Assembly: GCF_000504285.1 (NCBI RefSeq)
Contig: NZ_KI632511.1
Coordinates: 5,810,154-5,874,153 of the forward strand
DNA from: Actinospica robiniae DSM 44927
GTDB taxonomy: Bacteria; Actinomycetota; Actinomycetes; Streptomycetales; Catenulisporaceae
Direction of reading: 5' to 3'
DNA: 64,000 nt
Below are positions 1-64,000 of the stretch, piece after piece. A program made the position numbers and the translations under genes. Below the pieces are notes generated by a model. It did no database searches. It was not told where the DNA came from and saw only the letters and a program-made list of their open reading frames with translations. How positions within the stretch are numbered: position 1 is the first letter of the stretch; every line of letters begins with the position of its first letter.

Positions 1-194
1 GCGCGTTTGGCGGCGGAGACCTCTCCGGGGTCGCCGGCCGACAGCAGGTGCCGCAGTCCGCCGATTGTCAGCGACAGCGTGGCGGCGCCGGCCAGGAGCC
101 CGGCGACCACGTTGGTGATGTTGGTGATGACCTGCGGAATCGAGGCGACCGCGAGCACGGTCGGCTCCGGGGTGGAAGTGGCGGACAGCAGCAC
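1..194 (-). CDS. VirB2/TrbC-like conjugation pilin, partial at left edge
   Basis: The gene reads leftwards from a GTG at 194 and runs off the window after 64 codons. The GTG is preceded by AAGGAG at 8 bases. The visible protein is hydrophobic, with a membrane segment (VVAGLLAGAATLSLTIGG) followed by the hallmark LSAGDPGEVSAAKRA. A short membrane helix followed by a GDPxEVxxAKRA linker is typical of the small TrbC/VirB2-like subunits encoded in actinobacterial ICEs, where they form the type IV transfer channel in the membrane. A second helix is expected beyond the edge. The assignment rests on this motif and on the ICE context. Confidence 0.7.
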   Translation of the reverse strand, partial: MLLSATSTPEPTVLAVASIPQVITNITNVVAGLLAGAATLSLTIGGLRHLLSAGDPGEVSAAKR

Positions 195-417
195 GGGACA
201 GGCTCCTTCCACGATCGAAGAGAAGCTGCGTGGGGGTATCCGTCCGGCCGCCATCGCGGGCCGCTCCTCGAGGGAGGCGGGCGGGTCCGCTTGCTTGCGG
301 GTCGCGGATGGCTGGGTCGTGCCGACCGCAGGCCCCTGCGGGAGGCGAGCCTCGCTGATCGCGGCCGGACGGATACCTTCAGGCGCTTTGTTCCGCGCCT
401 TCGTAGTAGAAGAAGAA

Positions 418-451
418 CGGCGCCCGGACGCTGTAACAGCGCCGGGCGCCG
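418..451 (-). terminator. Intrinsic terminator after the HTH regulator gene
   Basis: Two arms of 10 and 5 bp (CGGCGCCCGG-a-CGCTG and its complement) fold into a nearly perfect hairpin with one bulged A and a 3-base TAA loop. Read leftwards it is followed by a T-rich tract (TTCTTCTTCTACTACG). It lies 19 bases past the stop at 471, so it should end the leftward transcript of the regulator gene and insulate the pilin gene. Confidence 0.8.
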
Positions 452-470
452 ACCCGGGAAAGAATGATCA

Positions 471-1361
471 TCACGCTTCTGTGGTGCGGCTTGCTGTGAA
501 CCGGGCAGGTCCGGGCTGCGCGTGCCCGAGCGCACGGGCGACCTTGCACTCGGCCGCGCGCAGCGCCCTGGTCGTCTGCATCGGATACCACCCGCGCTCG
601 GCCCCCAGCCGCCGCAGCGTCACGCCCTCGATGCGGTGGCGCCCGATCAGATCCGCCTCGTCCGCCGTGATCACGCCGCGAGCCACCAGCCGCGCGAGCG
701 CGAGATCCGGGTGGTTCACCCCGCGCCCGACCGAACCCGGCTCCGGAAGATGCTCCTCGCGCTCGGTCTCGGCGGGCCGGCGCTTGCACGCGGCCGTGCG
801 CTGGTCGACCACCTTCTGCCCGGCCGCCTGCGCCCGACGCAACAGCTGATGCACGACCAGCCCGCGCCCGGGCTCCGGGACCAGCGTCAGCAGCGCCTCC
901 GCGAACGCGCCGAGCACCGCCGTGGCGATCTCCTCGCGCAGCTCGACGTACACCCGTCCCGCGGTACGCGCGGCGATCTGCGCCAAGCGCGGCGCAGTAA
1001 CCCCGAGCGCCACCAGCTGCCAGTCCACATCCCGCCGGGCCCGGTCGATCAGCACCTCCCACACCGCGTCCAACTCCGCCCCGGCGCGCTCGGAGCTGAC
1101 AAGAAACCGGTGGAGCTCCGCGACCGGCACACTCACCTGCGCACCGACGGGAACATCGCACAGACGCCCGCGCTCGATCACCGACAGCGCGGCTGCGTGG
1201 GCGGCGGCGATCTGCGGATACGCCGACCCGGCAGCCAGCCGATACGCACGGCCCGCCAGTGCCGGCGCGGTACGCGGCCGGGTGCAAAGGCTCGAGGCCT
1301 GCACGGTCCGACCGGGGCGGGAGAGGCGGTCGCAGGAGACGGTGGGAAAGTTCGTGTCCAC
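471..1361 (-). CDS. ICE-encoded regulator with sigma-region-4-like HTH
   Basis: The protein is 296 residues, starting at the GTG at 1361 with AGGAAGG upstream. The open frame extends further upstream but has no plausible start there. Residues from about 215 to 275 (LARLVARGVITADEADLIGRH to the RALRAAECKVARAL stretch) have the layout of a sigma-70 region 4 HTH. The middle part is helical with no recognised enzyme motif. Proteins of this type accompany integrase and methylase genes in actinobacterial mobile elements and may act as element-specific regulators. That role is inferred. It is divergent from the gene at 1737 across a repeat-containing promoter region and ends at a strong terminator. 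Confidence 0.6.
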   Translation of the reverse strand: MDTNFPTVSCDRLSRPGRTVQASSLCTRPRTAPALAGRAYRLAAGSAYPQIAAAHAAALSVIERGRLCDVPVGAQVSVPVAELHRFLVSSERAGAELDAVWEVLIDRARRDVDWQLVALGVTAPRLAQIAARTAGRVYVELREEIATAVLGAFAEALLTLVPEPGRGLVVHQLLRRAQAAGQKVVDQRTAACKRRPAETEREEHLPEPGSVGRGVNHPDLALARLVARGVITADEADLIGRHRIEGVTLRRLGAERGWYPMQTTRALRAAECKVARALGHAQPGPARFTASRTTEA

Positions 1362-1736
1362 AGGGGTGGCCTTCCTGTCCGAAGAACGAGGCCAGGGGCG
1401 GTGTGCCTCCGGCGAGGACAGTTCTCGGCCACCGCATGTGCAGACCGTGTGCAAAACCCTGCGACTTCGAGCCCTGAGGCCAATGTGCGGCCATGTGCGG
1501 ACCCGGGCGCACGGGCCGACCGGGCGACATGTCGGACGTCCAACCAAGGCGTGATCCGTGTGCGGTCCATGTGCAACCCGGGCCTGCACACCGAGTTTCC
1601 CCGGCTTCGCCCGCACGAGTGAATACCGGCGCCCAGCACCCCGAAGCCGGTTACCTGCACAGGCTCCTGATCTTCTTCTTCTACGGGTCGTGCCGATCCG
1701 TCAGGACGGCGCAAGCAGGTCCGTGAAGGACCGACG
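1362..1736. promoter_or_regulatory. Divergent promoter region of the ICE modules
   Basis: This 375-base stretch has no convincing gene. It must hold the promoters for the leftward HTH regulator and the rightward methyltransferase-excisionase-integrase set. It contains the three TGTGC-type repeats listed separately and a 10-bp palindrome CGACATGTCG near 1526. No clean -10/-35 pair could be assigned. Confidence 0.5.
1437..1574. repeat. Three TGTGC-N5/6-TGTGC direct repeats
   Basis: Three copies read TGTGCAGACCGTGTGC (1437-1452), TGTGCGGCCATGTGC (1484-1498) and TGTGCGGTCCATGTGC (1559-1574). Each is itself a pair of TGTGC half-sites whose starts are 10 or 11 bases apart, about one helical turn. 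They sit in the divergent promoter region of the ICE and look like tandem binding sites for a repressor or activator, most simply the neighbouring HTH regulator. They are too few and too irregular for a CRISPR array. Confidence 0.55.
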
Positions 1737-2459
1737 ATGCATGACGACAGGAACCACCACGACCGGAGCCCGGGCCTCGGCCGGACCCTGATCAAGGTCC
1801 CGGTACCCGCGACCACGAACCCCGGCCACTTCGTCCCCGACGGAGGCAGCCCCGGCATCAGCCACAGCGTCTGGCTTCCCCCGGCCGGCGGCCCGGGCGC
1901 ACCGGTCATCGACGAGTCCGAACTGCCCGCCTGGGCCCTGATGCGCATCGCCGCACAGTTCCTGCCCAACGGCGGCGCGCTCGGCATCAGCCACGGACCC
2001 GGCCCCGGCCGCACCGGCCTCGACGTGACCCCCACCGTATGGGCTCCGGAATGGATGAACGACGCGACCGTCTTCCACGGCGCCGAGCCCATCCGCGGCC
2101 TGGACGCCGCCCTCGTGATCGCAGACCCCCTCGACCACGAACCGGCCCCCGACCTCGACACCGCGGTCCCGTTCTTCCGGGAACTGCGGAGGGCAGCCGG
2201 CCCCGGCGGTGTGGTACTGGTGCACACCCATCAGGCCACGGGTCTGGACGGGATGCTCGACCCCACCGGCCCCTACGTGCGCGCAGCCAGATACGCAGGG
2301 CTCGGCTACCTCCAGCACCACGTGATCGTCCACACCCGGCTGCTGACCGAACCCCTCTCCGCCCGCGACCACGCGGACCGCCCCGCACCCCGCCACGCGA
2401 AGATCCGCCCCCGGCACCGGCGTGTGCACTCCGACCTCATCGCCCTCCAGGCCAACTGA
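1737..2459 (+). CDS. Hypothetical ICE protein, degenerate methyltransferase-like fold
   Basis: The protein has 240 residues. The ATG at 1737 has AAGGA 7 bases upstream. I do not recognise a named family. The second half contains an acidic strand (ALVIADPLDHE), then ELRRAAGPGGVVLVHTH and a closing AGLGYLQHHVIVHT. This resembles the last strands of a class I SAM-dependent methyltransferase (helix, PGG turn, strand, hairpin). The N-terminal part lacks a clear SAM-binding glycine motif, so activity is doubtful. It lies 16 bases before the DNA methyltransferase gene and is probably cotranscribed with it. It could be a partner or specificity subunit, which is inference. Confidence 0.5.
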   Translation: MHDDRNHHDRSPGLGRTLIKVPVPATTNPGHFVPDGGSPGISHSVWLPPAGGPGAPVIDESELPAWALMRIAAQFLPNGGALGISHGPGPGRTGLDVTPTVWAPEWMNDATVFHGAEPIRGLDAALVIADPLDHEPAPDLDTAVPFFRELRRAAGPGGVVLVHTHQATGLDGMLDPTGPYVRAARYAGLGYLQHHVIVHTRLLTEPLSARDHADRPAPRHAKIRPRHRRVHSDLIALQAN

Positions 2460-2475
2460 TCAAAGGAAGATCATC

Positions 2476-3516
2476 ATGTCTTTTCATGGAAACGACCGGG
2501 CGCCCGCATCCGGGCCCTGCGACAGCCAGCAGCCGCTGCCCGGCATGGAACGCTGGTACCCCACCGCCCGGCACACCCTCCGCCCGGCCTCGGTGCTCTG
2601 CACCGGCCAGCAGGTCTCCAAGACCCAGCGGCGCGGCCGCTACCTGCCCGAATCCGTCAAACACCCCGGCCGGATGCTCCCGGCCATCGCCCGGCACGCC
2701 ATCGAGACCTACACCGACCCCGGCGACCTCGTCCTCGACCCCATGTGCGGCATCGGCACCACCCTGATCGAAGCCATGCATCTCGGGCGCAACGCCCTCG
2801 GCGTCGAATACGAGAAGCAGTGGACCACCCTCGCCCAGCGCGGGATCAACCACGCCCGCGCCCAGGGCGCGACCGGAGCCGGGTTCGTCTGGAACGCCGA
2901 CGCCCGCCACATCCCCGACGAACTCGCGCAGGCGGCCCACGGCCGGGTCAGGCTGTTGCTGACCTCGCCCCCGTACGGCCCGTCCTGCCACGGTCAGGTC
3001 CAAGTCCAAGGCCGCGCCGGACATACCGGGCCGGTGCGCAAACACGACAACCGCTACTCGACCGACCGGCGCAACCTCGCCCACCGACCCCCACGCGAAC
3101 TGCTCGCCGGGTTCGCCCAGATCCTCCAGGCCACAGAACCCCTGCTCGCCCCGGGCGGGTACGTCGCGGTCACCGCCCGGCCCTGGAGACGCCAAGGCGC
3201 CCTGATCGACCTGCCCGGCGCCGTCATCGCCGCCGGCAAAGCCGCCGGACTCGTCCCGGTCGAACGGTGCGTCGCACTGCTCGCCCGCTGCGAGGCATCC
3301 GACCTCGAGGACTCGGTCTCCTGCGGGTGCGGCTGTACCGGCGGCGCCACCCGATACCGCAGCCAGGAACGCCTGATCGCACACCTGTCGTTCCTTCAGG
3401 CCAAGGGCGTGCGCGACGCGATCGCCGCGGGCATCCCCCGCTCCGGGATCGTGCACGAAGACCTCGTCGTCCTATCCAAGCACCCTGACCAGGAAAGCGA
3501 CGGAGCCGGACAATGA
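2476..3516 (+). CDS. DNA methyltransferase (TRM11/N6-N4 type)
   Basis: The protein has 346 residues, starting at the ATG at 2476 after AAAGGAAG. The SAM-binding motif I is DPMCGIGTTLIEA at residues 88-100. The catalytic motif IV is TSPPYG at 163-168, typical of amino-methyltransferases acting on adenine N6 or cytosine N4. The motif order I then IV resembles TRM11/UPF0020-like enzymes, so an RNA substrate cannot be excluded, but the ICE setting favours DNA. No restriction enzyme gene is adjacent. It may protect the element from host restriction or mark its own DNA. The stop overlaps the next start by four bases (ATGA), indicating translational coupling. Confidence 0.75.
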   Translation: MSFHGNDRAPASGPCDSQQPLPGMERWYPTARHTLRPASVLCTGQQVSKTQRRGRYLPESVKHPGRMLPAIARHAIETYTDPGDLVLDPMCGIGTTLIEAMHLGRNALGVEYEKQWTTLAQRGINHARAQGATGAGFVWNADARHIPDELAQAAHGRVRLLLTSPPYGPSCHGQVQVQGRAGHTGPVRKHDNRYSTDRRNLAHRPPRELLAGFAQILQATEPLLAPGGYVAVTARPWRRQGALIDLPGAVIAAGKAAGLVPVERCVALLARCEASDLEDSVSCGCGCTGGATRYRSQERLIAHLSFLQAKGVRDAIAAGIPRSGIVHEDLVVLSKHPDQESDGAGQ

Positions 3517-3890
3517 AGCCGCCCACCGGCACGCCGTCGCTCGCCGACGCAGCCAACCTGCCGCCGATGATCGACCTGCCCACCGCAGCCCGCTACCTCG
3601 GCATCGGACGCACCACCGCCTACACCCTCGCCGCCAAGGGCACCCTGCCCGTACCCGTGCTGCGGATCGGCACCGCACTGCGCGTTCCGACCGCGCCGCT
3701 GCTCAAGGTCCTCGGGATCACCGCGCCCGACATCGCGGACACCGCACCGGAACCCGGCGGCGCCGACCCGGCCGCCGCACGCGGATCCGCGGCATTCCCC
3801 GCGCCCGCGCCGCACGGCCAAGAAGATCCTCCCCGACCACCGTTGCGCTACCCCGCCAAGTGGAGCGTCGATCAACCCCGGACCCGTTGA
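3513..3890 (+). CDS. Excisionase-like HTH protein
   Basis: The protein has 125 residues. Residues about 19-68 (LPTAARYLGIGRTTAYTLAA to the LRVPTAPLLKVLGI end) match the MerR/excisionase-type winged helix of recombination directionality factors. The C-terminal half is Pro/Ala-rich and disordered. Its start overlaps the methyltransferase stop, and the integrase gene follows 95 bases later. Proteins of this kind bend DNA at the att site so that the integrase can excise the element. Its position between methylase and integrase supports the call. Confidence 0.7.
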   Translation: MKPPTGTPSLADAANLPPMIDLPTAARYLGIGRTTAYTLAAKGTLPVPVLRIGTALRVPTAPLLKVLGITAPDIADTAPEPGGADPAAARGSAAFPAPAPHGQEDPPRPPLRYPAKWSVDQPRTR

Positions 3891-3985
3891 CGCGAAATCA
3901 AAAGGCCCATGCCGCGCTCTGCCGTACAGACACCCTCTGTACGCAGGGCGTGGCGACCCGATCGACGAGAAAGGCTGCTGCCACC

Positions 3986-5548
3986 ATGAACGAGGGCGCA
4001 CTCTACAAGCGCTGCCACTGCCGCGACGAGAACGGACGCAAGCTCGGCGGCTCGTGCCCCAAGCTGCGGCGCCCCACCGGCGCCTACGACTCCAAGCACG
4101 GCGCCTGGTCCCTCCAGCTCGAGGTCAAAGTCCCCGCCGGCCACGAGCGCACCCACCTGCGCTCCGGCGGCTACGACACCCGAGACCAGGCCCAGAGCGT
4201 CCTGAACGACATCAAAACCCTGATCGCCCTCGCCGAGACCGCCGACCGGCCCGACCAGGCCAGACTCCAGATCGCAGGCCTCATCCAGGAAGCCCTGCGC
4301 GAGCGGCGACCGCTCCCGGACGCCGATGAACTGCGCGCCCGGCTGCGCCTGGGCCGCCCCGTCGAACAGCACCTGACCGTGGAGGTGTTCCTGCGCGAAT
4401 GGCTCGAGACCAAGCGCGGCTCGCGCACCGCCAGCACCTACACCAGCTACCGGATCTACTGCGAGCACCATCTCATCCCCGCCCTCGGACACCTCCAGCT
4501 GACCAAGCTGCGCAAGCACCACGTCCAACAGCTGCTCGACGACATCGCCGCCGACGCAGCCCTCATCGAGGCGCAGAACACCGAACGCCGCGAACTCCAG
4601 GCCGCCGCGAAAGCCGCCTACCACGTGAAAGACCACGCCCGCGCCCGGCAACTGCGCGCCCGCCTCGCCCTGATGCCCCCGCTGCGGCACGTGCCCGGAC
4701 CCGTCACCCTCCAGCGCATCCGCGCGACCCTCCGCTCCGCGCTGACCAGCGCTATGAAGGAGGAACTCGTCACCGTCAACGTCGCCAAGCTCGTGGAACT
4801 GCCCGCCCACCGCCGCGCCCGCCCCATGCTCTGGACCGAGCCCAGAGTCCGACAGTGGCGCCGTACCGGCGAGATCCCGAGCCCGGTCATGGTCTGGACC
4901 GCGCCCCACACCCGCGCGTTCCTCGCCCATGCCGAAAACCACGAGCTCCACGCCTACTACGTCCTGGTCGCCCACCTCGGCCTGCGCCGCGGCGAGGCAG
5001 CCGGCCTACGCTGGTCCGACATCGACTTCCGCACCGGCACGATCGGCATCGACCGGCAGATCATCCAAGTCAACTGGACCCCCCAGGTCACCCCCACCAA
5101 AACCGCCGCCGGCGAGCGCACCGTCATCGCCCCCAAACCCGTCCTGACCGCCCTCGCCAGACACCGCCGACGCCAGCGCACCTGGGCCGCAAAAGCAGGG
5201 GACGAATGGAACGACGCCGGCTGGGTCTTCACCGACCACTACGGCGACCACCTCACCCCCGACCAGTTCCTCACCTGCTTCCAAGCCCTGACCAAGCAGG
5301 CCGGCCTGCCCCCGGTACGTCTCCACGACCTCCGGCACGGCGCGGCAACGTTGGCCCGCGCCGCCGGAGTCGACCTCAAAACCGTCTCCGCGATGCTCGG
5401 CCACTCCTCCGTCACCATCACCGCCGACATCTACACCTCCGTCGTCGACGAGGCGAAACGGGAGGCCGCCGACCTCATCGCCGACCTCCTCGCCGCAGAA
5501 CACAACGACGAAGAAGACACGCACCCTGATCCCGACGAGACCGCATAG
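3986..5548 (+). CDS. int: Tyrosine-family site-specific integrase
   Basis: The protein has 520 residues from the ATG at 3986. An upstream in-frame GTG exists, but its extension looks non-coding. The N-terminal arm-binding region (to about 120) contains Cys residues CHCRD and GGSC that could bind zinc. A core-binding domain follows at about 130-300 with a helical insert. The catalytic domain shows Arg334 in LGLRRGE, His447 and Arg450 in HDLRHG, His473 in LGHSS and the nucleophile Tyr483 in IYTSV. All catalytic residues are present, so it should be active. It inserts and excises the ICE, probably at the adjacent tRNA-Arg. A strong hairpin ends the transcript. Confidence 0.9.
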   Translation: MNEGALYKRCHCRDENGRKLGGSCPKLRRPTGAYDSKHGAWSLQLEVKVPAGHERTHLRSGGYDTRDQAQSVLNDIKTLIALAETADRPDQARLQIAGLIQEALRERRPLPDADELRARLRLGRPVEQHLTVEVFLREWLETKRGSRTASTYTSYRIYCEHHLIPALGHLQLTKLRKHHVQQLLDDIAADAALIEAQNTERRELQAAAKAAYHVKDHARARQLRARLALMPPLRHVPGPVTLQRIRATLRSALTSAMKEELVTVNVAKLVELPAHRRARPMLWTEPRVRQWRRTGEIPSPVMVWTAPHTRAFLAHAENHELHAYYVLVAHLGLRRGEAAGLRWSDIDFRTGTIGIDRQIIQVNWTPQVTPTKTAAGERTVIAPKPVLTALARHRRRQRTWAAKAGDEWNDAGWVFTDHYGDHLTPDQFLTCFQALTKQAGLPPVRLHDLRHGAATLARAAGVDLKTVSAMLGHSSVTITADIYTSVVDEAKREAADLIADLLAAEHNDEEDTHPDPDETA

Positions 5549-5578
5549 ACGGCAACCAGCCCACGTCGACCAGCCGGA

Positions 5579-5613
5579 GCGGTCGCCGAACCGCACAACG
5601 GTTCGGCGACCGC
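5579..5613 (+). terminator. Hairpin terminator after the integrase
   Basis: A perfect 15-bp stem (GCGGTCGCCGAACCG and complement) with a 5-base loop starts 30 bases after the integrase stop. There is no T-run after it, only a C-rich tract, so termination may rest on stem stability alone. Confidence 0.65.
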
Positions 5614-5833
5614 CCCCGTCCAGCCTCATCGCGCCCCCTGCGCGGAGACGGATAAGCACCATGCGACACGAACCGCGCGGGATCATAGGGCCGATGCTGG
5701 CGCAACCCCGGGACGACACGCGCATCCGCCGAAGGTTCTTTCATCCACTCGCCCTTCACTCGCCCACAGGGCGCCATACCCCTGCGAAGGTATCAGTGGA
5801 CTAGACCAGTGAATCAACCGACAAACAAAGAAT
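5614..5833. other. Gene-free tail of the ICE before the tRNA terminator
   Basis: The stretch between integrase and tRNA-Arg (5549-5869) has no credible gene. Besides two terminator hairpins it holds a short tandem CACTCGCCC near 5747-5764 and an imperfect inverted repeat at 5793-5812. These could be integrase or excisionase arm sites. Confidence 0.45.
5793..5812. promoter_or_regulatory. Imperfect inverted repeat near the attachment site
   Basis: TCAGTGGACTAGACCAGTGA is a 20-base dyad centred on CTAG with four mismatched positions. It lies between the integrase gene and the tRNA 3' end, where arm-type or Xis sites are expected. Binding by any protein is inference. Confidence 0.4.
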
Positions 5834-5860
5834 CCCCAGCTCAGAACCACCGAGCTGGGG
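5834..5860 (-). terminator. Terminator of tRNA-Arg
   Basis: A 9-bp stem (CCCCAGCTC with GAGCTGGGG) and 9-base loop is followed leftwards by ATTCTTTGTTTGT, a good intrinsic terminator 10 bases past the tRNA 3' end. Confidence 0.8.
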
Positions 5861-5869
5861 ACTTTTCGG

Positions 5870-5898
5870 TGCGCCCGAAGGGATTCGAACCCCTAACC
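5870..5898. other. Probable ICE attachment site inside tRNA-Arg 3' half
   Basis: The integrase lies on the 3' side of this tRNA gene, the classic arrangement for elements that recombine in the T-arm and 3' end of a tRNA. The att core should be a stretch of the tRNA 3' half duplicated at the far end of the element. The second copy is outside the window, so the core is not demonstrated. Confidence 0.45.
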
Positions 5899-5942
5899 TT
5901 TTGATCCGTAGTCAAATGCTCTATCCGTTGAGCTACGGGCGC
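5870..5942 (-). tRNA. tRNA-Arg (anticodon ACG)
   Basis: This is a 73-base cloverleaf on the minus strand. The acceptor GCGCCCG pairs with CGGGCGC, the anticodon loop CTACGGA carries ACG within the stem TTTGA/TCAAA, and the T-loop is TTCGAAT. CCA is not encoded. The anticodon A34 would be deaminated to inosine to read CGU, CGC and CGA. It is probably the integration target of the ICE. Confidence 0.95.
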
Positions 5943-6213
5943 AGGTGCCGTTCCGCGGATCTTCGACCCGCGGTTGCCGACTGCTCGAGTGTACACGGTT
6001 GTGGGGGGAGGTCCGCAAACCGAATAGGCGGGCCGTAAAAGCTGTTGCGGGGCGAGTACGGGGCGTGCATACTCGCGGCTTGGCGAGGAGCTGCTCGCCG
6101 CGCCGCTCGCGGCGCCCGGTCGATCTGCAGGAGGTGCGCGATGACGAACACGGTCGTGGCCATGGGCCAGCGCTTTCATCACCTTCACGGATCGAACCAA
6201 AGGAACCTTCATC

Positions 6214-7401
6214 GTGCCTTCGCACACGCACAACTCGCCGGCTTCGGCCGGCCACGCTCCGTCGACCTCGGCTGACGGACCGGACGACTTCGAGGCCCTC
6301 CGGCCGGACGACTACCCGGCCGGGCTCCCGGCTGACGAGAGCCTCGCGGGCCTCGAGGACTCCGATGACCCCGAGAACCCCGAGAACCCCGAGAACATCT
6401 ACGACTCGTACGACGAGCATCTTTCCGACGACTTCCACGCCGAGGAGCGGGTTCGGGCCCGCAGCCTGCTCAGCGAGCAGGAGCAGAAGGCGGAGAAGCG
6501 GCTGCTGCGGCGGGGGCGGCTGACCGACCGGGAGCGGGAGCGGCTGGCGGAGCGGCGGGAGGACCAGTTCTACGCGCCGTCGCTGCCGGAGGGGGCTGAC
6601 CGCTGGTCCACTTGGGGGGAGGGGGAGCTCGGGCCGGAGCCGCGGCCGGGCTGGCTGGTGGTCGCGGACGGGGCGGTGGACAGCCGGCTGGGGGTGGTCA
6701 AGACCGGCAAGGAGGCGGACGTCCACCTCGTCGAACGGTGGCTGCCGGGGCCCAGGCCGGTGGCGGGGCCGGGCACCCCGTCGGTCGACTCCAGCTGCCT
6801 GCTCGCGGAGAAGATCTACCGCAACAACGAGCACCGCAACTTCCACCGGGACGCCGCCTACGTCGACGGCCGGCGCACGCGGGAGTCGCGGATGGATCGG
6901 GCGGTGGCGAACCGGACCCGGTTCGGGCTCAAGATCATCGCGGAGCAGTGGGCGATCGCCGAGTTCGCGGCGCTCGGGACGCTGTGGGCGGCGGGGGCTC
7001 CGGTGCCCTATCCGGTGCAGCGGGTCGGCACCGAGCTGCTGATCGAGTTCATCGGGGACGCGGACGGCTCGGCCGCGCCGCGGCTGGCGGCGCTCCGGCC
7101 CACGCCGGACGAGCTCGCCGAGCTGTGGGGGCAGCTGTGCTCGGCGCTGGAGATCGTGGCGGGGGCGGGGTACACGCACGGAGACCTCTCGCCGTGGAAC
7201 ATCCTGGTGCACGAGGGCCGGCTGGTGCTGATCGACCTGCCGCAGATCGTGGACCTCACCGTCAACCCGCGCGGCGGCGAGTACCTCGACCGGGACGTGC
7301 GCAACGTGGCCGACTGGTTCACGGCGCGCGGGCTGCCCGACGCGGAGCGGTGCGGGGAGGATCTGCTCACCACGCTGCGCTACCAGGCACGCCTGGTGTG
7401 A
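6214..7401 (+). CDS. RIO1-like serine/threonine kinase
   Basis: The protein has 395 residues. The start is a GTG at 6214 with AAAGGAA 9 bases upstream. Residues 1-70 are acidic and low-complexity, with a short PENPENPEN repeat. About 75-110 is a charged, probably coiled segment. The kinase domain spans roughly 130-390: a VKTGKEADVHLV nucleotide loop, the RIO-typical conserved Lys in LLAEKIYR, the catalytic loop HGDLSPWNILV with His322-Asp324, and the metal-binding IDLPQ at 340-344. These are diagnostic of RIO-family atypical kinases. In archaea and eukaryotes RIO1 matures ribosomes, but the role in actinobacteria is not established. It appears to be a single-gene unit. Confidence 0.85.
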   Translation: MPSHTHNSPASAGHAPSTSADGPDDFEALRPDDYPAGLPADESLAGLEDSDDPENPENPENIYDSYDEHLSDDFHAEERVRARSLLSEQEQKAEKRLLRRGRLTDRERERLAERREDQFYAPSLPEGADRWSTWGEGELGPEPRPGWLVVADGAVDSRLGVVKTGKEADVHLVERWLPGPRPVAGPGTPSVDSSCLLAEKIYRNNEHRNFHRDAAYVDGRRTRESRMDRAVANRTRFGLKIIAEQWAIAEFAALGTLWAAGAPVPYPVQRVGTELLIEFIGDADGSAAPRLAALRPTPDELAELWGQLCSALEIVAGAGYTHGDLSPWNILVHEGRLVLIDLPQIVDLTVNPRGGEYLDRDVRNVADWFTARGLPDAERCGEDLLTTLRYQARLV

Positions 7402-7541
7402 CGAGGTTTCAGCGGCGGAGGCGGGACACCTCACCGGACGGATTCCCGAGGAAACCTCCGTGATGCGCCGTCAGACCGTAAGCTGGGCGGGCATAGACCA
7501 AGCACATCCCCCTGGCACACGAGCACGTGGGACGGACAACG

Positions 7542-8090
7542 ATGACCATCGCCCTGGAGCAGATCGGAAACACGGTCCGCGGTTACCTGGACCGCTACCC
7601 GTCCGAGAGCACGATTCTGGTGCCGGTGCTAGACACGTTGGCCAAAGGGTTCGATTTCACCTCGCGCCGCCGCTTCCCGGCGCACGTGACGGCGGGGATA
7701 GTGCTGCTCGACGACCAGGACCGGGTGCTGCAGGTCAAGCACACGGTCCTGGGCCGCTGGCTCACTCCGGGCGGCCACTGCGAGCCGGAGGACAAGTCAC
7801 TGGTGGGGGCGGCGCTGCGGGAGCTGGCGGAGGAGTGCGGGGTGGGGGTCGAGGACCTCGAGCCGGTGGGCGGCGAGGAGGCGCTTCCGCTGCACATCGC
7901 GGTGCACACGATCCCGGCGCACGAGGGGCGCCGGGAGCCGCTGCACCACCACTTCGACTTCCGCTTCGCCTACCGCACGCTGCCCGGGCTCGCGGTGACG
8001 CTCAACGACGAGTCCACTCAGCTGCGCTGGCTGCCCTACGCCGAGCTTGCCGCGATCGACTTCGCCGACCACGATCTGCCGGTGCGCTGA
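7542..8090 (+). CDS. Nudix hydrolase
   Basis: The protein has 182 residues, taking the ATG at 7542; a GTG 15 bases earlier is an alternative. The Nudix box reads GGHCEPED followed by AALRELAEECGV, one residue longer than the canonical GX5EX7REUXEEXGU spacing, but with the metal-binding REL.EE core intact. The rest (FPAHVTAGIVLLDDQDRVL; RWLTPGGH) fits the alpha/beta/alpha Nudix fold. Such enzymes cleave nucleoside diphosphates linked to another moiety, and the substrate cannot be told. The box also holds Cys and His residues. It appears monocistronic, followed by tRNA-Ser. Confidence 0.85.
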   Translation: MTIALEQIGNTVRGYLDRYPSESTILVPVLDTLAKGFDFTSRRRFPAHVTAGIVLLDDQDRVLQVKHTVLGRWLTPGGHCEPEDKSLVGAALRELAEECGVGVEDLEPVGGEEALPLHIAVHTIPAHEGRREPLHHHFDFRFAYRTLPGLAVTLNDESTQLRWLPYAELAAIDFADHDLPVR

Positions 8091-8170
8091 CCGGCGCCCG
8101 GCGCGGCCACGGACCTTCGCGCGGAAAGATTTTGGTCCGGGGCCATGGCGCCGGGTATGCTGTGCGGCAG

Positions 8171-8263
8171 GGAGGCTTCGCCTAGTCCGGTCTATGGCGC
8201 CGCACTGCTAATGCGGTTTGGGTCTCAAGCCCATCGAGGGTTCAAATCCCTCAGCCTCCGCCA
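8171..8263 (+). tRNA. tRNA-Ser (anticodon GCT)
   Basis: This is a class II tRNA with a long variable arm. The acceptor GGAGGCT pairs with AGCCTCC, the anticodon loop contains CTGCTAA, the T-loop is TTCAAAT, and CCA is encoded at 8261-8263. It reads AGC/AGU codons. Confidence 0.95.
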
Positions 8264-8265
8264 GT

Positions 8266-8289
8266 AAACGCCCGCTTCGGCGGGCGTTT
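8266..8289 (+). terminator. Terminator of tRNA-Ser
   Basis: A 10-bp stem AAACGCCCGC/GCGGGCGTTT closes on a TTCG tetraloop and is followed by a T-containing tract. Confidence 0.85.
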
Positions 8290-8306
8290 CGGCTTTCTCG
8301 GGAGCG

Positions 8307-9068
8307 TCAGACGCCTCCGACGGCGCCCGCGTTCTTGATCACCCACTGAGCGCTCATCGGGATCGGGCCGATCTCGATGGCCGGGCCGGGGTCGGTTTCC
8401 TTCCACTGGCTGAGCATGCGGTGAGCGGAGCGGGCGATGCTCATCACGGTACGGTCCGGGTCGGGCAGCCCGCCGGACTTACCAGTGGCGAGCTCCGACA
8501 GTCTTGCGCGCGCCTGCCGGTCCGAGCGCGAGCCGAGATAGAGCTTCGTGAGCCCGACGGCGTCGACGAGTACAGCCAGCGCGACGTCCTGGACAGGCAC
8601 AGGCGCGGTAGCGACGGTCCCGGGCAAGGCCAGGGCGGCTGAGACTCTTGCGACGATCTGGTCGCGCGCAGACTCGTCGGCGACGTTGATCCGCGGCTCA
8701 CTTCTCCGCACGCGTGCCTTGTCGCGGTCGTAGCTCAATGTTTCGTCAGTCTTCACCGTCCCCGCGGCTCTCGCTGCCGTCGCGTACCGGGCGATCACGG
8801 CCGGATGCGCGTGGCCCGTCAGCCATCGATGAACGGTGACCGGCGACGTGCTCTTCGCTATCGCGGCCACGGCCGGATCGAGCAGCTCGTCGCCGACCGG
8901 CTCGATCCGCGTCACCCGCAGCCGCGTTCCGTCCAGCGTGATCCGCTCGGCCGCCGCGAGATCCACCAGGTGCGCCGCCGCCAACGCGGCCGCGAGCCGT
9001 ACGCCGCCGCGAGTGCGGGCGTGCCGGTCGTCGACGGCGAGCAGCAGAAGGTCCTCCCCGGTCCCCAT
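8307..9068 (-). CDS. GPP34/GOLPH3-family phosphoinositide-binding-type protein
   Basis: The protein has 253 residues from the ATG at 9068 (MGTGEDLLLLAVDD). A GTG nine bases upstream is possible, and no clear ribosome binding site is seen for either. The opening EDLLLLAVDDRHAR, the helix LAAALAAAHLVDLAAAERI and the later DRQARARLSEL pattern are typical of the GPP34 family (Pfam GPP34), helical proteins related to yeast Vps74 and common in several copies in actinomycetes. Eukaryotic members bind phosphatidylinositol 4-phosphate. The bacterial function is unknown. The gene is convergent with tRNA-Ser and divergent from the PAS protein gene. Confidence 0.8.
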   Translation of the reverse strand: MGTGEDLLLLAVDDRHARTRGGVRLAAALAAAHLVDLAAAERITLDGTRLRVTRIEPVGDELLDPAVAAIAKSTSPVTVHRWLTGHAHPAVIARYATAARAAGTVKTDETLSYDRDKARVRRSEPRINVADESARDQIVARVSAALALPGTVATAPVPVQDVALAVLVDAVGLTKLYLGSRSDRQARARLSELATGKSGGLPDPDRTVMSIARSAHRMLSQWKETDPGPAIEIGPIPMSAQWVIKNAGAVGGV

Positions 9069-9175
9069 ATGCGACACAGTACGGCTCCGGCTCCGAATGG
9101 CAAGCCCCTCAGGCCGCCGACGGCGGGGCCCGTGACGTGGCCGGTCGGCTGTCGGCGGGCGCTATTCGGGGGTTC

Positions 9176-9196
9176 ACACGGTGATCTTGACCGTGT
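9176..9196. promoter_or_regulatory. Dyad in the GPP34/PAS-protein divergent region
   Basis: ACACGGT and ACCGTGT face each other across 7 bases as a perfect 7-bp dyad. It overlaps a possible -35 (TTGACC) for the rightward gene. It may be an operator, but no regulator is assigned. Confidence 0.35.
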
Positions 9197-9331
9197 AGCC
9201 TGCCCGCTCAGGAGCTATGTGCGGCCAAGACGACTGGTGCACCTCGACGGAGATTCTCCCGCCAGCGGCCGACATATGGGATAGTCGGACCCACGGCGGC
9301 ACGCACGAACAGCGAGTGGAGGGACGTCCCG

Positions 9332-12133
9332 GTGGGCCCGACAAACCGAACCCCGGTCCGGGGCGCCGCCAGGCTCGCCGCGATACTCGACGCCCTGCCT
9401 GACGCGTTGCTGCTGGTGGACGGCTCGAGCGCGATCGTCAACGCCAACGCCGCCGCGCTGAACCTGTTCGAGGGCGAGAGCGCGGAACGGCTGCTGGGCA
9501 AGCAGATCGTGCTGGTCCTGCCGGGTATCGGGCGGACCCTGGCCACCCCGGGCTCGGACCCGACGGCACTGCCGGCCGGTCCGTCCGCCGCCACGGCCAC
9601 GCCGGTCACCGGCCCGGTGCGCCGGCCTCCCGAGCGGATGGCCGCGCGGCGCACCGACGGCGGGATGTTCCCGGCCGAGGTGACCACGGCCGAGCTCGGC
9701 GAGGACGACGACGCGGGTCTGACGCTGCTGGTCGTGCGCGACCTGACCGGCGTGCTGGACGTGGAGGCGGAGCTGCGCCGGCAGCAGCGCCAGATCGAGC
9801 TCATTCTGCGCGCGGCCTCCGAGGGCATCATCGGGGTCGACCACGAGGGCCGGATCGTGTTGGTCAACCCGGCCGGCGCGAAGATCCTGCGGTACCGGGC
9901 GGCCGAGCTCGGCGGCCAGGACGCGCACGAGCTGCTGACCCATTCCCGCGCGGACGGCACGCCGCTGCCGGAGGAGGAGTGCGCGCTGCTCGACAGCGTG
10001 CGCACCGGCGCCAAGCACCGGGCTCTGGACACGGTGCTGTGGCGCAGCGACGGCGGGCCGGTGTACGTGGATCTGACCACGGCTCCGGTCTACGAGGGCG
10101 AGAACATCATCGGCGCGGTGATGACGTTCGTGGACAACACCGCTTCGCGCGCGGCGGCCCGGCAGGCCGCGGAGCTGGCCGAAGTGCTCGACCAGGAGCT
10201 GCGCAGTGGGATCGCCGACCTCGGCGTGCGGGTGCACGACCTGCTCGAGCGCAGCGTGGTCGAGTACACGAACTCCGGGTATCAGGCCTCGGCCTTCGAC
10301 GGCGTGGCCTTCGCCGCGTTGGAAGAGCTCGAAGCCGACCTGGGCCGGCTCTCCCTGCTCTCGGCGGACCTGGTCGACTTCCAGCAGTCGGTGCTGGGCA
10401 CGCTCGACTTCGAGGCCGAGCCGGTGGAGCTGGCCGACCTGGTCGAGGACGCCGTGGCGGCGGCCGAGCCGGCGGCCGGCGCGGTCGGGGTGGAGATCGC
10501 CGCGCACTGCGCCGACGTGGAGGTCGAGCTCGATCCCGCGCTGTTCGTGAAGCTGCTGGTCCATCTGCTCGCCGACATGGTCTCGGTCTCACCGGTGGGC
10601 GGGAAGATCGTGGTCACCGCGGCCCGGCGCGGGGCGCTGGCCCGGATCGAGATCCGCGGGCCGCACACCGGCGGCGGTCCGCTGCACCTGCCGATCGCGC
10701 AGGCCATCGCGGCGCGCCACGGCGGCACGGTCACGACGCACCGGATCGCCGGCAAGGGCAACACGCACGTGGTCGAGGTGCCGGTCACCCAGCCCGTCCC
10801 CGCCAAGCCGGGCACTCCGGGCGCGCCCAGCCCCGCCGCCGGCAGTTCGCGCGCTGCGAACGCTCCGGCCGAGCGGAGTTCGGGGCGCGCCTACGGGTCG
10901 AAGCCGCGCGAGGTCACCGCCGGGCCGGCGTCCGACGAGCAGCAGAGTCCTGCCCGCTCGGTGGCCAACGGCTCGGCGCAGACGGAGGCGGAGTCGACCG
11001 GACAGCTGCCGAAGGTCAACGGGCACCACACGACGCACGGAGCGGACCGCCGCCGCCGTACGACGCCCGAGGTGCAGGCACGCATCCCGGCGCAGTCTCG
11101 TTCCGCGCTCTCCGGCACGATCGGCTCGATCGCCGACCTGCGTCCGTCCAAGCCGATGCCCACCGGGGACGTCTGGTCGAAGCCGGATCGCTCGGTCACC
11201 GGCGAGCCGCAGCCTTCGGGCGGATCGGCGTCGGCGGCGGAGGAGACGCGCCAGTTCAGCCGGCCGTGGCGGGCCGAGCCCGAGGCAGAGCCCGAACCCC
11301 CGGCGCCGCCCGCGCCGCCGCAGAGCTCGCCGGCTTCGCCGAGCCCGCAGGTCGAGCCGCGTGGCCGGCGCCGCGGTGGCGCGCAGGACGCGCCGGTGTC
11401 AGTGCCCGAGGAGCCGGTCAGCGAGCCCGAGCCGGAGCCCGACGACACGCCGCGGCTGCTGCTGTGGCCCGATCCGGACAAGGGCACCAACGATCTGCTG
11501 CGGTCCCGCGGCTACCAGCCGGTCGCCCTCGGGCAGCCGGAGAAGCTGCCGACCTACGCGGCCAACGGCAACGGGCTGGCACATCCGTTCGCGGTCTTCG
11601 TCGACCCGATCTCGGCGCCGATCACCCGGCGCGGGCTGCGCGAGCTGCGGCTGGCCGCGGCCCGGGCGGAGCTGCCGCTGCTGGTGACGGCCGGGATCGG
11701 CTGTTCCGAGGACGCGCGCGACCTCGGGCCCGACCCCTCACTGCTGCTCACCGCGCTGTGCCCGGACGGGGTGCGGATGCCGCGGGTGCTGCTGGTGGAG
11801 GCCAGGGCGGATCTCGCCGAGGCGTTCGCCGACATGCTCGAACGTCAGGGCATGCAGGTGGCGCACGCGACCACGGACGCGGAGAGCCGCGAGTCCGCGG
11901 TGGCCTGCCCGCCCGATCTGGTCGTACTCGACCTGATGCAGATCCGGCGGCGCCGGGTGGGCGTGGTGGACTGGCTGCGCGACCGCGGCCTGCTCGCGCG
12001 CACCCCGCTGGTGGTCTACACGGCCGAGGGCACGGATTCCGGCGGCTTCGCGTCGCTGTATCTGACCGAGCGCGCCACCGATTCCGAGCCGGCCGGGCGC
12101 ATCGGCGACCTGCTGGCGAAGATAGCCCCCTGA
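9332..12133 (+). CDS. PAS-domain protein with degenerate kinase core and receiver domain
   Basis: The protein has 933 residues. The GTG at 9332 follows GGAGGG. Domains: PAS about 15-145, PAS about 150-270 (EGIIGVDHEGRIVLVNPAGA), a helical dimerisation-like segment 275-370, a GHKL ATPase-like region 375-490 (GGKIVVTAARR to HGGTVTTHR), a long Pro/Ala/Ser-rich linker 490-710, and a receiver-like domain about 810-930 (MPRVLLVEARADLAEAF, then LVVLDLMQ). Where a HisKA His should be it reads EVLDQELRSG with no His. The ATPase lacks a clear N-box and G-boxes, and the receiver's first acidic pair is absent although Asp in VVLDLMQ remains. It is probably a non-enzymatic sensor or scaffold. Related large PAS proteins occur in streptomycetes. 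Confidence 0.75.
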   Translation: MGPTNRTPVRGAARLAAILDALPDALLLVDGSSAIVNANAAALNLFEGESAERLLGKQIVLVLPGIGRTLATPGSDPTALPAGPSAATATPVTGPVRRPPERMAARRTDGGMFPAEVTTAELGEDDDAGLTLLVVRDLTGVLDVEAELRRQQRQIELILRAASEGIIGVDHEGRIVLVNPAGAKILRYRAAELGGQDAHELLTHSRADGTPLPEEECALLDSVRTGAKHRALDTVLWRSDGGPVYVDLTTAPVYEGENIIGAVMTFVDNTASRAAARQAAELAEVLDQELRSGIADLGVRVHDLLERSVVEYTNSGYQASAFDGVAFAALEELEADLGRLSLLSADLVDFQQSVLGTLDFEAEPVELADLVEDAVAAAEPAAGAVGVEIAAHCADVEVELDPALFVKLLVHLLADMVSVSPVGGKIVVTAARRGALARIEIRGPHTGGGPLHLPIAQAIAARHGGTVTTHRIAGKGNTHVVEVPVTQPVPAKPGTPGAPSPAAGSSRAANAPAERSSGRAYGSKPREVTAGPASDEQQSPARSVANGSAQTEAESTGQLPKVNGHHTTHGADRRRRTTPEVQARIPAQSRSALSGTIGSIADLRPSKPMPTGDVWSKPDRSVTGEPQPSGGSASAAEETRQFSRPWRAEPEAEPEPPAPPAPPQSSPASPSPQVEPRGRRRGGAQDAPVSVPEEPVSEPEPEPDDTPRLLLWPDPDKGTNDLLRSRGYQPVALGQPEKLPTYAANGNGLAHPFAVFVDPISAPITRRGLRELRLAAARAELPLLVTAGIGCSEDARDLGPDPSLLLTALCPDGVRMPRVLLVEARADLAEAFADMLERQGMQVAHATTDAESRESAVACPPDLVVLDLMQIRRRRVGVVDWLRDRGLLARTPLVVYTAEGTDSGGFASLYLTERATDSEPAGRIGDLLAKIAP

Positions 12134-12386
12134 CCCCGGCCCGCGTCGTGCTCACGGCGCGGTTCGGGACGCGGTGTCCGACTCGACCCTTTCGACCGCG
12201 TTGGTCCGGTCGCGAACCAAGCGACGGGACAACTGCGCGAGTGGGGGGACTGTTGGAAACCGCACTTGTTGAGTACCTTCGGACCAGATACCGTGCGTGC
12301 GCCTTTCCACGACGGTCACACCCAGTCAAGCGGCTAGCCTGAGGCGGCGTCATGAAGCACCCACAGCCTTTCGTTTCGGCGGCGCG

Positions 12387-13295
12387 ATGAGCCTGCCGCC
12401 GTACGACCAGTCGATCCGCGAACTCGAGCGCCAGTACCAGGTCGTACTGCCCGATTCGGTGGGGCAGGCAGCCTTGGGATTCCGTGACGGGGTCTGGTTC
12501 CGGGTGAACTCCGGTGCCCCGCGTCCGGTTCCGCTGCGGTCCGCCATCATCCTGTGCCCGCACGCGGCGGGCTCGATCGTGCAGATCGCCTGCTGGTGGA
12601 TGCGGGAGAACGCGCGTTCCTCGCGCGCCCTGGACCTGGCCACGGAGCTGGCGCTGACGGTGGGCGAGCTGGCGCGCAAGGCCATCGAGGACGATCCGCT
12701 GGGGATGTCCCTGGACAGCCTCGGCTCCTCGAGCTCCTCGCTGGGCACGGGCAGCGCGCTGGGCCTGCCGCAGACCGGATACCAGCCCACCGGCGCGTCC
12801 TTCGGCGCCTCCGCCGGCTACGACTCGGGTGCCTACGCCGCGGCGCCCGCGTACCAGGCCTCGAACGATCCGTACGGCACGCCGTACCCGAGCCCGGCCG
12901 CGCCTGCGATGCCTGCGATGCCCGTCTCCGCCGCGGCGACCACGGTTCTCCCGCCGGTCCCGTCCGACGGCTACGGTATGCCCCCTGCTCCGCGCGGTCC
13001 GGCGGTCCCGCCGCGCGGCATGGGCGGCGGCCCCGGCGGTCCGGGTACGCCTCCGATGGGCAACTCCGGCGGCTATCCGCAGCGTCCGGCGCCGCTGTCC
13101 GGGCAGCCGATCCGTCCGCAGCAGGGCGGGCGCTACCCGCAGCCGGGCGCCGGTGCCGGCGGCGGCCGCCCGCAGCAGGGCCGGCCGATGCCGCGGCCCG
13201 ATCGCTACGAGGAAGAGCCGTACCGGGGCGGGGACATGGCAGGCCGTCCGCCGACGCGTCCCTCGGCGCGCCCGGACCAGGGCGGCGCCTGGTAG
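12387..13295 (+). CDS. Hypothetical protein with conserved N-terminus and Pro/Gly-rich tail
   Basis: The protein has 302 residues from the ATG at 12387; the ribosome binding site is weak. Residues 1-110 form a compact, probably folded domain with two cysteines (ILCPHAAGSIVQIACWW) and helices rich in Ala/Leu. Residues 120-302 are Gly/Pro/Tyr/Gln-rich and disordered, with an RGG/GGxP flavour. I recognise no family. The tail resembles those of actinobacterial septation or signalling scaffolds, but this is only compositional. It follows the PAS-protein gene by 250 bases and ends at a strong terminator. Confidence 0.65.
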   Translation: MSLPPYDQSIRELERQYQVVLPDSVGQAALGFRDGVWFRVNSGAPRPVPLRSAIILCPHAAGSIVQIACWWMRENARSSRALDLATELALTVGELARKAIEDDPLGMSLDSLGSSSSSLGTGSALGLPQTGYQPTGASFGASAGYDSGAYAAAPAYQASNDPYGTPYPSPAAPAMPAMPVSAAATTVLPPVPSDGYGMPPAPRGPAVPPRGMGGGPGGPGTPPMGNSGGYPQRPAPLSGQPIRPQQGGRYPQPGAGAGGGRPQQGRPMPRPDRYEEEPYRGGDMAGRPPTRPSARPDQGGAW

Positions 13296-13318
13296 GGCGC
13301 GAAGACGAGCGTGGAAAG

Positions 13319-13345
13319 GGGGCCCGGGCGATCTGCCCGGGCCCC
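13319..13345 (+). terminator. Intrinsic terminator
   Basis: A perfect 11-bp stem GGGGCCCGGGC/GCCCGGGCCCC with loop GATCT, followed by GTTCGTTCG, lies 24 bases after the stop of the upstream gene. Confidence 0.8.
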
Positions 13346-13417
13346 GTTCGTTCGCCCCGCGGATCGGGGCAAATCGTCAGATCAGTCGACTCACTCGGCT
13401 CACTCGGATCAGGCCGG

Positions 13418-14350
13418 TCAGCCGGCGATCCGGGCCACCGGTCCGTCCAGGTAGTCGCTGTCGATGTTGAGCGAGACTCCGCCGTGCGTCTCCGTGTGGC
13501 CGCCCTGGTACTGCTTGATCCGCTGGTGATGGACCCACATGCTGTCGGGCACTGATGCGTCCGCGGTCTTCGCCTTCTTGTCCCAGCGCGCGATCCAGAT
13601 GGCGTCCGGCGGCGCGAAGCTCCGGTTCGAGCGCACCACGCCGGCCAGCGTGGACATGCCCGCGTCGGCCGAGGCGTAGACGCCGGCGTAGTAGCCGTGC
13701 GCGTGCAGCTGCCTGGTCCAGGCGTTCAAGAAGGCCGTGACCGTGCGCACGCAGGACTGGTCGGTCTCGGTGAAGGCTTCGAGGTCGTAGTAGATCGGGC
13801 TGCCCGCCGCGATGTCGAAGTGCTTGGCCCCTGACACGGCGTCATTCGCGGCCGCGGTGCCCTGCTCGGCGGCCTTGGCCGCGGACATCACGCTCGCGCC
13901 CTTGCGCTCCTGCGCGCAGGGCGCCTGCAGCCCGACGTAGATCGGCACGAGCCGCCAGCCCTGGCCGCTCACCGTGTGCACCCAGCTCTTGCTGAGGTTC
14001 CCGGCGCCGCAGGCGCGGTTGGATCCGCCGATGTAGACGCCGATCGCCCGGTAGGAGGACGAGGCGCGCCAGCTCGCTATGGCCTGGGCGCTCGGCGCGG
14101 CGCAGGTGTCGAAGCCCGTGGCGCTCACGACCGGGGGCTTGAGCGAGAGCGGGCCCGCGTGCCCGGCCGCTCGGGCGCTGCGGGCATGGTGGTCATGGTG
14201 GGCGTGATGGGCGGCGGTCCGGTGTTGGGACGTCGCGGCTTGGGCCGGGACAGCCAACGCCACCGCGCACAGCACGGAGGCCGAGAGCACGAGGCATCGG
14301 TTCAGGTGCGGGCGAGCCGAGCAAGGGCGAGGAGTATCCACAGTCAGCAC
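13418..14350 (-). CDS. Secreted DUF1906 (Rv2525c-like) glycoside-hydrolase-fold protein
   Basis: The protein has 310 residues, starting at a GTG at 14350. A signal peptide spans about 1-38 (CLVLSASVLCAVALAVPAQA, cleavage after AQA). A His-rich linker with several HH pairs follows at 44-60. The mature domain begins PPVVSATGFDTCAAPS and continues GVYIGGSNRAC, PIYYDLEAF and QYQGGH. This is the pattern of the DUF1906 TIM-barrel family (Rv2525c-like), in which the Asp/Glu in YYDLEAF sits where glycosidase acids do. The substrate is thought to be cell-wall glycan, but activity is not established. The His-rich stretch might bind metal. Confidence 0.8.
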   Translation of the reverse strand: MLTVDTPRPCSARPHLNRCLVLSASVLCAVALAVPAQAATSQHRTAAHHAHHDHHARSARAAGHAGPLSLKPPVVSATGFDTCAAPSAQAIASWRASSSYRAIGVYIGGSNRACGAGNLSKSWVHTVSGQGWRLVPIYVGLQAPCAQERKGASVMSAAKAAEQGTAAANDAVSGAKHFDIAAGSPIYYDLEAFTETDQSCVRTVTAFLNAWTRQLHAHGYYAGVYASADAGMSTLAGVVRSNRSFAPPDAIWIARWDKKAKTADASVPDSMWVHHQRIKQYQGGHTETHGGVSLNIDSDYLDGPVARIAG

Positions 14351-14461
14351 AATAAGGTGCTAATGTTCAGAATACGGACATTGTCCTCGCGTGTCGTCCA
14401 CTGATCCCTTGGCCGGACCAGCCGCGCCGGGCCGTGCCCGCGCCCTACCGCGACGTACGGC

Positions 14462-15205
14462 TCAGGCCTCCGGCGCCGGCTCCGAGTGCTCCAGGATCGT
14501 GCGCATGCCCTCCCGCAGTCCGTGCAGCGCGGCGCTTATCCCCTGCACCCGGAACAAGGGCTCGGAGACGACCTTGCTGTCCCCGAGCGCCGGCGGCTCG
14601 GCCGCCACCGCGAGCTGCAGGGTGCGGTGGCTCAGTGCCAGGTTCGCGCCGTCCGCCTCGTGCACCTGCACCACCGGGTCGTCCGCGCTGGGGTGGAACT
14701 GGGCCGCCTCGTACATGCCCTCGCCGGTCTCGTGCGTCTCGAGCCAGAGCTCGTAGTCGTCGGTGGCGTACGGGTCGCCGGCCGGGCGGCCGATGATCAC
14801 CACCGAGTCGAGGTCTTCGAGGCCGGGCCTTATCCGCTCGAACATCTCGGCCAGTTCGGTGGCCACGAACATCAGCTTCACCTCGCCCTCACGCAGCAGC
14901 CGGGCGATCTCCTCCTCCGGCAGCCACCAGTTGACGAGCATGACGGTGGTCCCGGTCAGTGCCGCGGCGAACACGGCCTCGATGCAGACCGGATGGTTGG
15001 GCGAGAGCACCCCGATCCGCTCACCGGGCCGGACCATGGCCGCGCGCAGCCCGGTGGCGGCGCGCCGGATCCGGGAGTCCAGCTTGCGCCAGGTGAGTTT
15101 GTGCTGGCCGTACTGCAGCGCGGTGGCCTGCGGCGTGCGGCCCAGCTGGTGCTTGACCAGCTCGCCGATCAGGCCGAAGCCGGGCGTGGTGGCGTGCGTC
15201 GACAA
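14462..15205 (-). CDS. Truncated adenylate-forming (AMP-binding) domain, probably inactive
   Basis: The protein has 247 residues. It starts with a rare TTG at 15205, supported by AAGGGGG at 8 bases. It matches only the N-terminal third to half of acyl-CoA synthetases/adenylation domains: LGRTPQATALQYGQHKLTW, GIRPGERIGVLSPNHP-like and the ELAEMFERIRPGLEDLDSVVIIG stretch. At the place of the phosphate-binding loop (usually TSGTTGxPKG) it reads VVQVHEADGANLALSHRTLQ, so the loop is gone. The protein then diverges and ends about 40 residues later. There is no downstream remnant of the missing half before 14462. The sequence is clean with good codon use, suggesting a maintained stand-alone domain rather than fresh decay. 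Confidence 0.7.
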   Translation of the reverse strand: MSTHATTPGFGLIGELVKHQLGRTPQATALQYGQHKLTWRKLDSRIRRAATGLRAAMVRPGERIGVLSPNHPVCIEAVFAAALTGTTVMLVNWWLPEEEIARLLREGEVKLMFVATELAEMFERIRPGLEDLDSVVIIGRPAGDPYATDDYELWLETHETGEGMYEAAQFHPSADDPVVQVHEADGANLALSHRTLQLAVAAEPPALGDSKVVSEPLFRVQGISAALHGLREGMRTILEHSEPAPEA

Positions 15206-15366
15206 GTTCAGCCCCCTTGCCTGCGGCCGGAATCGACCGCTGAATATCCGTCAGACCCGTATCCACGGTGACAGTAAGGTAGCCGCACATTCCCCCGGTT
15301 GGCTACACTCCGCGACCGTCCGTTCGCGGGTGATCATCAAGGCCGGGCGACCGGCCCGGCGGAGGA

Positions 15367-15768
15367 TCAGCCGTACATCCGCTTCATGGTGTAGTCGATC
15401 ATCTGCTCGACGGTCTGCGAGTCGAACACCACCCGGTGGTCGCCCTCGATGTCCAGGATCATCCCGTAGCCGGCCGTGAGCAGGTCGAGCACCTCGGCGC
15501 CGGTGACGGTGAAGTGCCGCGCCTTCTCCCCGGAGTAGCGCTCGAGCTCGGCGATCGAGGAGAACATCGGGATCACCGGCTGCGGGGTGTCGTGCAGCGC
15601 GAGGAAGCCGGGGCGCTCGCCGCGCGGGCAGTAGATCTTCGACACGGTGAAGACCGCGTGGAAGTCCTCGGGGCCGATGGCGCCGGTCGCGAAGGCGCGG
15701 ATGGCGTCGGCCAAGGAGGGCTGCAGGATCTGCGCCCCGCCGTTCTCTTCTCCCGGATAGCCGTACAC
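15367..15768 (-). CDS. SseB-family N-terminal domain protein
   Basis: The protein has 133 residues from a GTG at 15768; the purine-rich GAAGG lies unusually close. FHAVFTVSKIYCPRG, FLALHDTPQPVIPMFSSIAELERYSG and GAEVLDLLTAGYGMILD follow the layout of the SseB N-terminal family (Pfam SseB), widespread in actinomycetes with unknown function. A C-terminal valine-aspartate strand (HRVVFDSQ) closes the fold. It is the gene upstream of the truncated adenylation-domain gene on the same strand, 161 bases away, and may share its regulation. Confidence 0.65.
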   Translation of the reverse strand: MYGYPGEENGGAQILQPSLADAIRAFATGAIGPEDFHAVFTVSKIYCPRGERPGFLALHDTPQPVIPMFSSIAELERYSGEKARHFTVTGAEVLDLLTAGYGMILDIEGDHRVVFDSQTVEQMIDYTMKRMYG

Positions 15769-15860
15769 ACCTTCGAGGGTATCCGGCCGGGGCCCGGCCG
15801 GACTACCGGCTCCGGCCGTCCGTTCGCGGCACCCGGGCGGAGGCGGACGCCTTGCATGAA

Positions 15861-15900
15861 GTTACCAGCGGGTAGCATGATTGGTTACTGACGGGTCAGT
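15861..15900 (+). promoter_or_regulatory. Two TetR-type dyads before the acyl-CoA dehydrogenase gene
   Basis: GTTACCAGCGGGTAGC (15861-15876) has TACC-N4-GGTA symmetry. ACTGACGGGTCAGT (15887-15900) is a 14-bp dyad with only the central pair unmatched. Both lie within 80 bases of the start at 15940. The first differs at only two positions from the site before the TetR gene at 56970. Control of fatty-acid oxidation genes by TetR-type repressors on such sites is common in actinomycetes. The specific link here is inferred. Confidence 0.6.
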
Positions 15901-15939
15901 TATCCGGCCGGACCGGCCGACAGCGCAAAGGACCAGCCC

Positions 15940-17769
15940 ATGGGCCACTACAAGGCGAATCTGCGGGACATCGAGTTCAACCTGTTCGAGGTGTTCGGCG
16001 GCACGGAGACGTTCGGCTCCGCGGATTTTCCCGACGTCGACGTCGAGACCGCACGCGACGTGCTGGCTCAGACCGAGCGGCTGGCCGTGACAGACCTGGC
16101 CGAGTCCTTCACCGAGGCAGACCGCAATCCGCCGATATTCGACCCGGCGAGCGGCACCGCGCCGCTGCCCGAGGCGTTCAAGCGCTCCTACAAGGCCTAC
16201 ATGGACACCGAGTTCTGGCGTCTCGGCCTGCCCGAGGGCCTCGGCGGCACGGTCGCCCCGGCCTCGCTGAACTGGGCCATCGGCGAGCTGGTGCTCGGCG
16301 CCAACCCGGCCATCTGGATGTACGGCTGCACCGCCCCGTTCGCCCGGGTGATCTGGCACGTCGGCACCGAGGAGCAGCGCAAGGTCGCCCAGCGGATGGT
16401 GGAGAACGGCTGGGGCGCCACCATGGTGCTGACCGAGCCCGACGCCGGCTCGGACGTGGGCGCCGGGCGCACCAGGGCGGTGCGGCAGGACGACGGCACC
16501 TGGCACATCACCGGCGTCAAGCGCTTCATCACCTCCGGCGAGCACGACCTGTCCGACAACATCATCCACCTGGTGCTGGCCCGTCCCGAGGGCGCCGGAC
16601 CCGGCACCAAGGGGCTTTCGCTCTTCATCGTGCCCAAGCACGAGTTCGACTGGGACACCGGCGAGATCGGCGCGCGCAACGGCGCGTACGTGACCAACGT
16701 CGAGCACAAGATGGGCCTGAAGGTCTCCAACACCTGCGAGGTGACCTTCGGCGAGAAGCAGCCGGCCAAGGGCTGGCTGGTCGGCGAGGTGCACAACGGC
16801 ATCGCGCAGATGTTCCAGGTCATCGAGATGGCCCGGATGATGGTCGGCACCAAGGCCATCGCCACGCTGTCCACCGGCTACCTCAACGCCCTGGAATACG
16901 CCAAGAACCGGGTGCAGGGCGCCGACCTGGCCGAGTCCGCGAACAAGGCCGCGCCCCGGGTGACCATCACCCACCACGCGGACGTGCGCCGGGAGCTGAT
17001 GCAGCAGAAGGCCTACGTCGAGGGCATGCGGGCGCTGGTGTTCTACACCGCCTCCTGGCAGGACCGGGCCTGGGCCGCGCGCAACCGGGACGAGAAGGAC
17101 GAGACCGCCGAGCGCGTCAACGACTTCCTGCTGCCGATCGTGAAGGGCTACGGCTCGGAGAAGTCCTACGAGCAGCTGGCCCGCTCGCTCCAGACCCTCG
17201 GCGGCTCCGGCTTCCTGCAGGACTACCCGATCGAGCAGTACATCCGCGACGCCAAGATCGACACCCTGTACGAGGGCACCACCGCGATCCAGGGTCTCGA
17301 CCTGTTCTTCCGCAAGATCGTCAAGGACCAGGGCCAGGCACTCACCCACGTCAAGACCCAGATCGACGAGTTCCTCGCGGCCGGCGCCGGTGGCGAGAGC
17401 CTGGCCCCGGCGCGCGAGCAGCTGGCCTCGGGCGTCGCGGACGTCGAGGGCATCCTCAACACGCTGTTCACCCAGGCGGCCAAGGCGATGGAGGACGCCC
17501 GGCAGATCCACGTGGCTGCCCAGTCCACCACCGCGTTCCTCCACGCCGTGGGCGACCTGATCTGCTCCTGGCTGCTGCTGCGCCAGGCCGCGATCGCCCA
17601 GGAGAAGCTGGCCGCGGGCGCTTCCGGCAAGGACGCGGCCTTCTACGCCGGCAAGATCGCCGCGGCCCGGTGGTTCGCCGCGAACGTGCTGCCGCACCTG
17701 TCCGCGACCCGGTCCGTCATCGAGGGCACCGACCTGTCGCTGATGGACCTGGACGAGGCGGCCTTCTAG
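15940..17769 (+). CDS. Acyl-CoA dehydrogenase (FadE-type)
   Basis: The protein has 609 residues from the ATG at 15940, preceded by AAAGGA. It is about 200 residues longer than short-chain enzymes, as in the FadE5-like class with a C-terminal extension. The FAD/substrate domain contains [15 protein letters not shown] and [10 protein letters not shown]. The helical domain contains [19 protein letters not shown], and the catalytic Glu lies in [16 protein letters not shown]. The C-terminal 130 residues are a helical bundle ending in [10 protein letters not shown]. It oxidises an acyl-CoA to the 2-enoyl-CoA in beta-oxidation. Two dyads in the promoter suggest TetR-type repression. It is monocistronic, ending in a long hairpin. 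Confidence 0.9.
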
Positions 17770-17817
17770 GGCGCGTTGGAGAAGTAGCGGCCCCGGCGAT
17801 ACTTCTCCAACGCGCCC
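17769..17817 (+). terminator. Long hairpin terminator after acyl-CoA dehydrogenase
   Basis: A perfect 18-bp inverted repeat (GGGCGCGTTGGAGAAGTA and complement) with a 13-base loop begins at the last base of the stop codon. There is no T-run. The length is exceptional for an intrinsic terminator, so RNA-end protection is another possible role. Confidence 0.65.
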
Positions 17818-17892
17818 TGGCGCACAGCCCGGGCCGTTCGGCCTGAACCACCCGATCGAAGTGGTTTGACTCAGCCCCGACATCGGCACGCA

Positions 17893-17938
17893 GGAATCGG
17901 CGTCCTCCCTGGCGAAGGCCTTGGCGGACGCCGATTCC
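17893..17938. repeat. 13-bp inverted repeat upstream of metallophosphoesterase gene
   Basis: GGAATCGGCGTCC and GGACGCCGATTCC pair perfectly across 20 bases. The structure lies 39 bases before the GTG at 17977 and could form in the leader of the metallophosphoesterase mRNA or act as an operator. Confidence 0.45.
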
Positions 17939-17976
17939 GGCTGTATGGAAGTTGATGAGGGGGGTATGTTGCCGAC

Positions 17977-19737
17977 GTGACTGAATCAGAGTTCAGTACG
18001 CCGGCTGCCGAGGCTCTGCGGCAGCCGATCTTCAGCACCGTGGTGGCGGTGGCACCGCAGGGCACGACGATCGAACGCACGCTGACGGCCGGTCCGCCCG
18101 GCCCCGGGGGGTTCCGTCCGATCGTCGCGGGACCGGGCGAGCCGTATCTGCTGCGCACCGAGCTGACCGCGCGCCCGCAGCCGGCCGGGCCGGTCGAGCC
18201 GCGGCCGCTGCTCGCGTTCGCCCAGCTCACCGACGTGCACCTCGTCGACCACCAGTCCCCGGCCCGGGTGGAGTTCCTGGACCGCTACAACGACCCGGGC
18301 TCGCGCTTCGCCGGACTGGCCAACGTCACCGGCTCGTACCGGCCGAACGAGATGCTCTCGGTGCAGGTCGTGGACGCGATGGTGCGCCGGATCAACGAGA
18401 TCGGGGTCGGGCCCGCGTACGGCGCGCCGCTCGCGTTCACCGTGAGCACCGGGGACAATGCCGACAACAGCCAGTACAACGAGTTCCGCTGGTTCATCGA
18501 CGTGCTCGACGGCGGCCCGCTGCGCCCGGACTCCGGGCAGCTCGGGCAGTACGAGGGCGTGATGGACTGGGCCCGCTACGACGTGCACTACTGGCATCCC
18601 GAGGGCACGCCGGACGGCGCCCTGGTGGACCGCCCGCGCGCGCTGCACGGATTCCCGGTGATCCACGGGCTGCTGGAGAAGGCGCTGGCCGAGTTCACCG
18701 CCGAGGGGCTGCGGATGCCGTGGTACTCGGCGTACGGGAACCACGATGCGCTGCTGCAGGGCAATCTTCCGCACATCTGGGGCAGCACGGACTACGCGAC
18801 CGAGGACCACAAGGCCGTGGAGCTGCCCAACGGCATCAGCCTGGTCCGGCTGGCGCTGGATCTGCTGCGCGTCTCGCCGCACGCCATCCGGGAACTGGTG
18901 GCCGGCGATTTCCGCACGGTCACTCCGGATCCGGATCGCAGGCCACTGCGGCGTGCCGAGCTGGTGGCGGAGCACTTCCACACGCTCGGCGCTCCGGTGG
19001 GGCACGGGTTCACCGAGCAGAACAAGACCGAAGGTACCGCGTACTACGGCTTCGACGCGCCCTGCGCGGACGGATCGAGTGTGCGCTGCCTGGTGCTCGA
19101 CACGGTCAACCCGGCGGGTGGGGCGAACGGCTCGCTGGACGAGCGGCAGTACCACTGGCTCGAAGCAGAGCTCTACAACGCCTCGTCCCGGTTCCTGGAC
19201 GAGAACGGGCGGCTGGTGACCGGCCCCGGCGTGGACCGGCTGATCGTGCTCTTCAGCCACCACACCGTGGCGACCATGGACAACTGGCTCACCGACGCGG
19301 ATCCGGACAAGCACCGGGTACTCGGGCCGAAGATCAGGGATCTGCTGCTGCGCTACCCCAACGTGGTGCTGTGGGTCAACGGGCACACTCACGTCAACGG
19401 CGTCGCCCCGTTCGCCCGCCACCCGGATTCCCCGGTGCCCGGCGGGTTCTGGGAGGTGAACACGGCCTCGCATATCGACTGGCCGCAGCAGGCGCGGCTG
19501 CTCGAACTGGTCCGCAACGGCGACGGCACGCTTTCGGTCCTCGCCACCGTGATCGACCACGCGGGGCCGGAGCAGCCGTCCTGGGATCTGTCCACGCCGA
19601 CCGAGCTGGCCTCGCTCTCGCGGGTGCTCGGCATCAACGACTGGCAGCAGCGCGCACGGCCCGAGCCCGGTTCGGACGGCCGGCGCGGGGCGCCCGCGGA
19701 CCGCAACGTGGAGCTGCTGCTGCCCGCGCCGTTCTAG
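17977..19737 (+). CDS. Metallophosphoesterase (TIGR03767-like)
   Basis: The protein has 586 residues from a GTG at 17977. Metal-binding motifs of the calcineurin-like fold appear in order: QLTDVHL (Asp-x-His), TGDNADN, YGNHD, FSHHT and NGHTHVNG. Length and the NNLxxY-type spacing fit an actinobacterial TIGR03767 family of large phosphoesterases. No signal peptide is visible, although some relatives are exported by Tat. The substrate is unknown. The gene stands alone between a long inverted repeat and a terminator. Confidence 0.8.
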
Positions 19738-19770
19738 TCGTGTCTTAGATCGAAAGCGGGCCCCGTCCCC

Positions 19771-19807
19771 GAGATCGCCGGGTAGGTAGTCCGGGCCCGG
19801 CGATCTC
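19771..19807 (+). terminator. Terminator between metallophosphoesterase and apeB
   Basis: GAGATCGCCGGG and CCCGGCGATCTC form a perfect 12-bp stem with a 13-base loop, 33 bases past the stop. Confidence 0.65.
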
Positions 19808-19832
19808 CGTACCGGGAGTTTAAGCTGATCGC

Positions 19833-21128
19833 ATGGCGACGACTTTCGACCGCACCCACACCGACGATCTCCTGGCGTTCCTCAAGGCCGCTCCGACCCC
19901 GTTCCACGCGGTGGCCGAGGCAGCGGCCCGGCTGGAGAAGGCCGGTTTCGCCCCCCTGTCCGAGGCCGAATCCTGGACCGAGGCCGCGCACGGCGCCCGG
20001 TACGTGATCCGCTCGGGCGCCCTCGTCGCCTGGTACCTGCCGCTGGACACCCCGCCGGAGCGGCCGCTGCGGATCCTCGGCTCGCACACCGATTCGCCGA
20101 ACCTGCGGGTCAAGCCCTCGCCGGACGTGACCACCGAGGGCTGGCGGCAGGTGGCCGTGGAGGTCTACGGCGGGCCGCTGTTCAACTCCTGGCTGGACCG
20201 GGACCTCGGGCTGGCCGGGCGGCTGGTGCTGCGCGACGGCTCCGAGCACCTGGTGAACATCGACCGTCCGCTGCTGCGGGTGCCGCAGCTGGCGATCCAC
20301 CTGGACCGCGGGGTGAACTCGGAGGGGGTCAAGCTCAACCCGCAGCAGCACCTGCGCCCGATCTGGGGCCTCGGCGAGTCGCACGACGGGGACCTGATCG
20401 CGTTCCTGGCCGCGGAGCACAACCTGCGGGCCGAGGACGTGCTCGGCTGGGACCTGATGACCTACGACGTCACCGCCCCCTCCTACCTGGGGCGTGACGC
20501 GGAGCTGGTGGCCGCCGGCCGGCTGGACAATCTGATGTCGGTGCACGCGAGCGTCGCGGCGCTGGCCGCGGCCGTGACCGACGGGCTCGATCCGCAGGGC
20601 CCGATCCCGGTGCTGGCGGCCATGGATCACGAGGAGACCGGCTCTGATTCGGCCTACGGCGCGGGCGGGCCGTTCCTCGAGACGGTGCTCGACCGGCTGT
20701 TCGAGGCACGCGGCGGCCGGGCCGAGGCGCGGGCACGGGCGTACTCCGGCTCGGTGGTGGCCTCGGCGGACATGGCGCACGCGGTGCACCCGAACTACCC
20801 GGAGAAGCACGAGCCGGGGCACCGCCCGCGGGTCAACGGCGGTCCGGCGCTGAAGGTCAACGCGAATCAGCGTTATGCCACCAACGGCCGCACCCAGGCG
20901 ATCTGGGCCAGGGCCTGCGCGGCCGCGGGCATCCCGACGCAGTCCTTCGTCTCCCGCAACGACCTGCCCTGCGGCACCACCATCGGCCCGATCACCGCGA
21001 CCCGGCTGGGCATCGAGACCTTCGACGTGGGCGTGCCGAGCCTGTCGATGCACTCCACCCGCGAGCTGTGCGGCGCGGACGACCCGTGGCGGCTCGCGGC
21101 GGCGCTCAAGGCCTTCCTCGAGGTCTGA
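19833..21128 (+). CDS. apeB: M18 family aminopeptidase
   Basis: The protein has 431 residues from the ATG at 19833, the usual length for the family. Zinc-ligand motifs are in order: GSHTDSPN, AGRLDNLMS, DHEETGSDSAYGA, SADMAHAVHPNYP and VPSLSMHSTRE. This is a cytosolic dodecameric aminopeptidase that removes N-terminal residues, acidic ones in characterised relatives, during peptide turnover. All expected ligands are present. It is followed 88 bases later by a MarR gene with its own operator. Confidence 0.92.
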   Translation: MATTFDRTHTDDLLAFLKAAPTPFHAVAEAAARLEKAGFAPLSEAESWTEAAHGARYVIRSGALVAWYLPLDTPPERPLRILGSHTDSPNLRVKPSPDVTTEGWRQVAVEVYGGPLFNSWLDRDLGLAGRLVLRDGSEHLVNIDRPLLRVPQLAIHLDRGVNSEGVKLNPQQHLRPIWGLGESHDGDLIAFLAAEHNLRAEDVLGWDLMTYDVTAPSYLGRDAELVAAGRLDNLMSVHASVAALAAAVTDGLDPQGPIPVLAAMDHEETGSDSAYGAGGPFLETVLDRLFEARGGRAEARARAYSGSVVASADMAHAVHPNYPEKHEPGHRPRVNGGPALKVNANQRYATNGRTQAIWARACAAAGIPTQSFVSRNDLPCGTTIGPITATRLGIETFDVGVPSLSMHSTRELCGADDPWRLAAALKAFLEV

Positions 21129-21164
21129 TCAGGGCGGCGACGGCTTCGAGCTCTTCCGCCAGGA

Positions 21165-21181
21165 AGTTGTAGTCTGCAACT
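21165..21181 (+). promoter_or_regulatory. MarR-type operator dyad
   Basis: AGTTGTAGTCTGCAACT is a 17-base dyad AGTTGnAGnCTnCAACT, 35 bases before the MarR start. MarR proteins typically autoregulate from such sites. Confidence 0.6.
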
Positions 21182-21216
21182 CAAGTTGGTTCCCCGTGGA
21201 ACCGAGATCCTTGGGC

Positions 21217-21666
21217 ATGAGCAGGGAGCAGAGCGTGGACCGACCGGAGCGGGCCGCCGACGTCTACCGGGAGCTCGCCGTCCTCTCCCGGCGGGCCCGG
21301 GCGCTGGGCAGCCGGGTGCACCCGGACCTGTCCCTGGTCGCGTACACGCTGCTCGCGCACATCGCGACCGGCCCGGGAGTGCGCGCCACCGACCTGGCCC
21401 GGCACTACAACCTGGACAAGTCCACCGTCAGCCGCCAGCTCGCCGCCCTGGACGAGCTGGGGATGATCGCTCGAGAGGGCGGCGGGCGCGCAGGCCAGGA
21501 CATCATTCTGACCGCGAAGGGCGAGCAGACCCTCGCGGCCGCCAACGACTCCATGCGGGACACCGTCACCGCACGGCTGGCCGGCTGGAGCGGCGAGGAC
21601 CTCGAGCGCTTCGCCGGCTACCTGGAGCGCTTCAACGCCCAGGCCAACGAGGAGCCGGGCGGCTGA
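21217..21666 (+). CDS. MarR-family transcriptional regulator
   Basis: The protein has 149 residues, starting at the ATG at 21217. The winged helix covers about 45-115: LAHIATGPGVRATDLARHYN, then DKSTVSRQLAALDELGMIAR and a GGRAGQDIILTAKG wing. Flanking helices would make the dimer. It probably binds the dyad just upstream. No drug transporter or oxidoreductase gene is adjacent, so the target is not evident. It is convergent with the thioredoxin/NHL gene, sharing a palindromic terminator. Confidence 0.85.
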   Translation: MSREQSVDRPERAADVYRELAVLSRRARALGSRVHPDLSLVAYTLLAHIATGPGVRATDLARHYNLDKSTVSRQLAALDELGMIAREGGGRAGQDIILTAKGEQTLAAANDSMRDTVTARLAGWSGEDLERFAGYLERFNAQANEEPGG

Positions 21667-21682
21667 GCCCGGGGCTCAGCCG
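21660..21682. terminator. Bidirectional palindromic terminator
   Basis: CGGCTGAGCCC-G-GGGCTCAGCCG is a perfect 11-bp palindrome around one base. It contains both stop codons of the convergent MarR and thioredoxin/NHL genes, so a single compact structure serves both strands. Confidence 0.6.
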
Positions 21683-23427
21683 CGCAGGATCAGCGGCAGC
21701 CGGTCCGGCGCGCCGGCCACGATCCGCAGCGGGATGCCCCAGTCCTGCTGGTGCAGGTGGCAGGCCGGGAACTCGCCGTCGTCGCAGGACGCCGCCTTGG
21801 CCGCGACGTGCAGCACGCCCTCGGTCAGTTCCGGGTTCAACCGCAGCCGGTGGGCCGTCTCCACGCTCGCGACCGGGCCGTCGAGCAGCAGCTCGGCCGG
21901 CGAGGAGGAGATCTTCACGTAGGTGGAGGGACCGTAGCGGTCGTCCATCTTCTCGCCAGGCGGCGGCTCGAAGACCACCTCGAGCTCGAGCTCGCCCGGG
22001 GCCACCTCCGTCGCCGGACGCTGCGTGCGGTACGCCGTCGCCGCGACGTTCAGCGCCTCCTCCGGCAGCTTGACCCGGGTCAGCCGGTGCGCGGCCGACT
22101 CGACCACGAGCAGCTCACCCTCCGGGGTCACCAGCGCGTCAGAAGGCTCCTTCAGGCCGGTGATCAGGGTCGTGACAAGGCCGTCCGCGGGGTTGTAGCG
22201 CCGCACGGCGCCGTTGTACGTGTCGCTGACGGCGATCGAGCCGTCCGGCAGCACGGTCACGCCGAGCGGGTGCTGCAGCAGCGCCTGCTCGGCCGCTCCG
22301 TCGCGCAGACCGAAGTCGAAAAGCCCTTGGCCCACCACGGTTTTCACCACGGCCTCGCCGTCCACGCGCTCGATGTAACGCAGCGCCGAGGACTCCGAGT
22401 CGGCGATCCAGATCCGACCGCTCTCGTCCGTGGCGAGACCGGACGGCTGGGAGAACCAGGCCTGCGCCACCGGGCCGTCTACGAGCCCTTCGTTCGTCGT
22501 GCCGGCCCAAGGCTCGAGCGTGCCGTCGGCCGGGTCGAAGCTCCACAGCTGGTGGATGCCGGCCATCGCCACCACGACCCGCTCGCCGTCCCACGCCAGG
22601 TCCCAGGGACTGGCCTGGGCACGCTCGCGGGTGTCGGCCACGGTGCGCACTTCGCCGCCGTCGAGGTCGATCACGCGCAGCGCGTGGTTGACCGTGTCGG
22701 CGACGAGCGCGGTGTGCTTGTCGAGCACCAGCAGGCCCTGCGGCTCGTTGAACTCGGCCTTCTCGGCGCCGCCGTCGAACAGGCCGCGCTCACCCGAGCC
22801 GAAGCGCCGCACGACGGTCGCGCCGTCCGCGGCGAGTTCGACGATCGAGTGGTGGCTGGTGTCCGAGACCAGGAAACCGCCGGCGGGCAGCGCGGCCACC
22901 TTGCCCGGGAAGCGCAGCTCGGTCGGCTCCGGCTCCGGCGCGACGTACGGGGAGTCGCCACGGCGCAGCGCCCCCTTGGCGTCGAACTGCGCGACCAGCT
23001 CGGTCAGCAGCGCGCGCAGGCCGTGCACGTGGCCCTCGCCGGACATCTGCGCCGCGACGTACCCGGCCGGGTCGATCACGGTCAGCGTCGGCCAGGCGCG
23101 CACCGCGAAGGCCTTCCACGTGGTCAGATCCGGGTCGTCGAGCACCGGGTGGTGCACGCCGTAGCGCTCGCAGGCGGCGATCAACGCGTCGTGGTCGGCC
23201 TCGTGCGCGAACTTCGGCGAGTGCACGCCGACGGTGACCAGCACGTCCGCGAACTCGGCCTCGAGCTCGCGCAGCTCGTCGAGCACGTGCAGGCAGTTGG
23301 CGCAGCAGAAGGTCCAGAAGTCGAGCAGGACGATCTTGCCGGTGAGGTCGGGGGCGGAGCCTCCGGTGTTGATCCAACCGCCCCGTCCCACGAGCTGGGG
23401 GGCGCGAACGCGAGCATGTGCAGCCAT
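21676..23427 (-). CDS. Thioredoxin-domain protein with NHL repeats
   Basis: The protein has 583 residues from the ATG at 23427. Residues about 20-150 are a thioredoxin-like domain (LLDFWTFCCANCLHVLDEL with a CANC active site). About 160-460 contains NHL beta-propeller repeats (GKVAALPAGGFLVSDTSHHS, FNEPQGLLVLDKHTALVADT, FSQPSGLATDESGRIWIADS). A C-terminal beta-domain includes SCDDGEFPACHLHQQDWG. No signal peptide is seen. Actinobacterial homologues have the same architecture with a presumed redox role. The two extra cysteines near the end could pair with the CxxC. Confidence 0.85.
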   Translation of the reverse strand: MAAHARVRAPQLVGRGGWINTGGSAPDLTGKIVLLDFWTFCCANCLHVLDELRELEAEFADVLVTVGVHSPKFAHEADHDALIAACERYGVHHPVLDDPDLTTWKAFAVRAWPTLTVIDPAGYVAAQMSGEGHVHGLRALLTELVAQFDAKGALRRGDSPYVAPEPEPTELRFPGKVAALPAGGFLVSDTSHHSIVELAADGATVVRRFGSGERGLFDGGAEKAEFNEPQGLLVLDKHTALVADTVNHALRVIDLDGGEVRTVADTRERAQASPWDLAWDGERVVVAMAGIHQLWSFDPADGTLEPWAGTTNEGLVDGPVAQAWFSQPSGLATDESGRIWIADSESSALRYIERVDGEAVVKTVVGQGLFDFGLRDGAAEQALLQHPLGVTVLPDGSIAVSDTYNGAVRRYNPADGLVTTLITGLKEPSDALVTPEGELLVVESAAHRLTRVKLPEEALNVAATAYRTQRPATEVAPGELELEVVFEPPPGEKMDDRYGPSTYVKISSSPAELLLDGPVASVETAHRLRLNPELTEGVLHVAAKAASCDDGEFPACHLHQQDWGIPLRIVAGAPDRLPLILRG

Positions 23428-23506
23428 GTGTCTATCTAACCCCACCTGCCTGAGAAGCCATTCCCCGGCTCGTCCATCCCGTCGCCGCCGGCAGGACTCT
23501 GCGAAA

Positions 23507-23965
23507 ATGGCGGCCGTGGCCACTCGACTCGAAACCCGATCGGCGCAGCTGTCCCAGCTGATCGAAGCGGCGAACGCAGACCAGCAGCGCCGCATCGCGG
23601 ACCGGGTGGCCGAGGCCGCCCTGGCCGCCGCGCCGCTGGACGAGCCCCAGCTCGCCGTCCCGCTCGCCGACCTGCGCTCGGGCCGCCGGGGCGCGCCCGC
23701 GCTGCGCGACGCCGAGGCGGTGGCGCAACGGCTGGACGAGGTGGCCTGGGACATCCAGGACAGCGTGGACGACGGCACCGCGAGCGTGGCCGACTACGAC
23801 GTCGCCTACCGCCGGGCCCGAGCCGCGAGCACGCTGGCCTTCGCCCTGAGCCCGGACCCGCGCAAGGCCGCGCTGGAGGCGGCCTACGAGGCTGAAGCGG
23901 CCACCGACGACCTACGGCTGATCAGCGGCATCGTCCACGACGTCGTCGGCCCGCCGCGAAAGTGA
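23507..23965 (+). CDS. Hypothetical helical protein
   Basis: The protein has 152 residues, starting at the ATG at 23507; a GTG nine bases later is possible. It is Ala-rich and predominantly helical, with alternating charged faces (LSQLIEAANADQQRRIADRV, SVADYDVAYRRARAASTLAF). No domain is recognised. It has no signal or membrane segment. It is divergent from the thioredoxin/NHL gene (80-base gap) and convergent with the carbon-nitrogen hydrolase gene. Confidence 0.6.
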   Translation: MAAVATRLETRSAQLSQLIEAANADQQRRIADRVAEAALAAAPLDEPQLAVPLADLRSGRRGAPALRDAEAVAQRLDEVAWDIQDSVDDGTASVADYDVAYRRARAASTLAFALSPDPRKAALEAAYEAEAATDDLRLISGIVHDVVGPPRK

Positions 23966-23974
23966 GCGGCGGGC
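23949..23974. terminator. Terminator between convergent genes
   Basis: GCCCGCCG and CGGCGGGC form an 8-bp stem with a 10-base loop spanning the stop at 23965. It can serve the facing genes on both strands. Confidence 0.5.
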
Positions 23975-23991
23975 GCGAGTGAGCGTGCGAG

Positions 23992-24789
23992 TCAGCGGCG
24001 ACGGTCGCGCAGCACGGGGAAGCGCTCGCGCGTCTTGGGAACGTAGGCGAAGTCCAGATCCGCGAAGAGCGTCGTCGGCTCGGCGTCGGCCTCGGCCAGC
24101 ACCTCGCCCCACGGGTCGATCACGGCTGAGTGCCCGGACATCCGCATGCCCGCCTGGGTCCCTGTGGCCGCGCACGCGACGACGTACATCTGGTTCTCGA
24201 TAGCCCGCGCCCGCAGCAGCGTCCGCCAGTGCTCGAGCCGGCGCTCCGGCCAGGAGGCGACCAGCAGCAGCACCTCGGCGCCGAGATCGACCAGCTCCCG
24301 GTGGAGTTCCGGGAACCGCAGGTCGTAGCAGGTGGCGAGGCCGACCGTGGTCAGCACGCTGTCGTCGATGTCGCGCAGCGGGAAGACGGTCGGGTGGTCG
24401 CCCGCGGACATGACCGCGGCCTCGCCCTGGTCGAAGCCGAAACGGTAGATCTTGCGGTAGCCGGCCAGCAGCTCGCCCTCGGCGTCGAAGACCAGCGAGG
24501 TGTTGAACAGCCTGCCGTCCGGGGTCCGCTCGGCGATCGAGCCGCCGTGCAGCACGATGCCGCAGTCCATCGCCGTCTCGCGCAGCAGTCGGGCGGTCTC
24601 GCCGTGCAGCGGCTCGGCTGTGGCCGGCCAGGGCTCGGGGTCGAACGCGCCGTTGAGCCACAGTTCGGGCAGCACGACCAGCTCCGCCCCGTCTTCGGCG
24701 GCTTCGTGGACCTTGGCCACGGCCGACTCCCGCGTCGCGGCGAGGTCGCGGTCAAGGTCCACGTCGAGCTGTACCAGGGCTACCTTCAT
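23992..24789 (-). CDS. Carbon-nitrogen hydrolase (nitrilase superfamily)
   Basis: The protein has 265 residues. The catalytic triad motifs are visible: Glu in LVVLPELWLNG, Lys in YRKIYRFGFD and Cys in LATCYDLRFPEL. The length and CYDLRFPEL signature match the omega-amidase/YafV-like branch, which hydrolyses alpha-keto acid amides such as 2-oxoglutaramate, though substrate calls in this superfamily are uncertain. The start lies 7 bases after the bkdC stop, so it is the last gene of the bkd transcript. An omega-amidase next to an aromatic transaminase would make chemical sense. Confidence 0.85.
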   Translation of the reverse strand: MKVALVQLDVDLDRDLAATRESAVAKVHEAAEDGAELVVLPELWLNGAFDPEPWPATAEPLHGETARLLRETAMDCGIVLHGGSIAERTPDGRLFNTSLVFDAEGELLAGYRKIYRFGFDQGEAAVMSAGDHPTVFPLRDIDDSVLTTVGLATCYDLRFPELHRELVDLGAEVLLLVASWPERRLEHWRTLLRARAIENQMYVVACAATGTQAGMRMSGHSAVIDPWGEVLAEADAEPTTLFADLDFAYVPKTRERFPVLRDRRR

Positions 24790-24796
24790 GCCCTCA

Positions 24797-26155
24797 TTAC
24801 AGCAGCACGGCCGCCGGATCCTCCAGCCCGCGCCCGACTTCGCGCAGGAAGCGCGAGCCGAGTTCGCCGTCGACCAGGCGGTGGTCGAAGGAGAGCGCGA
24901 GCGTGGTCACCCAGCGCGGCTTGACCTTGCCCTTGTGTACCCACGGCTGCTGCTTGATCGCGCCGAAGGCCAGGATCGCGGCCTCGCCCGGGTTGAGGAT
25001 CGGGGTGCCGGTGTCCACGCCGAACACGCCCACGTTGGTGATCGTGACGGTCCCGCCGGTCAGGTCCGCCAGCGGGGTCTTGCCCTCGCGGGCGGTGGCC
25101 GTCAGGCCGGCCAGCGCCCCGGCCAGCTCGCGCAGGCCCAGTCGCTCGGCGCCCTTGATATTCGGCACCACCAGGCCGCGCGGGGTGGCCGCGGCGATGC
25201 CGAGGTTCACCGAGCCGCGCAGCACGATCTCCTGCGCCGCGTCGTCCCAGGACGCGTTGATCTCCGGGTGCTTGGCCACCGCGCGCACCAGCGCCCGCGC
25301 GGTGATCAGCAGCGGGGAGACCTTCAGGCCGGTGAACTCGGGCTGGGCCCGCAGGCGTTCGACCAGCTTCACCGTCCGGGTCACGTCCAGGGTGAGGAAC
25401 TCGGTCACGTGCGGCGCGGTGAAGGCCGAGGCCACCATCGCGGCCGCGGTCGCCTTGCGCACGCCCTTGATCGGCACCCGCCGGTCCTCGGCGAGCGCCG
25501 CCGGAGCCGGAGCGGTCGCCGACACGGCCGGAGCGGCCGGAGCGGCGGCGGCCCGCTCGACCTCCTCGCGGGTGATCACGCCGTCCGGCCGGGCCGGGAC
25601 GATCGTGGTCAGGTCCACGCCGAGGTCCTTGGCCAGCTTGCGCACCAGCGGCTTGGCCAGCACGTGCGTCGCCGAAGTGGTGACCGTCGCCGTGGCCGCG
25701 ACCGGCTCGGGCGCCGGGGCCGGCTCGGGCGCGACCGGCGCGACCGGCGCGAGAGCCGGAGCGGGCGCGACACCCGCGCCGGGGCCGCCGGGCGTGCGCC
25801 GGGCCCGCCGGGTGGTGGCGGACTCGGCCACGCCGTAGCCGACCAGCACCGGCTCGCGCTTGGCCGCGGGCTCGCCCTGCCCGGGGCCGGGTTCGACCGC
25901 GCCGCCCTCGGCGTCGGCGGTCTCTATGGTGATGATCGGGGTGCCCACGTCCACCGTGCTGCCCGGTTCCACCAGCAGTTGCCTGACCACGCCCGCGAAC
26001 GGGGAGGGCAGTTCCACGGCCGCCTTGGCCGTCTCGATCTCCACCAGGATCTGATTGACCGTCACGCTCTCCCCGACGGCGACCGACCAGCCGAGGATCT
26101 CGGCCTCGGTCAGTCCCTCGCCGACGTCCGGGAGGCGGAAGTGCTTGAGCGCCAT
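24797..26155 (-). CDS. bkdC: Dihydrolipoamide acyltransferase (E2) of 2-oxoacid dehydrogenase
   Basis: The protein has 452 residues. The lipoyl domain covers about 1-77, with the lipoylated Lys in EIETAKAAVELP. A Pro/Ala linker follows. The peripheral-subunit-binding domain lies at about 160-200 (AKPLVRKLAKDLGVDL). The catalytic domain lies at about 220-452, with the active-site SFDHRLVDG. It transfers the branched-chain acyl group to CoA in the cytosolic complex. A single lipoyl domain fits the branched-chain rather than the mycobacterial pyruvate enzyme. It follows bkdB by 18 bases. Confidence 0.88.
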   Translation of the reverse strand: MALKHFRLPDVGEGLTEAEILGWSVAVGESVTVNQILVEIETAKAAVELPSPFAGVVRQLLVEPGSTVDVGTPIITIETADAEGGAVEPGPGQGEPAAKREPVLVGYGVAESATTRRARRTPGGPGAGVAPAPALAPVAPVAPEPAPAPEPVAATATVTTSATHVLAKPLVRKLAKDLGVDLTTIVPARPDGVITREEVERAAAAPAAPAVSATAPAPAALAEDRRVPIKGVRKATAAAMVASAFTAPHVTEFLTLDVTRTVKLVERLRAQPEFTGLKVSPLLITARALVRAVAKHPEINASWDDAAQEIVLRGSVNLGIAAATPRGLVVPNIKGAERLGLRELAGALAGLTATAREGKTPLADLTGGTVTITNVGVFGVDTGTPILNPGEAAILAFGAIKQQPWVHKGKVKPRWVTTLALSFDHRLVDGELGSRFLREVGRGLEDPAAVLL

Positions 26156-26173
26156 TGCTTTTTTCCTCTCGCC

Positions 26174-27154
26174 TCAGAACGCGAACGCGCGGTCGACTGC
26201 TTCCAGCACCCGGTCGAGGTCGGGAAGGTAGACCTCCTCGATCCGGGACGGCGGGTAGGGCGTGTGGAAACCGCCCACCCGCAGCACCGGCGACTCGAGC
26301 CGGTAGAAGCAGCGCTCGGTGATCTTGGCCGCGAGCTCGGCGCCGAGGCCGAGGAAGACCGGGGCCTCGTGCACGACCACGAGCCTTCCGGTGCGGCCCA
26401 CCGACTCGGCCACGGCGTCCGTGTCCAGCGGGGAGATGCTGCGCAGGTCGACGACCTCGAGGCTGCGCCCCTCGGCCTCGGCCGCCTTCGCCGCGTCCAG
26501 GCAGGTGCGCACCATCGGGCCGTGCGCGGCGAGGGTCAGGTCGGTGCCCGGGCGCACGATCCGGGCCCGGTCGAACGGCGCGGCCGGCTCGGTGGCCGGC
26601 AGGTCCAGCTCGGCCTTCTCCCAGTAGCGCCGCTTGGGCTCGAAGAAGATCACCGGGTCGTCGCTGGCGATCGCCTGCTGGATCATCCAGTAGCCGTCCA
26701 GCGGGTTCGAGCAGGCCATCACGCGCAGGCCCGCGGTGTGCGCGAAGAGCGTCTCCGGGGACTCCGAGTGGTGCTCGACCGCGCCGATGCCGCCGCCGAA
26801 CGGGATCCGGATGACCATCGGCATCCGCACCGTGCCCAGCGAGCGGGCCCGGAACTTGGCCACCTGCGTGGTGATCTGGTCGAACGCGGGGAAGACGAAG
26901 CCGTCGAACTGGATCTCGCAGACCGGCCGGTACCCGCGCAGGGCCAGGCCCAGCGCGGTGCCGATGATGCCGGACTCGGCCAGCGGGGTGTCGATCACCC
27001 GGTCCGGCCCGAAGTCCTTCTGCAGGCCCTCGGTCACCCGGAACACGCCGCCGAGCTTGCCGATGTCCTCACCCATCAGCAGGACCTTCGGGTCCTGCTC
27101 CATCGCCCGGCGCAGGCCGGCGTTGATCGCCTTGGCGAGAGTCACCTGAGCCAT
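26174..27154 (-). CDS. bkdB: 2-oxoacid dehydrogenase E1 beta subunit
   Basis: The protein has 326 residues, the usual size. The start ATG lies one base past the bkdA stop and has AGGAGGG upstream. Motifs include LMGEDIGKLGGVFRVTEGL, DTPLAESGIIGTALG, FDGFVFPAFDQI and GGIGAVEHHSESPE, which form the thiamine pyrophosphate and alpha-subunit interface. With BkdA it decarboxylates branched-chain 2-oxo acids, feeding isobutyryl-, isovaleryl- and 2-methylbutyryl-CoA into branched fatty acids and secondary metabolism. Confidence 0.9.
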   Translation of the reverse strand: MAQVTLAKAINAGLRRAMEQDPKVLLMGEDIGKLGGVFRVTEGLQKDFGPDRVIDTPLAESGIIGTALGLALRGYRPVCEIQFDGFVFPAFDQITTQVAKFRARSLGTVRMPMVIRIPFGGGIGAVEHHSESPETLFAHTAGLRVMACSNPLDGYWMIQQAIASDDPVIFFEPKRRYWEKAELDLPATEPAAPFDRARIVRPGTDLTLAAHGPMVRTCLDAAKAAEAEGRSLEVVDLRSISPLDTDAVAESVGRTGRLVVVHEAPVFLGLGAELAAKITERCFYRLESPVLRVGGFHTPYPPSRIEEVYLPDLDRVLEAVDRAFAF

Positions 27155-27155
27155 C

Positions 27156-28334
27156 TCAGCCCTCCTGTCCGTCGAAGCCGGCGAGGTAGTCGGCCAGGAA
27201 GGCGCGCTCCTCGGTGATCTGCGCGTGCGCGTCGGCGTACACGTGGTCGAACATCGAAGTCGGCGAAGGGTCGGGCAGCGCCAGACAGGCCGCGCGGATC
27301 TGCGCGGCGAGCTCGTCCGCCTCCCGGTCCACCTCGGCGTAGAACTCCGCGTCGGCCAGGTCCTGCTTGTCCAGGTAGGCCCGCAGGCGCTGGATCGGGT
27401 CCTTCTCGCGCCAGGACTCGACCTCCTCGTCGGACCGGTACTTGGTCGGGTCGTCCGAGGTGGTGTGTGCGCCCATCCGGTAGGTGTACGCCTCGATCAG
27501 CATCGGGCCCTGGCCGGAGCGGGCGTGCGCCAGCGCGGCCCTGGTCACGGCGAGGCAGGCGAGCACGTCGTTGCCGTCCACCCGCACGCCGGGGAAGCCG
27601 AATCCGGCCGCGCGCTTGTACAGCGGCACCCGGAACTGGCGCTCCACCGGCTCGGAGATGGCCCACTGGTTGTTCTGGCAGAAGAAGACCACCGGCGCGT
27701 TGTACGAGGCGCCGAAGACGAAGGACTCGAGCACGTCGCCCTGGGAGGAGGCGCCGTCGCCGAAGTAGGCGATCACCGCGCTGTCCGCGCCGTCGCGCTG
27801 GATGCCCATGGCGTAGCCGACCGCGTGCAGGGCCTGCGAGCCGATGACGATCGTGTAGAGGTTGAAGTTGTTCTCGTTCGGGTCCCAGCCGCCGTTGTTG
27901 ACGCCGCGGAACATCCCGAGCAGGTTGACCGGCGGCACGCCCTTGCACCAGGCGACGCCGTGCTCACGGTAGGTGGGGAAGGCGAAATCGTCCGGACGCA
28001 GCGCCCGGCCCGAGCCGATCTGCGCGGCCTCCTGGCCGAGCAGCGAGGCCCACAGGCCGAGTTCGCCCTGCCGTTGCAGCGCGGTGCCCTCCGCGTCCAC
28101 CCGGCGCACCAGCACCAGGTCGCGGTAGAGCGAGCGCGCCTCCTGCGGCGTCACCTCGAGCGGGTAGTCCGGATGATCGATCCGTTCCCCGGCGGGGGTG
28201 AGCAGCTGGATGAGTTCGGGCTCGTCGTCGAGCCCGGGGGTCCGGCGGGTACCGCGGCCCTGTGGGGCGCGCTTCGTACTCCCGGATGCGGGGGTGGGGG
28301 TGGTGGATTTTTCCACTGCCCTGCGCCCAGTCAT
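27156..28334 (-). CDS. bkdA: 2-oxoacid dehydrogenase E1 alpha subunit
   Basis: The protein has 392 residues. The ATG at 28334 has a strong GAGGGAG; an in-frame ATG 13 codons earlier has none. The thiamine pyrophosphate motif is GDGASSQGDVLES with NNQWAISEPV. ALQRQGELGLWASLLGQEAAQ and YRMGAHTTSDDPTKYRS closely resemble the mycobacterial branched-chain enzyme. The N-terminal 50 residues are basic and disordered. It is the first gene of the bkdABC set, 100 bases after the aminotransferase gene on the same strand, with a GTTACC-type dyad in the gap. Confidence 0.88.
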   Translation of the reverse strand: MTGRRAVEKSTTPTPASGSTKRAPQGRGTRRTPGLDDEPELIQLLTPAGERIDHPDYPLEVTPQEARSLYRDLVLVRRVDAEGTALQRQGELGLWASLLGQEAAQIGSGRALRPDDFAFPTYREHGVAWCKGVPPVNLLGMFRGVNNGGWDPNENNFNLYTIVIGSQALHAVGYAMGIQRDGADSAVIAYFGDGASSQGDVLESFVFGASYNAPVVFFCQNNQWAISEPVERQFRVPLYKRAAGFGFPGVRVDGNDVLACLAVTRAALAHARSGQGPMLIEAYTYRMGAHTTSDDPTKYRSDEEVESWREKDPIQRLRAYLDKQDLADAEFYAEVDREADELAAQIRAACLALPDPSPTSMFDHVYADAHAQITEERAFLADYLAGFDGQEG

Positions 28335-28384
28335 GCGGTCTCCCTCATCGTTGGCGAGGACCACGGGGGTCATTCCGAGGTCAC

Positions 28385-28400
28385 GTTACCCACCGGTCAC
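28385..28400. promoter_or_regulatory. GTTACC-N4-GGTCAC motif before bkdA
   Basis: GTTACCCACCGGTCAC shares the GTTACC half and spacing of the sites before the acyl-CoA dehydrogenase and TetR genes, but the right half is GGTCAC. It lies 51 bases upstream of the bkdA start. It could be a weaker site of the same regulator. Confidence 0.3.
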
Positions 28401-28434
28401 CGGACTATGAAGGGCCGGGACCGCCCGGGGTACC

Positions 28435-29517
28435 TCAGAAGCCGGATCGCAGGACCTGCAGGACCCGGTCGTTGGCCTCTTGCTCGCCAATTGTCACACG
28501 GACCCCGTCGTGCCCGTACGGCCGTACCGAGACGCCGACGGCTTCGCAGGCGTCGGCGAAGGCGCCGGAGCGTTCGCCCAGGCGCAGCCAGAAGAAGTTC
28601 GCCTGGCTGGGCACCACCTCGACGCCGAGCCGGCCCGGCAGGTCCATCGCGCGCAACTCGGCGAAGACCCGGTCGCGTTCGACCACCAGCGCGGCGACCC
28701 GCTCCAGCAGCGCGTCCTGGGCCCGCAGCGAGGCCACCGCCGCGGCTTGCGCGACCAGGTTCACCCCGAACGGCACGGCACACGCGCGCAGCGCCTCCGC
28801 CACCGGCTCGTCCGCCACCGCGTAGCCGATGCGCAGCCCGGCCAGGCCGTAGGCCTTGGAGAAGGTGCGCAGCACGCAGACGTTGCTCCGTCCGAGCGAG
28901 AGCTCGATGCTGTCCGGGAAGCTCTCGTCCCGGACGAACTCGACGTACGCCTCGTCCAGCACCACCAGCACGTCCGCGGGCACCCGGTCGAGGAAGCGCT
29001 CGAGCTCGTCCCGGCCGATCGTCTCGCCGGTCGGGTTGTTCGGGTTGCACACCAGGATCAGCCGGGTCCGGTCGGTGATCGCCTCGGCCATCGCGTCGAG
29101 GTCGTGCGTCTCGTCCGGCTTGAGCGGCACCGCCACGGAGGTGGCCCCGACGATCTGCACCACGATCGGGTAGGCCTCGAAGGAGCGCCAGGCGAAGACC
29201 ACCTCGTCGCCGGGGCCGGAGGTCGCCTGCACCAGCTGCTGGAGCACGCCGACCGACCCGGTGCCCACGGCCACCCGCTCCGGGCCGACGCCGACGAACG
29301 CGGCGATCTCGGCGATCAGCTCGCTCGAGCCGAAGTCCGGGTACCGGTTGACCTGCCCGGCCGCCGCGACCGCGGTCTCGAGCACGCCGGGCAGCGGAGG
29401 GTAGGGGTTCTCGTTGGAGGAGAGCTTGAACGCGGTGCCCTCGAACGTGGCGGCCGGCTTGCCCGCCTTGTACGCCGGAAGCCCGGCGATCTCCTGGCGA
29501 ATCCTGACGTCGGCCAC
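28435..29517 (-). CDS. pat: Aromatic amino acid (HisC-like) aminotransferase
   Basis: The protein has 360 residues. It is a fold-type I PLP enzyme: [36 protein letters not shown] and the PLP lysine in [16 protein letters not shown]. The C-terminal Arg lies in GVRVTIGE. The sequence follows actinobacterial Pat/HisC2 enzymes that transaminate phenylpyruvate and related acids rather than histidinol phosphate. No other his gene is nearby, which supports that. It lies upstream of bkdABC on the same strand, so amino acid transamination and 2-oxoacid oxidation are encoded together. Confidence 0.85.
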
Positions 29518-29631
29518 GTCGCGCTCCTCAATCCTTCACTGCCCTGTGGGGCACAGCGTACGGCCCCGAAGCCGACGAGGAAATCGAGGATCATGGAACG
29601 GGCGTACGACACGCGGGCCGCCCCCGCGGCG

Positions 29632-30411
29632 TCACCTCGGCCGGAGCAGCGATTCGGCCGCGTCGGCCAGGTGCCGGGTCGCTCGGGCGGACCAGCGCAG
29701 GTCCGGCGAGCGCAGCACCGCGAGCAGCTGCTCCGGACGCACCACGATCGCCCCGCCCATCACCCGCGGCGTGCCGGTAAGCCCGTCGGCGTGCACGGCC
29801 AGCACGCACGAGATCGTCACCACGCCGACCTCCTCGTCCGCGGCGGCGGCCACGCTCAGCGCCTCGCCGAGGGTCTGGGCGTGCGCGACCATCTCGGTGA
29901 GCGCGGCCCCTTGGTGGACGTGGTTGACGTAGAGCTCGGTGCCGAGCAGCCGCACGTCGAAGCCGCGCCACTCCTTGGAGTCCACCAGGAAGACACCCCG
30001 GGGAGTGACGACCAGATGCTCGACCTCGAAGGGGTCGGCGCTAGCGCCGAAGTAGCGGTCGTTGATGGTGTGTCCGCCGCCGCGCACCTTGAGCATCTCC
30101 AGGGTGCGCGCGGTGCTCGACTCAGCGGCCGCCCGGGCCTTGATCCGGTCCAGCGACTCCGGCCGCTGGAACGCCACGTCCATCACCGCGGCCAGCGCCA
30201 GCACCGCCACCAGCACCCCGAAGAACGCGAAATGGGTGCCGATCCCGGCCAGCAGGCCGAACGCCACCGCCGCCGGAGCCCACCAGAGCGCGGAGAGGAA
30301 CACCGCGCGTCGCCGCCGCGCCGCCCACTGGCGGCGTCCGTCCTCGTACTCGGAGCGCAGGAACGACCCCGCCGTCCTCGCGCCGCTCTCGCCCGCTCCT
30401 AGCCCCGGCAC
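29632..30411 (-). CDS. NERD-domain membrane protein
   Basis: The protein has 259 residues. The GTG at 30411 follows GGAGG at good spacing. The N-terminal 40 residues are basic. Two membrane segments lie at about 42-85 (WWAPAAVAFGLLAGIGTHFA, FFGVLVAVLALAAVMDVAF). The nuclease-related domain follows at about 105-200: TINDRYFGASADPFEVEHLV and VFLVDSKEWRG, where the Asp-x-Lys pair is the nuclease-like core. NERD proteins are thought to process nucleic acid, but the function of the membrane-bound form is unknown. Confidence 0.75.
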   Translation of the reverse strand: MPGLGAGESGARTAGSFLRSEYEDGRRQWAARRRRAVFLSALWWAPAAVAFGLLAGIGTHFAFFGVLVAVLALAAVMDVAFQRPESLDRIKARAAAESSTARTLEMLKVRGGGHTINDRYFGASADPFEVEHLVVTPRGVFLVDSKEWRGFDVRLLGTELYVNHVHQGAALTEMVAHAQTLGEALSVAAAADEEVGVVTISCVLAVHADGLTGTPRVMGGAIVVRPEQLLAVLRSPDLRWSARATRHLADAAESLLRPR

Positions 30412-30552
30412 GCCGCCCGCCTCCTTCAGCCCATGGCCGCTCGCACACCGGTGGCGCGATGCCGACCGGGCGGCGGGGGAACACGCTATCGCGGTACCCG
30501 GATTCGGGGCGGGTATACCGCTGTGCGGCCTCCTGCCGTTACCCTCGCATTC

Positions 30553-31365
30553 ATGATTGACCAGTCGGCTTACGCGGTCGGGGACGTCCACGGCTGTCTC
30601 GCGCCCTTGCGCGAGGCGCTGGCCCGGGGCGGCTTCGTGGACGGAGACGACCGCTGGATCGCCGGGAACACCCGGCTCTGGTTCCTCGGCGACCTGACCG
30701 ACCGCGGCCCGGACGGGGTCGGCGTGATCGAACTGGTGATGAGCCTGCAGGAACAGGCCGGCGAGAGCGGCGGCGAGGTCGGCTGCCTGCTCGGCAACCA
30801 CGAGCTGATGCTGCTCGCCGCGCACCTGCCGGCCGCCGTGCCGGCGCGCCCGGGCGAGACCGACGCGGCCCGGCGGCTGTTCTGGGAGCGCTGGACCGGC
30901 AACGGCGGCAAGGAGAGCGACTCGGCCCGGCTGACGCAGCGCCACCTCGCCTGGGTCTCCGGGCTGCCGGCCATGGCCCGGATCGGCGAGCACCTGCTCA
31001 TGCACGCCGACACCCTTGGCTACCGCGGCTACGGCTCGAGCGTGGAGGAGGTCAACGCCCGGGTCGCCGAGATACTGACCGAACCGGTGCGGCTGGCCCA
31101 GATCGACGAGCTGACGCACATGATGACCAAGCGCTTCGCCTTCGCCTCGGACGACGGCGAGGCCGCGCGCGAGTTCCTCGGCGAGTACGGCGGCCGGCAG
31201 ATCGTGCACGGGCACTCCCCGGTGCCGCTGCTGCTGGGCAAGGACCCGCAGGAGGTGACCGGCCCGCTCGTGTACGCCGGCGGCTACGCGGCGAACTTCG
31301 ACACCGGCACCTTCCTCGGCGGACCGTGCTTCGTCGCCCCGCTGCCGACGGTGCCGCGCGATTAG
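30553..31365 (+). CDS. Serine/threonine-phosphatase-like metallophosphoesterase
   Basis: The protein has 270 residues from the ATG at 30553; no clear ribosome binding site, so it may be leaderless. The PPP/ApaH-like signature is complete: AVGDVHGCLAPL, FLGDLTDRGPDG, LLGNHELMLL and VHGHSPVPLLL. This order and size match bacterial protein phosphatases and diadenosine-tetraphosphate hydrolases. The substrate is not predictable. It is divergent from the NERD gene and convergent with the DUF262 gene. Confidence 0.8.
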   Translation: MIDQSAYAVGDVHGCLAPLREALARGGFVDGDDRWIAGNTRLWFLGDLTDRGPDGVGVIELVMSLQEQAGESGGEVGCLLGNHELMLLAAHLPAAVPARPGETDAARRLFWERWTGNGGKESDSARLTQRHLAWVSGLPAMARIGEHLLMHADTLGYRGYGSSVEEVNARVAEILTEPVRLAQIDELTHMMTKRFAFASDDGEAAREFLGEYGGRQIVHGHSPVPLLLGKDPQEVTGPLVYAGGYAANFDTGTFLGGPCFVAPLPTVPRD

Positions 31366-31401
31366 GTCCTGGAGGCTGCCGCCGGCCTCAGCCGACGGGG
31401 C

Positions 31402-33279
31402 TTACGCCGCCTGCTGGTGCCCGGTCTCGGCCTCGGTCTGCGGGAGGGTGAAGCCGAGCCTGACCGGATCCCAGATCAGCTCGCACAGGGCCCGGTAGAG
31501 CCGCTGGCGCTCGGTGATGGACGTGATGCCGAAGGTGTGCGGATACGGCCGGAACAGCTCGGTCAGCCCGTGCCGCACCATGAACCGGCGAAAGCCCGGA
31601 TTGCGTTCGTAGCACAGCGGATGCAGCGACTTGGCCAGCAGGTTCTGCGCCCGGTAGTGCTCGGCCTTGAGCGAGAACGGGTCGTCCCGGAACGCCGCGT
31701 TGATCTCCTTCGGCAGCAGCAGCAGCGCGCCGAAGCGGTTGCGCACCGAGCGGAAGCGCTCCGGCGTGCCGACCTCCTCGGCGTACGGGCCGAAGTGGTC
31801 CGCCCAGATGTGCTCGATCTCGTACGGCCGGCCGGTCGGACCGAAGCCCAGGTACTCGGCGATCAGGTCGGGCTGGCCGCAGCAGGACTCGAGGAACCCG
31901 GTCATCCGGGCCAGCAGGTAGCGCACCTGCCGGCGGTTGTCCGAGCGCAGCCCGAAGGTCTCCAGGCCGGTGAATCCGTGCTCGATCTTGCCGATCTCCA
32001 CGGTCAGCAGCGCCCGCACCTCGTCCACCGTGCCCGCCTCGCGCAACGGCATGATCAGACCGCTTATCGACGACGCCAGATCCGCGGAGTGCAGTGACGC
32101 GTAGTTCGCCATCCGCCGGGCTATCAGCAGATCGCAGAACGCCGCGACCAGCCGGCTCTTCTCCCGGAACGCCGCGTCGGTGTCGTTCGGCCCGATCGCG
32201 GCCATGATCAGCACCAGCTGCGCGCCGAAGCCGTTGGCGGCGTTGTAGAACACCGGCTCGAAGCCGCGCACCGGTGCCGCGCTCGCCTCGACCAGGCTGC
32301 GGTAGCGGTCGGCCAGCGGCCTGATGGTGTCCCGGATGAACACCCGGTAGTCGCGGGCCCGGTGCAGCCCGAGCGCGTCCGGGTTCTGCCGCACCCACTC
32401 GTGAAAAGCTTTTCCGATGCGTTCCGCGGTCGCCTGGTCGGTCGGCGCGTAGCGGGCGCGCAGCACGGTCTTGACGAAGTCGCCGGGCGCCTGGTCGTCG
32501 GTGACCGCGAGCGCCGACATGGTGCGCCGCCACACCGCGTTCAGGGCGCTGTGATCCTTGTCGGCCCGGGAGAGCAGGAACGACTTGAGCAGGTCCAACG
32601 GCGTCAGCCGGGCCCCGCGGTCGTTCATCGACTCGAAGATCTCCCAGCCGTGGTCCCGGTCCCTGGCCGAGATCTCCACCAGGAACACCCGCTCCAGCAG
32701 CCAGTCCACGAAGTACGGCAGGGCCCTGCCGCGCAGGCCCGCGGGCAGGTCCTCGACCAGGTCCCGGTAGCGCTGGCACATGTTGCGCACGGCCAGCGGC
32801 GTCTGCTCGGTCACCGGATAGTCGCGCCCGGCCCGCAGCTGACGCAGGGCCGGCTCGCGTTCGTCCACGTGCACGGTGAACGTGGGCACGCCGTACTGCA
32901 CGGTGCAGATCATCTGGTCCAGCACGGCCGCGCCGGCGTGCTCGTCCGCCTCGGTGAGCAGATGCCGCAGCCGGATCAGCAGGAGCAGCAGGGTGGTGAA
33001 CCGCTGCTGCCCGTCGACCAGGAAGGACATGCCCGGCACCGGATAGGTGACGAACGGGCCGAGGAAGTAGGGCCGGTAGTCGGCCACGTCCGCCCGCTCG
33101 TGGTCCGGATGCCACTGCTCGAGGAAGCGTCCGGCCAGGTCGTCGAGCAGGTCCGTGACGTGCGTGCGGTTCCAGTCGTACTCGCGCTGATAGTGTTCCA
33201 ACCCGTAGCGGCGGCCGGTGAACAGTTCCCGGACCGAATGCCCGCGTCCGTCGATTCGCTCCTGAGCCTGCTTTGCCAC
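31402..33279 (-). CDS. GmrSD-like DUF262-DUF1524 protein, probable defence nuclease
   Basis: The protein has 625 residues from the GTG at 33279, preceded by GGGGGA. The N-terminal DUF262 domain (about 15-260) has YQREYDWN, the nucleotide-binding/ParB-like loop FLVDGQQRFTTLL near residue 89 and the FESMNDRGARLTPLDLLKSF block. The C-terminal DUF1524 domain (about 400-610) has an HNH-like core: EIEHIWADHFG near 490, then NRFGALLLLPKEIN. GmrS and GmrD of the E. coli type IV system that cuts modified phage DNA have these domains, here fused. It stands alone between phosphoesterase and glucosidase genes. The usual His-x-x-Pro of DUF1524 is replaced by HIWADH. Confidence 0.75.
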   Translation of the reverse strand: MAKQAQERIDGRGHSVRELFTGRRYGLEHYQREYDWNRTHVTDLLDDLAGRFLEQWHPDHERADVADYRPYFLGPFVTYPVPGMSFLVDGQQRFTTLLLLLIRLRHLLTEADEHAGAAVLDQMICTVQYGVPTFTVHVDEREPALRQLRAGRDYPVTEQTPLAVRNMCQRYRDLVEDLPAGLRGRALPYFVDWLLERVFLVEISARDRDHGWEIFESMNDRGARLTPLDLLKSFLLSRADKDHSALNAVWRRTMSALAVTDDQAPGDFVKTVLRARYAPTDQATAERIGKAFHEWVRQNPDALGLHRARDYRVFIRDTIRPLADRYRSLVEASAAPVRGFEPVFYNAANGFGAQLVLIMAAIGPNDTDAAFREKSRLVAAFCDLLIARRMANYASLHSADLASSISGLIMPLREAGTVDEVRALLTVEIGKIEHGFTGLETFGLRSDNRRQVRYLLARMTGFLESCCGQPDLIAEYLGFGPTGRPYEIEHIWADHFGPYAEEVGTPERFRSVRNRFGALLLLPKEINAAFRDDPFSLKAEHYRAQNLLAKSLHPLCYERNPGFRRFMVRHGLTELFRPYPHTFGITSITERQRLYRALCELIWDPVRLGFTLPQTEAETGHQQAA

Positions 33280-33491
33280 GATGTACCGTCCCCCGAAAAG
33301 GACCGTGCGCGCCGGGCCCCGACACGCGAGGAGTCGCGCGCTTCGGTGGCGTACGGATGGCTCCGCCGCGCGCCCAACGCGCCTTGAGTTGACCCGCTTC
33401 CTGCCCCAGTGCGCCCCTTGTCCGCGCTGTCCATTGGGCATGTGCCCTGATCAGGAAGCTGGAAAACCCAACGGAAAGCCACGGTTTCGTG

Positions 33492-36089
33492 TCATCCACG
33501 GATGAGTCGGGCAACCAGCGCGGTCCATCCGGTCTGGTGGGAGGCCCCCAGCCCGCGTCCGGTCTCCCCGTGGAAGTACTCGTGGAACCACGGCCGCTCG
33601 GCCCAGCGCGGGTCGCCTTGGAAGAGCTCTGCCTCGCCCAGCACCGGTCGCCGCCCGTGCTCGTCCGGCCGGAAGATGTCGAGCAGGCCCTCGCGCAGCT
33701 CCCCCGGCAGCTTGCGCCGATCCGTGCGCAGCACCACCTGGCCGTCCAGCGCCCGCAGCACCCGCTCGACCGTCTCGATCAGCAGGTAGTTCATCGGCAT
33801 CCAGATCGGCCCGCGCCAGTTGGAGTTGCCGCCGAACAGCCCCGAGGTGGACTCCCCGGGCTCGTAGTCCACCCCGGCGTGCACCCCGGCCACCTCCACC
33901 TCGAACGGGTGGTCGCGGTGGTAGCGGGAGAGCGAGCGCAGCCCGTAGGGCGAACGGAACTCCTCCGGGTCGGCCACGCGGGCGAGCACCCGGTCCGCCT
34001 GGTCCACGTCGACCAGCGAGAAGATGAGCCCGCCGTCGTCCCGGAACCGGGTGACCGCGCGCATGTACTCCGGCCGGCGCGTGGTGAACTCGACCAGGTG
34101 CCGGGCGAAGCGCGGCAGCCGGCGCATGGTCTCCGGCGAGATCGGCAGCATCGCCAGCAGCGGCACCAGTCCGACCATCGAGCGCACCCGCATGGTGACG
34201 GCGGTCCCGTCCGGGCAGCGCAGCCGGTCGTAGAAGAACCCGTCGTCCTCGTCCCACAGGCCGCCGTCGTTGATGGCCGCCGCGATGTACGCGTAGTGCT
34301 CGGCGAACTTGCAGGCCATCTCCTCGTAGATGGGGTCGCGCAGAGCCAGCTCGACCGACATCTCCAGCATGGACAGGCAGAAGAAACCCATCCACCCCGT
34401 CCCGTCGGACTGCTCCAGCACCCCGCCCACCGGCAGCTTGGAGCGGTCGAAGGCGCCGATGTTGTCGAGGCCGAGGAATCCGCCCTCGAAGATGTTGTTC
34501 TCCCCGTCGTCCTTCCGGTTGACCCAGTAGGTGAAGTTGAGCAGCAGCTTGTGGAAGCAGGCGCGCAGGAAGTCGACGTCCTCGCCGGCCGCCCGGTAGA
34601 CCGCCAGCGCGGCCCAGGCCAGCACCGGCGGGTTCATGTCGTTGAAGTCCCACTCGTAGGCGGGCAGCAGGCCGTTGGCGTGCTGGTAGCGCTGGGACAG
34701 GAAGGTGTAGAGCTGCTCCTTCGCCAAGCCGGGGTCGATCCCGCTGACGGCCACGCAGTGGAAGGCGAGGTCCCACGCCGCGAACCAGGGGTACTCCCAG
34801 GGGTCCGGCATGATGAACACGTCGCGGGCCCACAGGTGGCTCCAGTCGGCGTTGCGATCGTGCGCCCGGTGCTCGGGCGGCAGCGGCTGCGCTGGATCGC
34901 CCTCGAGCCAGCGGTGGACGTCGTAGTGGTAGAACTGCTGCGCCCAGACGAGCCCCGCGTACGCCTGCCGCAGGATCCGCGCGTCCGTCGCTGACGCGCC
35001 CGAAGGCGCGACGGAGGCGTAGAACTGGTCCGCCTCGGCTTCGCGCGAAGCCAGGCACTCGGTAGTCGCGGCGAGGTCCGGCAGCTCGTCCACGGCCTCC
35101 GTCAGGGCCAGGTGAAGGGTCTGTGTCTCCCCCGGACCGAGCGAGAGGACGTAGTGCAGCGCGCCCTTCGTCCCGGTGCCCTCCGGATTGACCGTGGCCG
35201 CTCCGGAGAGGACGTGGTCGCCGATGCCGTCCTTCGGATACGCGGAGGCGTTCGAGGCGCCCGCGCCGTAGAGGAGCTCCGCGTTGGTCTCGTTGTCGCA
35301 CACCAGCGGCTCGGGGGAGAGCCTGGAGACGTCGGTGAGGGTGATCGACGCGAAGTGCGGGTGCCGAGCGGTGAGCATGCCTTCCGAGCCGACCACGCCG
35401 ACCAACCCCGAGTCCACCGCGTCCTCGATGTCCGCGGCACGCCCCCAAGCCCACATGTTGCGCAGCCAGAGGTGCGGGAGCACGTGCAGCGTGGCCGGAT
35501 CCGGTCCGCAGTTGGTCACCGTCACGCGGATGGCGTAAGCATGCGGCGAGGCCTTGGCGTAGTCCGCCGTGATCGCGAAGTACCGGTCCTCGTCGAAGAC
35601 GCCGGTGTCTACGAGCTCGAACTCAGCCTCGTCCTTCGACCGCCCCGCGTTCTCCGCGCGCAGCCGAGCGTAAGGGAATTCGGCCTGCGGGTAGTGGTAG
35701 CGCCAGGAGAGCCAGGAAGCGGTGGGAGTCGCGTCCTCATACCACCAGTAGTCCTTGGCGTCCTCGCCGTGATTGCCCTCGGCGTTGACGAGTCCGAAGG
35801 CGCGCTCCTTGAGGATCGGGTCGCGTCCGTTCCAAAAGGCAAGGGCGAAGCACCAGTCCTGGTTCCGGTTGCACAGACCGGCCATGCCGTCTTCGCTCCA
35901 GCGGTAGACCCGCGAGCGTGCGTGGTCGAACGGGAAGTACGACCACGCGTCCCCATCTGCGCTGTAGTCCTCACGGACGGTTCCCCACGCCCGCTCGGAC
36001 AGGTACGGCCCCCAGTCGCGCCACGGAGCCGTACCCTCGTCGGCCCCCGTGAGCCGTTCGTGCTCGCTGTGCTCGGAAGTTTCAGCCAC
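33492..36089 (-). CDS. GH63-like glucosidase (MGH1-type)
   Basis: The protein has 865 residues with no signal peptide, so it is probably cytosolic. It begins with ERAWGTVREDYSADGDAWSYF and continues FGLVNAEGNHGEDAKDYWWY, LPHLWLRNMWAWG, the (alpha/alpha)6-barrel segments RDVFIMPDPWEYPWFAAWDL and GGFLGLDNIGAFDRS, and ends with RGPIWMPMNYLL and GEGTGRGLGASHQTGW-type residues. This is the pattern of bacterial GH63-like glucosidases related to processing alpha-glucosidase. In actinomycetes the likely substrates are glucosylglycerate-like or mannosylglycerate compounds. It lies 49 bases after the exported-peptide gene on the same strand. Confidence 0.8.
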   Translation of the reverse strand: MAETSEHSEHERLTGADEGTAPWRDWGPYLSERAWGTVREDYSADGDAWSYFPFDHARSRVYRWSEDGMAGLCNRNQDWCFALAFWNGRDPILKERAFGLVNAEGNHGEDAKDYWWYEDATPTASWLSWRYHYPQAEFPYARLRAENAGRSKDEAEFELVDTGVFDEDRYFAITADYAKASPHAYAIRVTVTNCGPDPATLHVLPHLWLRNMWAWGRAADIEDAVDSGLVGVVGSEGMLTARHPHFASITLTDVSRLSPEPLVCDNETNAELLYGAGASNASAYPKDGIGDHVLSGAATVNPEGTGTKGALHYVLSLGPGETQTLHLALTEAVDELPDLAATTECLASREAEADQFYASVAPSGASATDARILRQAYAGLVWAQQFYHYDVHRWLEGDPAQPLPPEHRAHDRNADWSHLWARDVFIMPDPWEYPWFAAWDLAFHCVAVSGIDPGLAKEQLYTFLSQRYQHANGLLPAYEWDFNDMNPPVLAWAALAVYRAAGEDVDFLRACFHKLLLNFTYWVNRKDDGENNIFEGGFLGLDNIGAFDRSKLPVGGVLEQSDGTGWMGFFCLSMLEMSVELALRDPIYEEMACKFAEHYAYIAAAINDGGLWDEDDGFFYDRLRCPDGTAVTMRVRSMVGLVPLLAMLPISPETMRRLPRFARHLVEFTTRRPEYMRAVTRFRDDGGLIFSLVDVDQADRVLARVADPEEFRSPYGLRSLSRYHRDHPFEVEVAGVHAGVDYEPGESTSGLFGGNSNWRGPIWMPMNYLLIETVERVLRALDGQVVLRTDRRKLPGELREGLLDIFRPDEHGRRPVLGEAELFQGDPRWAERPWFHEYFHGETGRGLGASHQTGWTALVARLIRG

Positions 36090-36138
36090 GGCTCAAGTGT
36101 GCCGTGGGTCGTGCGTGACCGCTCGCGGAGCGGCCAGG

Positions 36139-36318
36139 TCAGACAGAGACCGAGACAGTCTCGGTGTCAGGCACGCCCGCCTGGTTGAAGCAAGCCAGAC
36201 AGGCAGTCACGGTCTTCGGCGCCGGCGCATGCCCGGGCGCCAGAACGGCACCGACTGCCAGCAAGCCGAGCAGGGCTATACCAGTCAGCCCGCTACGAAA
36301 GTTGTTAAACCTGGACAT
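36139..36318 (-). CDS. Small exported peptide with Cys-containing tail
   Basis: The protein has 59 residues. The ATG at 36318 has AGGGTGGAG directly upstream. Residues 1-9 are basic/polar, 10-27 hydrophobic (LTGIALLGLLAVGAVLAPG), followed by an AxA-like GHAPA cleavage region. The predicted mature tail of about 26 residues contains TACLACFNQAG (a CxxC) and ends ETVSVSV. I recognise no family, and no lanthipeptide or other modification enzyme is adjacent. It is divergent from a LuxR/TrmB-type regulator across 253 bases and precedes the GH63 gene. The size, export signal and partner regulator suggest a signalling peptide, which is inference. Confidence 0.6.
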   Translation of the reverse strand: MSRFNNFRSGLTGIALLGLLAVGAVLAPGHAPAPKTVTACLACFNQAGVPDTETVSVSV

Positions 36319-36396
36319 CTCCACCCTCAAAATCGCGTCGCTCGAGTGCAATCGCCGCTTACCGGCCGCGATGAGCGTACTCGTCCACCTCCGAGC

Positions 36397-36438
36397 ATGC
36401 TTTCCAGCTGGCCGCCCAACTATAGTCAGTATGCTTTC
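36397..36438. promoter_or_regulatory. Paired ATGCTTTC repeats around a palindromic -10 core
   Basis: ATGCTTTC occurs at 36397-36404 and 36431-36438, 34 bases apart (about three helical turns). Between them lies ACTATAGT (36419-36426), a palindrome carrying a TATAGT -10 on each strand. The first repeat overlaps the -35 position for the rightward regulator gene (17-base spacing). This suggests a shared promoter with binding sites for the divergent regulator. A GGCCGGA/TCCGGCC hairpin follows at about 36450-36465. Confidence 0.5.
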
Positions 36439-36571
36439 ACCTGCACCGGGCCGGAAGACTCCGGCCTGGCATGTAGGTGCCATGAAGCTAACTGCCAGGG
36501 CATACGATGCCGTCAGATCGATGGTGACGGGGCTGCGCGATGGCAGAGCCGACTAAGGAGTCGAGACAGCG

Positions 36572-37594
36572 ATGGCCGACGTGTCTGGCAACATGGGGGA
36601 GCAGGTCCTCCAAGCTCTCGGGCTCGACCCTGTGAGCATTCAAGTCTATCTGGCCATGCATTCCACCCCCGGCGCCGATGCCGAGCAACTCGCGGAGAAG
36701 CTCAGGCTGCAGGTCGCCGAAGTGATCGATGCCCTCGACGACCTCGCCGATCTCACCTTGCTCCGCCCCGGACTCGCGCCCAACGGCCGCCTCCGCCCCG
36801 TGTCCATCGAACGAGCCATGCACACGCTGCTGCGCCAGCAGTCGGATCAGCTGACGGCGCAGGCGGATGCGTTGCGCTCGCTCCAGTCCGCGATGGACGA
36901 GATGGTGACCCAATCGGTGGGCTCCAACGTCCTGCGAGAGGTCGACGTCGAGGCTGTGAGCGGCGCCGAGATGATCCAGACCAGGATCGAGGCCACGTTC
37001 GTGCACGCGCAGGAGAGCGTCTACTCCATGCTGGACGGCGGCCCGCTGCGCAAAGAAACCCTCGACGCCGCGCGGCAGGTCGATCAAGAGACGTTGGAGC
37101 GTGGACTGCGGGTACGCGCGCTCTATCAGAGTTCCATACGCGGGGACCGTCGCACGATGGACTACATACACTGGCTCACTGAGCTCGGCGCGGAAGTCAG
37201 GGTAGCCCCCGTCATTCCGATGCGCATCATCTTGATCGACCGCACGGCCGCCGTGGTGGGCCATGTCCAGAAAAGCCTGCCGTACGAGATGTTCGTGATC
37301 CGCGAGCCCGGAATTCTCAGCCCGCTCCATGAGTACTTCAAACTGAGCTGGGCGGCTGCGGAACCGCTGATGCAGCCCGACGTGAAGGAGGCGAGTCCCG
37401 AAGCCCCGCCGACCAGCCAGGAACTCGCGCTCCTGCAACTGCTCGCCTCCGGAAGCATCGACGAGGCCGCCGCGAAGAAACTGGGGATGTCGGTCCGGTC
37501 CGTCCGCAGAATCATGGCGGATCTGATGGAGCGACTCGGAGCGACGAGCCGCTTCGAGGCCGGGCACAAAGCGACCAAGCGGGGTTGGCTCTGA
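36572..37594 (+). CDS. TrmB-like/LuxR-type transcriptional regulator
   Basis: The protein has 340 residues from the ATG at 36572. Residues about 10-75 form a TrmB-like winged helix (ALGLDPVSIQVYLAMHSTPG, ADAEQLAEKLRLQVAEVIDAL). About 130-265 is a sensor-type domain (GAEMIQTRIEATF, ELGAEVRVAPVIPMRIILID). About 280-340 is a LuxR-type HTH (LALLQLLASGSIDEAAAKKL, GMSVRSVRRIMADLMERLGA). Two DNA-binding domains in one chain are typical of an actinobacterial regulator class that often sits beside short peptide genes. It is divergent from the exported-peptide gene. The ligand is unknown. Confidence 0.8.
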   Translation: MADVSGNMGEQVLQALGLDPVSIQVYLAMHSTPGADAEQLAEKLRLQVAEVIDALDDLADLTLLRPGLAPNGRLRPVSIERAMHTLLRQQSDQLTAQADALRSLQSAMDEMVTQSVGSNVLREVDVEAVSGAEMIQTRIEATFVHAQESVYSMLDGGPLRKETLDAARQVDQETLERGLRVRALYQSSIRGDRRTMDYIHWLTELGAEVRVAPVIPMRIILIDRTAAVVGHVQKSLPYEMFVIREPGILSPLHEYFKLSWAAAEPLMQPDVKEASPEAPPTSQELALLQLLASGSIDEAAAKKLGMSVRSVRRIMADLMERLGATSRFEAGHKATKRGWL

Positions 37595-37636
37595 GGGGAA
37601 GCCTTCGTTCGGGAGGCAGTGAAGCCTGCCGCCCTG

Positions 37637-37667
37637 GGCGGGGCCAGTGTGGGCCCGTGGCCCCGCC
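37637..37667 (+). terminator. Terminator after the LuxR-type regulator
   Basis: GGCGGGGCCA and TGGCCCCGCC make a perfect 10-bp stem with an 11-base loop, 42 bases past the stop. No T-run follows. Confidence 0.55.
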
Positions 37668-37882
37668 ACAGGGGTTCAGGCAGCGGCTTCGCGAGGCCGC
37701 GCCGAGGGCCGGGAATCTGGTGGGGGATCCGGCTCGTGACACCGAGTCTGCCCTATCCGGTCAGGGCTTCTGAAGGGGTTGGTGCTGGCATGACCCTGCC
37801 CGGCAACATGCTGCCAGCGGATTCCGTGACCTGCGCTTTCGCAGGATTCTGAAGGTCGGCGCACTTGCATGCGCAAAAGAAT
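37668..37882. other. Gene-free stretch between convergent regulator and thiC
   Basis: The 352 bases between the stops at 37594 and 37947 hold the two terminators and no credible coding frame. The rest is unstructured, with direct GATTCTGAAGG/GCTTCTGAAGG echoes near 37769 and 37844 that may be chance. Confidence 0.4.
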
Positions 37883-37912
37883 CAGGGCTCGCACCGCCAG
37901 GTGCGAGCCCTG
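37883..37912 (-). terminator. Intrinsic terminator of thiC
   Basis: CAGGGCTCGCACC and GGTGCGAGCCCTG form a perfect 13-bp stem with a 4-base loop, followed leftwards by ATTCTTTTG, a textbook intrinsic terminator 35 bases past the thiC stop. Confidence 0.9.
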
Positions 37913-37946
37913 AAGCCGGTCAGCGGCACCTTCGTGCCAGTCGGCT

Positions 37947-39619
<1,673 letters not shown>

Positions 39620-39705
39620 GATGTTCGATTGTCTCCGTCAGCGTAGCGCGCCGACCCTCCCGGGGACACGAGGGTCCCGTCGCTCGTCGGCGCGCATCGG
39701 CGATA

Positions 39706-39918
39706 TCAGAAGTCGCGCTTCTTCTGCAGCTGCCGACGACGGTAGGCCGGGATCGACATCATGAAGCGGTGGTAGCCGACGTACAGCGCCCCGACCGCGA
39801 CCGCGCCGATGGCGATGAACAGCAGGGAGTGCAGCGCCCAGCTGATGACCGATACCACGATCGATCCGACGATGAAGACTCCGGCGACCACTAGGACCGC
39901 CTTCAACCAGAACGGCAT
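39706..39918 (-). CDS. Small membrane protein
   Basis: The protein has 70 residues from the ATG at 39918 with AGGGAAAGCGAG upstream; the longer open frame upstream is not convincing. Two membrane helices lie at about 6-28 (KAVLVVAGVFIVGSIVVSVI) and 30-50 (WALHSLLFIAIGAVAVGALY), and the basic tail RRRQLQKKRDF is probably cytosolic. I recognise no family. It lies upstream of the thiC leader on the same strand but its own gap suggests a separate transcript. A CGATATATCG palindrome lies about 90 bases upstream. Confidence 0.55.
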   Translation of the reverse strand: MPFWLKAVLVVAGVFIVGSIVVSVISWALHSLLFIAIGAVAVGALYVGYHRFMMSIPAYRRRQLQKKRDF

Positions 39919-40223
39919 CTCGCTTTCCCTACCCCTTCGAATCTTTCCTGCGTCCTTGATGGGAGAACGACCGGCAGGCCGCCTTCGTTCCCTCTGACAT
40001 CCACGATATATCGCGTTCTCCGTTCGCGCCAGCAGGTACATACCCACGTCGCTGAGCAGGACGAACCTGACGCAGGCCAGGGAGCGGCCACCTGGACGGC
40101 GCAGAGGGGAGGCGCGGGGCGGACGGCCGCGTGGGCGACGCGGGGCTGCGGGACATGCGCGAAGGCGCGCAGCGCGGCGTCAGCGCCGCCGGGACGTGCG
40201 GGCGGCCGCGGGAAAGCACCGAA
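39919..40223. other. Gene-free stretch with a CGATATATCG palindrome
   Basis: About 300 bases upstream of the small membrane gene hold overlapping open frames of poor quality and no credible gene. At 40004-40013 lies the perfect palindrome CGATATATCG, of the type bound by PadR-like repressors. It could control the membrane-protein gene. Confidence 0.4.
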
Positions 40224-40250
40224 GGGAGCCGTGCCCACCACACGGCTCCC
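40224..40250. terminator. Hairpin GGGAGCCGTG/CACGGCTCCC
   Basis: A perfect 10-bp stem with a 7-base loop in gene-poor sequence between the small membrane gene and the MarR gene. Read leftwards it could back up the MarR terminator. Confidence 0.4.
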
Positions 40251-40263
40251 CTGGATGCGCTTT

Positions 40264-40299
40264 AGCCCGCCGGCTCATCGAACGACGATCCGGCGGGCT
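40264..40299 (-). terminator. Terminator of the MarR/H1-tail gene
   Basis: AGCCCGCCGG and CCGGCGGGCT form a 10-bp stem with a 16-base loop, 21 bases past the stop at 40320, followed leftwards by AAAGCGCATCC. Confidence 0.6.
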
Positions 40300-40319
40300 G
40301 GAGGAGCGTGAAGGGTTCT

Positions 40320-40892
40320 CTAGGCCTTCTTGGCACGAGAGGCGGTCTTCTTCGTCGCGGCCTTCTTCGCCGGACGCGTCACCGCCTTCTTCGCAGGGGC
40401 CTTACGGGCCGGACGGGCCGCGGGGGCCTCGACCGATTCCGCGAAGGACGCCTTGCCTTCCGCGAAGGCGCCGCGGCACTTCTCGAGCAGCTTGCGCAGC
40501 GTGGCCTGGTCGGTCTTGGACAGCTGGCCCGCCAGCAGTCCCTCGACCTCCTCGACCTTCTTGTCCGCGCGCGCCAGCAGGCTCTTGCCGCTGCGGGTGA
40601 TGGTGGTCTCCATCGCCCGGCCCTGACCGGGCACCGTGCGGCGCTCGATCAGACCCTTCACCGTGAGGTTCCCCAGCACCGTGGTCATCGTCTGCGGCGT
40701 GACCAGGCATTGGCGGGCGAGTTCCGCACCGCTGATGCCCGGCGTCTCAGCGATCACCAAAAGCGCCGAGTACTGCGGGACTGTCAGACCCATGGGTCGC
40801 AGCACCGCGTCCTTAGCTCCGGAGAGCTCTTGCTCAAGGCTCTTGACCACGTGGCCGAGCCGGTCATCCATTGCTGTCATAGCGTCGATCAT
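40320..40892 (-). CDS. MarR-family regulator with histone-H1-like Lys/Ala tail
   Basis: The protein has 190 residues if it starts at the ATG at 40892; in-frame ATGs at 40880 and 40871 are alternatives, and no strong ribosome binding site distinguishes them. Residues about 30-110 are a MarR winged helix (LTVPQYSALLVIAETPGISG, LARQCLVTPQTMTTVLGNL). About 115-150 is the dimer helix. The last 40 residues are PARKAPAKKAVTRPAKKAAT-like, ending RAKKA: a Lys/Ala/Pro tail as in actinobacterial HupS and histone H1. Such a tail should add sequence-independent DNA binding. A CGCA-N-AAAA dyad sits just upstream and probably mediates autoregulation. Confidence 0.8.
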   Translation of the reverse strand: MIDAMTAMDDRLGHVVKSLEQELSGAKDAVLRPMGLTVPQYSALLVIAETPGISGAELARQCLVTPQTMTTVLGNLTVKGLIERRTVPGQGRAMETTITRSGKSLLARADKKVEEVEGLLAGQLSKTDQATLRKLLEKCRGAFAEGKASFAESVEAPAARPARKAPAKKAVTRPAKKAATKKTASRAKKA

Positions 40893-40901
40893 ATCCTGTG
40901 T

Positions 40902-40924
40902 CGCACAAAATGCCCGTTTTTGCG
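40902..40924 (-). promoter_or_regulatory. Candidate operator of the MarR/H1-tail gene
   Basis: CGCACAAAA and TTTTTGCG face each other across TGCCCG as a 23-base imperfect dyad, 10 bases upstream of the first ATG. The A/T runs are striking in this GC-rich sequence. Confidence 0.5.
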
Positions 40925-41040
40925 TCGGGCCCTGACGCGTACGGGTGATACACAGCGCCCTGCGAGCGCCACCCGGGTTGTGTGCAACAGCTTGCCACAG
41001 GTTCTCGACCGCAGGGTGCGGATTGGGGCAACATTCGCCC

Positions 41041-41430
41041 ATGAAGAAATTCGTCATCAAGATCGGCGTGAACGCGGTGGCACTGTGGGTGGCCTCGCTG
41101 ATACTCAAATCGGGCATCACCTTCGACCAAGACGGGGGGTCCAAGGCGCAGCTGGTCGGGACGGTGCTCCTCGTCGCCGTCATCTTCGGCTTGGTCAACA
41201 CGTTCATCCGTCCGGTGGTGAAGCTTCTCGGCTTCGGCCTGATCGTGCTCACCCTGGGCCTGATCACCTTCGTGATCAATGCTCTGATGCTGTTGTTGAC
41301 CTCTGCCATCTGCTCGCACTTCGCCGTGCACTTCCACGTGAAGAACTTCGTCTCCGCGCTCATCGGTTCGCTCATCATCACCGTGGTCTCGATGGTGCTG
41401 CACGCGGTGCTGCCGGAGGACAAGAAGTGA
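41041..41430 (+). CDS. Phage-holin-family membrane protein (PF04020-type)
   Basis: The protein has 129 residues from the ATG at 41041. Four hydrophobic helices lie at about 5-22, 38-58 (LVGTVLLVAVIFGLVNTFI), 62-90 (LLGFGLIVLTLGLITFVINA) and 98-122. The NTFIRPVVKLL motif after helix 2 is characteristic of the bacterial membrane family PF04020. Despite the name, chromosomal members are not known to lyse cells, and the role is unknown. It is divergent from the MarR/H1-tail gene. Confidence 0.8.
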   Translation: MKKFVIKIGVNAVALWVASLILKSGITFDQDGGSKAQLVGTVLLVAVIFGLVNTFIRPVVKLLGFGLIVLTLGLITFVINALMLLLTSAICSHFAVHFHVKNFVSALIGSLIITVVSMVLHAVLPEDKK

Positions 41431-41664
41431 GCAAGCCCACAGCGGCCCCGGGCCGCGGCCGAGCGGCGGGCCGCTGATCGCCGCCGCGCGGATCCGTACT
41501 ACCGTTGCCTGGCAGACTTCGAAGTGTGCCCGGTCGCGGCCACACCGCACGGCTTAAGCGAGGGAACCAACGGTGACAACCGCGGGAGCGAGGACGCTGA
41601 CGTCCGCGTGCACGGCAGGGCCCACCCGCACGCGGCCAGCCCCGCGCCGAGCGCCGGGCCCGCG

Positions 41665-42513
41665 ATGATCGGCGACCAGGTCGCCGCCGTCCTGGGCGCG
41701 AAGGTGGCCGGCGTGACCGCGCTCGGCACCGGTGCCGGCGGCAGCGGTGTCTACCGCGTCTCCCTGCTGTCCGGGGAGACCGTGTTCGCCAAGTCCTACC
41801 AGGGGGACGCGCCGGGCTTCCTGGCGGCGGAGGCCGCGGGCCTGCGCTGGCTGCGCGAGGCCGACGGGGCACCGGTGCCCGAAGTGCTCGGCGAGTGCGA
41901 AGACCTGCTGGTCACCACCTTCATCACCCCCGGACGTCCCACTCCGGCGGGCGCCGAGGAGTTCGGGCGCGAGCTCGCCACCATGCACGCCCGCGGGGCG
42001 CAGTCCTTCGGCGCCTCCTGGCCCGGGTATATCGGGGCTCTGTCGATGGACAACACAGAGTCCGACGACTGGCCCACCTTCTACGCCGAACGCCGGGTCC
42101 TGCCGTATCTGCGGGCCGCGGTGCGCCGCGGCGCGATGGACGCGGAGCAGGCCTCGGCGGTGGAACGCGTGTGCGGCCGGATCGAGGAGATCGCCGGAGC
42201 GCCCGAGCTGCCGGCCCGGCTGCACGGGGATCTGTGGGCCGGCAACGTGCAGTGGGATGTCAGGGGTCGAGGCTGGCTGATCGACCCGGCGGCGCACGGC
42301 GGGCACCGGGAGACCGATCTGGCCATGATGGCGCTGTTCGAGCCGCCGCTGCTCGAGACCATCATCGCCGCCTACGACGAGGTGCACCCGCTGGACGACG
42401 ACTGGCGCGAACGGGTGGCCCTGCACCAGCTGCACCCGCTGTTGGTGCACGCGTCGCTCTTCGGCGGCTCCTACGGGGCTCAGGCGGTCGCGGCCGCGCG
42501 GCAGTACCTGTGA
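41665..42513 (+). CDS. Fructosamine-kinase-family protein
   Basis: The protein has 282 residues from the ATG at 41665, which matches family length. In-frame GTGs at 41524 and 41608 would add a disordered leader, and none has a convincing ribosome binding site. The fold is APH-like: GTGAGGSGVYRVSL, a Lys in VFAKSYQG, the catalytic LHGDLWAGNVQW and the metal-binding LIDPAAHGGHRETDLAMM. Members phosphorylate ketosamine adducts on proteins, triggering deglycation. It appears to be a single gene. Confidence 0.82.
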   Translation: MIGDQVAAVLGAKVAGVTALGTGAGGSGVYRVSLLSGETVFAKSYQGDAPGFLAAEAAGLRWLREADGAPVPEVLGECEDLLVTTFITPGRPTPAGAEEFGRELATMHARGAQSFGASWPGYIGALSMDNTESDDWPTFYAERRVLPYLRAAVRRGAMDAEQASAVERVCGRIEEIAGAPELPARLHGDLWAGNVQWDVRGRGWLIDPAAHGGHRETDLAMMALFEPPLLETIIAAYDEVHPLDDDWRERVALHQLHPLLVHASLFGGSYGAQAVAAARQYL

Positions 42514-42755
42514 CGGGTCCGGCCCGGCGCCCGCGCCGGCGAAGTGCCCCTGTGTGACGTCGCCGCCACCCGGCGCCATCGTTTTGACCTGCCCGTACTC
42601 CGCCGATGCCTCGATCAGGACACGATTCGGACGCGGACGGGCAAAAGCTGTGCCATGGCAGGTACAGCGAACGGACGAGCACCGATTAGAGTGGCGGCTC
42701 GGTGGGGCTCGAGCCGGATCGAGGCGGTCCGGCGGAATTACGAGGAGCTTGCCCA

Positions 42756-43889
42756 ATGGAGTACTGCAATCAGTGCGGCGAACTGGTAGAGGGGCGCTTC
42801 TGCCGCATGTGCGGCGCGGCGACGGCCGTGGCGACCGCCCAGGCGGCGGTTTCGACCGCGGGCGCGGCAGCCGGCTACCAGGACGGCTACGGGCACGGCT
42901 ACGGCGCCCCTGTGGCCTACGCACCGGCCGGTGAGGCGGAATCGACCCAGCACTTCGCCGCCGGCTCGCTCTACGAGGCGCCCGCCACGGCGCCGATCCC
43001 GAGCACCCCGGCCGAGTTCGACGGCTTCTTCCGGTCCGAGGACGGCACACCGTCACCGCACTCGTACACCCAGTTGCTTCCGCCGGTGCCGCGCGACTAC
43101 CGGATGGACCCGCCGGAGGGCTCCCGCGTCCCGCCGCAGCCTCCGGTCCACGACCAGGGCCCCGACGAGGACGAGGAGGACGCCCGGCACCGCCGCCTGC
43201 TCATGTACGGCACGCTCGGCGCGGTCCTGCTCGCCGCGGCGATCATTCTGGGCATGCTCGCCATCGGCGGCAACAAGGATCCGGGCGTGACCGCGGACGC
43301 CGGCGCCACCTCGACCTCCAGCACCGGACAGAGCCCCGCTCCGTCCGCCACCGGCAACGCCGGGCAGGTCGTGGTGCCGACGGAGAGTGCGGGCACGACG
43401 CCGACCACCGCGCCCCCGGCGGCGCCCACCACCAGCGCGGCCGGCAGCTTCAGCGGCGACAACCTGCCGCTCGGCCCCGGCTCGCACGGATCGCTGGTCA
43501 GCTACGTGCAGCGGCGGCTGCAGGAGCTCGGCTACTACCACGGCCCGATGTCAGGGAACTTCGATCAGACGACCGCCGCGGCGGTGCAGCAGTTCCAGGG
43601 CGCCGCGGGCGTCACCGGCGACCCGGCGAGCACGGTCGGTCAGCACACGATGGTCGCCCTGATCGCGGCCGGCAAGACGCCGGATCTGCACACCGGCAGC
43701 CGGTCCGCCGACGTGAGCCGGCTCGACCAGGCGCTCAACGAGGCGCTGGGCACGCACATCCAAGCCTCGAACCGCTTCAACGCCAACACGACCCAGGAGG
43801 TCATGCGCTACCAGGCCGCGGTCGGGCTGCCGCCGACCGGCCAGGTCGACGCGGCGACCTGGGCCAAGCTGCAGAGCGGGGCGCTTTAG
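42756..43889 (+). CDS. Zinc-ribbon membrane protein with peptidoglycan-binding domains
   Basis: The protein has 377 residues. The ATG at 42756 follows GAGGAG. A zinc ribbon sits at 4-20 (CNQCGELVEGRFCRMCG). A Gly/Tyr/Pro-rich cytosolic stretch runs to about 145. A single membrane helix lies at about 150-172 (YGTLGAVLLAAAIILGMLAI). A Ser/Thr/Pro extracellular stalk runs from about 175 to 230. Two peptidoglycan-binding-type-1 repeats lie at about 240-300 (LVSYVQRRLQELGYYHGPMS) and 305-375 (QVDAATWAKLQSG). A cytosolic zinc ribbon joined to an external wall-binding domain suggests a transmembrane sensor or anchor. Confidence 0.8.
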   Translation: MEYCNQCGELVEGRFCRMCGAATAVATAQAAVSTAGAAAGYQDGYGHGYGAPVAYAPAGEAESTQHFAAGSLYEAPATAPIPSTPAEFDGFFRSEDGTPSPHSYTQLLPPVPRDYRMDPPEGSRVPPQPPVHDQGPDEDEEDARHRRLLMYGTLGAVLLAAAIILGMLAIGGNKDPGVTADAGATSTSSTGQSPAPSATGNAGQVVVPTESAGTTPTTAPPAAPTTSAAGSFSGDNLPLGPGSHGSLVSYVQRRLQELGYYHGPMSGNFDQTTAAAVQQFQGAAGVTGDPASTVGQHTMVALIAAGKTPDLHTGSRSADVSRLDQALNEALGTHIQASNRFNANTTQEVMRYQAAVGLPPTGQVDAATWAKLQSGAL

Positions 43890-43925
43890 GGAGCGGGGCG
43901 GCGGGCGCGGCGGGATCCGCGGATG

Positions 43926-44201
43926 TCAGCCGTCGAGCCCGGCCGCGGCGACCAGACGGTCGCGCTCGGCCTGGTCGATGGCGGTCCAGCGGGTCGCGCG
44001 GATCGCACCCTCGAGCGCCAGCAGGGTGTGCACGCACTCCTCCGGCGGTGTCTGCGCGGCGATCAGCTGCCAGACCTCGAGCGCGCCCTGCCGCTTGAGC
44101 TGCTCGAGCGTCTCGACCCCGGCCGCGCGCAGCCTCGCCGAGAGCACCGGCCCGATGTTGACGGCCCGGTCTATCGCCAGTCCGTGGATGACAGTTCCCA
44201 C
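43926..44201 (-). CDS. TfoX C-terminal-domain protein
   Basis: The protein has 91 residues from a GTG at 44201 with GAGGGTGAG upstream. AVNIGPVLSARLRAAGVETL and ALEGAIRATRWTAID follow the TfoX/Sxy C-terminal domain, a helix-hairpin-helix-like fold. The N-terminal TfoX domain is absent. In Haemophilus and E. coli the full protein stimulates competence genes. The stand-alone C-terminal form in actinomycetes has no assigned role. Confidence 0.75.
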   Translation of the reverse strand: MGTVIHGLAIDRAVNIGPVLSARLRAAGVETLEQLKRQGALEVWQLIAAQTPPEECVHTLLALEGAIRATRWTAIDQAERDRLVAAAGLDG

Positions 44202-44447
44202 CGAAACTCACCCTCTGCCCGATCCCGCGCTGACGCGTGCTGGAGAAAACATTCCTTAGACGGTGCCTCCACCTTCGCCCGCGATCGCCGCGACGGCCAC
44301 CCGAATCGGCCTTGCGGGTCACGTCCCGTCATACCCGGGCCGCACTCCGCTCACTTTGTATCGATCGCATGTCAGAACCACCCGATACGCTCATGGTCCG
44401 CGCAGGCCACGTTACTGTGACCAGTGCGCATCAGAAATGGAGGGGTC

Positions 44448-45269
44448 ATGGACGTCGCCAACGTTGGCGTCTCGACACCGACGACGCCCCTGACGTTGGA
44501 AGACACCGTCGCGGGCGCCGAGGCTGACCTTGCCCAGGCTCAGATAGAACTCGAGCACACCCGGGCCCAGCTCGACCATCTGACCCGGCAGCAGCACAGC
44601 CAGCTCGGGCCGCTCTACGACCGGCTCGACCAGCTCGACCTCGACATCGCCGCCATGCGGGCCACCCTCACCGGCGATCCGGAGGACCTGCGCCGGCTCC
44701 AGGCGCTCTACGGCGCCGCCACGCCCGAGCCGGATCCGCTGACCGATCCGCTCGTGGCCCCCGCCCCCGCGGTGGACCCGGAGTACACCAGTACCCTGCG
44801 TTTCACCCAGCCGGACGGCGCGGTGGCCGAGGAGCTGAGCCCGGCCAAGGTGGCCCAGCGCATCTACCGCGACCTCGCCCGCCGGGCGCACCCGGACCTG
44901 GTGCAGGATCCGGTGGAGAAGGAACGGCGCAGCGCCTTCATCGCCCGCGTCAACGAGGCCTACCGGAAGCTCGACCTGTACGAGCTGCAGCGGCTGGCCG
45001 AGGAGTGGGCCGTGGTCAGCAACACCGGCCCGACCGACCCGGGGGTGCGCCAGATGTGGCTGCGCCAGCGGCTGATCTGGCTCAAGGCCCGCACCGCCGA
45101 GGCGCGGGTGGAGCGCGAGACGCTCCTGTCCAGCCCGATCGGGCAGGTGTTGGTCGAGGTCGGCGCCGCGCACGTGCTCGAGGTGCTCTCGGCCCGGCTG
45201 TGGGAGCAGATCAGCGGCAAGGAGCAGCAGCTGAACCTGCTGCGCCAGCAGCTGCTGATGCCGCGCTAG
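44448..45269 (+). CDS. J-domain protein with coiled-coil N-terminus
   Basis: The protein has 273 residues. The ATG at 44448 follows GGAGGGG. Residues about 22-75 form a coiled coil (AEADLAQAQIELEHTRAQLD). A J-domain at about 125-175 contains His148-Pro149-Asp150 in LARRAHPDLVQD, followed by ARVNEAYRKLDLYELQRL. The HPD motif should stimulate a DnaK ATPase. The C-terminal 90 residues are helical (RQMWLRQRLIWLKARTAEAR). It lacks the Gly/Phe and zinc domains of DnaJ, so it is a class C co-chaperone with unknown client. It is convergent with the hydrolase-like gene, with stop codons overlapping. Confidence 0.8.
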   Translation: MDVANVGVSTPTTPLTLEDTVAGAEADLAQAQIELEHTRAQLDHLTRQQHSQLGPLYDRLDQLDLDIAAMRATLTGDPEDLRRLQALYGAATPEPDPLTDPLVAPAPAVDPEYTSTLRFTQPDGAVAEELSPAKVAQRIYRDLARRAHPDLVQDPVEKERRSAFIARVNEAYRKLDLYELQRLAEEWAVVSNTGPTDPGVRQMWLRQRLIWLKARTAEARVERETLLSSPIGQVLVEVGAAHVLEVLSARLWEQISGKEQQLNLLRQQLLMPR

Positions 45270-46051
45270 CGGAGCTCCGCGGACAGGCCGGTGGCCACGG
45301 CGAGGCCGGTGGAGCGGTCGAGCAGGTAGGTGCTGAGGCTGTCGGTCACGGCCCGCGGCTCGATGGTCAGATCCTCGATCCCCGGGCCGAAGCGCGCGGT
45401 CAGCTGCGGCCGGCTGAGCGCGGTGACGTCGGTGTGCGCCACGATGTTGAACCAGTGGCGCACCGCGGCTGGCCACTCGCCCTGGTTGTTGCGCGGCGGC
45501 GGCTCGAGCCGGTCGAAGATCACCCGCGGGCCGCACAGCGCGGGCCCGAGGGTGACCAGGGTGACCGCGACCGAGTCGCTGACCGCGCAGAGGCTCTCGT
45601 AGGCGATCAGGCCGCCCAGGGCGTGGCCGACCACGACCCTGGTCTCCGCGCTGATGCAGGCCTGGGTCCGGTCGCGCAGCTCGTGCCGGTACTTGCGGTC
45701 GGTCAGGTAGCGGCGCACCTGGGCCGCGCCGCTGTGCGGCGGCTTGGCCTGGCGGGCGAAGTGGGGGGTGGCGCGCAGCGCGGCGGAGGTGTCCGCGGCC
45801 TCGCCGCGGGCCTGCCCGGTGCGCACCGCCGCGTTCCACCAGCCTTCGAGCACCGCACGTTCCAGGCCGAGTCCCTCCGGCGTCGGCGCGGCCTCGGGCC
45901 GGGCACGCAGATCGGCGAACTCGACCACCTTGATCCGGTCGCCGGCCGGCACCTGCCCGCGCACCGCCCGCAGCGACGAGACCAGCGCGGCGGAGATACG
46001 GGACAGCCCGGTCTCGGTGTCCGGGTCCGGCACCACGACTATGACCGCCAT
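45266..46051 (-). CDS. Alpha/beta-hydrolase-like protein lacking the nucleophile
   Basis: The protein has 261 residues from the ATG at 46051, preceded by GAGGGGG. It opens with a Rossmann-like strand AVIVVVPDPD. At the nucleophile elbow, where GHSxGG is expected, it reads VVVGHALGGLIAYESL, so the serine is replaced by alanine. A later acidic residue and NIVAHTDVT resemble the Asp/His part of a triad. This suggests a catalytically dead esterase-fold protein. Its stop overlaps that of the convergent J-domain gene by four bases. Confidence 0.65.
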   Translation of the reverse strand: MAVIVVVPDPDTETGLSRISAALVSSLRAVRGQVPAGDRIKVVEFADLRARPEAAPTPEGLGLERAVLEGWWNAAVRTGQARGEAADTSAALRATPHFARQAKPPHSGAAQVRRYLTDRKYRHELRDRTQACISAETRVVVGHALGGLIAYESLCAVSDSVAVTLVTLGPALCGPRVIFDRLEPPPRNNQGEWPAAVRHWFNIVAHTDVTALSRPQLTARFGPGIEDLTIEPRAVTDSLSTYLLDRSTGLAVATGLSAELR

Positions 46052-46266
46052 CCGTGGCCCCCTCGGGGTTGTGCGTTGCCGTGCCGGAGCCGTGCGCCGC
46101 GGTGCCCGTGCCACCGCGGGTCACCCGACCCCGTCTCACCTGCTTGAACCGGCCATGCGCCGATCCTGACTGTGCGTCAGATCATCGTATAGCTCCAGCG
46201 TAACCGAAGCACGACCGCAAGTGAGGGTACGACGGCACCCGAGCGGCGAAACGCACAAGTTGTTAC

Positions 46267-47196
46267 CTACCGGTTACCGTCGCGGACGGCCGCGAGCCAG
46301 TCCCGCGCCTCGGCGAACTCGGCGTCGGTGGTGCCCGGGCGGATGACCGGAGCCTGCCGGTCCGCCCGCGGGTAGGAGCCCAGGAAGCGCAGCCGGGCGC
46401 TGTTGCGGCGCAGGCCGAGCAGGGCCTCGCCGACCCGCTCGTCGGCGATGTGGCCCTCGCAGTCGATGAAGAAGTAGTACTTGCCCATGGCCTCGCCGGT
46501 GGGCCGGGACTCGATCCGGCACAGGTTCACCCCGCGCCCGGCGAACTCCTCGAGGATCTCCATCAGCTCGCCCGGGTGGTTGTCGCGCAGCCCGACCGTG
46601 ATCGAGGTCTTGTCCTGGCCGGTGGGCGCGGCGGGCGGACCGGGCCGGGTCACCACGACGAAACGGGTCTGCGCCCCCTCGTTGTCGTGGATGCCCTCGG
46701 CCAGCACCTCGAGCCCGTACCGGGCGGCGGTGAAGGCGCCGGCCAGGGCGCCGTCGAAGGTCCCGTCGCGCACCTGCTTGGCCGCCTCGGCGTTGGACGC
46801 GGCCGTCTCCCAGCGTGCCTCCGGCAGGTGCCGGCCGAGCCAGCGGCGGCACTGCGGCTCGGCCACCGGGTGGCTGGCCACCGTCTTGACCTGCTCGAGC
46901 GGCGTACCCGGGCGCACCAGCAGGGCGAAGGAGACCGGCAGCAGCAGCTCGCGTTCGATCATCAGCGGCTCGCCGTTGGCCAGCTCGTCGATGGTCGCGG
47001 TGACGGCGCCCTCCACCGAGCTCTCCATGGCGGCCACGGCGGCGTCGCACTCGCCCGAGCGCACCGCGTCGAAGGCGGCGGGCACCGAGGGATGGGGCAC
47101 GGCCTCGACCTCGCCGCCCTCGGGCAGTGCGAGCAGCGCGGCTTCGGTGAACGTCCCGGCCGGCCCGAGGTAGGCGTAACGCGGCGATTGCGGCAT
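46267..47196 (-). CDS. pheA: Prephenate dehydratase
   Basis: The protein has 309 residues from the ATG at 47196. The prephenate dehydratase domain covers about 1-190 (YLGPAGTFTEAALLAL, VAAMESSVEGAV, and the catalytic Thr in GAQTRFVVVTRP). The ACT domain covers about 200-280 (GELMEILEEFAGRGVNLCRIESRPTG in pieces: GVNLCRIESRPTG, KYYFFIDCEGH), giving phenylalanine feedback. A short tail follows. It makes phenylpyruvate, the substrate pair of the aminotransferase encoded at 28435. It lies downstream of the SCO1-like gene. Confidence 0.93.
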   Translation of the reverse strand: MPQSPRYAYLGPAGTFTEAALLALPEGGEVEAVPHPSVPAAFDAVRSGECDAAVAAMESSVEGAVTATIDELANGEPLMIERELLLPVSFALLVRPGTPLEQVKTVASHPVAEPQCRRWLGRHLPEARWETAASNAEAAKQVRDGTFDGALAGAFTAARYGLEVLAEGIHDNEGAQTRFVVVTRPGPPAAPTGQDKTSITVGLRDNHPGELMEILEEFAGRGVNLCRIESRPTGEAMGKYYFFIDCEGHIADERVGEALLGLRRNSARLRFLGSYPRADRQAPVIRPGTTDAEFAEARDWLAAVRDGNR

Positions 47197-47279
47197 GAGA
47201 CCCAAGCTATCGCTCCCGTCCCGTCTGATCCCAGGCCTCTCAGGGATCGGGCGGAACGCCGGGAGCGCGGCCGGCGCGG

Positions 47280-47948
47280 CTACTGGATCGGGGCGCCGGA
47301 CAGGACCCGGGCGAAGTCGGCGCGCAGCTGCGCCACCGTGACGTCCTCGACCAGCCACTCGATGTGCGCCTTGCCGTCCGAGGTGTAGCCGAGCACCTGC
47401 AGCCCGTGGGTGACCTGGTAGTCGCCGGACATGTCGGCGGGCTTCTCCACGTCCACGCCGACCGAGGCGCCGGAGGCCTGGATGGTGGCGAACGAGGCGG
47501 TCAGCCCGGTCGAGCTGGGCAGGTTGAAGCCGGCCAGCCAGGAGGCCATCACCGGCGTGGTGTCGCGCCAGGGGTCGGTGGTGACCACGTCGATGGTGAT
47601 CCGGCCCTGCTCGTCCTTCGGCAGGCCCCGCCAGGCCGCGCTGATGTCGGCCATCGTGGTCGGGCAGTCGTCGTCGCAGTGGGTGAAGCCGTAGAAGACC
47701 AGGGTCAGGTCGCCCTTGGCGGGCGCCTCGATCGACTCGGTGCCGCCCGCGGTGGACTGGAAGGTCCCGCTCGGCAGGCCGAAGGGCTTGGTCAGCACCG
47801 GGCCCGCGTAGGCCGAGCTCGGCCCGATCTGGGAGATCTGCGCGGTGGGCTGGTCCGAGCCGCTCGACGAGCAGCCGGCCGCGGCGGCGGCCAGCGCGGT
47901 GCCGAGCGCGGCGAACGCGGCGATTCGTCCGTTGCGGAGGAGTTTCAC
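47280..47948 (-). CDS. SCO1/SenC-family copper lipoprotein
   Basis: The protein has 222 residues from a GTG at 47948. A lipoprotein signal ends in AAAAAGC with Cys26 as the lipidated residue. The thioredoxin-like domain has the copper ligands Cys91 and Cys95 in FTHCDDDCP and His181 in VTHGLQVL. It should sit on the outer face of the membrane and deliver copper, in relatives to the CuA site of cytochrome oxidase. A BlaI/CopY-like operator lies 54 bases upstream, hinting at copper-responsive control. Confidence 0.88.
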   Translation of the reverse strand: MKLLRNGRIAAFAALGTALAAAAAGCSSSGSDQPTAQISQIGPSSAYAGPVLTKPFGLPSGTFQSTAGGTESIEAPAKGDLTLVFYGFTHCDDDCPTTMADISAAWRGLPKDEQGRITIDVVTTDPWRDTTPVMASWLAGFNLPSSTGLTASFATIQASGASVGVDVEKPADMSGDYQVTHGLQVLGYTSDGKAHIEWLVEDVTVAQLRADFARVLSGAPIQ

Positions 47949-48002
47949 ACCGACGATGGTGCCACGCCCGCCTCGGGCCGCGGGCACCGGGGTGGCACAT
48001 TA

Positions 48003-48019
48003 TTCTACGAATTGTAGAA
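48003..48019 (-). promoter_or_regulatory. BlaI/CopY-like operator before the SCO1 gene
   Basis: TTCTACGAATTGTAGAA is a dyad with 6-bp perfect arms that closely resembles the TACA-N2-TGTA-type sites of the BlaI/MecI/CopY family. It overlaps AT-rich promoter-like sequence (leftward TAGAAT/AATAAT). No BlaI gene lies in the window. Confidence 0.6.
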
Positions 48020-48209
48020 ACTAGGCCGGGGCGCGGCGCCGGCCCCGCGCGCGGCCCGGTGGCGCGAGCAGACAATCAATGCTATTTCGGGGCCATTCGG
48101 GGGAATTTACCGTGTTCGCGCGGGAGTTTTAGCGCGCAATGATGGCGTATTGATCCGGGAAGCCGGTAATACCTATCTGCGTGTCCCGAAGACGCGGGAG
48201 GTAGAGCTC

Positions 48210-48665
48210 GTGGTGGACGTGAACTGGACCCTGCTGCTTCCGCGCGAAGCGCAGAGCGTGGGGAAGGCACGGCGCATGCTGAGGGACACCGCCGACCTGG
48301 TCGGCATGGATCCCGATATCACCTTCGACCTCGGCGTCGCGCTCACCGAGGCCTGCGCCAACGTGATCGAGCACTCCGGGCCGGCCGAGGGCTACTGGGT
48401 GGCCGCCGGGATCAGCGCGGACCGGTGCTGGGTCGACGTGATCGACAACGGCGTCGGCTTCGCCCCGCGCCGGCTGGTCGAGGTGCGCGGGGCCCGGCGG
48501 CCGACCGCGGCCGTGGCCACCGCCCCGGACATGGCCGAGTCCGGCCGCGGCCTGATGCTCATCGAAGCCCTCTGCGACCGGGTCGACATCCGCAACCACC
48601 CCGCCCGCGGCGCGATGATCCACTTCGAGCGCGACCTCAAGCCGCGCGAGCCGGTCGCCGCCTGA
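48210..48665 (+). CDS. RsbW-like ATP-binding protein
   Basis: The protein has 151 residues, taking the GTG at 48210 with GGGAGG upstream; tandem GTG codons follow. It is a single HATPase domain of the anti-sigma type: FDLGVALTEACANVIEHSG (N-box), VDVIDNGVGF (G1) and SGRGLMLIEALCDRV (G2). All nucleotide-binding motifs are intact. Actinomycetes have many orphan proteins of this kind acting as anti-sigma or anti-anti-sigma partner kinases. No sigma factor or STAS gene is adjacent. The mobA-like gene starts 13 bases after its stop. Confidence 0.85.
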   Translation: MVDVNWTLLLPREAQSVGKARRMLRDTADLVGMDPDITFDLGVALTEACANVIEHSGPAEGYWVAAGISADRCWVDVIDNGVGFAPRRLVEVRGARRPTAAVATAPDMAESGRGLMLIEALCDRVDIRNHPARGAMIHFERDLKPREPVAA

Positions 48666-48678
48666 GACAATCCGATCC

Positions 48679-49314
48679 GTGGCCATCGACGGATCCGACC
48701 CGTTCGACGCCGTGGTGCTCGCCGGCGGCGGCGCGCGGCGGCTCGACGGCACCGACAAGCCCGCCCTGCGGATAGGCGGCACCAGCCTGCTCGACCGGGT
48801 CCTCGGCGCCTGCGCCGACGCGGGCCGGACCGTGTGCGTCGGGCCCGAGCGGCCCACCCTCCGGCCGGTGCGCTGGACCCGGGAGGACCCGGTCGGCGGC
48901 GGCCCGGTGGCGGCGCTCGCCGTCGGCCTCGAGAACGTCTCGGCCGGGCGGGTGCTCGCGCTCGCCGCGGATCTGCCCTTTCTGACCGCCGGACTCGTGC
49001 GCGCCCTGGTCCGGGCGGCCGAGGCGGCCGACGGCGCGGTGCTCGTCGACGCCGGGGGCCGGGACCAGTGGCTGGCCGGCTGCTATCAGCATGCCGCGCT
49101 CGCCGCCGGCCTGGACCGGCTGCGCGCCGAACGCGGCGCCCTGGCCGGGGCCTCCCTCAGGGCCCTGGCTTCGCCGCTCGCCCTGCGCCGCGTGGCGGAC
49201 CCGCAGGGCCTCGGCTTCGATTGCGACACCTGGGAGGATGTGCGCCATGTTCGAAGACTGGTTGCGGACGGTGGCGGAGATCAGCGGCCGCCCCGAGCTG
49301 AATCTGAATCCTGA
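48679..49314 (+). CDS. mobA: MobA-like molybdenum cofactor guanylyltransferase
   Basis: The protein has 211 residues from a GTG at 48679. The nucleotidyltransferase signature is AVVLAGGGARRLDGTDKPAL, followed by DPVGGGPVAAL and LALAADLPFLT. It transfers GMP to molybdopterin. No other moa/moe gene is nearby. The 3' end overlaps the DUF6457 gene by 68 bases in another frame, so the two are translationally linked. Confidence 0.85.
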   Translation: MAIDGSDPFDAVVLAGGGARRLDGTDKPALRIGGTSLLDRVLGACADAGRTVCVGPERPTLRPVRWTREDPVGGGPVAALAVGLENVSAGRVLALAADLPFLTAGLVRALVRAAEAADGAVLVDAGGRDQWLAGCYQHAALAAGLDRLRAERGALAGASLRALASPLALRRVADPQGLGFDCDTWEDVRHVRRLVADGGGDQRPPRAESES

Positions 49315-49501
49315 TCAGCAGGCGCTGGTGCTGGACCTGGCCCGGGAGGCCGCCCACGGCGTGGCCCGGCCGGCCGCTCCGCTGACCACGTTCCTGGCCG
49401 GCTACGCGCTGGGCGCCGGACCCGGGCTGGCCGGACTGTCGGCGCTGGTGGCGCAGCTGAGCGAGGCGGCGCGCTCCGCCGAGGCGGCGCGGACGGAGTA
49501 G
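49247..49501 (+). CDS. DUF6457-type small protein
   Basis: The protein has 84 residues from the ATG at 49247, preceded by GGGAGG. FEDWLRTVAEISGRPEL and VLDLAREAAHGVARPAAPLT match a small helical actinobacterial family that is regularly encoded next to, or fused with, mobA-like enzymes. It begins inside the mobA reading frame. A role in molybdenum cofactor maturation is inferred from linkage only. Confidence 0.75.
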   Translation: MFEDWLRTVAEISGRPELNLNPDQQALVLDLAREAAHGVARPAAPLTTFLAGYALGAGPGLAGLSALVAQLSEAARSAEAARTE

Positions 49502-49541
49502 CCGGCACATCTCCGCCGGGCCACCGGGGTAACCACCGGCC

Positions 49542-50612
49542 GTGAAGGTCCCCACCCCCCGGGCCGCCGACGTGGTGGACCCGGACGTCCACCTGCCCGG
49601 CTCGCCGACCCGGCCGCTGCGGTCGATCGGCGTGCGGGTGGCGTTCTCGGTGGGCGCTCTGGTGCTGACGGTCGCGCTGGTGTACGTGGACCGGTCCGGC
49701 TACAAGGACTCGGCCTCCCCGGGGCCGCTGACCTTCGTCGACTGCCTGTACTACGCCACCGTCACCCTTTCCACCACCGGCTACGGCGACATCGTGCCGG
49801 CCACCGAGGGCGCCCGGCTGGTCAACGCCCTGGTGATCACGCCGCTGCGGGTGGTCTTCCTGATCGTGTTGGTCGGCACCACCCTCGAGGTGCTGGCCGA
49901 AGGCACCCGCAGACTGTGGGACCAGCGCCGCTGGAGGAACCGGATGCAGGACCACATCGTCGTCATCGGCTTCGGCACCAAGGGCAGCGCGGCGGTCGCG
50001 ACGCTGCTCAAGCACGGCATCGCCGCGGACCGGATCGTCGTGATCGACCACAGCCGCCCGGCGCTGGCCCGGGCCAACGGGATGGGCCTGGTCTCGGTCT
50101 CCGGCGACGGCACCCGCAGCGGGGTGCTGGAGAAGGCGCAGACCTCCCGGGCGAGCACGGTCGTGGTCGCCACCGAACGGGACGACACGGCCGTGCTGTG
50201 CACTCTCACGGCCCGTCAGCTCGCGCCGCGGGCCTTCATCGCCGCCGCCGTGCGCGAGGCCGAGAACGCGCCGCTGGTGCGCCAGTCGGGCGCTGACACG
50301 GTGGTCACCTCCTCGGAGATGACCGGGAACCTGCTCGGCACCTCGATGCTCAGCCCGCAGGTGGGCGCGGTGGTGACCGACCTGCTCGACTACGGCAAGG
50401 GCATGGACATCGTCGAGCAGCCGGCCGGGCCGGAGCAGATCGGCTCCACGCCGCGCGCCTGCGCGCTCCCGGTCCTCGGCGTCGTCCGCGACGGCCGGCT
50501 GCTGCGGTTCGACGATCCGGCGATCGGCACCGTGCGCGCCGAGGACCGGGTGATCGTCGTGCGGGCACGCGACTCCGCCAGCTCCGCGGCGTCTTCCGGG
50601 GGCATAGGCTGA
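49542..50612 (+). CDS. Potassium channel with RCK/TrkA-N domain
   Basis: The protein has 356 residues from a GTG at 49542. Membrane helix 1 lies at about 30-47, the pore helix and selectivity filter at 70-85 (ATVTLSTTGYGDIVPA with TTGYGD), and helix 2 at about 92-115. The RCK NAD/nucleotide-binding domain follows at about 135-255 (HIVVIGFGTKGSAAV, ATERDDTAVLCTLTAR). A C-terminal domain runs from 270 to 345. This is an MthK-like ligand-gated potassium channel. It lies 4 bases before the quinone oxidoreductase gene. Confidence 0.9.
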   Translation: MKVPTPRAADVVDPDVHLPGSPTRPLRSIGVRVAFSVGALVLTVALVYVDRSGYKDSASPGPLTFVDCLYYATVTLSTTGYGDIVPATEGARLVNALVITPLRVVFLIVLVGTTLEVLAEGTRRLWDQRRWRNRMQDHIVVIGFGTKGSAAVATLLKHGIAADRIVVIDHSRPALARANGMGLVSVSGDGTRSGVLEKAQTSRASTVVVATERDDTAVLCTLTARQLAPRAFIAAAVREAENAPLVRQSGADTVVTSSEMTGNLLGTSMLSPQVGAVVTDLLDYGKGMDIVEQPAGPEQIGSTPRACALPVLGVVRDGRLLRFDDPAIGTVRAEDRVIVVRARDSASSAASSGGIG

Positions 50613-50616
50613 CCGG

Positions 50617-51597
50617 ATGAAGGCGATCGTGTGCAGTAAACCGGGCGGCCCCGAGGTGCTGGAATGGACCGAGGTCCCCGATCCCGTGGCCGGTCCGGGC
50701 GAGGTCGTGGTGAAGGTGGTCGCGACCGCGGTGAACCGGGCCGACCTCCTGCAGCGGCAGGGCTTCTACGCGCCGCCGCCCGGGGCGACCGAGGTACCGG
50801 GCCTGGAGTGCTCCGGCCGGGTGGCCGAGCTCGGCGAGGGCGTGACCGGCTGGTCCGTCGGCGACCCGGTGTGCGCGCTGCTGTCCGGCGGCGGTTACGC
50901 CGAACGGGTGGTTGTGCCGGCCGGGCAGCTGCTGCCGGTGCCGGCCGGCCTGGACCTGGAGGCCGCGGCCGGGCTGCCGGAGACGGTGTGCACCGTGTGG
51001 TCCAACGTGTTCATGGCGGCCGGCCTGCGGCCCGGCGAGTTCCTGCTCGTGCACGGCGGAGCCGGCGGCATCGGCACCACCGCGATCCAGCTGGCCCGCG
51101 CGCTCGGCGCGACCGTGCTGGTCACGGTCGGTTCCGCGGCCAAGGCCAAGCGCTGCCTGGAGCTCGGCGCGCACGCGGCGATCGACTACAAGACCGAGGA
51201 CTTCGTGGCCCGGGTGGCCGAGCTGACCGACGGCCACGGAGCCGATGTGATCCTCGACAACATGGGCGCCAAGTACCTGGCCAGGAACGTCGAGACACTC
51301 GCGGTCAACGGCCGGCTGACGATTATCGGGCTGCAGGGCGGGAACCGGGCTGAACTGGACCTGGGCAAGCTGATGGCCAAGCGCGCCGCGGTGATCTCCA
51401 CCACACTCCGGGCCCGCCCGGCCGCGGAGAAGGCCGCGATCGTGGCCTCGGTGCGCGAGCACGCCTGGCCGCTGGTGGCCGACGGCACCCTGCGCCCGAT
51501 CATCGACCGCAGGCTGCCGCTGCCCGACGCGGCCGAGGCCCACCGGGTGATCGAGTCCTCCGGCCACGTGGGCAAGGTGCTTCTGCTCGCCGAGTGA
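50617..51597 (+). CDS. NAD(P)H quinone oxidoreductase (PIG3-like)
   Basis: The protein has 326 residues of the zinc-free medium-chain dehydrogenase type. VNRADLLQRQGFYAPPPG and GLECSGRV mark the PIG3/quinone oxidoreductase class. The cofactor site is VHGGAGGIGTTAIQLARALG. It should reduce quinones or similar electrophiles with NADPH. It starts 4 bases after the channel gene stop, and its stop lies 47 bases before bpa, so the three may form one transcript. Confidence 0.9.
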   Translation: MKAIVCSKPGGPEVLEWTEVPDPVAGPGEVVVKVVATAVNRADLLQRQGFYAPPPGATEVPGLECSGRVAELGEGVTGWSVGDPVCALLSGGGYAERVVVPAGQLLPVPAGLDLEAAAGLPETVCTVWSNVFMAAGLRPGEFLLVHGGAGGIGTTAIQLARALGATVLVTVGSAAKAKRCLELGAHAAIDYKTEDFVARVAELTDGHGADVILDNMGAKYLARNVETLAVNGRLTIIGLQGGNRAELDLGKLMAKRAAVISTTLRARPAAEKAAIVASVREHAWPLVADGTLRPIIDRRLPLPDAAEAHRVIESSGHVGKVLLLAE

Positions 51598-51644
51598 GCG
51601 GGTCCTGGTCGCGCAGTGGCCGAGGAGTGGGAAAGGATGGAGTC

Positions 51645-52202
51645 ATGGCGGACATCGATGCGAACACTCAACCCCCCTCGCCTTTCCGCGGCGAGAACAA
51701 TGTCATCGTGGTGGGCCCGGACGGACGTCCGGATGACCAGGAGCACCTCGCCGAGCAGGCGGAGGACCCGACCAGTGTGGCCGAGATGGTCGAGCAGCCG
51801 GCCAAGGTCATGCGGATCGGGTCGATGATCAAGCAGCTGCTCGAGGAGGTGCGGGCCGCGCCGCTGGACGAGGCGAGCCGGGCCCGGCTGGCCGAGATCC
51901 ACCGCTCCTCGATCGCCGAGCTGGAGAAGGGCCTGGCCCCGGAGCTGATCAACGAGCTCGAGCGGCTCTCGCTGCCCTTCGCCGAGGACGAGGTGCCGAG
52001 CGAGGCGGAGCTGCGGATCGCCCAGGCTCAGCTCGTCGGCTGGCTCGAGGGCCTGTTCCACGGGATCCAGACGGCGCTGTTCGCGCAGCAGATGGCGGCG
52101 CGGGCGCAGCTCGAGCAGATCCGCCGGGCGCTGCCGCCGGGAGCCGCGGACGTGGCCGAGTACCAGCCGGGCAAGTCGACCGGCGCCGGACCCTACCTTT
52201 AG
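51645..52202 (+). CDS. bpa: Bacterial proteasome activator
   Basis: The protein has 185 residues from the ATG at 51645, after GGAG; upstream in-frame GTG is less likely. The helical core AEMVEQPAKVMRIGSMIKQL, ELEKGLAPELINELERLSLP and HGIQTALFAQQMAARAQLEQ, plus the C-terminal GPYL, identify Bpa/PafE. The end binds the alpha-ring of the 20S proteasome (GQYL in Mycobacterium) and opens the gate without ATP. The acidic N-terminal 55 residues are disordered. A strong terminator follows. Confidence 0.92.
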   Translation: MADIDANTQPPSPFRGENNVIVVGPDGRPDDQEHLAEQAEDPTSVAEMVEQPAKVMRIGSMIKQLLEEVRAAPLDEASRARLAEIHRSSIAELEKGLAPELINELERLSLPFAEDEVPSEAELRIAQAQLVGWLEGLFHGIQTALFAQQMAARAQLEQIRRALPPGAADVAEYQPGKSTGAGPYL

Positions 52203-52242
52203 GGCGACCGGCAGCTGAACGCCGCGTCCCTCGGGACGGGTG

Positions 52243-52281
52243 CGCGGGGACGGGACCCTTGAATCAGGGCCCGTCCCCGCG
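52243..52281 (+). terminator. Terminator after bpa
   Basis: CGCGGGGACGGG and CCCGTCCCCGCG form a perfect 12-bp stem, extended by an inner CCCT/AGGG pair, 40 bases past the bpa stop. Confidence 0.7.
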
Positions 52282-52381
52282 GCGTTCGGATGGGGGGATA
52301 GGGGGCAGGGACAGCGGGTTGCGCGGGATCAGGGACGCGGACGGCGGCGCCGGGCACGGGGAGCGCGGCACCGACGGCGGG

Positions 52382-53374
52382 TCAGCTCAGTTCGTGCAGG
52401 ACCTTGTCGTAGTGGTGGGTCCACCAGACGATGAGCGCGGACTGGTCGGCGAACTGCACGCTGGGACGTTCGTCGTGCAGGTCGTAGCGCCAGGTGAGCA
52501 TCCAGAAGTCGGTCAGCCGCTCCCACCACAGCCGGTGCAGCGCCGCCGGGATCTCCGGCGCCAGCCACGGCCGCTGGTCCAGGTACCCGTGCACGTACTC
52601 GCGCACGAGGCCGAGATCGAGCCGGCCGAACTCGACGAAGATGATCAGCGCCGAGCGGATCAGCTCCTCCAGGCTGGGCGCGAGGCACAGGCGGTCGAAG
52701 TCGACGACCGCGTTCACCCCGCCGCTCTGACCGTACATGATGTTCAGGTCGTGGAAGTCGCCGTGCACGGACCCGACGGTGAGGTTCACCTCGGGGCCGG
52801 GCCGGCGGTCGGCGAGCTCGCGCAGCAGTCCGATCCGTTCGAGCAATCGGAACTCCGCGAGTTCGTCCACTCCCTCGCGCACGCTGAGCCGGTCTATGGC
52901 CGACAGCAGTCGGAACGCGGTCTCGCCGGCCCGCTCCGCGGTTTCGCAGGGCAGGAACAGCGGCTGCTCGATCGGCCCGTGCAGCCGGTCGAGCTCGTCG
53001 TGCAGGCGGCCGAGCAGGGCGCCGAGCTCCCTGCAGTCCGCCAGATCGAGCCCGGCGCCGCGCTTGTGGTGGCCCTGGATCCAGGGATAGAGCGCGAGCA
53101 GATGCTCCTGCTCCGCCTGGAGGGTCTCGCCCGCGAAATCGGCGAGCGGCGCGGAGACGGGCAGGCCGGCTTGGCTCAGCCGGCGGGTGACGAGGTGTTG
53201 GGCCCGGATGATCTCCGGGGTCTGATTGAGGTAGTCCTTCAGGAAGAACTTCCCGCTGTCGGTATCGACGGTATAGGCCCGGTTCAACAGGCCTTCGGTG
53301 AGAGGCCGGATCGCGTGTACTTCAGTGACCCCGTAGCGCTGAAGCAGCGCGGCCATTGCGAAGGGGCGCGCCAT
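52382..53374 (-). CDS. APH-family phosphotransferase (homoserine kinase II-like)
   Basis: The protein has 330 residues from the ATG at 53374. The kinase-like fold shows LTEGLLNRAYTVDT, the Lys in KFFLKDYLNQTPE, the catalytic VHGDFHDLNIMYG and the metal-binding VVDFDRLCLAPSLEEL. The family covers choline kinase, homoserine kinase II and spore-coat CotS proteins, so the substrate cannot be named. It lies 124 bases downstream of serS on the same strand. Confidence 0.8.
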   Translation of the reverse strand: MARPFAMAALLQRYGVTEVHAIRPLTEGLLNRAYTVDTDSGKFFLKDYLNQTPEIIRAQHLVTRRLSQAGLPVSAPLADFAGETLQAEQEHLLALYPWIQGHHKRGAGLDLADCRELGALLGRLHDELDRLHGPIEQPLFLPCETAERAGETAFRLLSAIDRLSVREGVDELAEFRLLERIGLLRELADRRPGPEVNLTVGSVHGDFHDLNIMYGQSGGVNAVVDFDRLCLAPSLEELIRSALIIFVEFGRLDLGLVREYVHGYLDQRPWLAPEIPAALHRLWWERLTDFWMLTWRYDLHDERPSVQFADQSALIVWWTHHYDKVLHELS

Positions 53375-53498
53375 GGGGCTGAGAGTACGCGCCAGCGTGC
53401 GCCGCGGACCCCGGCCGCGCGCCCCCGCGCAAGGACTCGAAGCGGACTTCCACCGGACCTCGGGTTTACCGGGGCCCGGTGGAGTGAAAGGTCCAGTC

Positions 53499-54767
53499 TC
53501 AGACCGGCTTGAGCAGGTCGGCGCCCAGGTACGGGCGCAGCGCCTCGGGCACCCGGACCGACCCGTCGGACTGCTGGTGGTTCTCCAGGATCGCCACGAT
53601 GTTGCGGGTCATGGCGCACAGCGTGCCGTTGAGGGTGGCCAGGGGGCGCACGCCGTCGCCGTCGCGCATCCGCACCGAGAGCCGGCGGGCCTGGAACTCG
53701 GTGCAGTTCGAGGTGGAGGTCACCTCGCGGTACTTGCCCTGGGTCGGGATCCAGGCCTCGCAGTCGTACTTGCGCGCGGCCGAGCTGCCGAGGTCGCCGG
53801 CGGCCACGTCGATCACCCGGAACGGCACCTCGATCGCGGTGAGGAACTCCTTCTCCCAGCCGAGCAGCCGCTTGTGCTCGGCGGCCGCGTCCTCGGGGGC
53901 GCAGAAGGAGAACATCTCGACCTTCTCGAACTGGTGCACCCGGATGATGCCCCGGGTGTCCTTGCCGTACGAGCCGGCCTCGCGCCGGTAGCAGGAGGAG
54001 TAGCCGGCGTAGCGCAGCGGCAGCCGGTCGGCCGGGAGGATCTCGTCCATGTGGTACGCGGCCAGCGGCACCTCGGACGTGCCGACGAGGTACATGTCGT
54101 CGTCGGGCAGGTGGTAGACGTTCTCCGCGGCCTGGGCCAGGAATCCGGTGCCCTGCATCGCCTCGGGCTTGACCAGCGACGGGGTGATCATCGGGGTGAA
54201 GCCGTAGCGGACCGCCTGGGCCATGGCCAGGTTGCACAGCGCGAGCTCGAGCAGCGCGCCGGCGCCGGTGAGGTAGTACTGCCGGGCGCCGCCGACCTTG
54301 GCGCCGCGCTCGAGGTCGATCGCGCCGAGGATGCGGCCGATCTCCACGTGGTCGCGCGGCTCGAAGCCCTCGGCGGCGAAGTCGCGGGGCTTGCCGTGCT
54401 CCTCGAGCACGACGTAGTCCTCCTCGCCGCCCTCGGGCACGCCCGGCTCGACGAGGTTGGACAGACCGAGCAGCAGCCGCTGCGCCTCCGCGGCGGCTTC
54501 GTTCTGCGCGGCGTCGGCGGCCTTGACCTCCGCGGCGAGTTCGCGGGTCCGGACGAGCAGGCTCTCCTTCTCCTCCTTCGGCGCCTGGGCCACGAGCTTG
54601 CCGAGGCCCTTCTGCTCGTTGCGCAGGGCGTCGAAGTGCGAGGCGGACGATCGACGCAGTTCGTCGGCGGCCAGCACCTGGTCGACCAGGGCGGGGTCTT
54701 CGCCGCGGGCGCGCTGGGAAGCGCGGGCGCGGTCCGGGTCTTCGCGCAGGATACGGAGGTCGATCAC
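53499..54767 (-). CDS. serS: Seryl-tRNA synthetase
   Basis: The protein has 422 residues, the family length. It starts with GTG at 54767. The N-terminal long-hairpin coiled coil (about 28-100, [38 protein letters not shown]) holds the tRNA variable arm. The class II motifs include [20 protein letters not shown] (motif 2) and [18 protein letters not shown] (motif 3). It charges tRNA-Ser, including the one at 8171, in the cytosol. It is divergent from the rhodanese gene across 76 bases. Confidence 0.97.
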
Positions 54768-54843
54768 AGGGCAAACGGTACCGGGTAGGGTGGGGTGATC
54801 GGTAATGCGATTGCCCGCGCCTACCCGCGAGGAGAACTCGGTC

Positions 54844-55182
54844 ATGTTCCAGCACGGTCCCGCCGTTCCCACGGTCGAGGTCGGCGCCCTGCCGGCCGGC
54901 GCCTACCTCTTGGACGTGCGCGAGGACGACGAGTGGCACTGCGGTCATGCCCCCGACGCGGTGCACCTGCCGCTGAGCGAGCTGATGGCCCGGCTCGACG
55001 AGGTGCCGGCCGACCGCGAGGTGCACGTGATCTGCAAGGTGGGCGGGCGTTCGGCCCAGGCCGTGCAGTTCCTCAACGCACAGGGCCGGGAGACGGTGAA
55101 CGTGGCCGGCGGGATGATGGCCTGGGCGGCCGCGGGCCTGCCCATGGTCGCCCCGTCCGGCGGCACGCCGACCGTCGCCTGA
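54844..55182 (+). CDS. Single-domain rhodanese
   Basis: The protein has 112 residues from the ATG at 54844 after GAGGAG. It is one rhodanese domain: [20 protein letters not shown], the active-site loop [13 protein letters not shown] with the Cys nucleophile, and [10 protein letters not shown]. The CKVGGRS loop suits sulfur transfer. The partner is unknown. Confidence 0.9.
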
Positions 55183-55251
55183 GCCTGCGCGCCTACCGAC
55201 GCCTCGCCCTGCCGCGACCGCGCCGGTCGCGGCGGTCGAGCTGACGCCGGC

Positions 55252-55992
55252 TCAGCGGCCGCGCCAGGTCTCCGGCCTCAGGTTCGCCGGGATGCTCCGC
55301 GCGGCCAGCGCCATCGCCACGTCCCGGTACTGCCGCCCGCGGTGCAGCTGCGCGGCGAAGTCGCCGCCGGTCACCCGGTGCCGAAGCGGGGCCTCGACCT
55401 CCAGCACCCTGATCCCGGCCCGCAGCACGTCGATGGTCAGCCCCACCTCCACCCCGAAGCCGTAGCCGAGCGGCAGCGCCGCCTCGAACGCCTCCCGGGT
55501 CAGGCAGCGCTGGCCGGAGAGCGGCGCCTGCGCCTCGAAGCCGACCGCGCGCCGGATCCCGTCCCGGGCCAGCTTGAGCACGAATCCGTGGCCGCCGCCC
55601 GGGGTGGCGGCGGGCGGCAGGATCGCCACCGTCATCCCGGCCTCGCCGGTGCGGATCGGATCGATCAGCGGGCCGGCCGCGGCCGCGGAGTCTTCGAGGT
55701 CTGCGTCGAGCAGCAGCAGGTGCCGCGGCGCGCCCCGTCCGTCCCGGCTCTCGATCGCGGCCAGCGTGGCGGCGCCGGTCTCCAGCGCCGCGCCCTTGCC
55801 CCGGTTGCGGCTGTGGCGCACCACGACCGCCCCGTGCTCCCGGGCGATCCTGGCGGTGGCCCCCTCGTCCCGCGACCCGTCGTCGACCACGATGACGAGG
55901 TTCACCCCGGACAGCGACCGGGCGCCGTCCACCGTCGCCCCGATCCGCTCCGCCTCGAGGTAGGCGGGGATCACCACTGCCGTGTCACTCAT
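55252..55992 (-). CDS. GT2-family glycosyltransferase
   Basis: The protein has 246 residues from the ATG at 55992. The GT-A fold shows AVVIPAYLEAERIGATVDGA, VIVVDDGSRDEGATARIA, HSRNRGKGAALETG and the DXD-like LLLDADLED, with acceptor-side QAPLSGQRCLTRE. No membrane helix is seen. It resembles the glucosyl-phosphoglycerate-synthase/dolichol-phosphate-sugar synthase branch. The sugar and acceptor cannot be told. Confidence 0.85.
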   Translation of the reverse strand: MSDTAVVIPAYLEAERIGATVDGARSLSGVNLVIVVDDGSRDEGATARIAREHGAVVVRHSRNRGKGAALETGAATLAAIESRDGRGAPRHLLLLDADLEDSAAAAGPLIDPIRTGEAGMTVAILPPAATPGGGHGFVLKLARDGIRRAVGFEAQAPLSGQRCLTREAFEAALPLGYGFGVEVGLTIDVLRAGIRVLEVEAPLRHRVTGGDFAAQLHRGRQYRDVAMALAARSIPANLRPETWRGR

Positions 55993-56254
55993 GGCAGACG
56001 AGTGTACGGGTACGGTCTTGTCGCGATTCGGTGAATCTACACGCCCAAACGAATGAACCGGGTATCGCTTCACCGCACGATAGGACTAGCATTCTCCCGA
56101 CGGCCGACCGAGATCCAGCCCATCACCGACCGGCTCCCGGCACGTCGCCGTCCTTACGCAAACCTCTGCCGCAGCGCCTTGATCGAATCCTCGGTCGGCG
56201 CTGCCCGAGTACCCCCTGCCGTAGCACCGTCACCACCGTGGGAGGGCCAGGCTG

Positions 56255-56848
56255 ATGCCGGGCACGAACGAGAACCGCACCCCGACCCCCGCCTCCTCCG
56301 TCAGCTCCCTGCGACGCGGGCATGTGCGCTCGATCGCGCTCGCGGCCGCCGTGGTCGGCGTGGTGGTGCTTCCGATCGCCGCGGCCGAGGCCAACCCGTC
56401 GCACGGCGCGAAGCAGCCCTCTGTCACCGGGACCCCCGCCGCCGGCGCGCCCGGGACGGCCGTGGCCGTGCTCCCGCAGTACTGCGGGGACAAGCTCCAG
56501 GGCTTCGGGCAGCAGGTCTCCGCGCAGGCGTGCGTGAACGAGACGGGCGGCGCGGTCACCGGCACGGTCTACGTGGACAACTCCACCGCCTCGCCGCTGA
56601 CGGTCGTGATCAACCTGATCTCCTCCACCTCCGGCAGCACGCAGACGCAGATGTCCTGCACCGTGGCCGCCGGCGACGCGAACGGCGAGTGCGTCACCGG
56701 CGCGCTCACCGACGCCTCCGGCAAGGGCACCTACGACGCCGTCGCCGAGGCGGTGCCGGTGGGCGCCCCGGTCGCGGACGGCGTGCTGCACGTGGAGTCC
56801 GGCCAGGTGGCCCCGGCGTCGGCCGGCGCCGGTTCGCCGGCGGCCTGA
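56255..56848 (+). CDS. Secreted hypothetical protein
   Basis: The protein has 197 residues. The ATG at 56255 follows GGGAGGG. A signal peptide lies at about 20-46 (ALAAAVVGVVVLPIAAAEANP, cleavage after AEA or EAN). The mature part is Gly/Thr/Ser/Val-rich, beta-type, with four cysteines (PQYCGDKLQ, SAQACVNETG, QMSCTV, GECVTG) that could form two disulfides. I recognise no domain. A small Ig-like external protein is possible. Confidence 0.7.
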   Translation: MPGTNENRTPTPASSVSSLRRGHVRSIALAAAVVGVVVLPIAAAEANPSHGAKQPSVTGTPAAGAPGTAVAVLPQYCGDKLQGFGQQVSAQACVNETGGAVTGTVYVDNSTASPLTVVINLISSTSGSTQTQMSCTVAAGDANGECVTGALTDASGKGTYDAVAEAVPVGAPVADGVLHVESGQVAPASAGAGSPAA

Positions 56849-56867
56849 GACCCCGCATTCCTCTGAC

Positions 56868-56890
56868 GGCGGCCCGGATCCCGGGCCGCC
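56868..56890 (+). terminator. Terminator after the secreted protein gene
   Basis: GGCGGCCCGG and CCGGGCCGCC form a perfect 10-bp stem with a 3-base loop, 19 bases past the stop. Confidence 0.7.
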
Positions 56891-56933
56891 GCACGTCTTT
56901 CACCACGGCATCCGCAACCACTCGTTCGAGGTA

Positions 56934-56949
56934 GTTACCAACGAGTAGC
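56934..56949 (+). promoter_or_regulatory. TetR-type operator, same motif as before the acyl-CoA dehydrogenase
   Basis: GTTACCAACGAGTAGC lies 20 bases before the TetR start and matches 14 of 16 positions of the site at 15861. It is the natural autoregulatory site of the adjacent TetR gene. Confidence 0.6.
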
Positions 56950-56969
56950 TTCACGCGTACGCTGGAGTC

Positions 56970-57560
56970 GTGAGCACTGTAGGCGACCGGCAGATTCTGA
57001 ACGCGGCACGCGCCTGCGTCCTGGCCGCGGGCGTGCACGAGACCACCTTCAACGACATCGCGCGGCGGGCCGGGGTGAGCAGGATGACCCTCTACCGGCG
57101 CTACAGCGACGTCGGCTCGCTGATCAGCGAGCTGCTCGGGCGCGAGTTCGCCCGGATCCTGCGCGAGCACACCCGGATCGCCCCGGACGCGCCGCCCGAT
57201 CCGCGCCCGGCCCGGCAGCGGCTGGTGGAGACGGTGGTCGCGGTGGTCGAGGCGTTCCAGGAGGACCCGCTGATGTCGCAGGTCCTCGACGCCGAGCCGG
57301 AGATCCTCACGCCGTACCTGTTCAACAAGTTCGGCTCCACCCAGCAGATCGCCATCGACCTGCTCGCCCACCGGCTCGACGCGGGCCACCGGGACGGCTC
57401 GATCCGAGCCGGCTCGGTGGCGGTGCAGGCGCACGCGATCGTGCTCACCGTGCAGTCCTTCATCGTCTCCGCCAGTGCCAGCGGCCCGGTGCCGGCCGAT
57501 CGCCTGCGCGCCGAGCTCAGGCTGATCCTGGACGGCTACCTCCAGCCGCGAGAGCCCTGA
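56970..57560 (+). CDS. TetR-family regulator
   Basis: The protein has 196 residues from a GTG at 56970. The HTH covers about 8-55 (ILNAARACVLAAGVHETTFN, IARRAGVSRMTLYRRYSDVG). The C-terminal ligand domain runs from 80 to 190. The GVSRMTLYRRY recognition helix is typical of the family. The ligand is unknown. The shared operator suggests it also acts at the acyl-CoA dehydrogenase gene, and a fatty acyl-CoA ligand would then be likely. This is inference. Confidence 0.87.
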   Translation: MSTVGDRQILNAARACVLAAGVHETTFNDIARRAGVSRMTLYRRYSDVGSLISELLGREFARILREHTRIAPDAPPDPRPARQRLVETVVAVVEAFQEDPLMSQVLDAEPEILTPYLFNKFGSTQQIAIDLLAHRLDAGHRDGSIRAGSVAVQAHAIVLTVQSFIVSASASGPVPADRLRAELRLILDGYLQPREP

Positions 57561-57601
57561 CCCGACCCGGACCCCGTCCGCGTCCGCGAGCTACCTACGG
57601 C

Positions 57602-58555
57602 CTAGCGCAGCGTCAGCTGGCGGTTGGTCAGGCCCGAGCGGGAACGGCGCTCGGCCGAACTCAGCGGCGCGTCCGCGACCAGAGCGTTGCCGAGACGCTC
57701 GGCCAGCGAGGCCGCGGGCTCCTCCCAATCCGTGGCCTGCTTGTCCAGCGCCAGGTCCCAGACCACGATCAGCCGGCCGCAGGCGCGCAGCGAGCCGGCG
57801 TACTTGCTGCCCTCGCCAAGCCGCAGCGCGTCGGCCGCGTGCAGCCGGGCCAGGGCGTCCAGCAGCGGCTCCTCGTCCTGCGGCATCACCCAGCGCAGGT
57901 GGCAGCGGTCGGCGGAACGGCGCACCCAGTAAGCCGATTCGACCGAGGAGAGGCGCACCGTCGGCTCGATCGCGGCGTTCGCCCGCTCCAGCGAGATCGC
58001 CCGGTCGGCGCTGGTGTCGTCCGGCTCGAACCAGTAGTCGAAGCTGTCGCGCAGCTCCAGCTCCAGCGCGGCCTTCGGGTCGACCAGCTCCGCCAGCGCG
58101 GGCCCGGCGGCCGGCGGCTCCTCGTAGCCGAGGGTCTCGCCGGGCTCGGCCGCCAGCGCCCGGGTGAGCGAGTGCGCCAGATCCCGGGCCGGATCGCCGG
58201 AGCTGTTGAGCGTCTGCGCGGCGACGAGCACCTCGCCGTCGGCCCGCCGCAGCGCCGGGACCGCGAGCGGAAGCACGGTGGCGAGCGTGGCCGGACCGGC
58301 CGAGGCGTCCCGCAGGGTCAGCCGCGTCGTCGCGGCCGGAACGAAGGTGTGCAGGGCGATCAGGTCGAGTTCGCCCTCGAACTCGGCGAACGGCCGCGGG
58401 TTGAGCGCGACGGTCTCGCCCTGATCCCGGCCGTGGCAGGCCTTGTAGCGACGTCCGGATCCGCACGGGCACGGCTCGCGCCCGCCGACCACGGGGATGG
58501 TCTCTCCCTCCGCGAGCTGGCGCGGACGTGCTGCGGAATGGTGCTTCCTGCCCAT
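57602..58555 (-). CDS. DUF5926 protein with SEC-C zinc motif
   Basis: The protein has 317 residues. The N-terminal PCPCGSGRRYKACHG (about 28-42) is a SEC-C metal-binding motif like the SecA tail. The rest, FEGELDLIALHTFVPAATTR, SGDPARDLAHSLTRALAAEP and FDYWFEP, matches a conserved actinobacterial family of unknown function. It is a cytosolic protein with a low-complexity C-terminus ending in RQLTLR. A role linked to SecA or ribosomes is only suggested by the motif. Confidence 0.8.
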   Translation of the reverse strand: MGRKHHSAARPRQLAEGETIPVVGGREPCPCGSGRRYKACHGRDQGETVALNPRPFAEFEGELDLIALHTFVPAATTRLTLRDASAGPATLATVLPLAVPALRRADGEVLVAAQTLNSSGDPARDLAHSLTRALAAEPGETLGYEEPPAAGPALAELVDPKAALELELRDSFDYWFEPDDTSADRAISLERANAAIEPTVRLSSVESAYWVRRSADRCHLRWVMPQDEEPLLDALARLHAADALRLGEGSKYAGSLRACGRLIVVWDLALDKQATDWEEPAASLAERLGNALVADAPLSSAERRSRSGLTNRQLTLR

Positions 58556-58617
58556 GACTCACCCTTTGTCCGGTGCGTTGCTGTGACCGGAAAAGGATAG
58601 TGCCGCCGGAGTGGTGC

Positions 58618-59229
58618 TCAGGCCCGGTTGGGATACGTCGGCAGCAGCGGGATGACCTGCGCCGAGGCGGGAGTGGTGGTGGTCTGCGGGTTCTGCTCCG
58701 CCAGCGTGGGCAGAGCGGTGAGGGTGCCGGTGCCGGCGGTCGCCTGACTCGGCCGCACACCGCGGCCCCGGGTCCGGCGTCCGGCGTGGCGGGCCCGGAC
58801 GGCCAGTTCGGCCCACACGGTGTACTCGTCCCCGCTCTCCTCGCGCTGCGAGCCCCAGCGGTCGGCGAGCCGGTCCACGATCTCGAGCCCGCGCCCGGCC
58901 TGCGCCGAGACGGACATGGAGTACGGCTTGGTCACGGGGCGGGTGGTGCCGCCCCCGTCGGTCACCTCGATCCGCAGCAGCCCGTCCCCGGTCAGCGACC
59001 ACGACACCCGGATGGTGTCGCTGGTCAGGGCTCGGGCGTGGCGCAAGGCGTTGGTGACGAACTCGGACAGAATCAGGATGGCGTCGTCGACCACCGTGCC
59101 CAGGACGTCGCGTTCGCTCAGATCCTGGGCCAGTCTCGCCCGCGCCTGGCGGACACTGACGGATGAGTGCGGTAAGTAAGCCTCGTATGCGGTAGGCGCT
59201 ACTCGGACTGCGGGCATGATCACCCCCAT
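58618..59229 (-). CDS. RsbW-like ATP-binding protein
   Basis: The protein has 203 residues, starting at the ATG at 59229; an ATG 12 bases later (MPAVRV) is a good alternative. A HATPase domain at about 25-130 has the N-box DDAILILSEFVTNALRHA, EVTDGGGTTRP and a G2 box AGRGLEIVDRLADRWG. The last 70 residues are disordered, Thr/Pro-rich. Such proteins are serine kinases or ATP-dependent anti-sigma factors. No partner gene is adjacent. Confidence 0.82.
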   Translation of the reverse strand: MGVIMPAVRVAPTAYEAYLPHSSVSVRQARARLAQDLSERDVLGTVVDDAILILSEFVTNALRHARALTSDTIRVSWSLTGDGLLRIEVTDGGGTTRPVTKPYSMSVSAQAGRGLEIVDRLADRWGSQREESGDEYTVWAELAVRARHAGRRTRGRGVRPSQATAGTGTLTALPTLAEQNPQTTTTPASAQVIPLLPTYPNRA

Positions 59230-59537
59230 CGACCCCACTTTTCCTCGTTGAGGCAATCCACCGGGCGGCGCATCGATGCGACCGCTCTTGCATTCACAAG
59301 GGAATCGATGCCCGGCCTCCGGAGGGTGGAAACGGCGGGCTTGCCCGCGCGGACGGTGCATCCGGGGCGCACGGGAAGCCTTGAGCGCCCCTTTCGCCGG
59401 AAATAACCCTCTGGTAAAAGCGATCGGTCCAGGTCGGCGCCGACCGCCCCGCAGCGCCGAAGATCCGCGCCGGAGCTGATTTAGCGCCGAATTAAGGACG
59501 AAAGCTCCATGGCCGCGGAGCGGCGGTAGCAGGACGC
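59230..59537. other. Gene-free stretch with a 14-bp palindrome
   Basis: Upstream of the RsbW-like gene, 308 bases hold no credible coding frame. GGTCGGCGCCGACC at 59432-59445 is a perfect 14-bp palindrome. It could be an operator or simply a GC-rich self-complement. Confidence 0.4.
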
Positions 59538-60359
59538 TTACTCAACGTGCCCGGCGGCCCGCGCCTCGAGCTCCGCCCGCATCCGCCGCGGCCGGTTGGT
59601 GATCACCGCTTCCACGCCGAGAGAGAGGCAGAGCTCGAAGTCGCTCGGCTCGTCCACGGTCCACACGTGCACCTGCCGGCCGGCGCGATGCCACCGTTCG
59701 ACGCTGTCGGGCCGGGTGCGCAGGATCTCCACCGAGGGCCCGGCGATCGGCACCCCGGCCGGCAGGGAGCCGCCGAACGCGCGGTAGACGAACGGCTCCA
59801 TCAGGAACACCGTCGGCAGAGCCGGGGCGAGCCGACGGGCGCGCCACAGCGCGGCCCGGGAGAAGCTCATCACCCGGACCGGCGAACCGGATCCGGCCCA
59901 GCCGTACTCATCCAGCAACCGGATCAGCCGACGTTCCACCTGCCCCGCGTACCGGCTCGGGTGCTTGACCTCGATCGCCATCTGCACCGGCTTCGGGTGC
60001 GCCGCCACCAGATCCAGCAGCCTGCGCAGCGTCAGCACCGTGCTCGCGTCCCGGTCCGGCGCCTCGCCGCCCGGGGAGGCGGAGACGTGCCAGGAGCCGA
60101 AGTCCAGTTCCTCGAGCCGGGCGAGTTCGAGCGAGGAGACCCGGCCGTGCCCGTCGGAGGTCCGGTCCACCCGCCGGTCGTGCACGCACACCAGGTGCCC
60201 GTCCGCGGTCAGCCGGACGTCGCACTCGAGCGCGTCCGCCCCCGCCGCGAGCGCGGCGACGTAGGCCGCGTAGGTGTGCTCAGGCGCCTCGGTGGAGGCT
60301 CCGCGGTGCGCGACGATCTGCGGCACGACGGGCGCGATGCGTACAGGAGAGTGGCCCAC
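59538..60359 (-). CDS. Glycerophosphodiester phosphodiesterase
   Basis: The protein has 273 residues from the ATG at 60359. TIM-barrel family signatures: IVAHRGASTEAPEHTYAAY (first His), GADALECDVRLTADGHLVCV (Glu, Asp), HDRRVDRT (second His) and MAIEVKHP. These residues bind a metal and cleave glycerophosphodiesters into glycerol-3-phosphate and an alcohol. There is no signal peptide, so it is cytosolic. It lies on the opposite strand to the disrupted YbjQ gene, starting 104 bases from it. Confidence 0.9.
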   Translation of the reverse strand: MGHSPVRIAPVVPQIVAHRGASTEAPEHTYAAYVAALAAGADALECDVRLTADGHLVCVHDRRVDRTSDGHGRVSSLELARLEELDFGSWHVSASPGGEAPDRDASTVLTLRRLLDLVAAHPKPVQMAIEVKHPSRYAGQVERRLIRLLDEYGWAGSGSPVRVMSFSRAALWRARRLAPALPTVFLMEPFVYRAFGGSLPAGVPIAGPSVEILRTRPDSVERWHRAGRQVHVWTVDEPSDFELCLSLGVEAVITNRPRRMRAELEARAAGHVE

Positions 60360-60480
60360 GACCCCATGCTCTCAATTCCATCGGAGTGTGTTGGTACGCA
60401 AGAGCCCTCTGGGGTAGAAAATGCTCGCGAACTTCCGTTGACCGCAATAGGGGAGCGAATCGAATGTCTCACGACGCATC

Positions 60481-60490
60481 AGGCTGGACC
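60481..60490. repeat. Left target-site duplication AGGCTGGACC
   Basis: The 10 bases AGGCTGGACC immediately left of the element recur at 62115-62124 immediately right of it. Joining one copy restores the YbjQ reading frame, so this is the target duplication. Confidence 0.95.
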
Positions 60491-60519
60491 CAATGCCGCT
60501 CACGGTAGATTGATCATGC
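60491..60519. repeat. Left terminal inverted repeat
   Basis: It begins CAATGCCGCTCA and ends GATCATGC. The last codons and the extension stop (60514) of the transposase fall inside it. Confidence 0.9.
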
Positions 60520-60771
60520 GGTGAGTTCGAGGTTTCCCGTGCTGATCCGTCCCGGATGCAGCACTTGGCGTGCCGGCGGGAGGTTGGCGATGCGTAGGGT
60601 CGGCGGCCCGGCGTGGCGTACCCCGACATCAGTGGCCTTCTTCACGGCGTACTGGTTGTGACGTGCCCGTTTGACCACGCGCGGGTAGGAACGGTGGCGC
60701 CGCTCGCGATGCAGCTCGCGCGGTGCGGTGATCTCCGTGTTGAACCGCTCGAGCAGGGCCGCCAGGCCCTC
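60514..60771 (-). CDS. +1-frame C-terminal extension of the IS4 transposase
   Basis: After the TGA at 60770-60772 the frame one base further continues for 85 codons (EGLAALLERFNTEITAPREL, SYPRVVKRARHNQYAVKKAT, GVRHAGPPTLRIANLP). This is the basic C-terminus expected of related actinobacterial IS4 transposases, so the protein should be 514 residues. Either a single base was gained or lost in the C5 run, or a +1 shift at CCC-TGA joins the two parts. Confidence 0.8.
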   Translation of the reverse strand, partial: EGLAALLERFNTEITAPRELHRERRHRSYPRVVKRARHNQYAVKKATDVGVRHAGPPTLRIANLPPARQVLHPGRISTGNLELTA

Positions 60772-62059
60772 AGGGGGAAAAGGCCGCCGGATCATCGATC
60801 CGGCGGCGGATGATGCGGACCGCGTTGGTGAACTTCACCCGGTCCGGGTCGATGTCCGCCTCGGTCGCGGCCCGACAGATCAGGGAGTTGATCGCATAGT
60901 GGGTGAGCAGGTAGCCGTAGAGCTCCTGGATCACCATGTCAGGGCTCTGGGACCGCATGACCTTCCCCGGTCCCCGTAGAACCGTCTTGGCCTGCGCGTT
61001 CGCCTGCTCGTGCTCCCACCGCTCGTGATATCCCGCCGCCAGCAGCGCGGCCGGGGCACTGCGCGCATCCAGCAGCGTCGTCAGCAGGCAAAACAGCTCC
61101 CGCTCCCCAGCGGTGCCCCGGTCCGCCACCTCGTACTCCACCACCCGAACCAGCCGCGCGCGATCCTCGAACTCCTCCAGATCCGCCCCCGCCCGAGCCG
61201 CCGCCAGGACCTGCTCACGGACCTTCGCCGAGGTACGCGACGCGAACACCACCGAGGTGTACGAGCCGTCCCCGAGCTTGGCGACCAGCGGCAGCGCAAT
61301 CGTGTCACCCAGGCGCCACAGCAGCTCAGCACCCGTCTGCGACGCCTGACACCAGTCGGCGAACGAGTAGAAGTTGCGATCGGCCAACAACAGCATGTCC
61401 TGGTCGAGGAACCGGTAGAGCCGACGCGCCGCGGACTGCTCCCCGCTGCCCTTGCCGCCGCACGGCCCCGCGTCCGCGCCGATCGGAGCCCGCGAGCCGC
61501 ACTCGACCAACGTCACCACCCGCATCTTCGGGAACGCCGACCGGTTGCCGCCCGAACCGGCGTACCCGAAGTACCCCGCGTTCGCCGCACTGTCCGGCAC
61601 ATCCCACTCGAACCCGTCGATCGAGACCATCCGCCTGCCCGCCAGCCACGCCCCCCGCGTCAGCATCCCCGCCACCGGCTGCGCAACCTGCTCGAACACC
61701 TCCCGGACCACGTCAGAACCCAGACGCTTGCGCGCCTGGGTGATCCCGCCCGACCCGGGACACTCCCACCCGGCGTCCCAACGCCCCCAATCCTTCAGGA
61801 CCTCGGTCAACCGGGTCAGGACCTCCTGATAGTCCTCGTCCGCGAACAACGCCATCGCCATCGCGAAATACACCATGACATGCGCCGGAAGCTTCGCATC
61901 CGCCCGCTTCGCACCCCTGCCGAACTCCGCCACCGCGTCATCGATCACCACACGCGGCACCGCCGCCGCCAACAACCCGACCGACACATGATCCGTCAAA
62001 CGGCCCGACAGGCCCTCCACAGCACTATGCGACACCCCCCGACCGTAACGCCCCACCAA
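60770..62059 (-). CDS. IS4-family DDE transposase, interrupted
   Basis: The visible frame is 429 residues. DDE residues are in MVSIDGFEWDVPDS (first Asp), LLADRNFYSF (second Asp) and the Y-x2-R-x3-E-x6-K signature YHERWEHEQANAQAK carrying the Glu. The frame ends at AAFSP-TGA. The missing basic C-terminus is found in the +1 frame immediately after. The catalytic residues are all on the first part. It lies within inverted repeats and cuts and pastes this element. Confidence 0.9.
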   Translation of the reverse strand: MVGRYGRGVSHSAVEGLSGRLTDHVSVGLLAAAVPRVVIDDAVAEFGRGAKRADAKLPAHVMVYFAMAMALFADEDYQEVLTRLTEVLKDWGRWDAGWECPGSGGITQARKRLGSDVVREVFEQVAQPVAGMLTRGAWLAGRRMVSIDGFEWDVPDSAANAGYFGYAGSGGNRSAFPKMRVVTLVECGSRAPIGADAGPCGGKGSGEQSAARRLYRFLDQDMLLLADRNFYSFADWCQASQTGAELLWRLGDTIALPLVAKLGDGSYTSVVFASRTSAKVREQVLAAARAGADLEEFEDRARLVRVVEYEVADRGTAGERELFCLLTTLLDARSAPAALLAAGYHERWEHEQANAQAKTVLRGPGKVMRSQSPDMVIQELYGYLLTHYAINSLICRAATEADIDPDRVKFTNAVRIIRRRIDDPAAFSP

Positions 62060-62085
62060 TCACCGCACGAACACACAGGTCACAA

Positions 62086-62114
62086 GCATGATCCCACTAC
62101 GCTGAGCGGCATTG
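62086..62114. repeat. Right terminal inverted repeat
   Basis: It begins GCATGATC and ends TGAGCGGCATTG, complementary to the left repeat. Confidence 0.9.
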
Positions 62115-62124
62115 AGGCTGGACC
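62115..62124. repeat. Right target-site duplication AGGCTGGACC
   Basis: Second copy of the 10-bp duplication, directly followed by the rest of the YbjQ gene. Confidence 0.95.
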
Positions 62125-62530
62125 GGCCCGCAGTTCCTGGTGGTGACCACCAACGACGTACCGGGATTCCGGATCGAGCAGGTTCTCGGCGAGGTCTTCG
62201 GCCTGACCGTGCGTTCGCGCAACGCCTTCAGCCAGATGGGCGCCGGATTCAAGTCGATGCTCGGCGGGGAACTGCGCGGAATGACGAAGGCTCTGGTGGA
62301 CAGCCGCAACGAAGTGATGGGCCGGATGATAGGAGAAGCCCAGTCCCGCGGCGCCAACGCGATCGTCGCGATGCGCTTCGACACCTCGGAGATGGGCGGG
62401 GTGTGGACCGAGATCTGCGCGTACGGCACGGCCGTGCGGATCAGTCCGGTCGACCAGCAGCACATGTAGCACGACCGCGGCCGACGCGGGGACGTCGGCC
62501 GCGGCCTGGCCGGCAAGGGTCCATTCGGCC

Positions 62531-63637
62531 CTAGTGGGTCAGCAGCCGCTCGCGCAGCTTCTGGATCGTCTGCGGGCTGAGGCCGAGCCCGTGCACGGCG
62601 TAGTCGTACATGCTGCCGTAGCTGGTCTTGACCTGGTCGAAGCCGGCCTGCAGGTAGGAGGGCTCGACCTCCATGAACGGCGTGTAGATCGCGGCCTCGG
62701 CCGCGGGCATGGCGGCGAGCATGCCCTGCACGGCCGGGGAGTCGAAGTAGTAGGTGTTGCTGAGCAGGTAGTCCTGCATGACAGTGGCCTGCGGAACCCC
62801 GAGCAGCGTCAGGATGACGGCCGTGGCCCACCCGGTGCGGTCCTTGCCGGCGGTGCAGTGGTAGAGCGCCGCGCCGTCGCCGTCGGCGATCCCGGTCAGC
62901 AGCGACTTGAAGGCGGCCTGCGCGGTCGCGCCGGTGACGAACTCGCGCTCGCCCTCCTGCATGTACTGCTCGGCCGACGCCGCCGAGGTCACCCCGGAGA
63001 TCGAGGTCGAGGTCGAGTCGCCGATCACGTTCAGGTTCGTGTAGGTGGCCCCGGCCGGGACCACGTCCGGCGCCGAGGCGATTTCAGCGGTCGTACGCAG
63101 GTCGTAGTCGGCGGTGATGCCGAGCCCGTCGACGGTGGCCAGGTCCGCGGCGGAGAGCGAGAGCGCCTGCGACCGGTAGACCACGCCCATCCGCACCCAC
63201 TGCCCGTCGACGGTGCGGTAGCCGCCGATGTCGCGCAGGTTCGGGTCGCTGGCGAGCCCGAGGTCCCGCACGCTCAGAACGAGCGGAGAGCCCTGCGACG
63301 GCACCAGCCGGATCCAGGACCCGTACGCAGCGGTCACGGTGATCTTGCCGTTCCCCGAGCCGGCCCCCACCCGGTGCTTCTGCGAGGACTCGCTCGTCCC
63401 CGCGTACACCGTCACCCCCCGCAGGTGCGCGGACGACGCCCAGCCGACGGTCAGCGTGCCGGGCTTCGCCCCCGCCGTCACCGCAGCGGAAGTGAACGGA
63501 ACGCGCGCGAACGACTGCGTCTGCCGCTGCTTCGCCGGCCCTCCCGCCGCCGCCATCGCCGTACCAGTCCCACCAACAAGCAACGTCGCCGCGGCCGCCA
63601 CACAAGCCACTCGACTCAAACGCGAAACGGAGTTCAT
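62531..63637 (-). CDS. Secreted tyrosine/lipid phosphatase
   Basis: The protein has 368 residues from the ATG at 63637; an in-frame start 21 bases upstream is possible. A signal peptide lies at about 1-28 (VACVAAAATLLVGGTGTAMA). A beta-type domain at about 35-125 precedes the catalytic domain (NLRDIGGYRTVDGQWVRMGV, YRSQALS, DYDLRT). The active site is ALYHCTAGKDRTGWA with Cys261 in the HCxxGxxR loop. It matches the Y_phosphatase3 family, whose secreted mycobacterial relative PtpB acts on host or lipid substrates. Confidence 0.87.
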   Translation of the reverse strand: MNSVSRLSRVACVAAAATLLVGGTGTAMAAAGGPAKQRQTQSFARVPFTSAAVTAGAKPGTLTVGWASSAHLRGVTVYAGTSESSQKHRVGAGSGNGKITVTAAYGSWIRLVPSQGSPLVLSVRDLGLASDPNLRDIGGYRTVDGQWVRMGVVYRSQALSLSAADLATVDGLGITADYDLRTTAEIASAPDVVPAGATYTNLNVIGDSTSTSISGVTSAASAEQYMQEGEREFVTGATAQAAFKSLLTGIADGDGAALYHCTAGKDRTGWATAVILTLLGVPQATVMQDYLLSNTYYFDSPAVQGMLAAMPAAEAAIYTPFMEVEPSYLQAGFDQVKTSYGSMYDYAVHGLGLSPQTIQKLRERLLTH

Positions 63638-63874
63638 GTTGGCGAAGCTAATCCCCATTAGTAAACATCCCGTGTCCCCCCGCCCACCCCTGGATGTCCC
63701 CTACCGGTCCAACGCGCCGCCGGCGCCGGCGACACCGCAGCCGGCACTGCATCGCATCGCAAGAGTCACTTACCTGCGAGCCCAGGACGCCCCGATGCCG
63801 ACGCTCGCCTCCTGCTGCACTCCGTCGGCAAAGGTTTGGCATCGCATGTCAGCGTCGACGCCTAGCCTGTTGCC

Positions 63875-64000
63875 GTGACTGATGATGAGCTGGTTGCAGC
63901 CATACGGGCGAGCCTGGTCGAGCGGGCGGCACCCGAACCAGCCACCGAGGCGGCCATCATCGAGGCAGAGTCCGTGATCGGCTTTCCAGTGCCCGCAATC
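63875..64000 (+). CDS. SUKH (SMI1/KNR4) family protein, partial at right edge
   Basis: A GTG at 63875 opens a frame that runs off the window after 42 codons. The visible helix LVAAIRASLVERAAPEPATE followed by AAIIEAESVIGFPVPAI matches the start of SMI1/KNR4 proteins (xAEExLGxxLP pattern). Many bacterial SUKH proteins are immunity proteins for polymorphic toxins. The partner, if any, would lie beyond the edge. It is divergent from the secreted phosphatase gene across 237 bases. Confidence 0.65.
   Translation, partial: MTDDELVAAIRASLVERAAPEPATEAAIIEAESVIGFPVPAI

Follow-up and report, generated by a model that had tools for sequence, protein, structure and literature searches.

Paired genes for a small exported peptide and a TrmB/LuxR-type regulator, widespread in soil actinomycetes and apparently undescribed, look like a peptide-based signaling system

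The stretch of Actinospica robiniae DNA analyzed here, referred to as the window, is 64 kb long and comes from a genome of 9.9 Mb in a single contig. An ORF of 59 residues on the minus strand (36139–36318) begins with ATG, directly preceded by the ribosome-binding site GAGGGTGGAG (36319–36328, minus strand), and translates as MSRFNNFRSGLTGIALLGLLAVGAVLAPGHAPAPKTVTACLACFNQAGVPDTETVSVSV. Its N-terminus resembles a Sec signal, and cleavage at the predicted site would leave about PAPKTVTACLACFNQAGVPDTETVSVSV. Export is a heuristic call, as signal peptides at all loci were judged by a home-made rule and not by SignalP. Only three small ORFs with a signal-like N-terminus and a ribosome site pass this rule in the window, and the 59-residue ORF has the second-strongest hydrophobic core among them. 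Divergent from it, with 254 bp between the two starts, lies a gene for a TrmB/LuxR-type regulator (36572–37594, plus strand). The first-pass annotation had described this arrangement, and our analysis confirms it.

A GH63 gene had also been placed 3′ of the peptide gene in the same direction. Domain search identifies a GH63/MGH1-like hydrolase there (33492–36089, minus strand), 49 nt from the peptide stop codon, and this gene is a possible read-through target of the peptide transcript. Because the immediate neighbors of the pair are the GH63-like gene and ThiC, the earlier statement that no modification enzyme or transporter adjoins it also stands. Elsewhere in the window, a TPP riboswitch lies ahead of thiC (39522–39628, minus strand, Rfam 64.9 bits), and a GmrSD-type restriction endonuclease homolog (31402–33441, minus strand, GmrSD_N 1e-22) has metallophosphatase and NERD-domain ORFs nearby.

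The regulator is a one-component protein of 340 residues, assigned from Pfam and a structural model a TrmB-like winged helix-turn-helix (wHTH), a PLD-like middle and a C-terminal LuxR/GerE HTH. For the window protein itself both Pfam matches are sub-threshold (TrmB at the N-terminus, 18.2 bits with a cut-off of 25.6; GerE at the C-terminus, 23.4 bits with a cut-off of 23.5), and at E 0.01 GerE is detected in all 46 of 46 regulator family members and TrmB in 32 of them. An AF2 model built from 46 homologs had a mean pLDDT of 88 and a pTM of 0.67. Foldseek with this model returned TrmBL2 (5bpd, 3e-14), TrmB (3qph, 2f5t) and PLD proteins, and a profile search of solved structures added NarL/DevR-type C-terminal HTHs. 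The model supports the order of an N-terminal wHTH, a PLD-like middle and a C-terminal HTH. TPR proteins were absent from the 50 Foldseek matches listed. The suggestion that this receptor class differs from the peptide receptors of low-GC Gram-positive bacteria is borne out by the model, which has a PLD-like middle and a GerE end and lacks a TPR fold.

The peptide/regulator pair is present in all three Actinospica genomes examined (that of the window, G001 and G002). A locus of Actinospica durhamensis agrees with G001 at 100% over 1590 bases, and the genus common to the window, G001 and G002 is accordingly taken as Actinospica. The regulators of G001 and G002 are 72% and 55% identical to that of the window, a GH63-like gene adjoins the regulator in both (88% and 82% identity, respectively), and ThiC is next in order at the G002 locus. 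An exported ORF occupies the same divergent place in each, MSKFRTVRYRITTLAMLGLLMGGIATTTAHASASGSDVACAACLGGAPTTSEAAFQVVSF in G001 and MSKFRAVVGSLAAVGLIAALGATLTFTASSSTGHTVTAAVAESNASIACYTCVGDV in G002, and the peptides of the three species have in common the start MS[RK]F and a CxxC motif. In an alignment with eight Catenulispora-type peptides, most of which end in CxxCW, both cysteines are invariant (the CVCWG row has them nearer to each other by one residue), and the window CxxC aligns with the Catenulispora CxxCW. The homologous core of the aligned peptides is ACxxC[W/F/L/V], which reads ACLACF in the window peptide, with a C-terminus of CLACF..VSVSV. The Trp after CxxC is replaced by F, L or V in the three Actinospica species, their tails are ragged, and the window peptide has no Trp motif at or near its C-terminus. 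The VSVSV ending, put forward earlier as a possible conserved signal, occurs in the window species alone and is absent from the G001 and G002 orthologs, the homologous core being CxxC. With the peptide alone as the query, 11 of 60 genomes gave matches at E 0.1, among which, beyond the query genome, only that in G001 (9e-5) is convincing. The window regulator alone, searched against genome contigs, returned no relatives.

The wider family was examined at 80 named regulator loci, mostly from Streptomyces and Kitasatospora, which ranked highest among the 205 relatives given by an alignment search. Small signal-peptide ORFs beside the regulator homologs were scored, as the first-pass annotation had proposed, by a fixed rule that required a signal-like N-terminus and W[DGESNTQM] followed by no more than three residues, within 1.2 kb of the regulator. 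A terminal-Trp exported ORF was found at 61 of the 80 regulator loci, compared with 4 of 30 IclR control loci, and the small ORF is thus conserved beside regulator homologs. The four IclR matches are similar to each other, and each is contained in a longer frame; they were kept as hits because such a position is weak evidence in GC-rich DNA. When the anchors were shifted by 2.6 kb, the same rule gave 6 hits in 149, four of which are by eye displaced family peptides.

A wider rule, extended to 1.5 kb and also accepting CxxC or a repeated motif, found a small exported ORF at 63 of the 80 loci, including one wrong pick at L122 (a fragment of gene M, described below), where inspection by eye reveals an exported ORF containing ISWE. 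Two further automatic picks, at L040 and L045, are false, and both loci lie outside the 80. The ORF is divergent in 58 of the 63, with a median start-to-start distance of 287 bp; 51 of these 58 fall within 200–420 bp, a range that includes the 254 bp of the window. Rule and inspection together place a small exported ORF at 73 of the 80 loci, which are not independent events because the loci are related to each other. Ten of these were added by eye (L060, L066, L078, L082, L085, L087, L112, L127, L128 and L130); six of the ten peptides lie far from the regulator (about 1.8–4 kb), and in L128 and L130 the motif is non-terminal. Rule and inspection revealed no peptide at the other seven (L070, L077, L080, L088, L094, L118 and L131).

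Family regulators also occur on plasmids (66 records, 64 of them from Streptomyces), and those of the listed plasmid best matches that carry an annotation are named as HTH or LuxR-type regulators. Ten fresh plasmid loci (L230–L239) contained a peptide in five cases by rule, and L236 and L239 were added by eye. Of 246 genomes from across the phylum, 13 matched a profile of the regulator at E 1e-40, and 8 of these 13 belong to its own order. The A. robiniae genome itself holds two further pairs, with the tails CAGCWG (L174) and DGLIWD (L175), and two regulators with no peptide by rule (L176 and L177). At the level of sequence, these comparisons demonstrate a conserved peptide/regulator module across Streptomycetales and some other actinomycetes, of which the window is a derived member. 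A search of the openly licensed literature, a scope outside which most subscription papers and bioRxiv fall, found no description of the family.

The peptides of the family usually end in a Trp motif, [GNSI]WD, xWG or CxxCW. Repeated tails are frequent, with two to five xxWD copies in 39 of 63 precursors. In the L082 precursor, at least seven SISWD repeats can be read. The final codons hardly vary within two sets chosen by clade and tail, one of eleven SINWD and one of thirteen [VAT]IGWD precursors. Whole-ORF dN/dS for 17 pairs ranged from 0.19 to 1.84, with 11 of the 17 between 0.6 and 1.15. When tail classes were placed on a tree of 101 regulators (89 labeled rows), 22 changes were required, compared with at least 43 in 300 shuffles. 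This clustering shows linkage of tail and receptor sequences and not contact between them, and it can result from vertical linkage alone.

Many divergent spacers of the family contain the palindrome GGCACCWWGGTGCC, which at 12 or more matches out of 14 is present in 45 of 83 spacers and in 0.9% of 1660 Markov shuffles; its seed was first seen in those same 83 spacers. It occurs at 44 of the 67 loci that have a peptide nearby and at none of the 13 that lack one (Fisher p = 7e-6), but two of those 13, L080 and L087, do carry a site according to a longer, 48-bp model. Along the peptide strand, the palindrome leads in register into a third half-site and CCTTC, with a CAnnAT-GGTG block roughly 19 nt further on. 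Across about 75 bp, this register is constant in 33 non-redundant loci.

The divergent spacer of the window contains the putative operator palindrome TGGCATGTAGGTGCCA (36467–36482), which matches the family palindrome at 12 of 14 positions; its G001 and G002 orthologs match at 11 of 14. The pattern TGGCANNTANNTGCCA, written from the three orthologous sites that it then found, occurs once per genome in the three Actinospica genomes, always in the divergent spacer, and 0 times in the reversed control. Scored with a matrix built without it, the operator is the second-best 18-bp site of the window. The best is GCGGCACCTTCGTGCCAG (37923–37940, score 19.8) beside the thiC 3′ end, which is poor on the full promoter model (10.5).

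A putative peptide promoter, P1, is suggested by the sequence CTTCC (36457–36453), 19 nt and CATACT (36433–36428), together spanning 36428–36457 on the minus strand. The spacer that contains it is 66.3% and 50.9% identical to the window in G001 and G002, respectively. The palindrome lies upstream of CTTCC, a likely −35 element, which we infer to be an activator position; with this geometry the regulator would most likely activate the peptide gene. The 48-bp promoter model, for which 22 non-redundant promoters from other genomes served as training set, gave P1 a score of 12.5, no better than the maximum of the 30 IclR control loci (12.6), none of which scored 20 or above. The support for P1 is its 12/14 palindrome, the full 48-bp model not being matched there.

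Elsewhere in the family, the 48-bp model located sites 119–170 bp before seven displaced peptides (L066, L073, L078, L087, L091, L111 and L124), and no site above 14 before the displaced peptides of L085, L109, L112, L123 and L127. It also found a site of 37.2 before gene M at L080, where no peptide was found, and one of 32.1 in the peptide-less spacer of L087. Only three of the ten plasmid loci score above 26, among them L233, which has no peptide by rule. Nine peptide loci score only 1–8 (L032, L033, L035, L036, L185, L027, L028, L174 and L175), and because several of these, including the paralogs in the A. robiniae genome, lie outside the main clade, the operator differs between subfamilies. 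Within the main clade, the modules have a common promoter type as judged by sequence. A family-type promoter scoring 39.0 was also seen in L064 (Actinospica durhamensis, about position 6475, minus strand), with no obvious exported peptide behind it.

The best composite site in the window is a second predicted promoter, P2 (37770–37817, minus strand), in which the 48-bp model finds the palindrome, the third half-site and CCCTTC in register. It scores 32.3 at 37815 on the minus strand, the next site scores 12.5, and counterparts at the same place score 32.2 in G001 and 29.0 in G002. A 138-nt element lies 3′ of P2 (37623–37760, minus strand) and is a candidate regulated small RNA. It is 95.7% (G001) and 94.2% (G002) identical to the window, compared with 73.4% and 63.4% for the DNA of the regulator gene; the last part of thiC, at 86.4% (G002 only), is also below it. 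The element is present in a single copy per Actinospica genome, and among 80 genomes searched only the three of Actinospica gave long matches, 12 others giving matches of 27–61 bases only.

The 138-nt element matches no Rfam family at gathering score. Five matches, all below gathering scores, were obtained for the stretch searched with it, and the best (E 0.0034) is a hairpin outside the element. This strong hairpin (37882–37913) is followed by a T-rich stretch on the minus strand and is likely the thiC terminator. The fold of the element shows no clear gain in stability over shuffles (z −1.5 for the minus and −1.1 for the plus strand), and consensus folding gave two-sided changes in 2 of 43 pairs (minus) and 0 of 47 (plus), weak support for a structure. 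A minus-strand protein within the element was rejected by eye, because substitutions change amino acids in the open frame and G002 lacks the GTG start. The strand of the element is taken from that of P2. On the simplest reading, it would be a small RNA activated by the regulator of the pair; proximity and site type suggest that the adjacent regulator, and not a paralog, binds P2.

Genes near the family loci were also compared. The GH63-like gene stands beside the two Actinospica orthologs and beside 0 of the 80 other loci, which gives no support to its being part of the module. A small protein of about 85–110 residues, gene M, was detected in 71 of the 80 loci with a self-trained profile (E 1e-4), and 68 of the 71 have it on the strand opposite to the regulator and upstream of it; none was found at the window locus. 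Two M proteins gave no family match in Pfam or NCBIfam. The M model shows a ferredoxin-like order of elements (pLDDT 89); a function from fold was discarded, with no PDB match at E 0.001. M proteins carry a DLLWAHA..GLEH motif (for example L100:3147–3473). A gene for a secreted FG-GAP-repeat/NlpC-P60-like protein lies near 30 of the 80 loci, on the same strand and further along, 3′ of the peptide and M in L072:1550–3076, L106:1688–3193 and L068:1704–3095. One member has an NlpC/P60 match just over the cut-off, and the annotation of one Streptomyces plasmid locus is of the same type. This gene is a possible output or processing gene, and its recurrence may point to a surface function. No modification enzyme was recognized among the recurring neighbors resolved by clustering and by eye.

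We propose, with a probability of about 0.55, that the locus encodes an autoregulated peptide, exported and then detected by a one-component regulator, whose targets are the peptide gene and probably the RNA. The proposal builds on four features seen directly in the sequences, namely conservation of the pair, the common promoter architecture, the near-unique operator and the clustering of tails on the regulator tree. From these we infer a path from secretion to regulation. A small precursor would be exported by Sec and then trimmed, and its tail would be the signal, in most members a Trp motif and in Actinospica the ACxxC core. The peptide would re-enter the cytoplasm, probably via an oligopeptide (Opp-type) importer; the A. 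robiniae genome has eleven SBP_bac_5 matches (generic importers), so import is possible. It would then bind the PLD-like domain of the TrmB/PLD-like/LuxR receptor, whose model resembles the ligand-sensing TrmBL2/TrmB family, and switch DNA binding by the HTH domains. The regulator would act at the GGCAnnnnnnTGCC palindrome, upstream of the −35-like CTTCC element, most likely activating the peptide gene in a positive feedback. In Actinospica it would also activate P2, which faces the conserved 138-nt RNA. The peptide-signaling pair suggested by the first-pass annotation is therefore retained in part: pairing, shared promoter architecture and clustering of tails with the regulator speak for it, whereas VSVSV as the conserved signal and GH63 as part of the module find no support.

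It is rather less probable that the peptide is itself an effector (antimicrobial, surface or matrix), and that the regulator senses another ligand and simply controls peptide expression. TrmB senses sugars, and a sugar-binding domain is among the solved structures of TrmB relatives (2f5t). The GH63-like hydrolase 3′ of the Actinospica peptide and the secreted FG-GAP/NlpC-P60-like gene of the wider family would suit an effector, and the common promoter control fits it equally well. However, the short tail is maintained against the variation of the ORF as a whole (dN/dS of 0.6–1.15 in 11 of 17 pairs), and the tiny tails, many of them in several copies, group by regulator clade.

We consider it unlikely that the Actinospica system is a relic or has been rewired, such that a peptide without Trp tail and gene M no longer signals and the regulator mainly serves P2. 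The replacement of Trp by F, L or V after CxxC, the ragged tails in three species and the missing gene M are in line with this, as are a weak P1 beside a canonical P2 and a 138-nt element far better conserved than the peptide. Yet all three species have retained the small exported ORF, its CxxC and the P1 palindrome, despite a spacer at only 51–66% identity.

That the peptides are RiPP precursors with enzymes encoded elsewhere, giving an antibiotic-like mature product, appears quite improbable. The precursors are short, with C-terminal cores that contain Trp or Cys and are often repeated, and a small protein of unknown function, M, accompanies most loci. Sec-like signal sequences, however, are atypical of RiPP leaders, the recurring neighbors resolved are M and the FG-GAP/NlpC-P60-like gene and include no modification enzyme, and the two M proteins searched match no Pfam or NCBIfam family. 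A chance frame beside the regulator, to which the small size of the ORF, its third-position GC of 0.72 (below the 0.83 and 0.93 of its neighbors) and the fast divergence of the peptide sequences could point, is rejected as highly improbable, given that an exported ORF with MS[RK]F and CxxC recurs at the same place in G001 and G002, and across the family far more often than at control loci.

Returning to the signaling interpretation, a broader generalization can be offered tentatively. Streptomycetes and their relatives may possess a pheromone class in which Sec-exported precursors carry a Trp-ended pentapeptide in one to many copies (GIGWD, SINWD, VIGWD, CxxCWG and others), read by TrmB/PLD-like/LuxR receptors that act on a palindromic autoinduction promoter. 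The Actinospica switch would in addition drive a conserved RNA of ~140 nt from P2, an RNAIII-like output with an evolutionary origin separate from agr. A common peptide/one-component switch, on chromosomes and on Streptomyces plasmids, would add a signal class in the main antibiotic producers. If the switch is real, its simple, synthesizable peptides are candidate inducers of silent genes, and the conserved element at P2 offers a concrete, measurable output.

Comparison with known systems reveals partial likenesses. Like archaeal TrmB and TrmBL2, the modeled regulator has an N-terminal wHTH and a PLD-like domain, but it is actinobacterial, has an extra C-terminal GerE HTH, and is partnered with an exported peptide. 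The GerE HTH at the C-terminus is shared with LuxR-type quorum-sensing regulators (TraR, LasR, CviR), whose sensor domain differs from the one in our model. The yeast alpha-factor precursor is secreted with several copies of one short sequence, and many precursors of this family likewise hold a repeated short tail, although the system is bacterial. The agr system of Staphylococcus has the promoters P2 and P3 and the RNA RNAIII. At the Actinospica locus, similarly, related sites mark two predicted promoters, that of the peptide gene and another that faces a conserved element. In contrast to agr, neither AgrB nor a histidine kinase or response regulator is encoded beside the peptide, and the candidate RNA element, as delimited by sequence, is about 140 nt.

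RRNPP systems consist of a small exported propeptide and a cytoplasmic receptor encoded by two adjacent genes, as outlined in PMC10075063. As in the RRNPP systems of Firmicutes (Rap, Rgg, NprR, PlcR, PrgX), a gene for a predicted small exported propeptide here adjoins that of a candidate receptor, and the A. robiniae genome holds more than one pair. The host phylum, in contrast, is Actinomycetota, many precursors carry tandem tail copies, and the receptor is modeled with a wHTH, a PLD-like domain and a LuxR HTH, with no TPR fold. The system lies outside the RRNPP family, because its receptor is not an RRNPP protein, but by analogy the peptide/regulator module may work like one.
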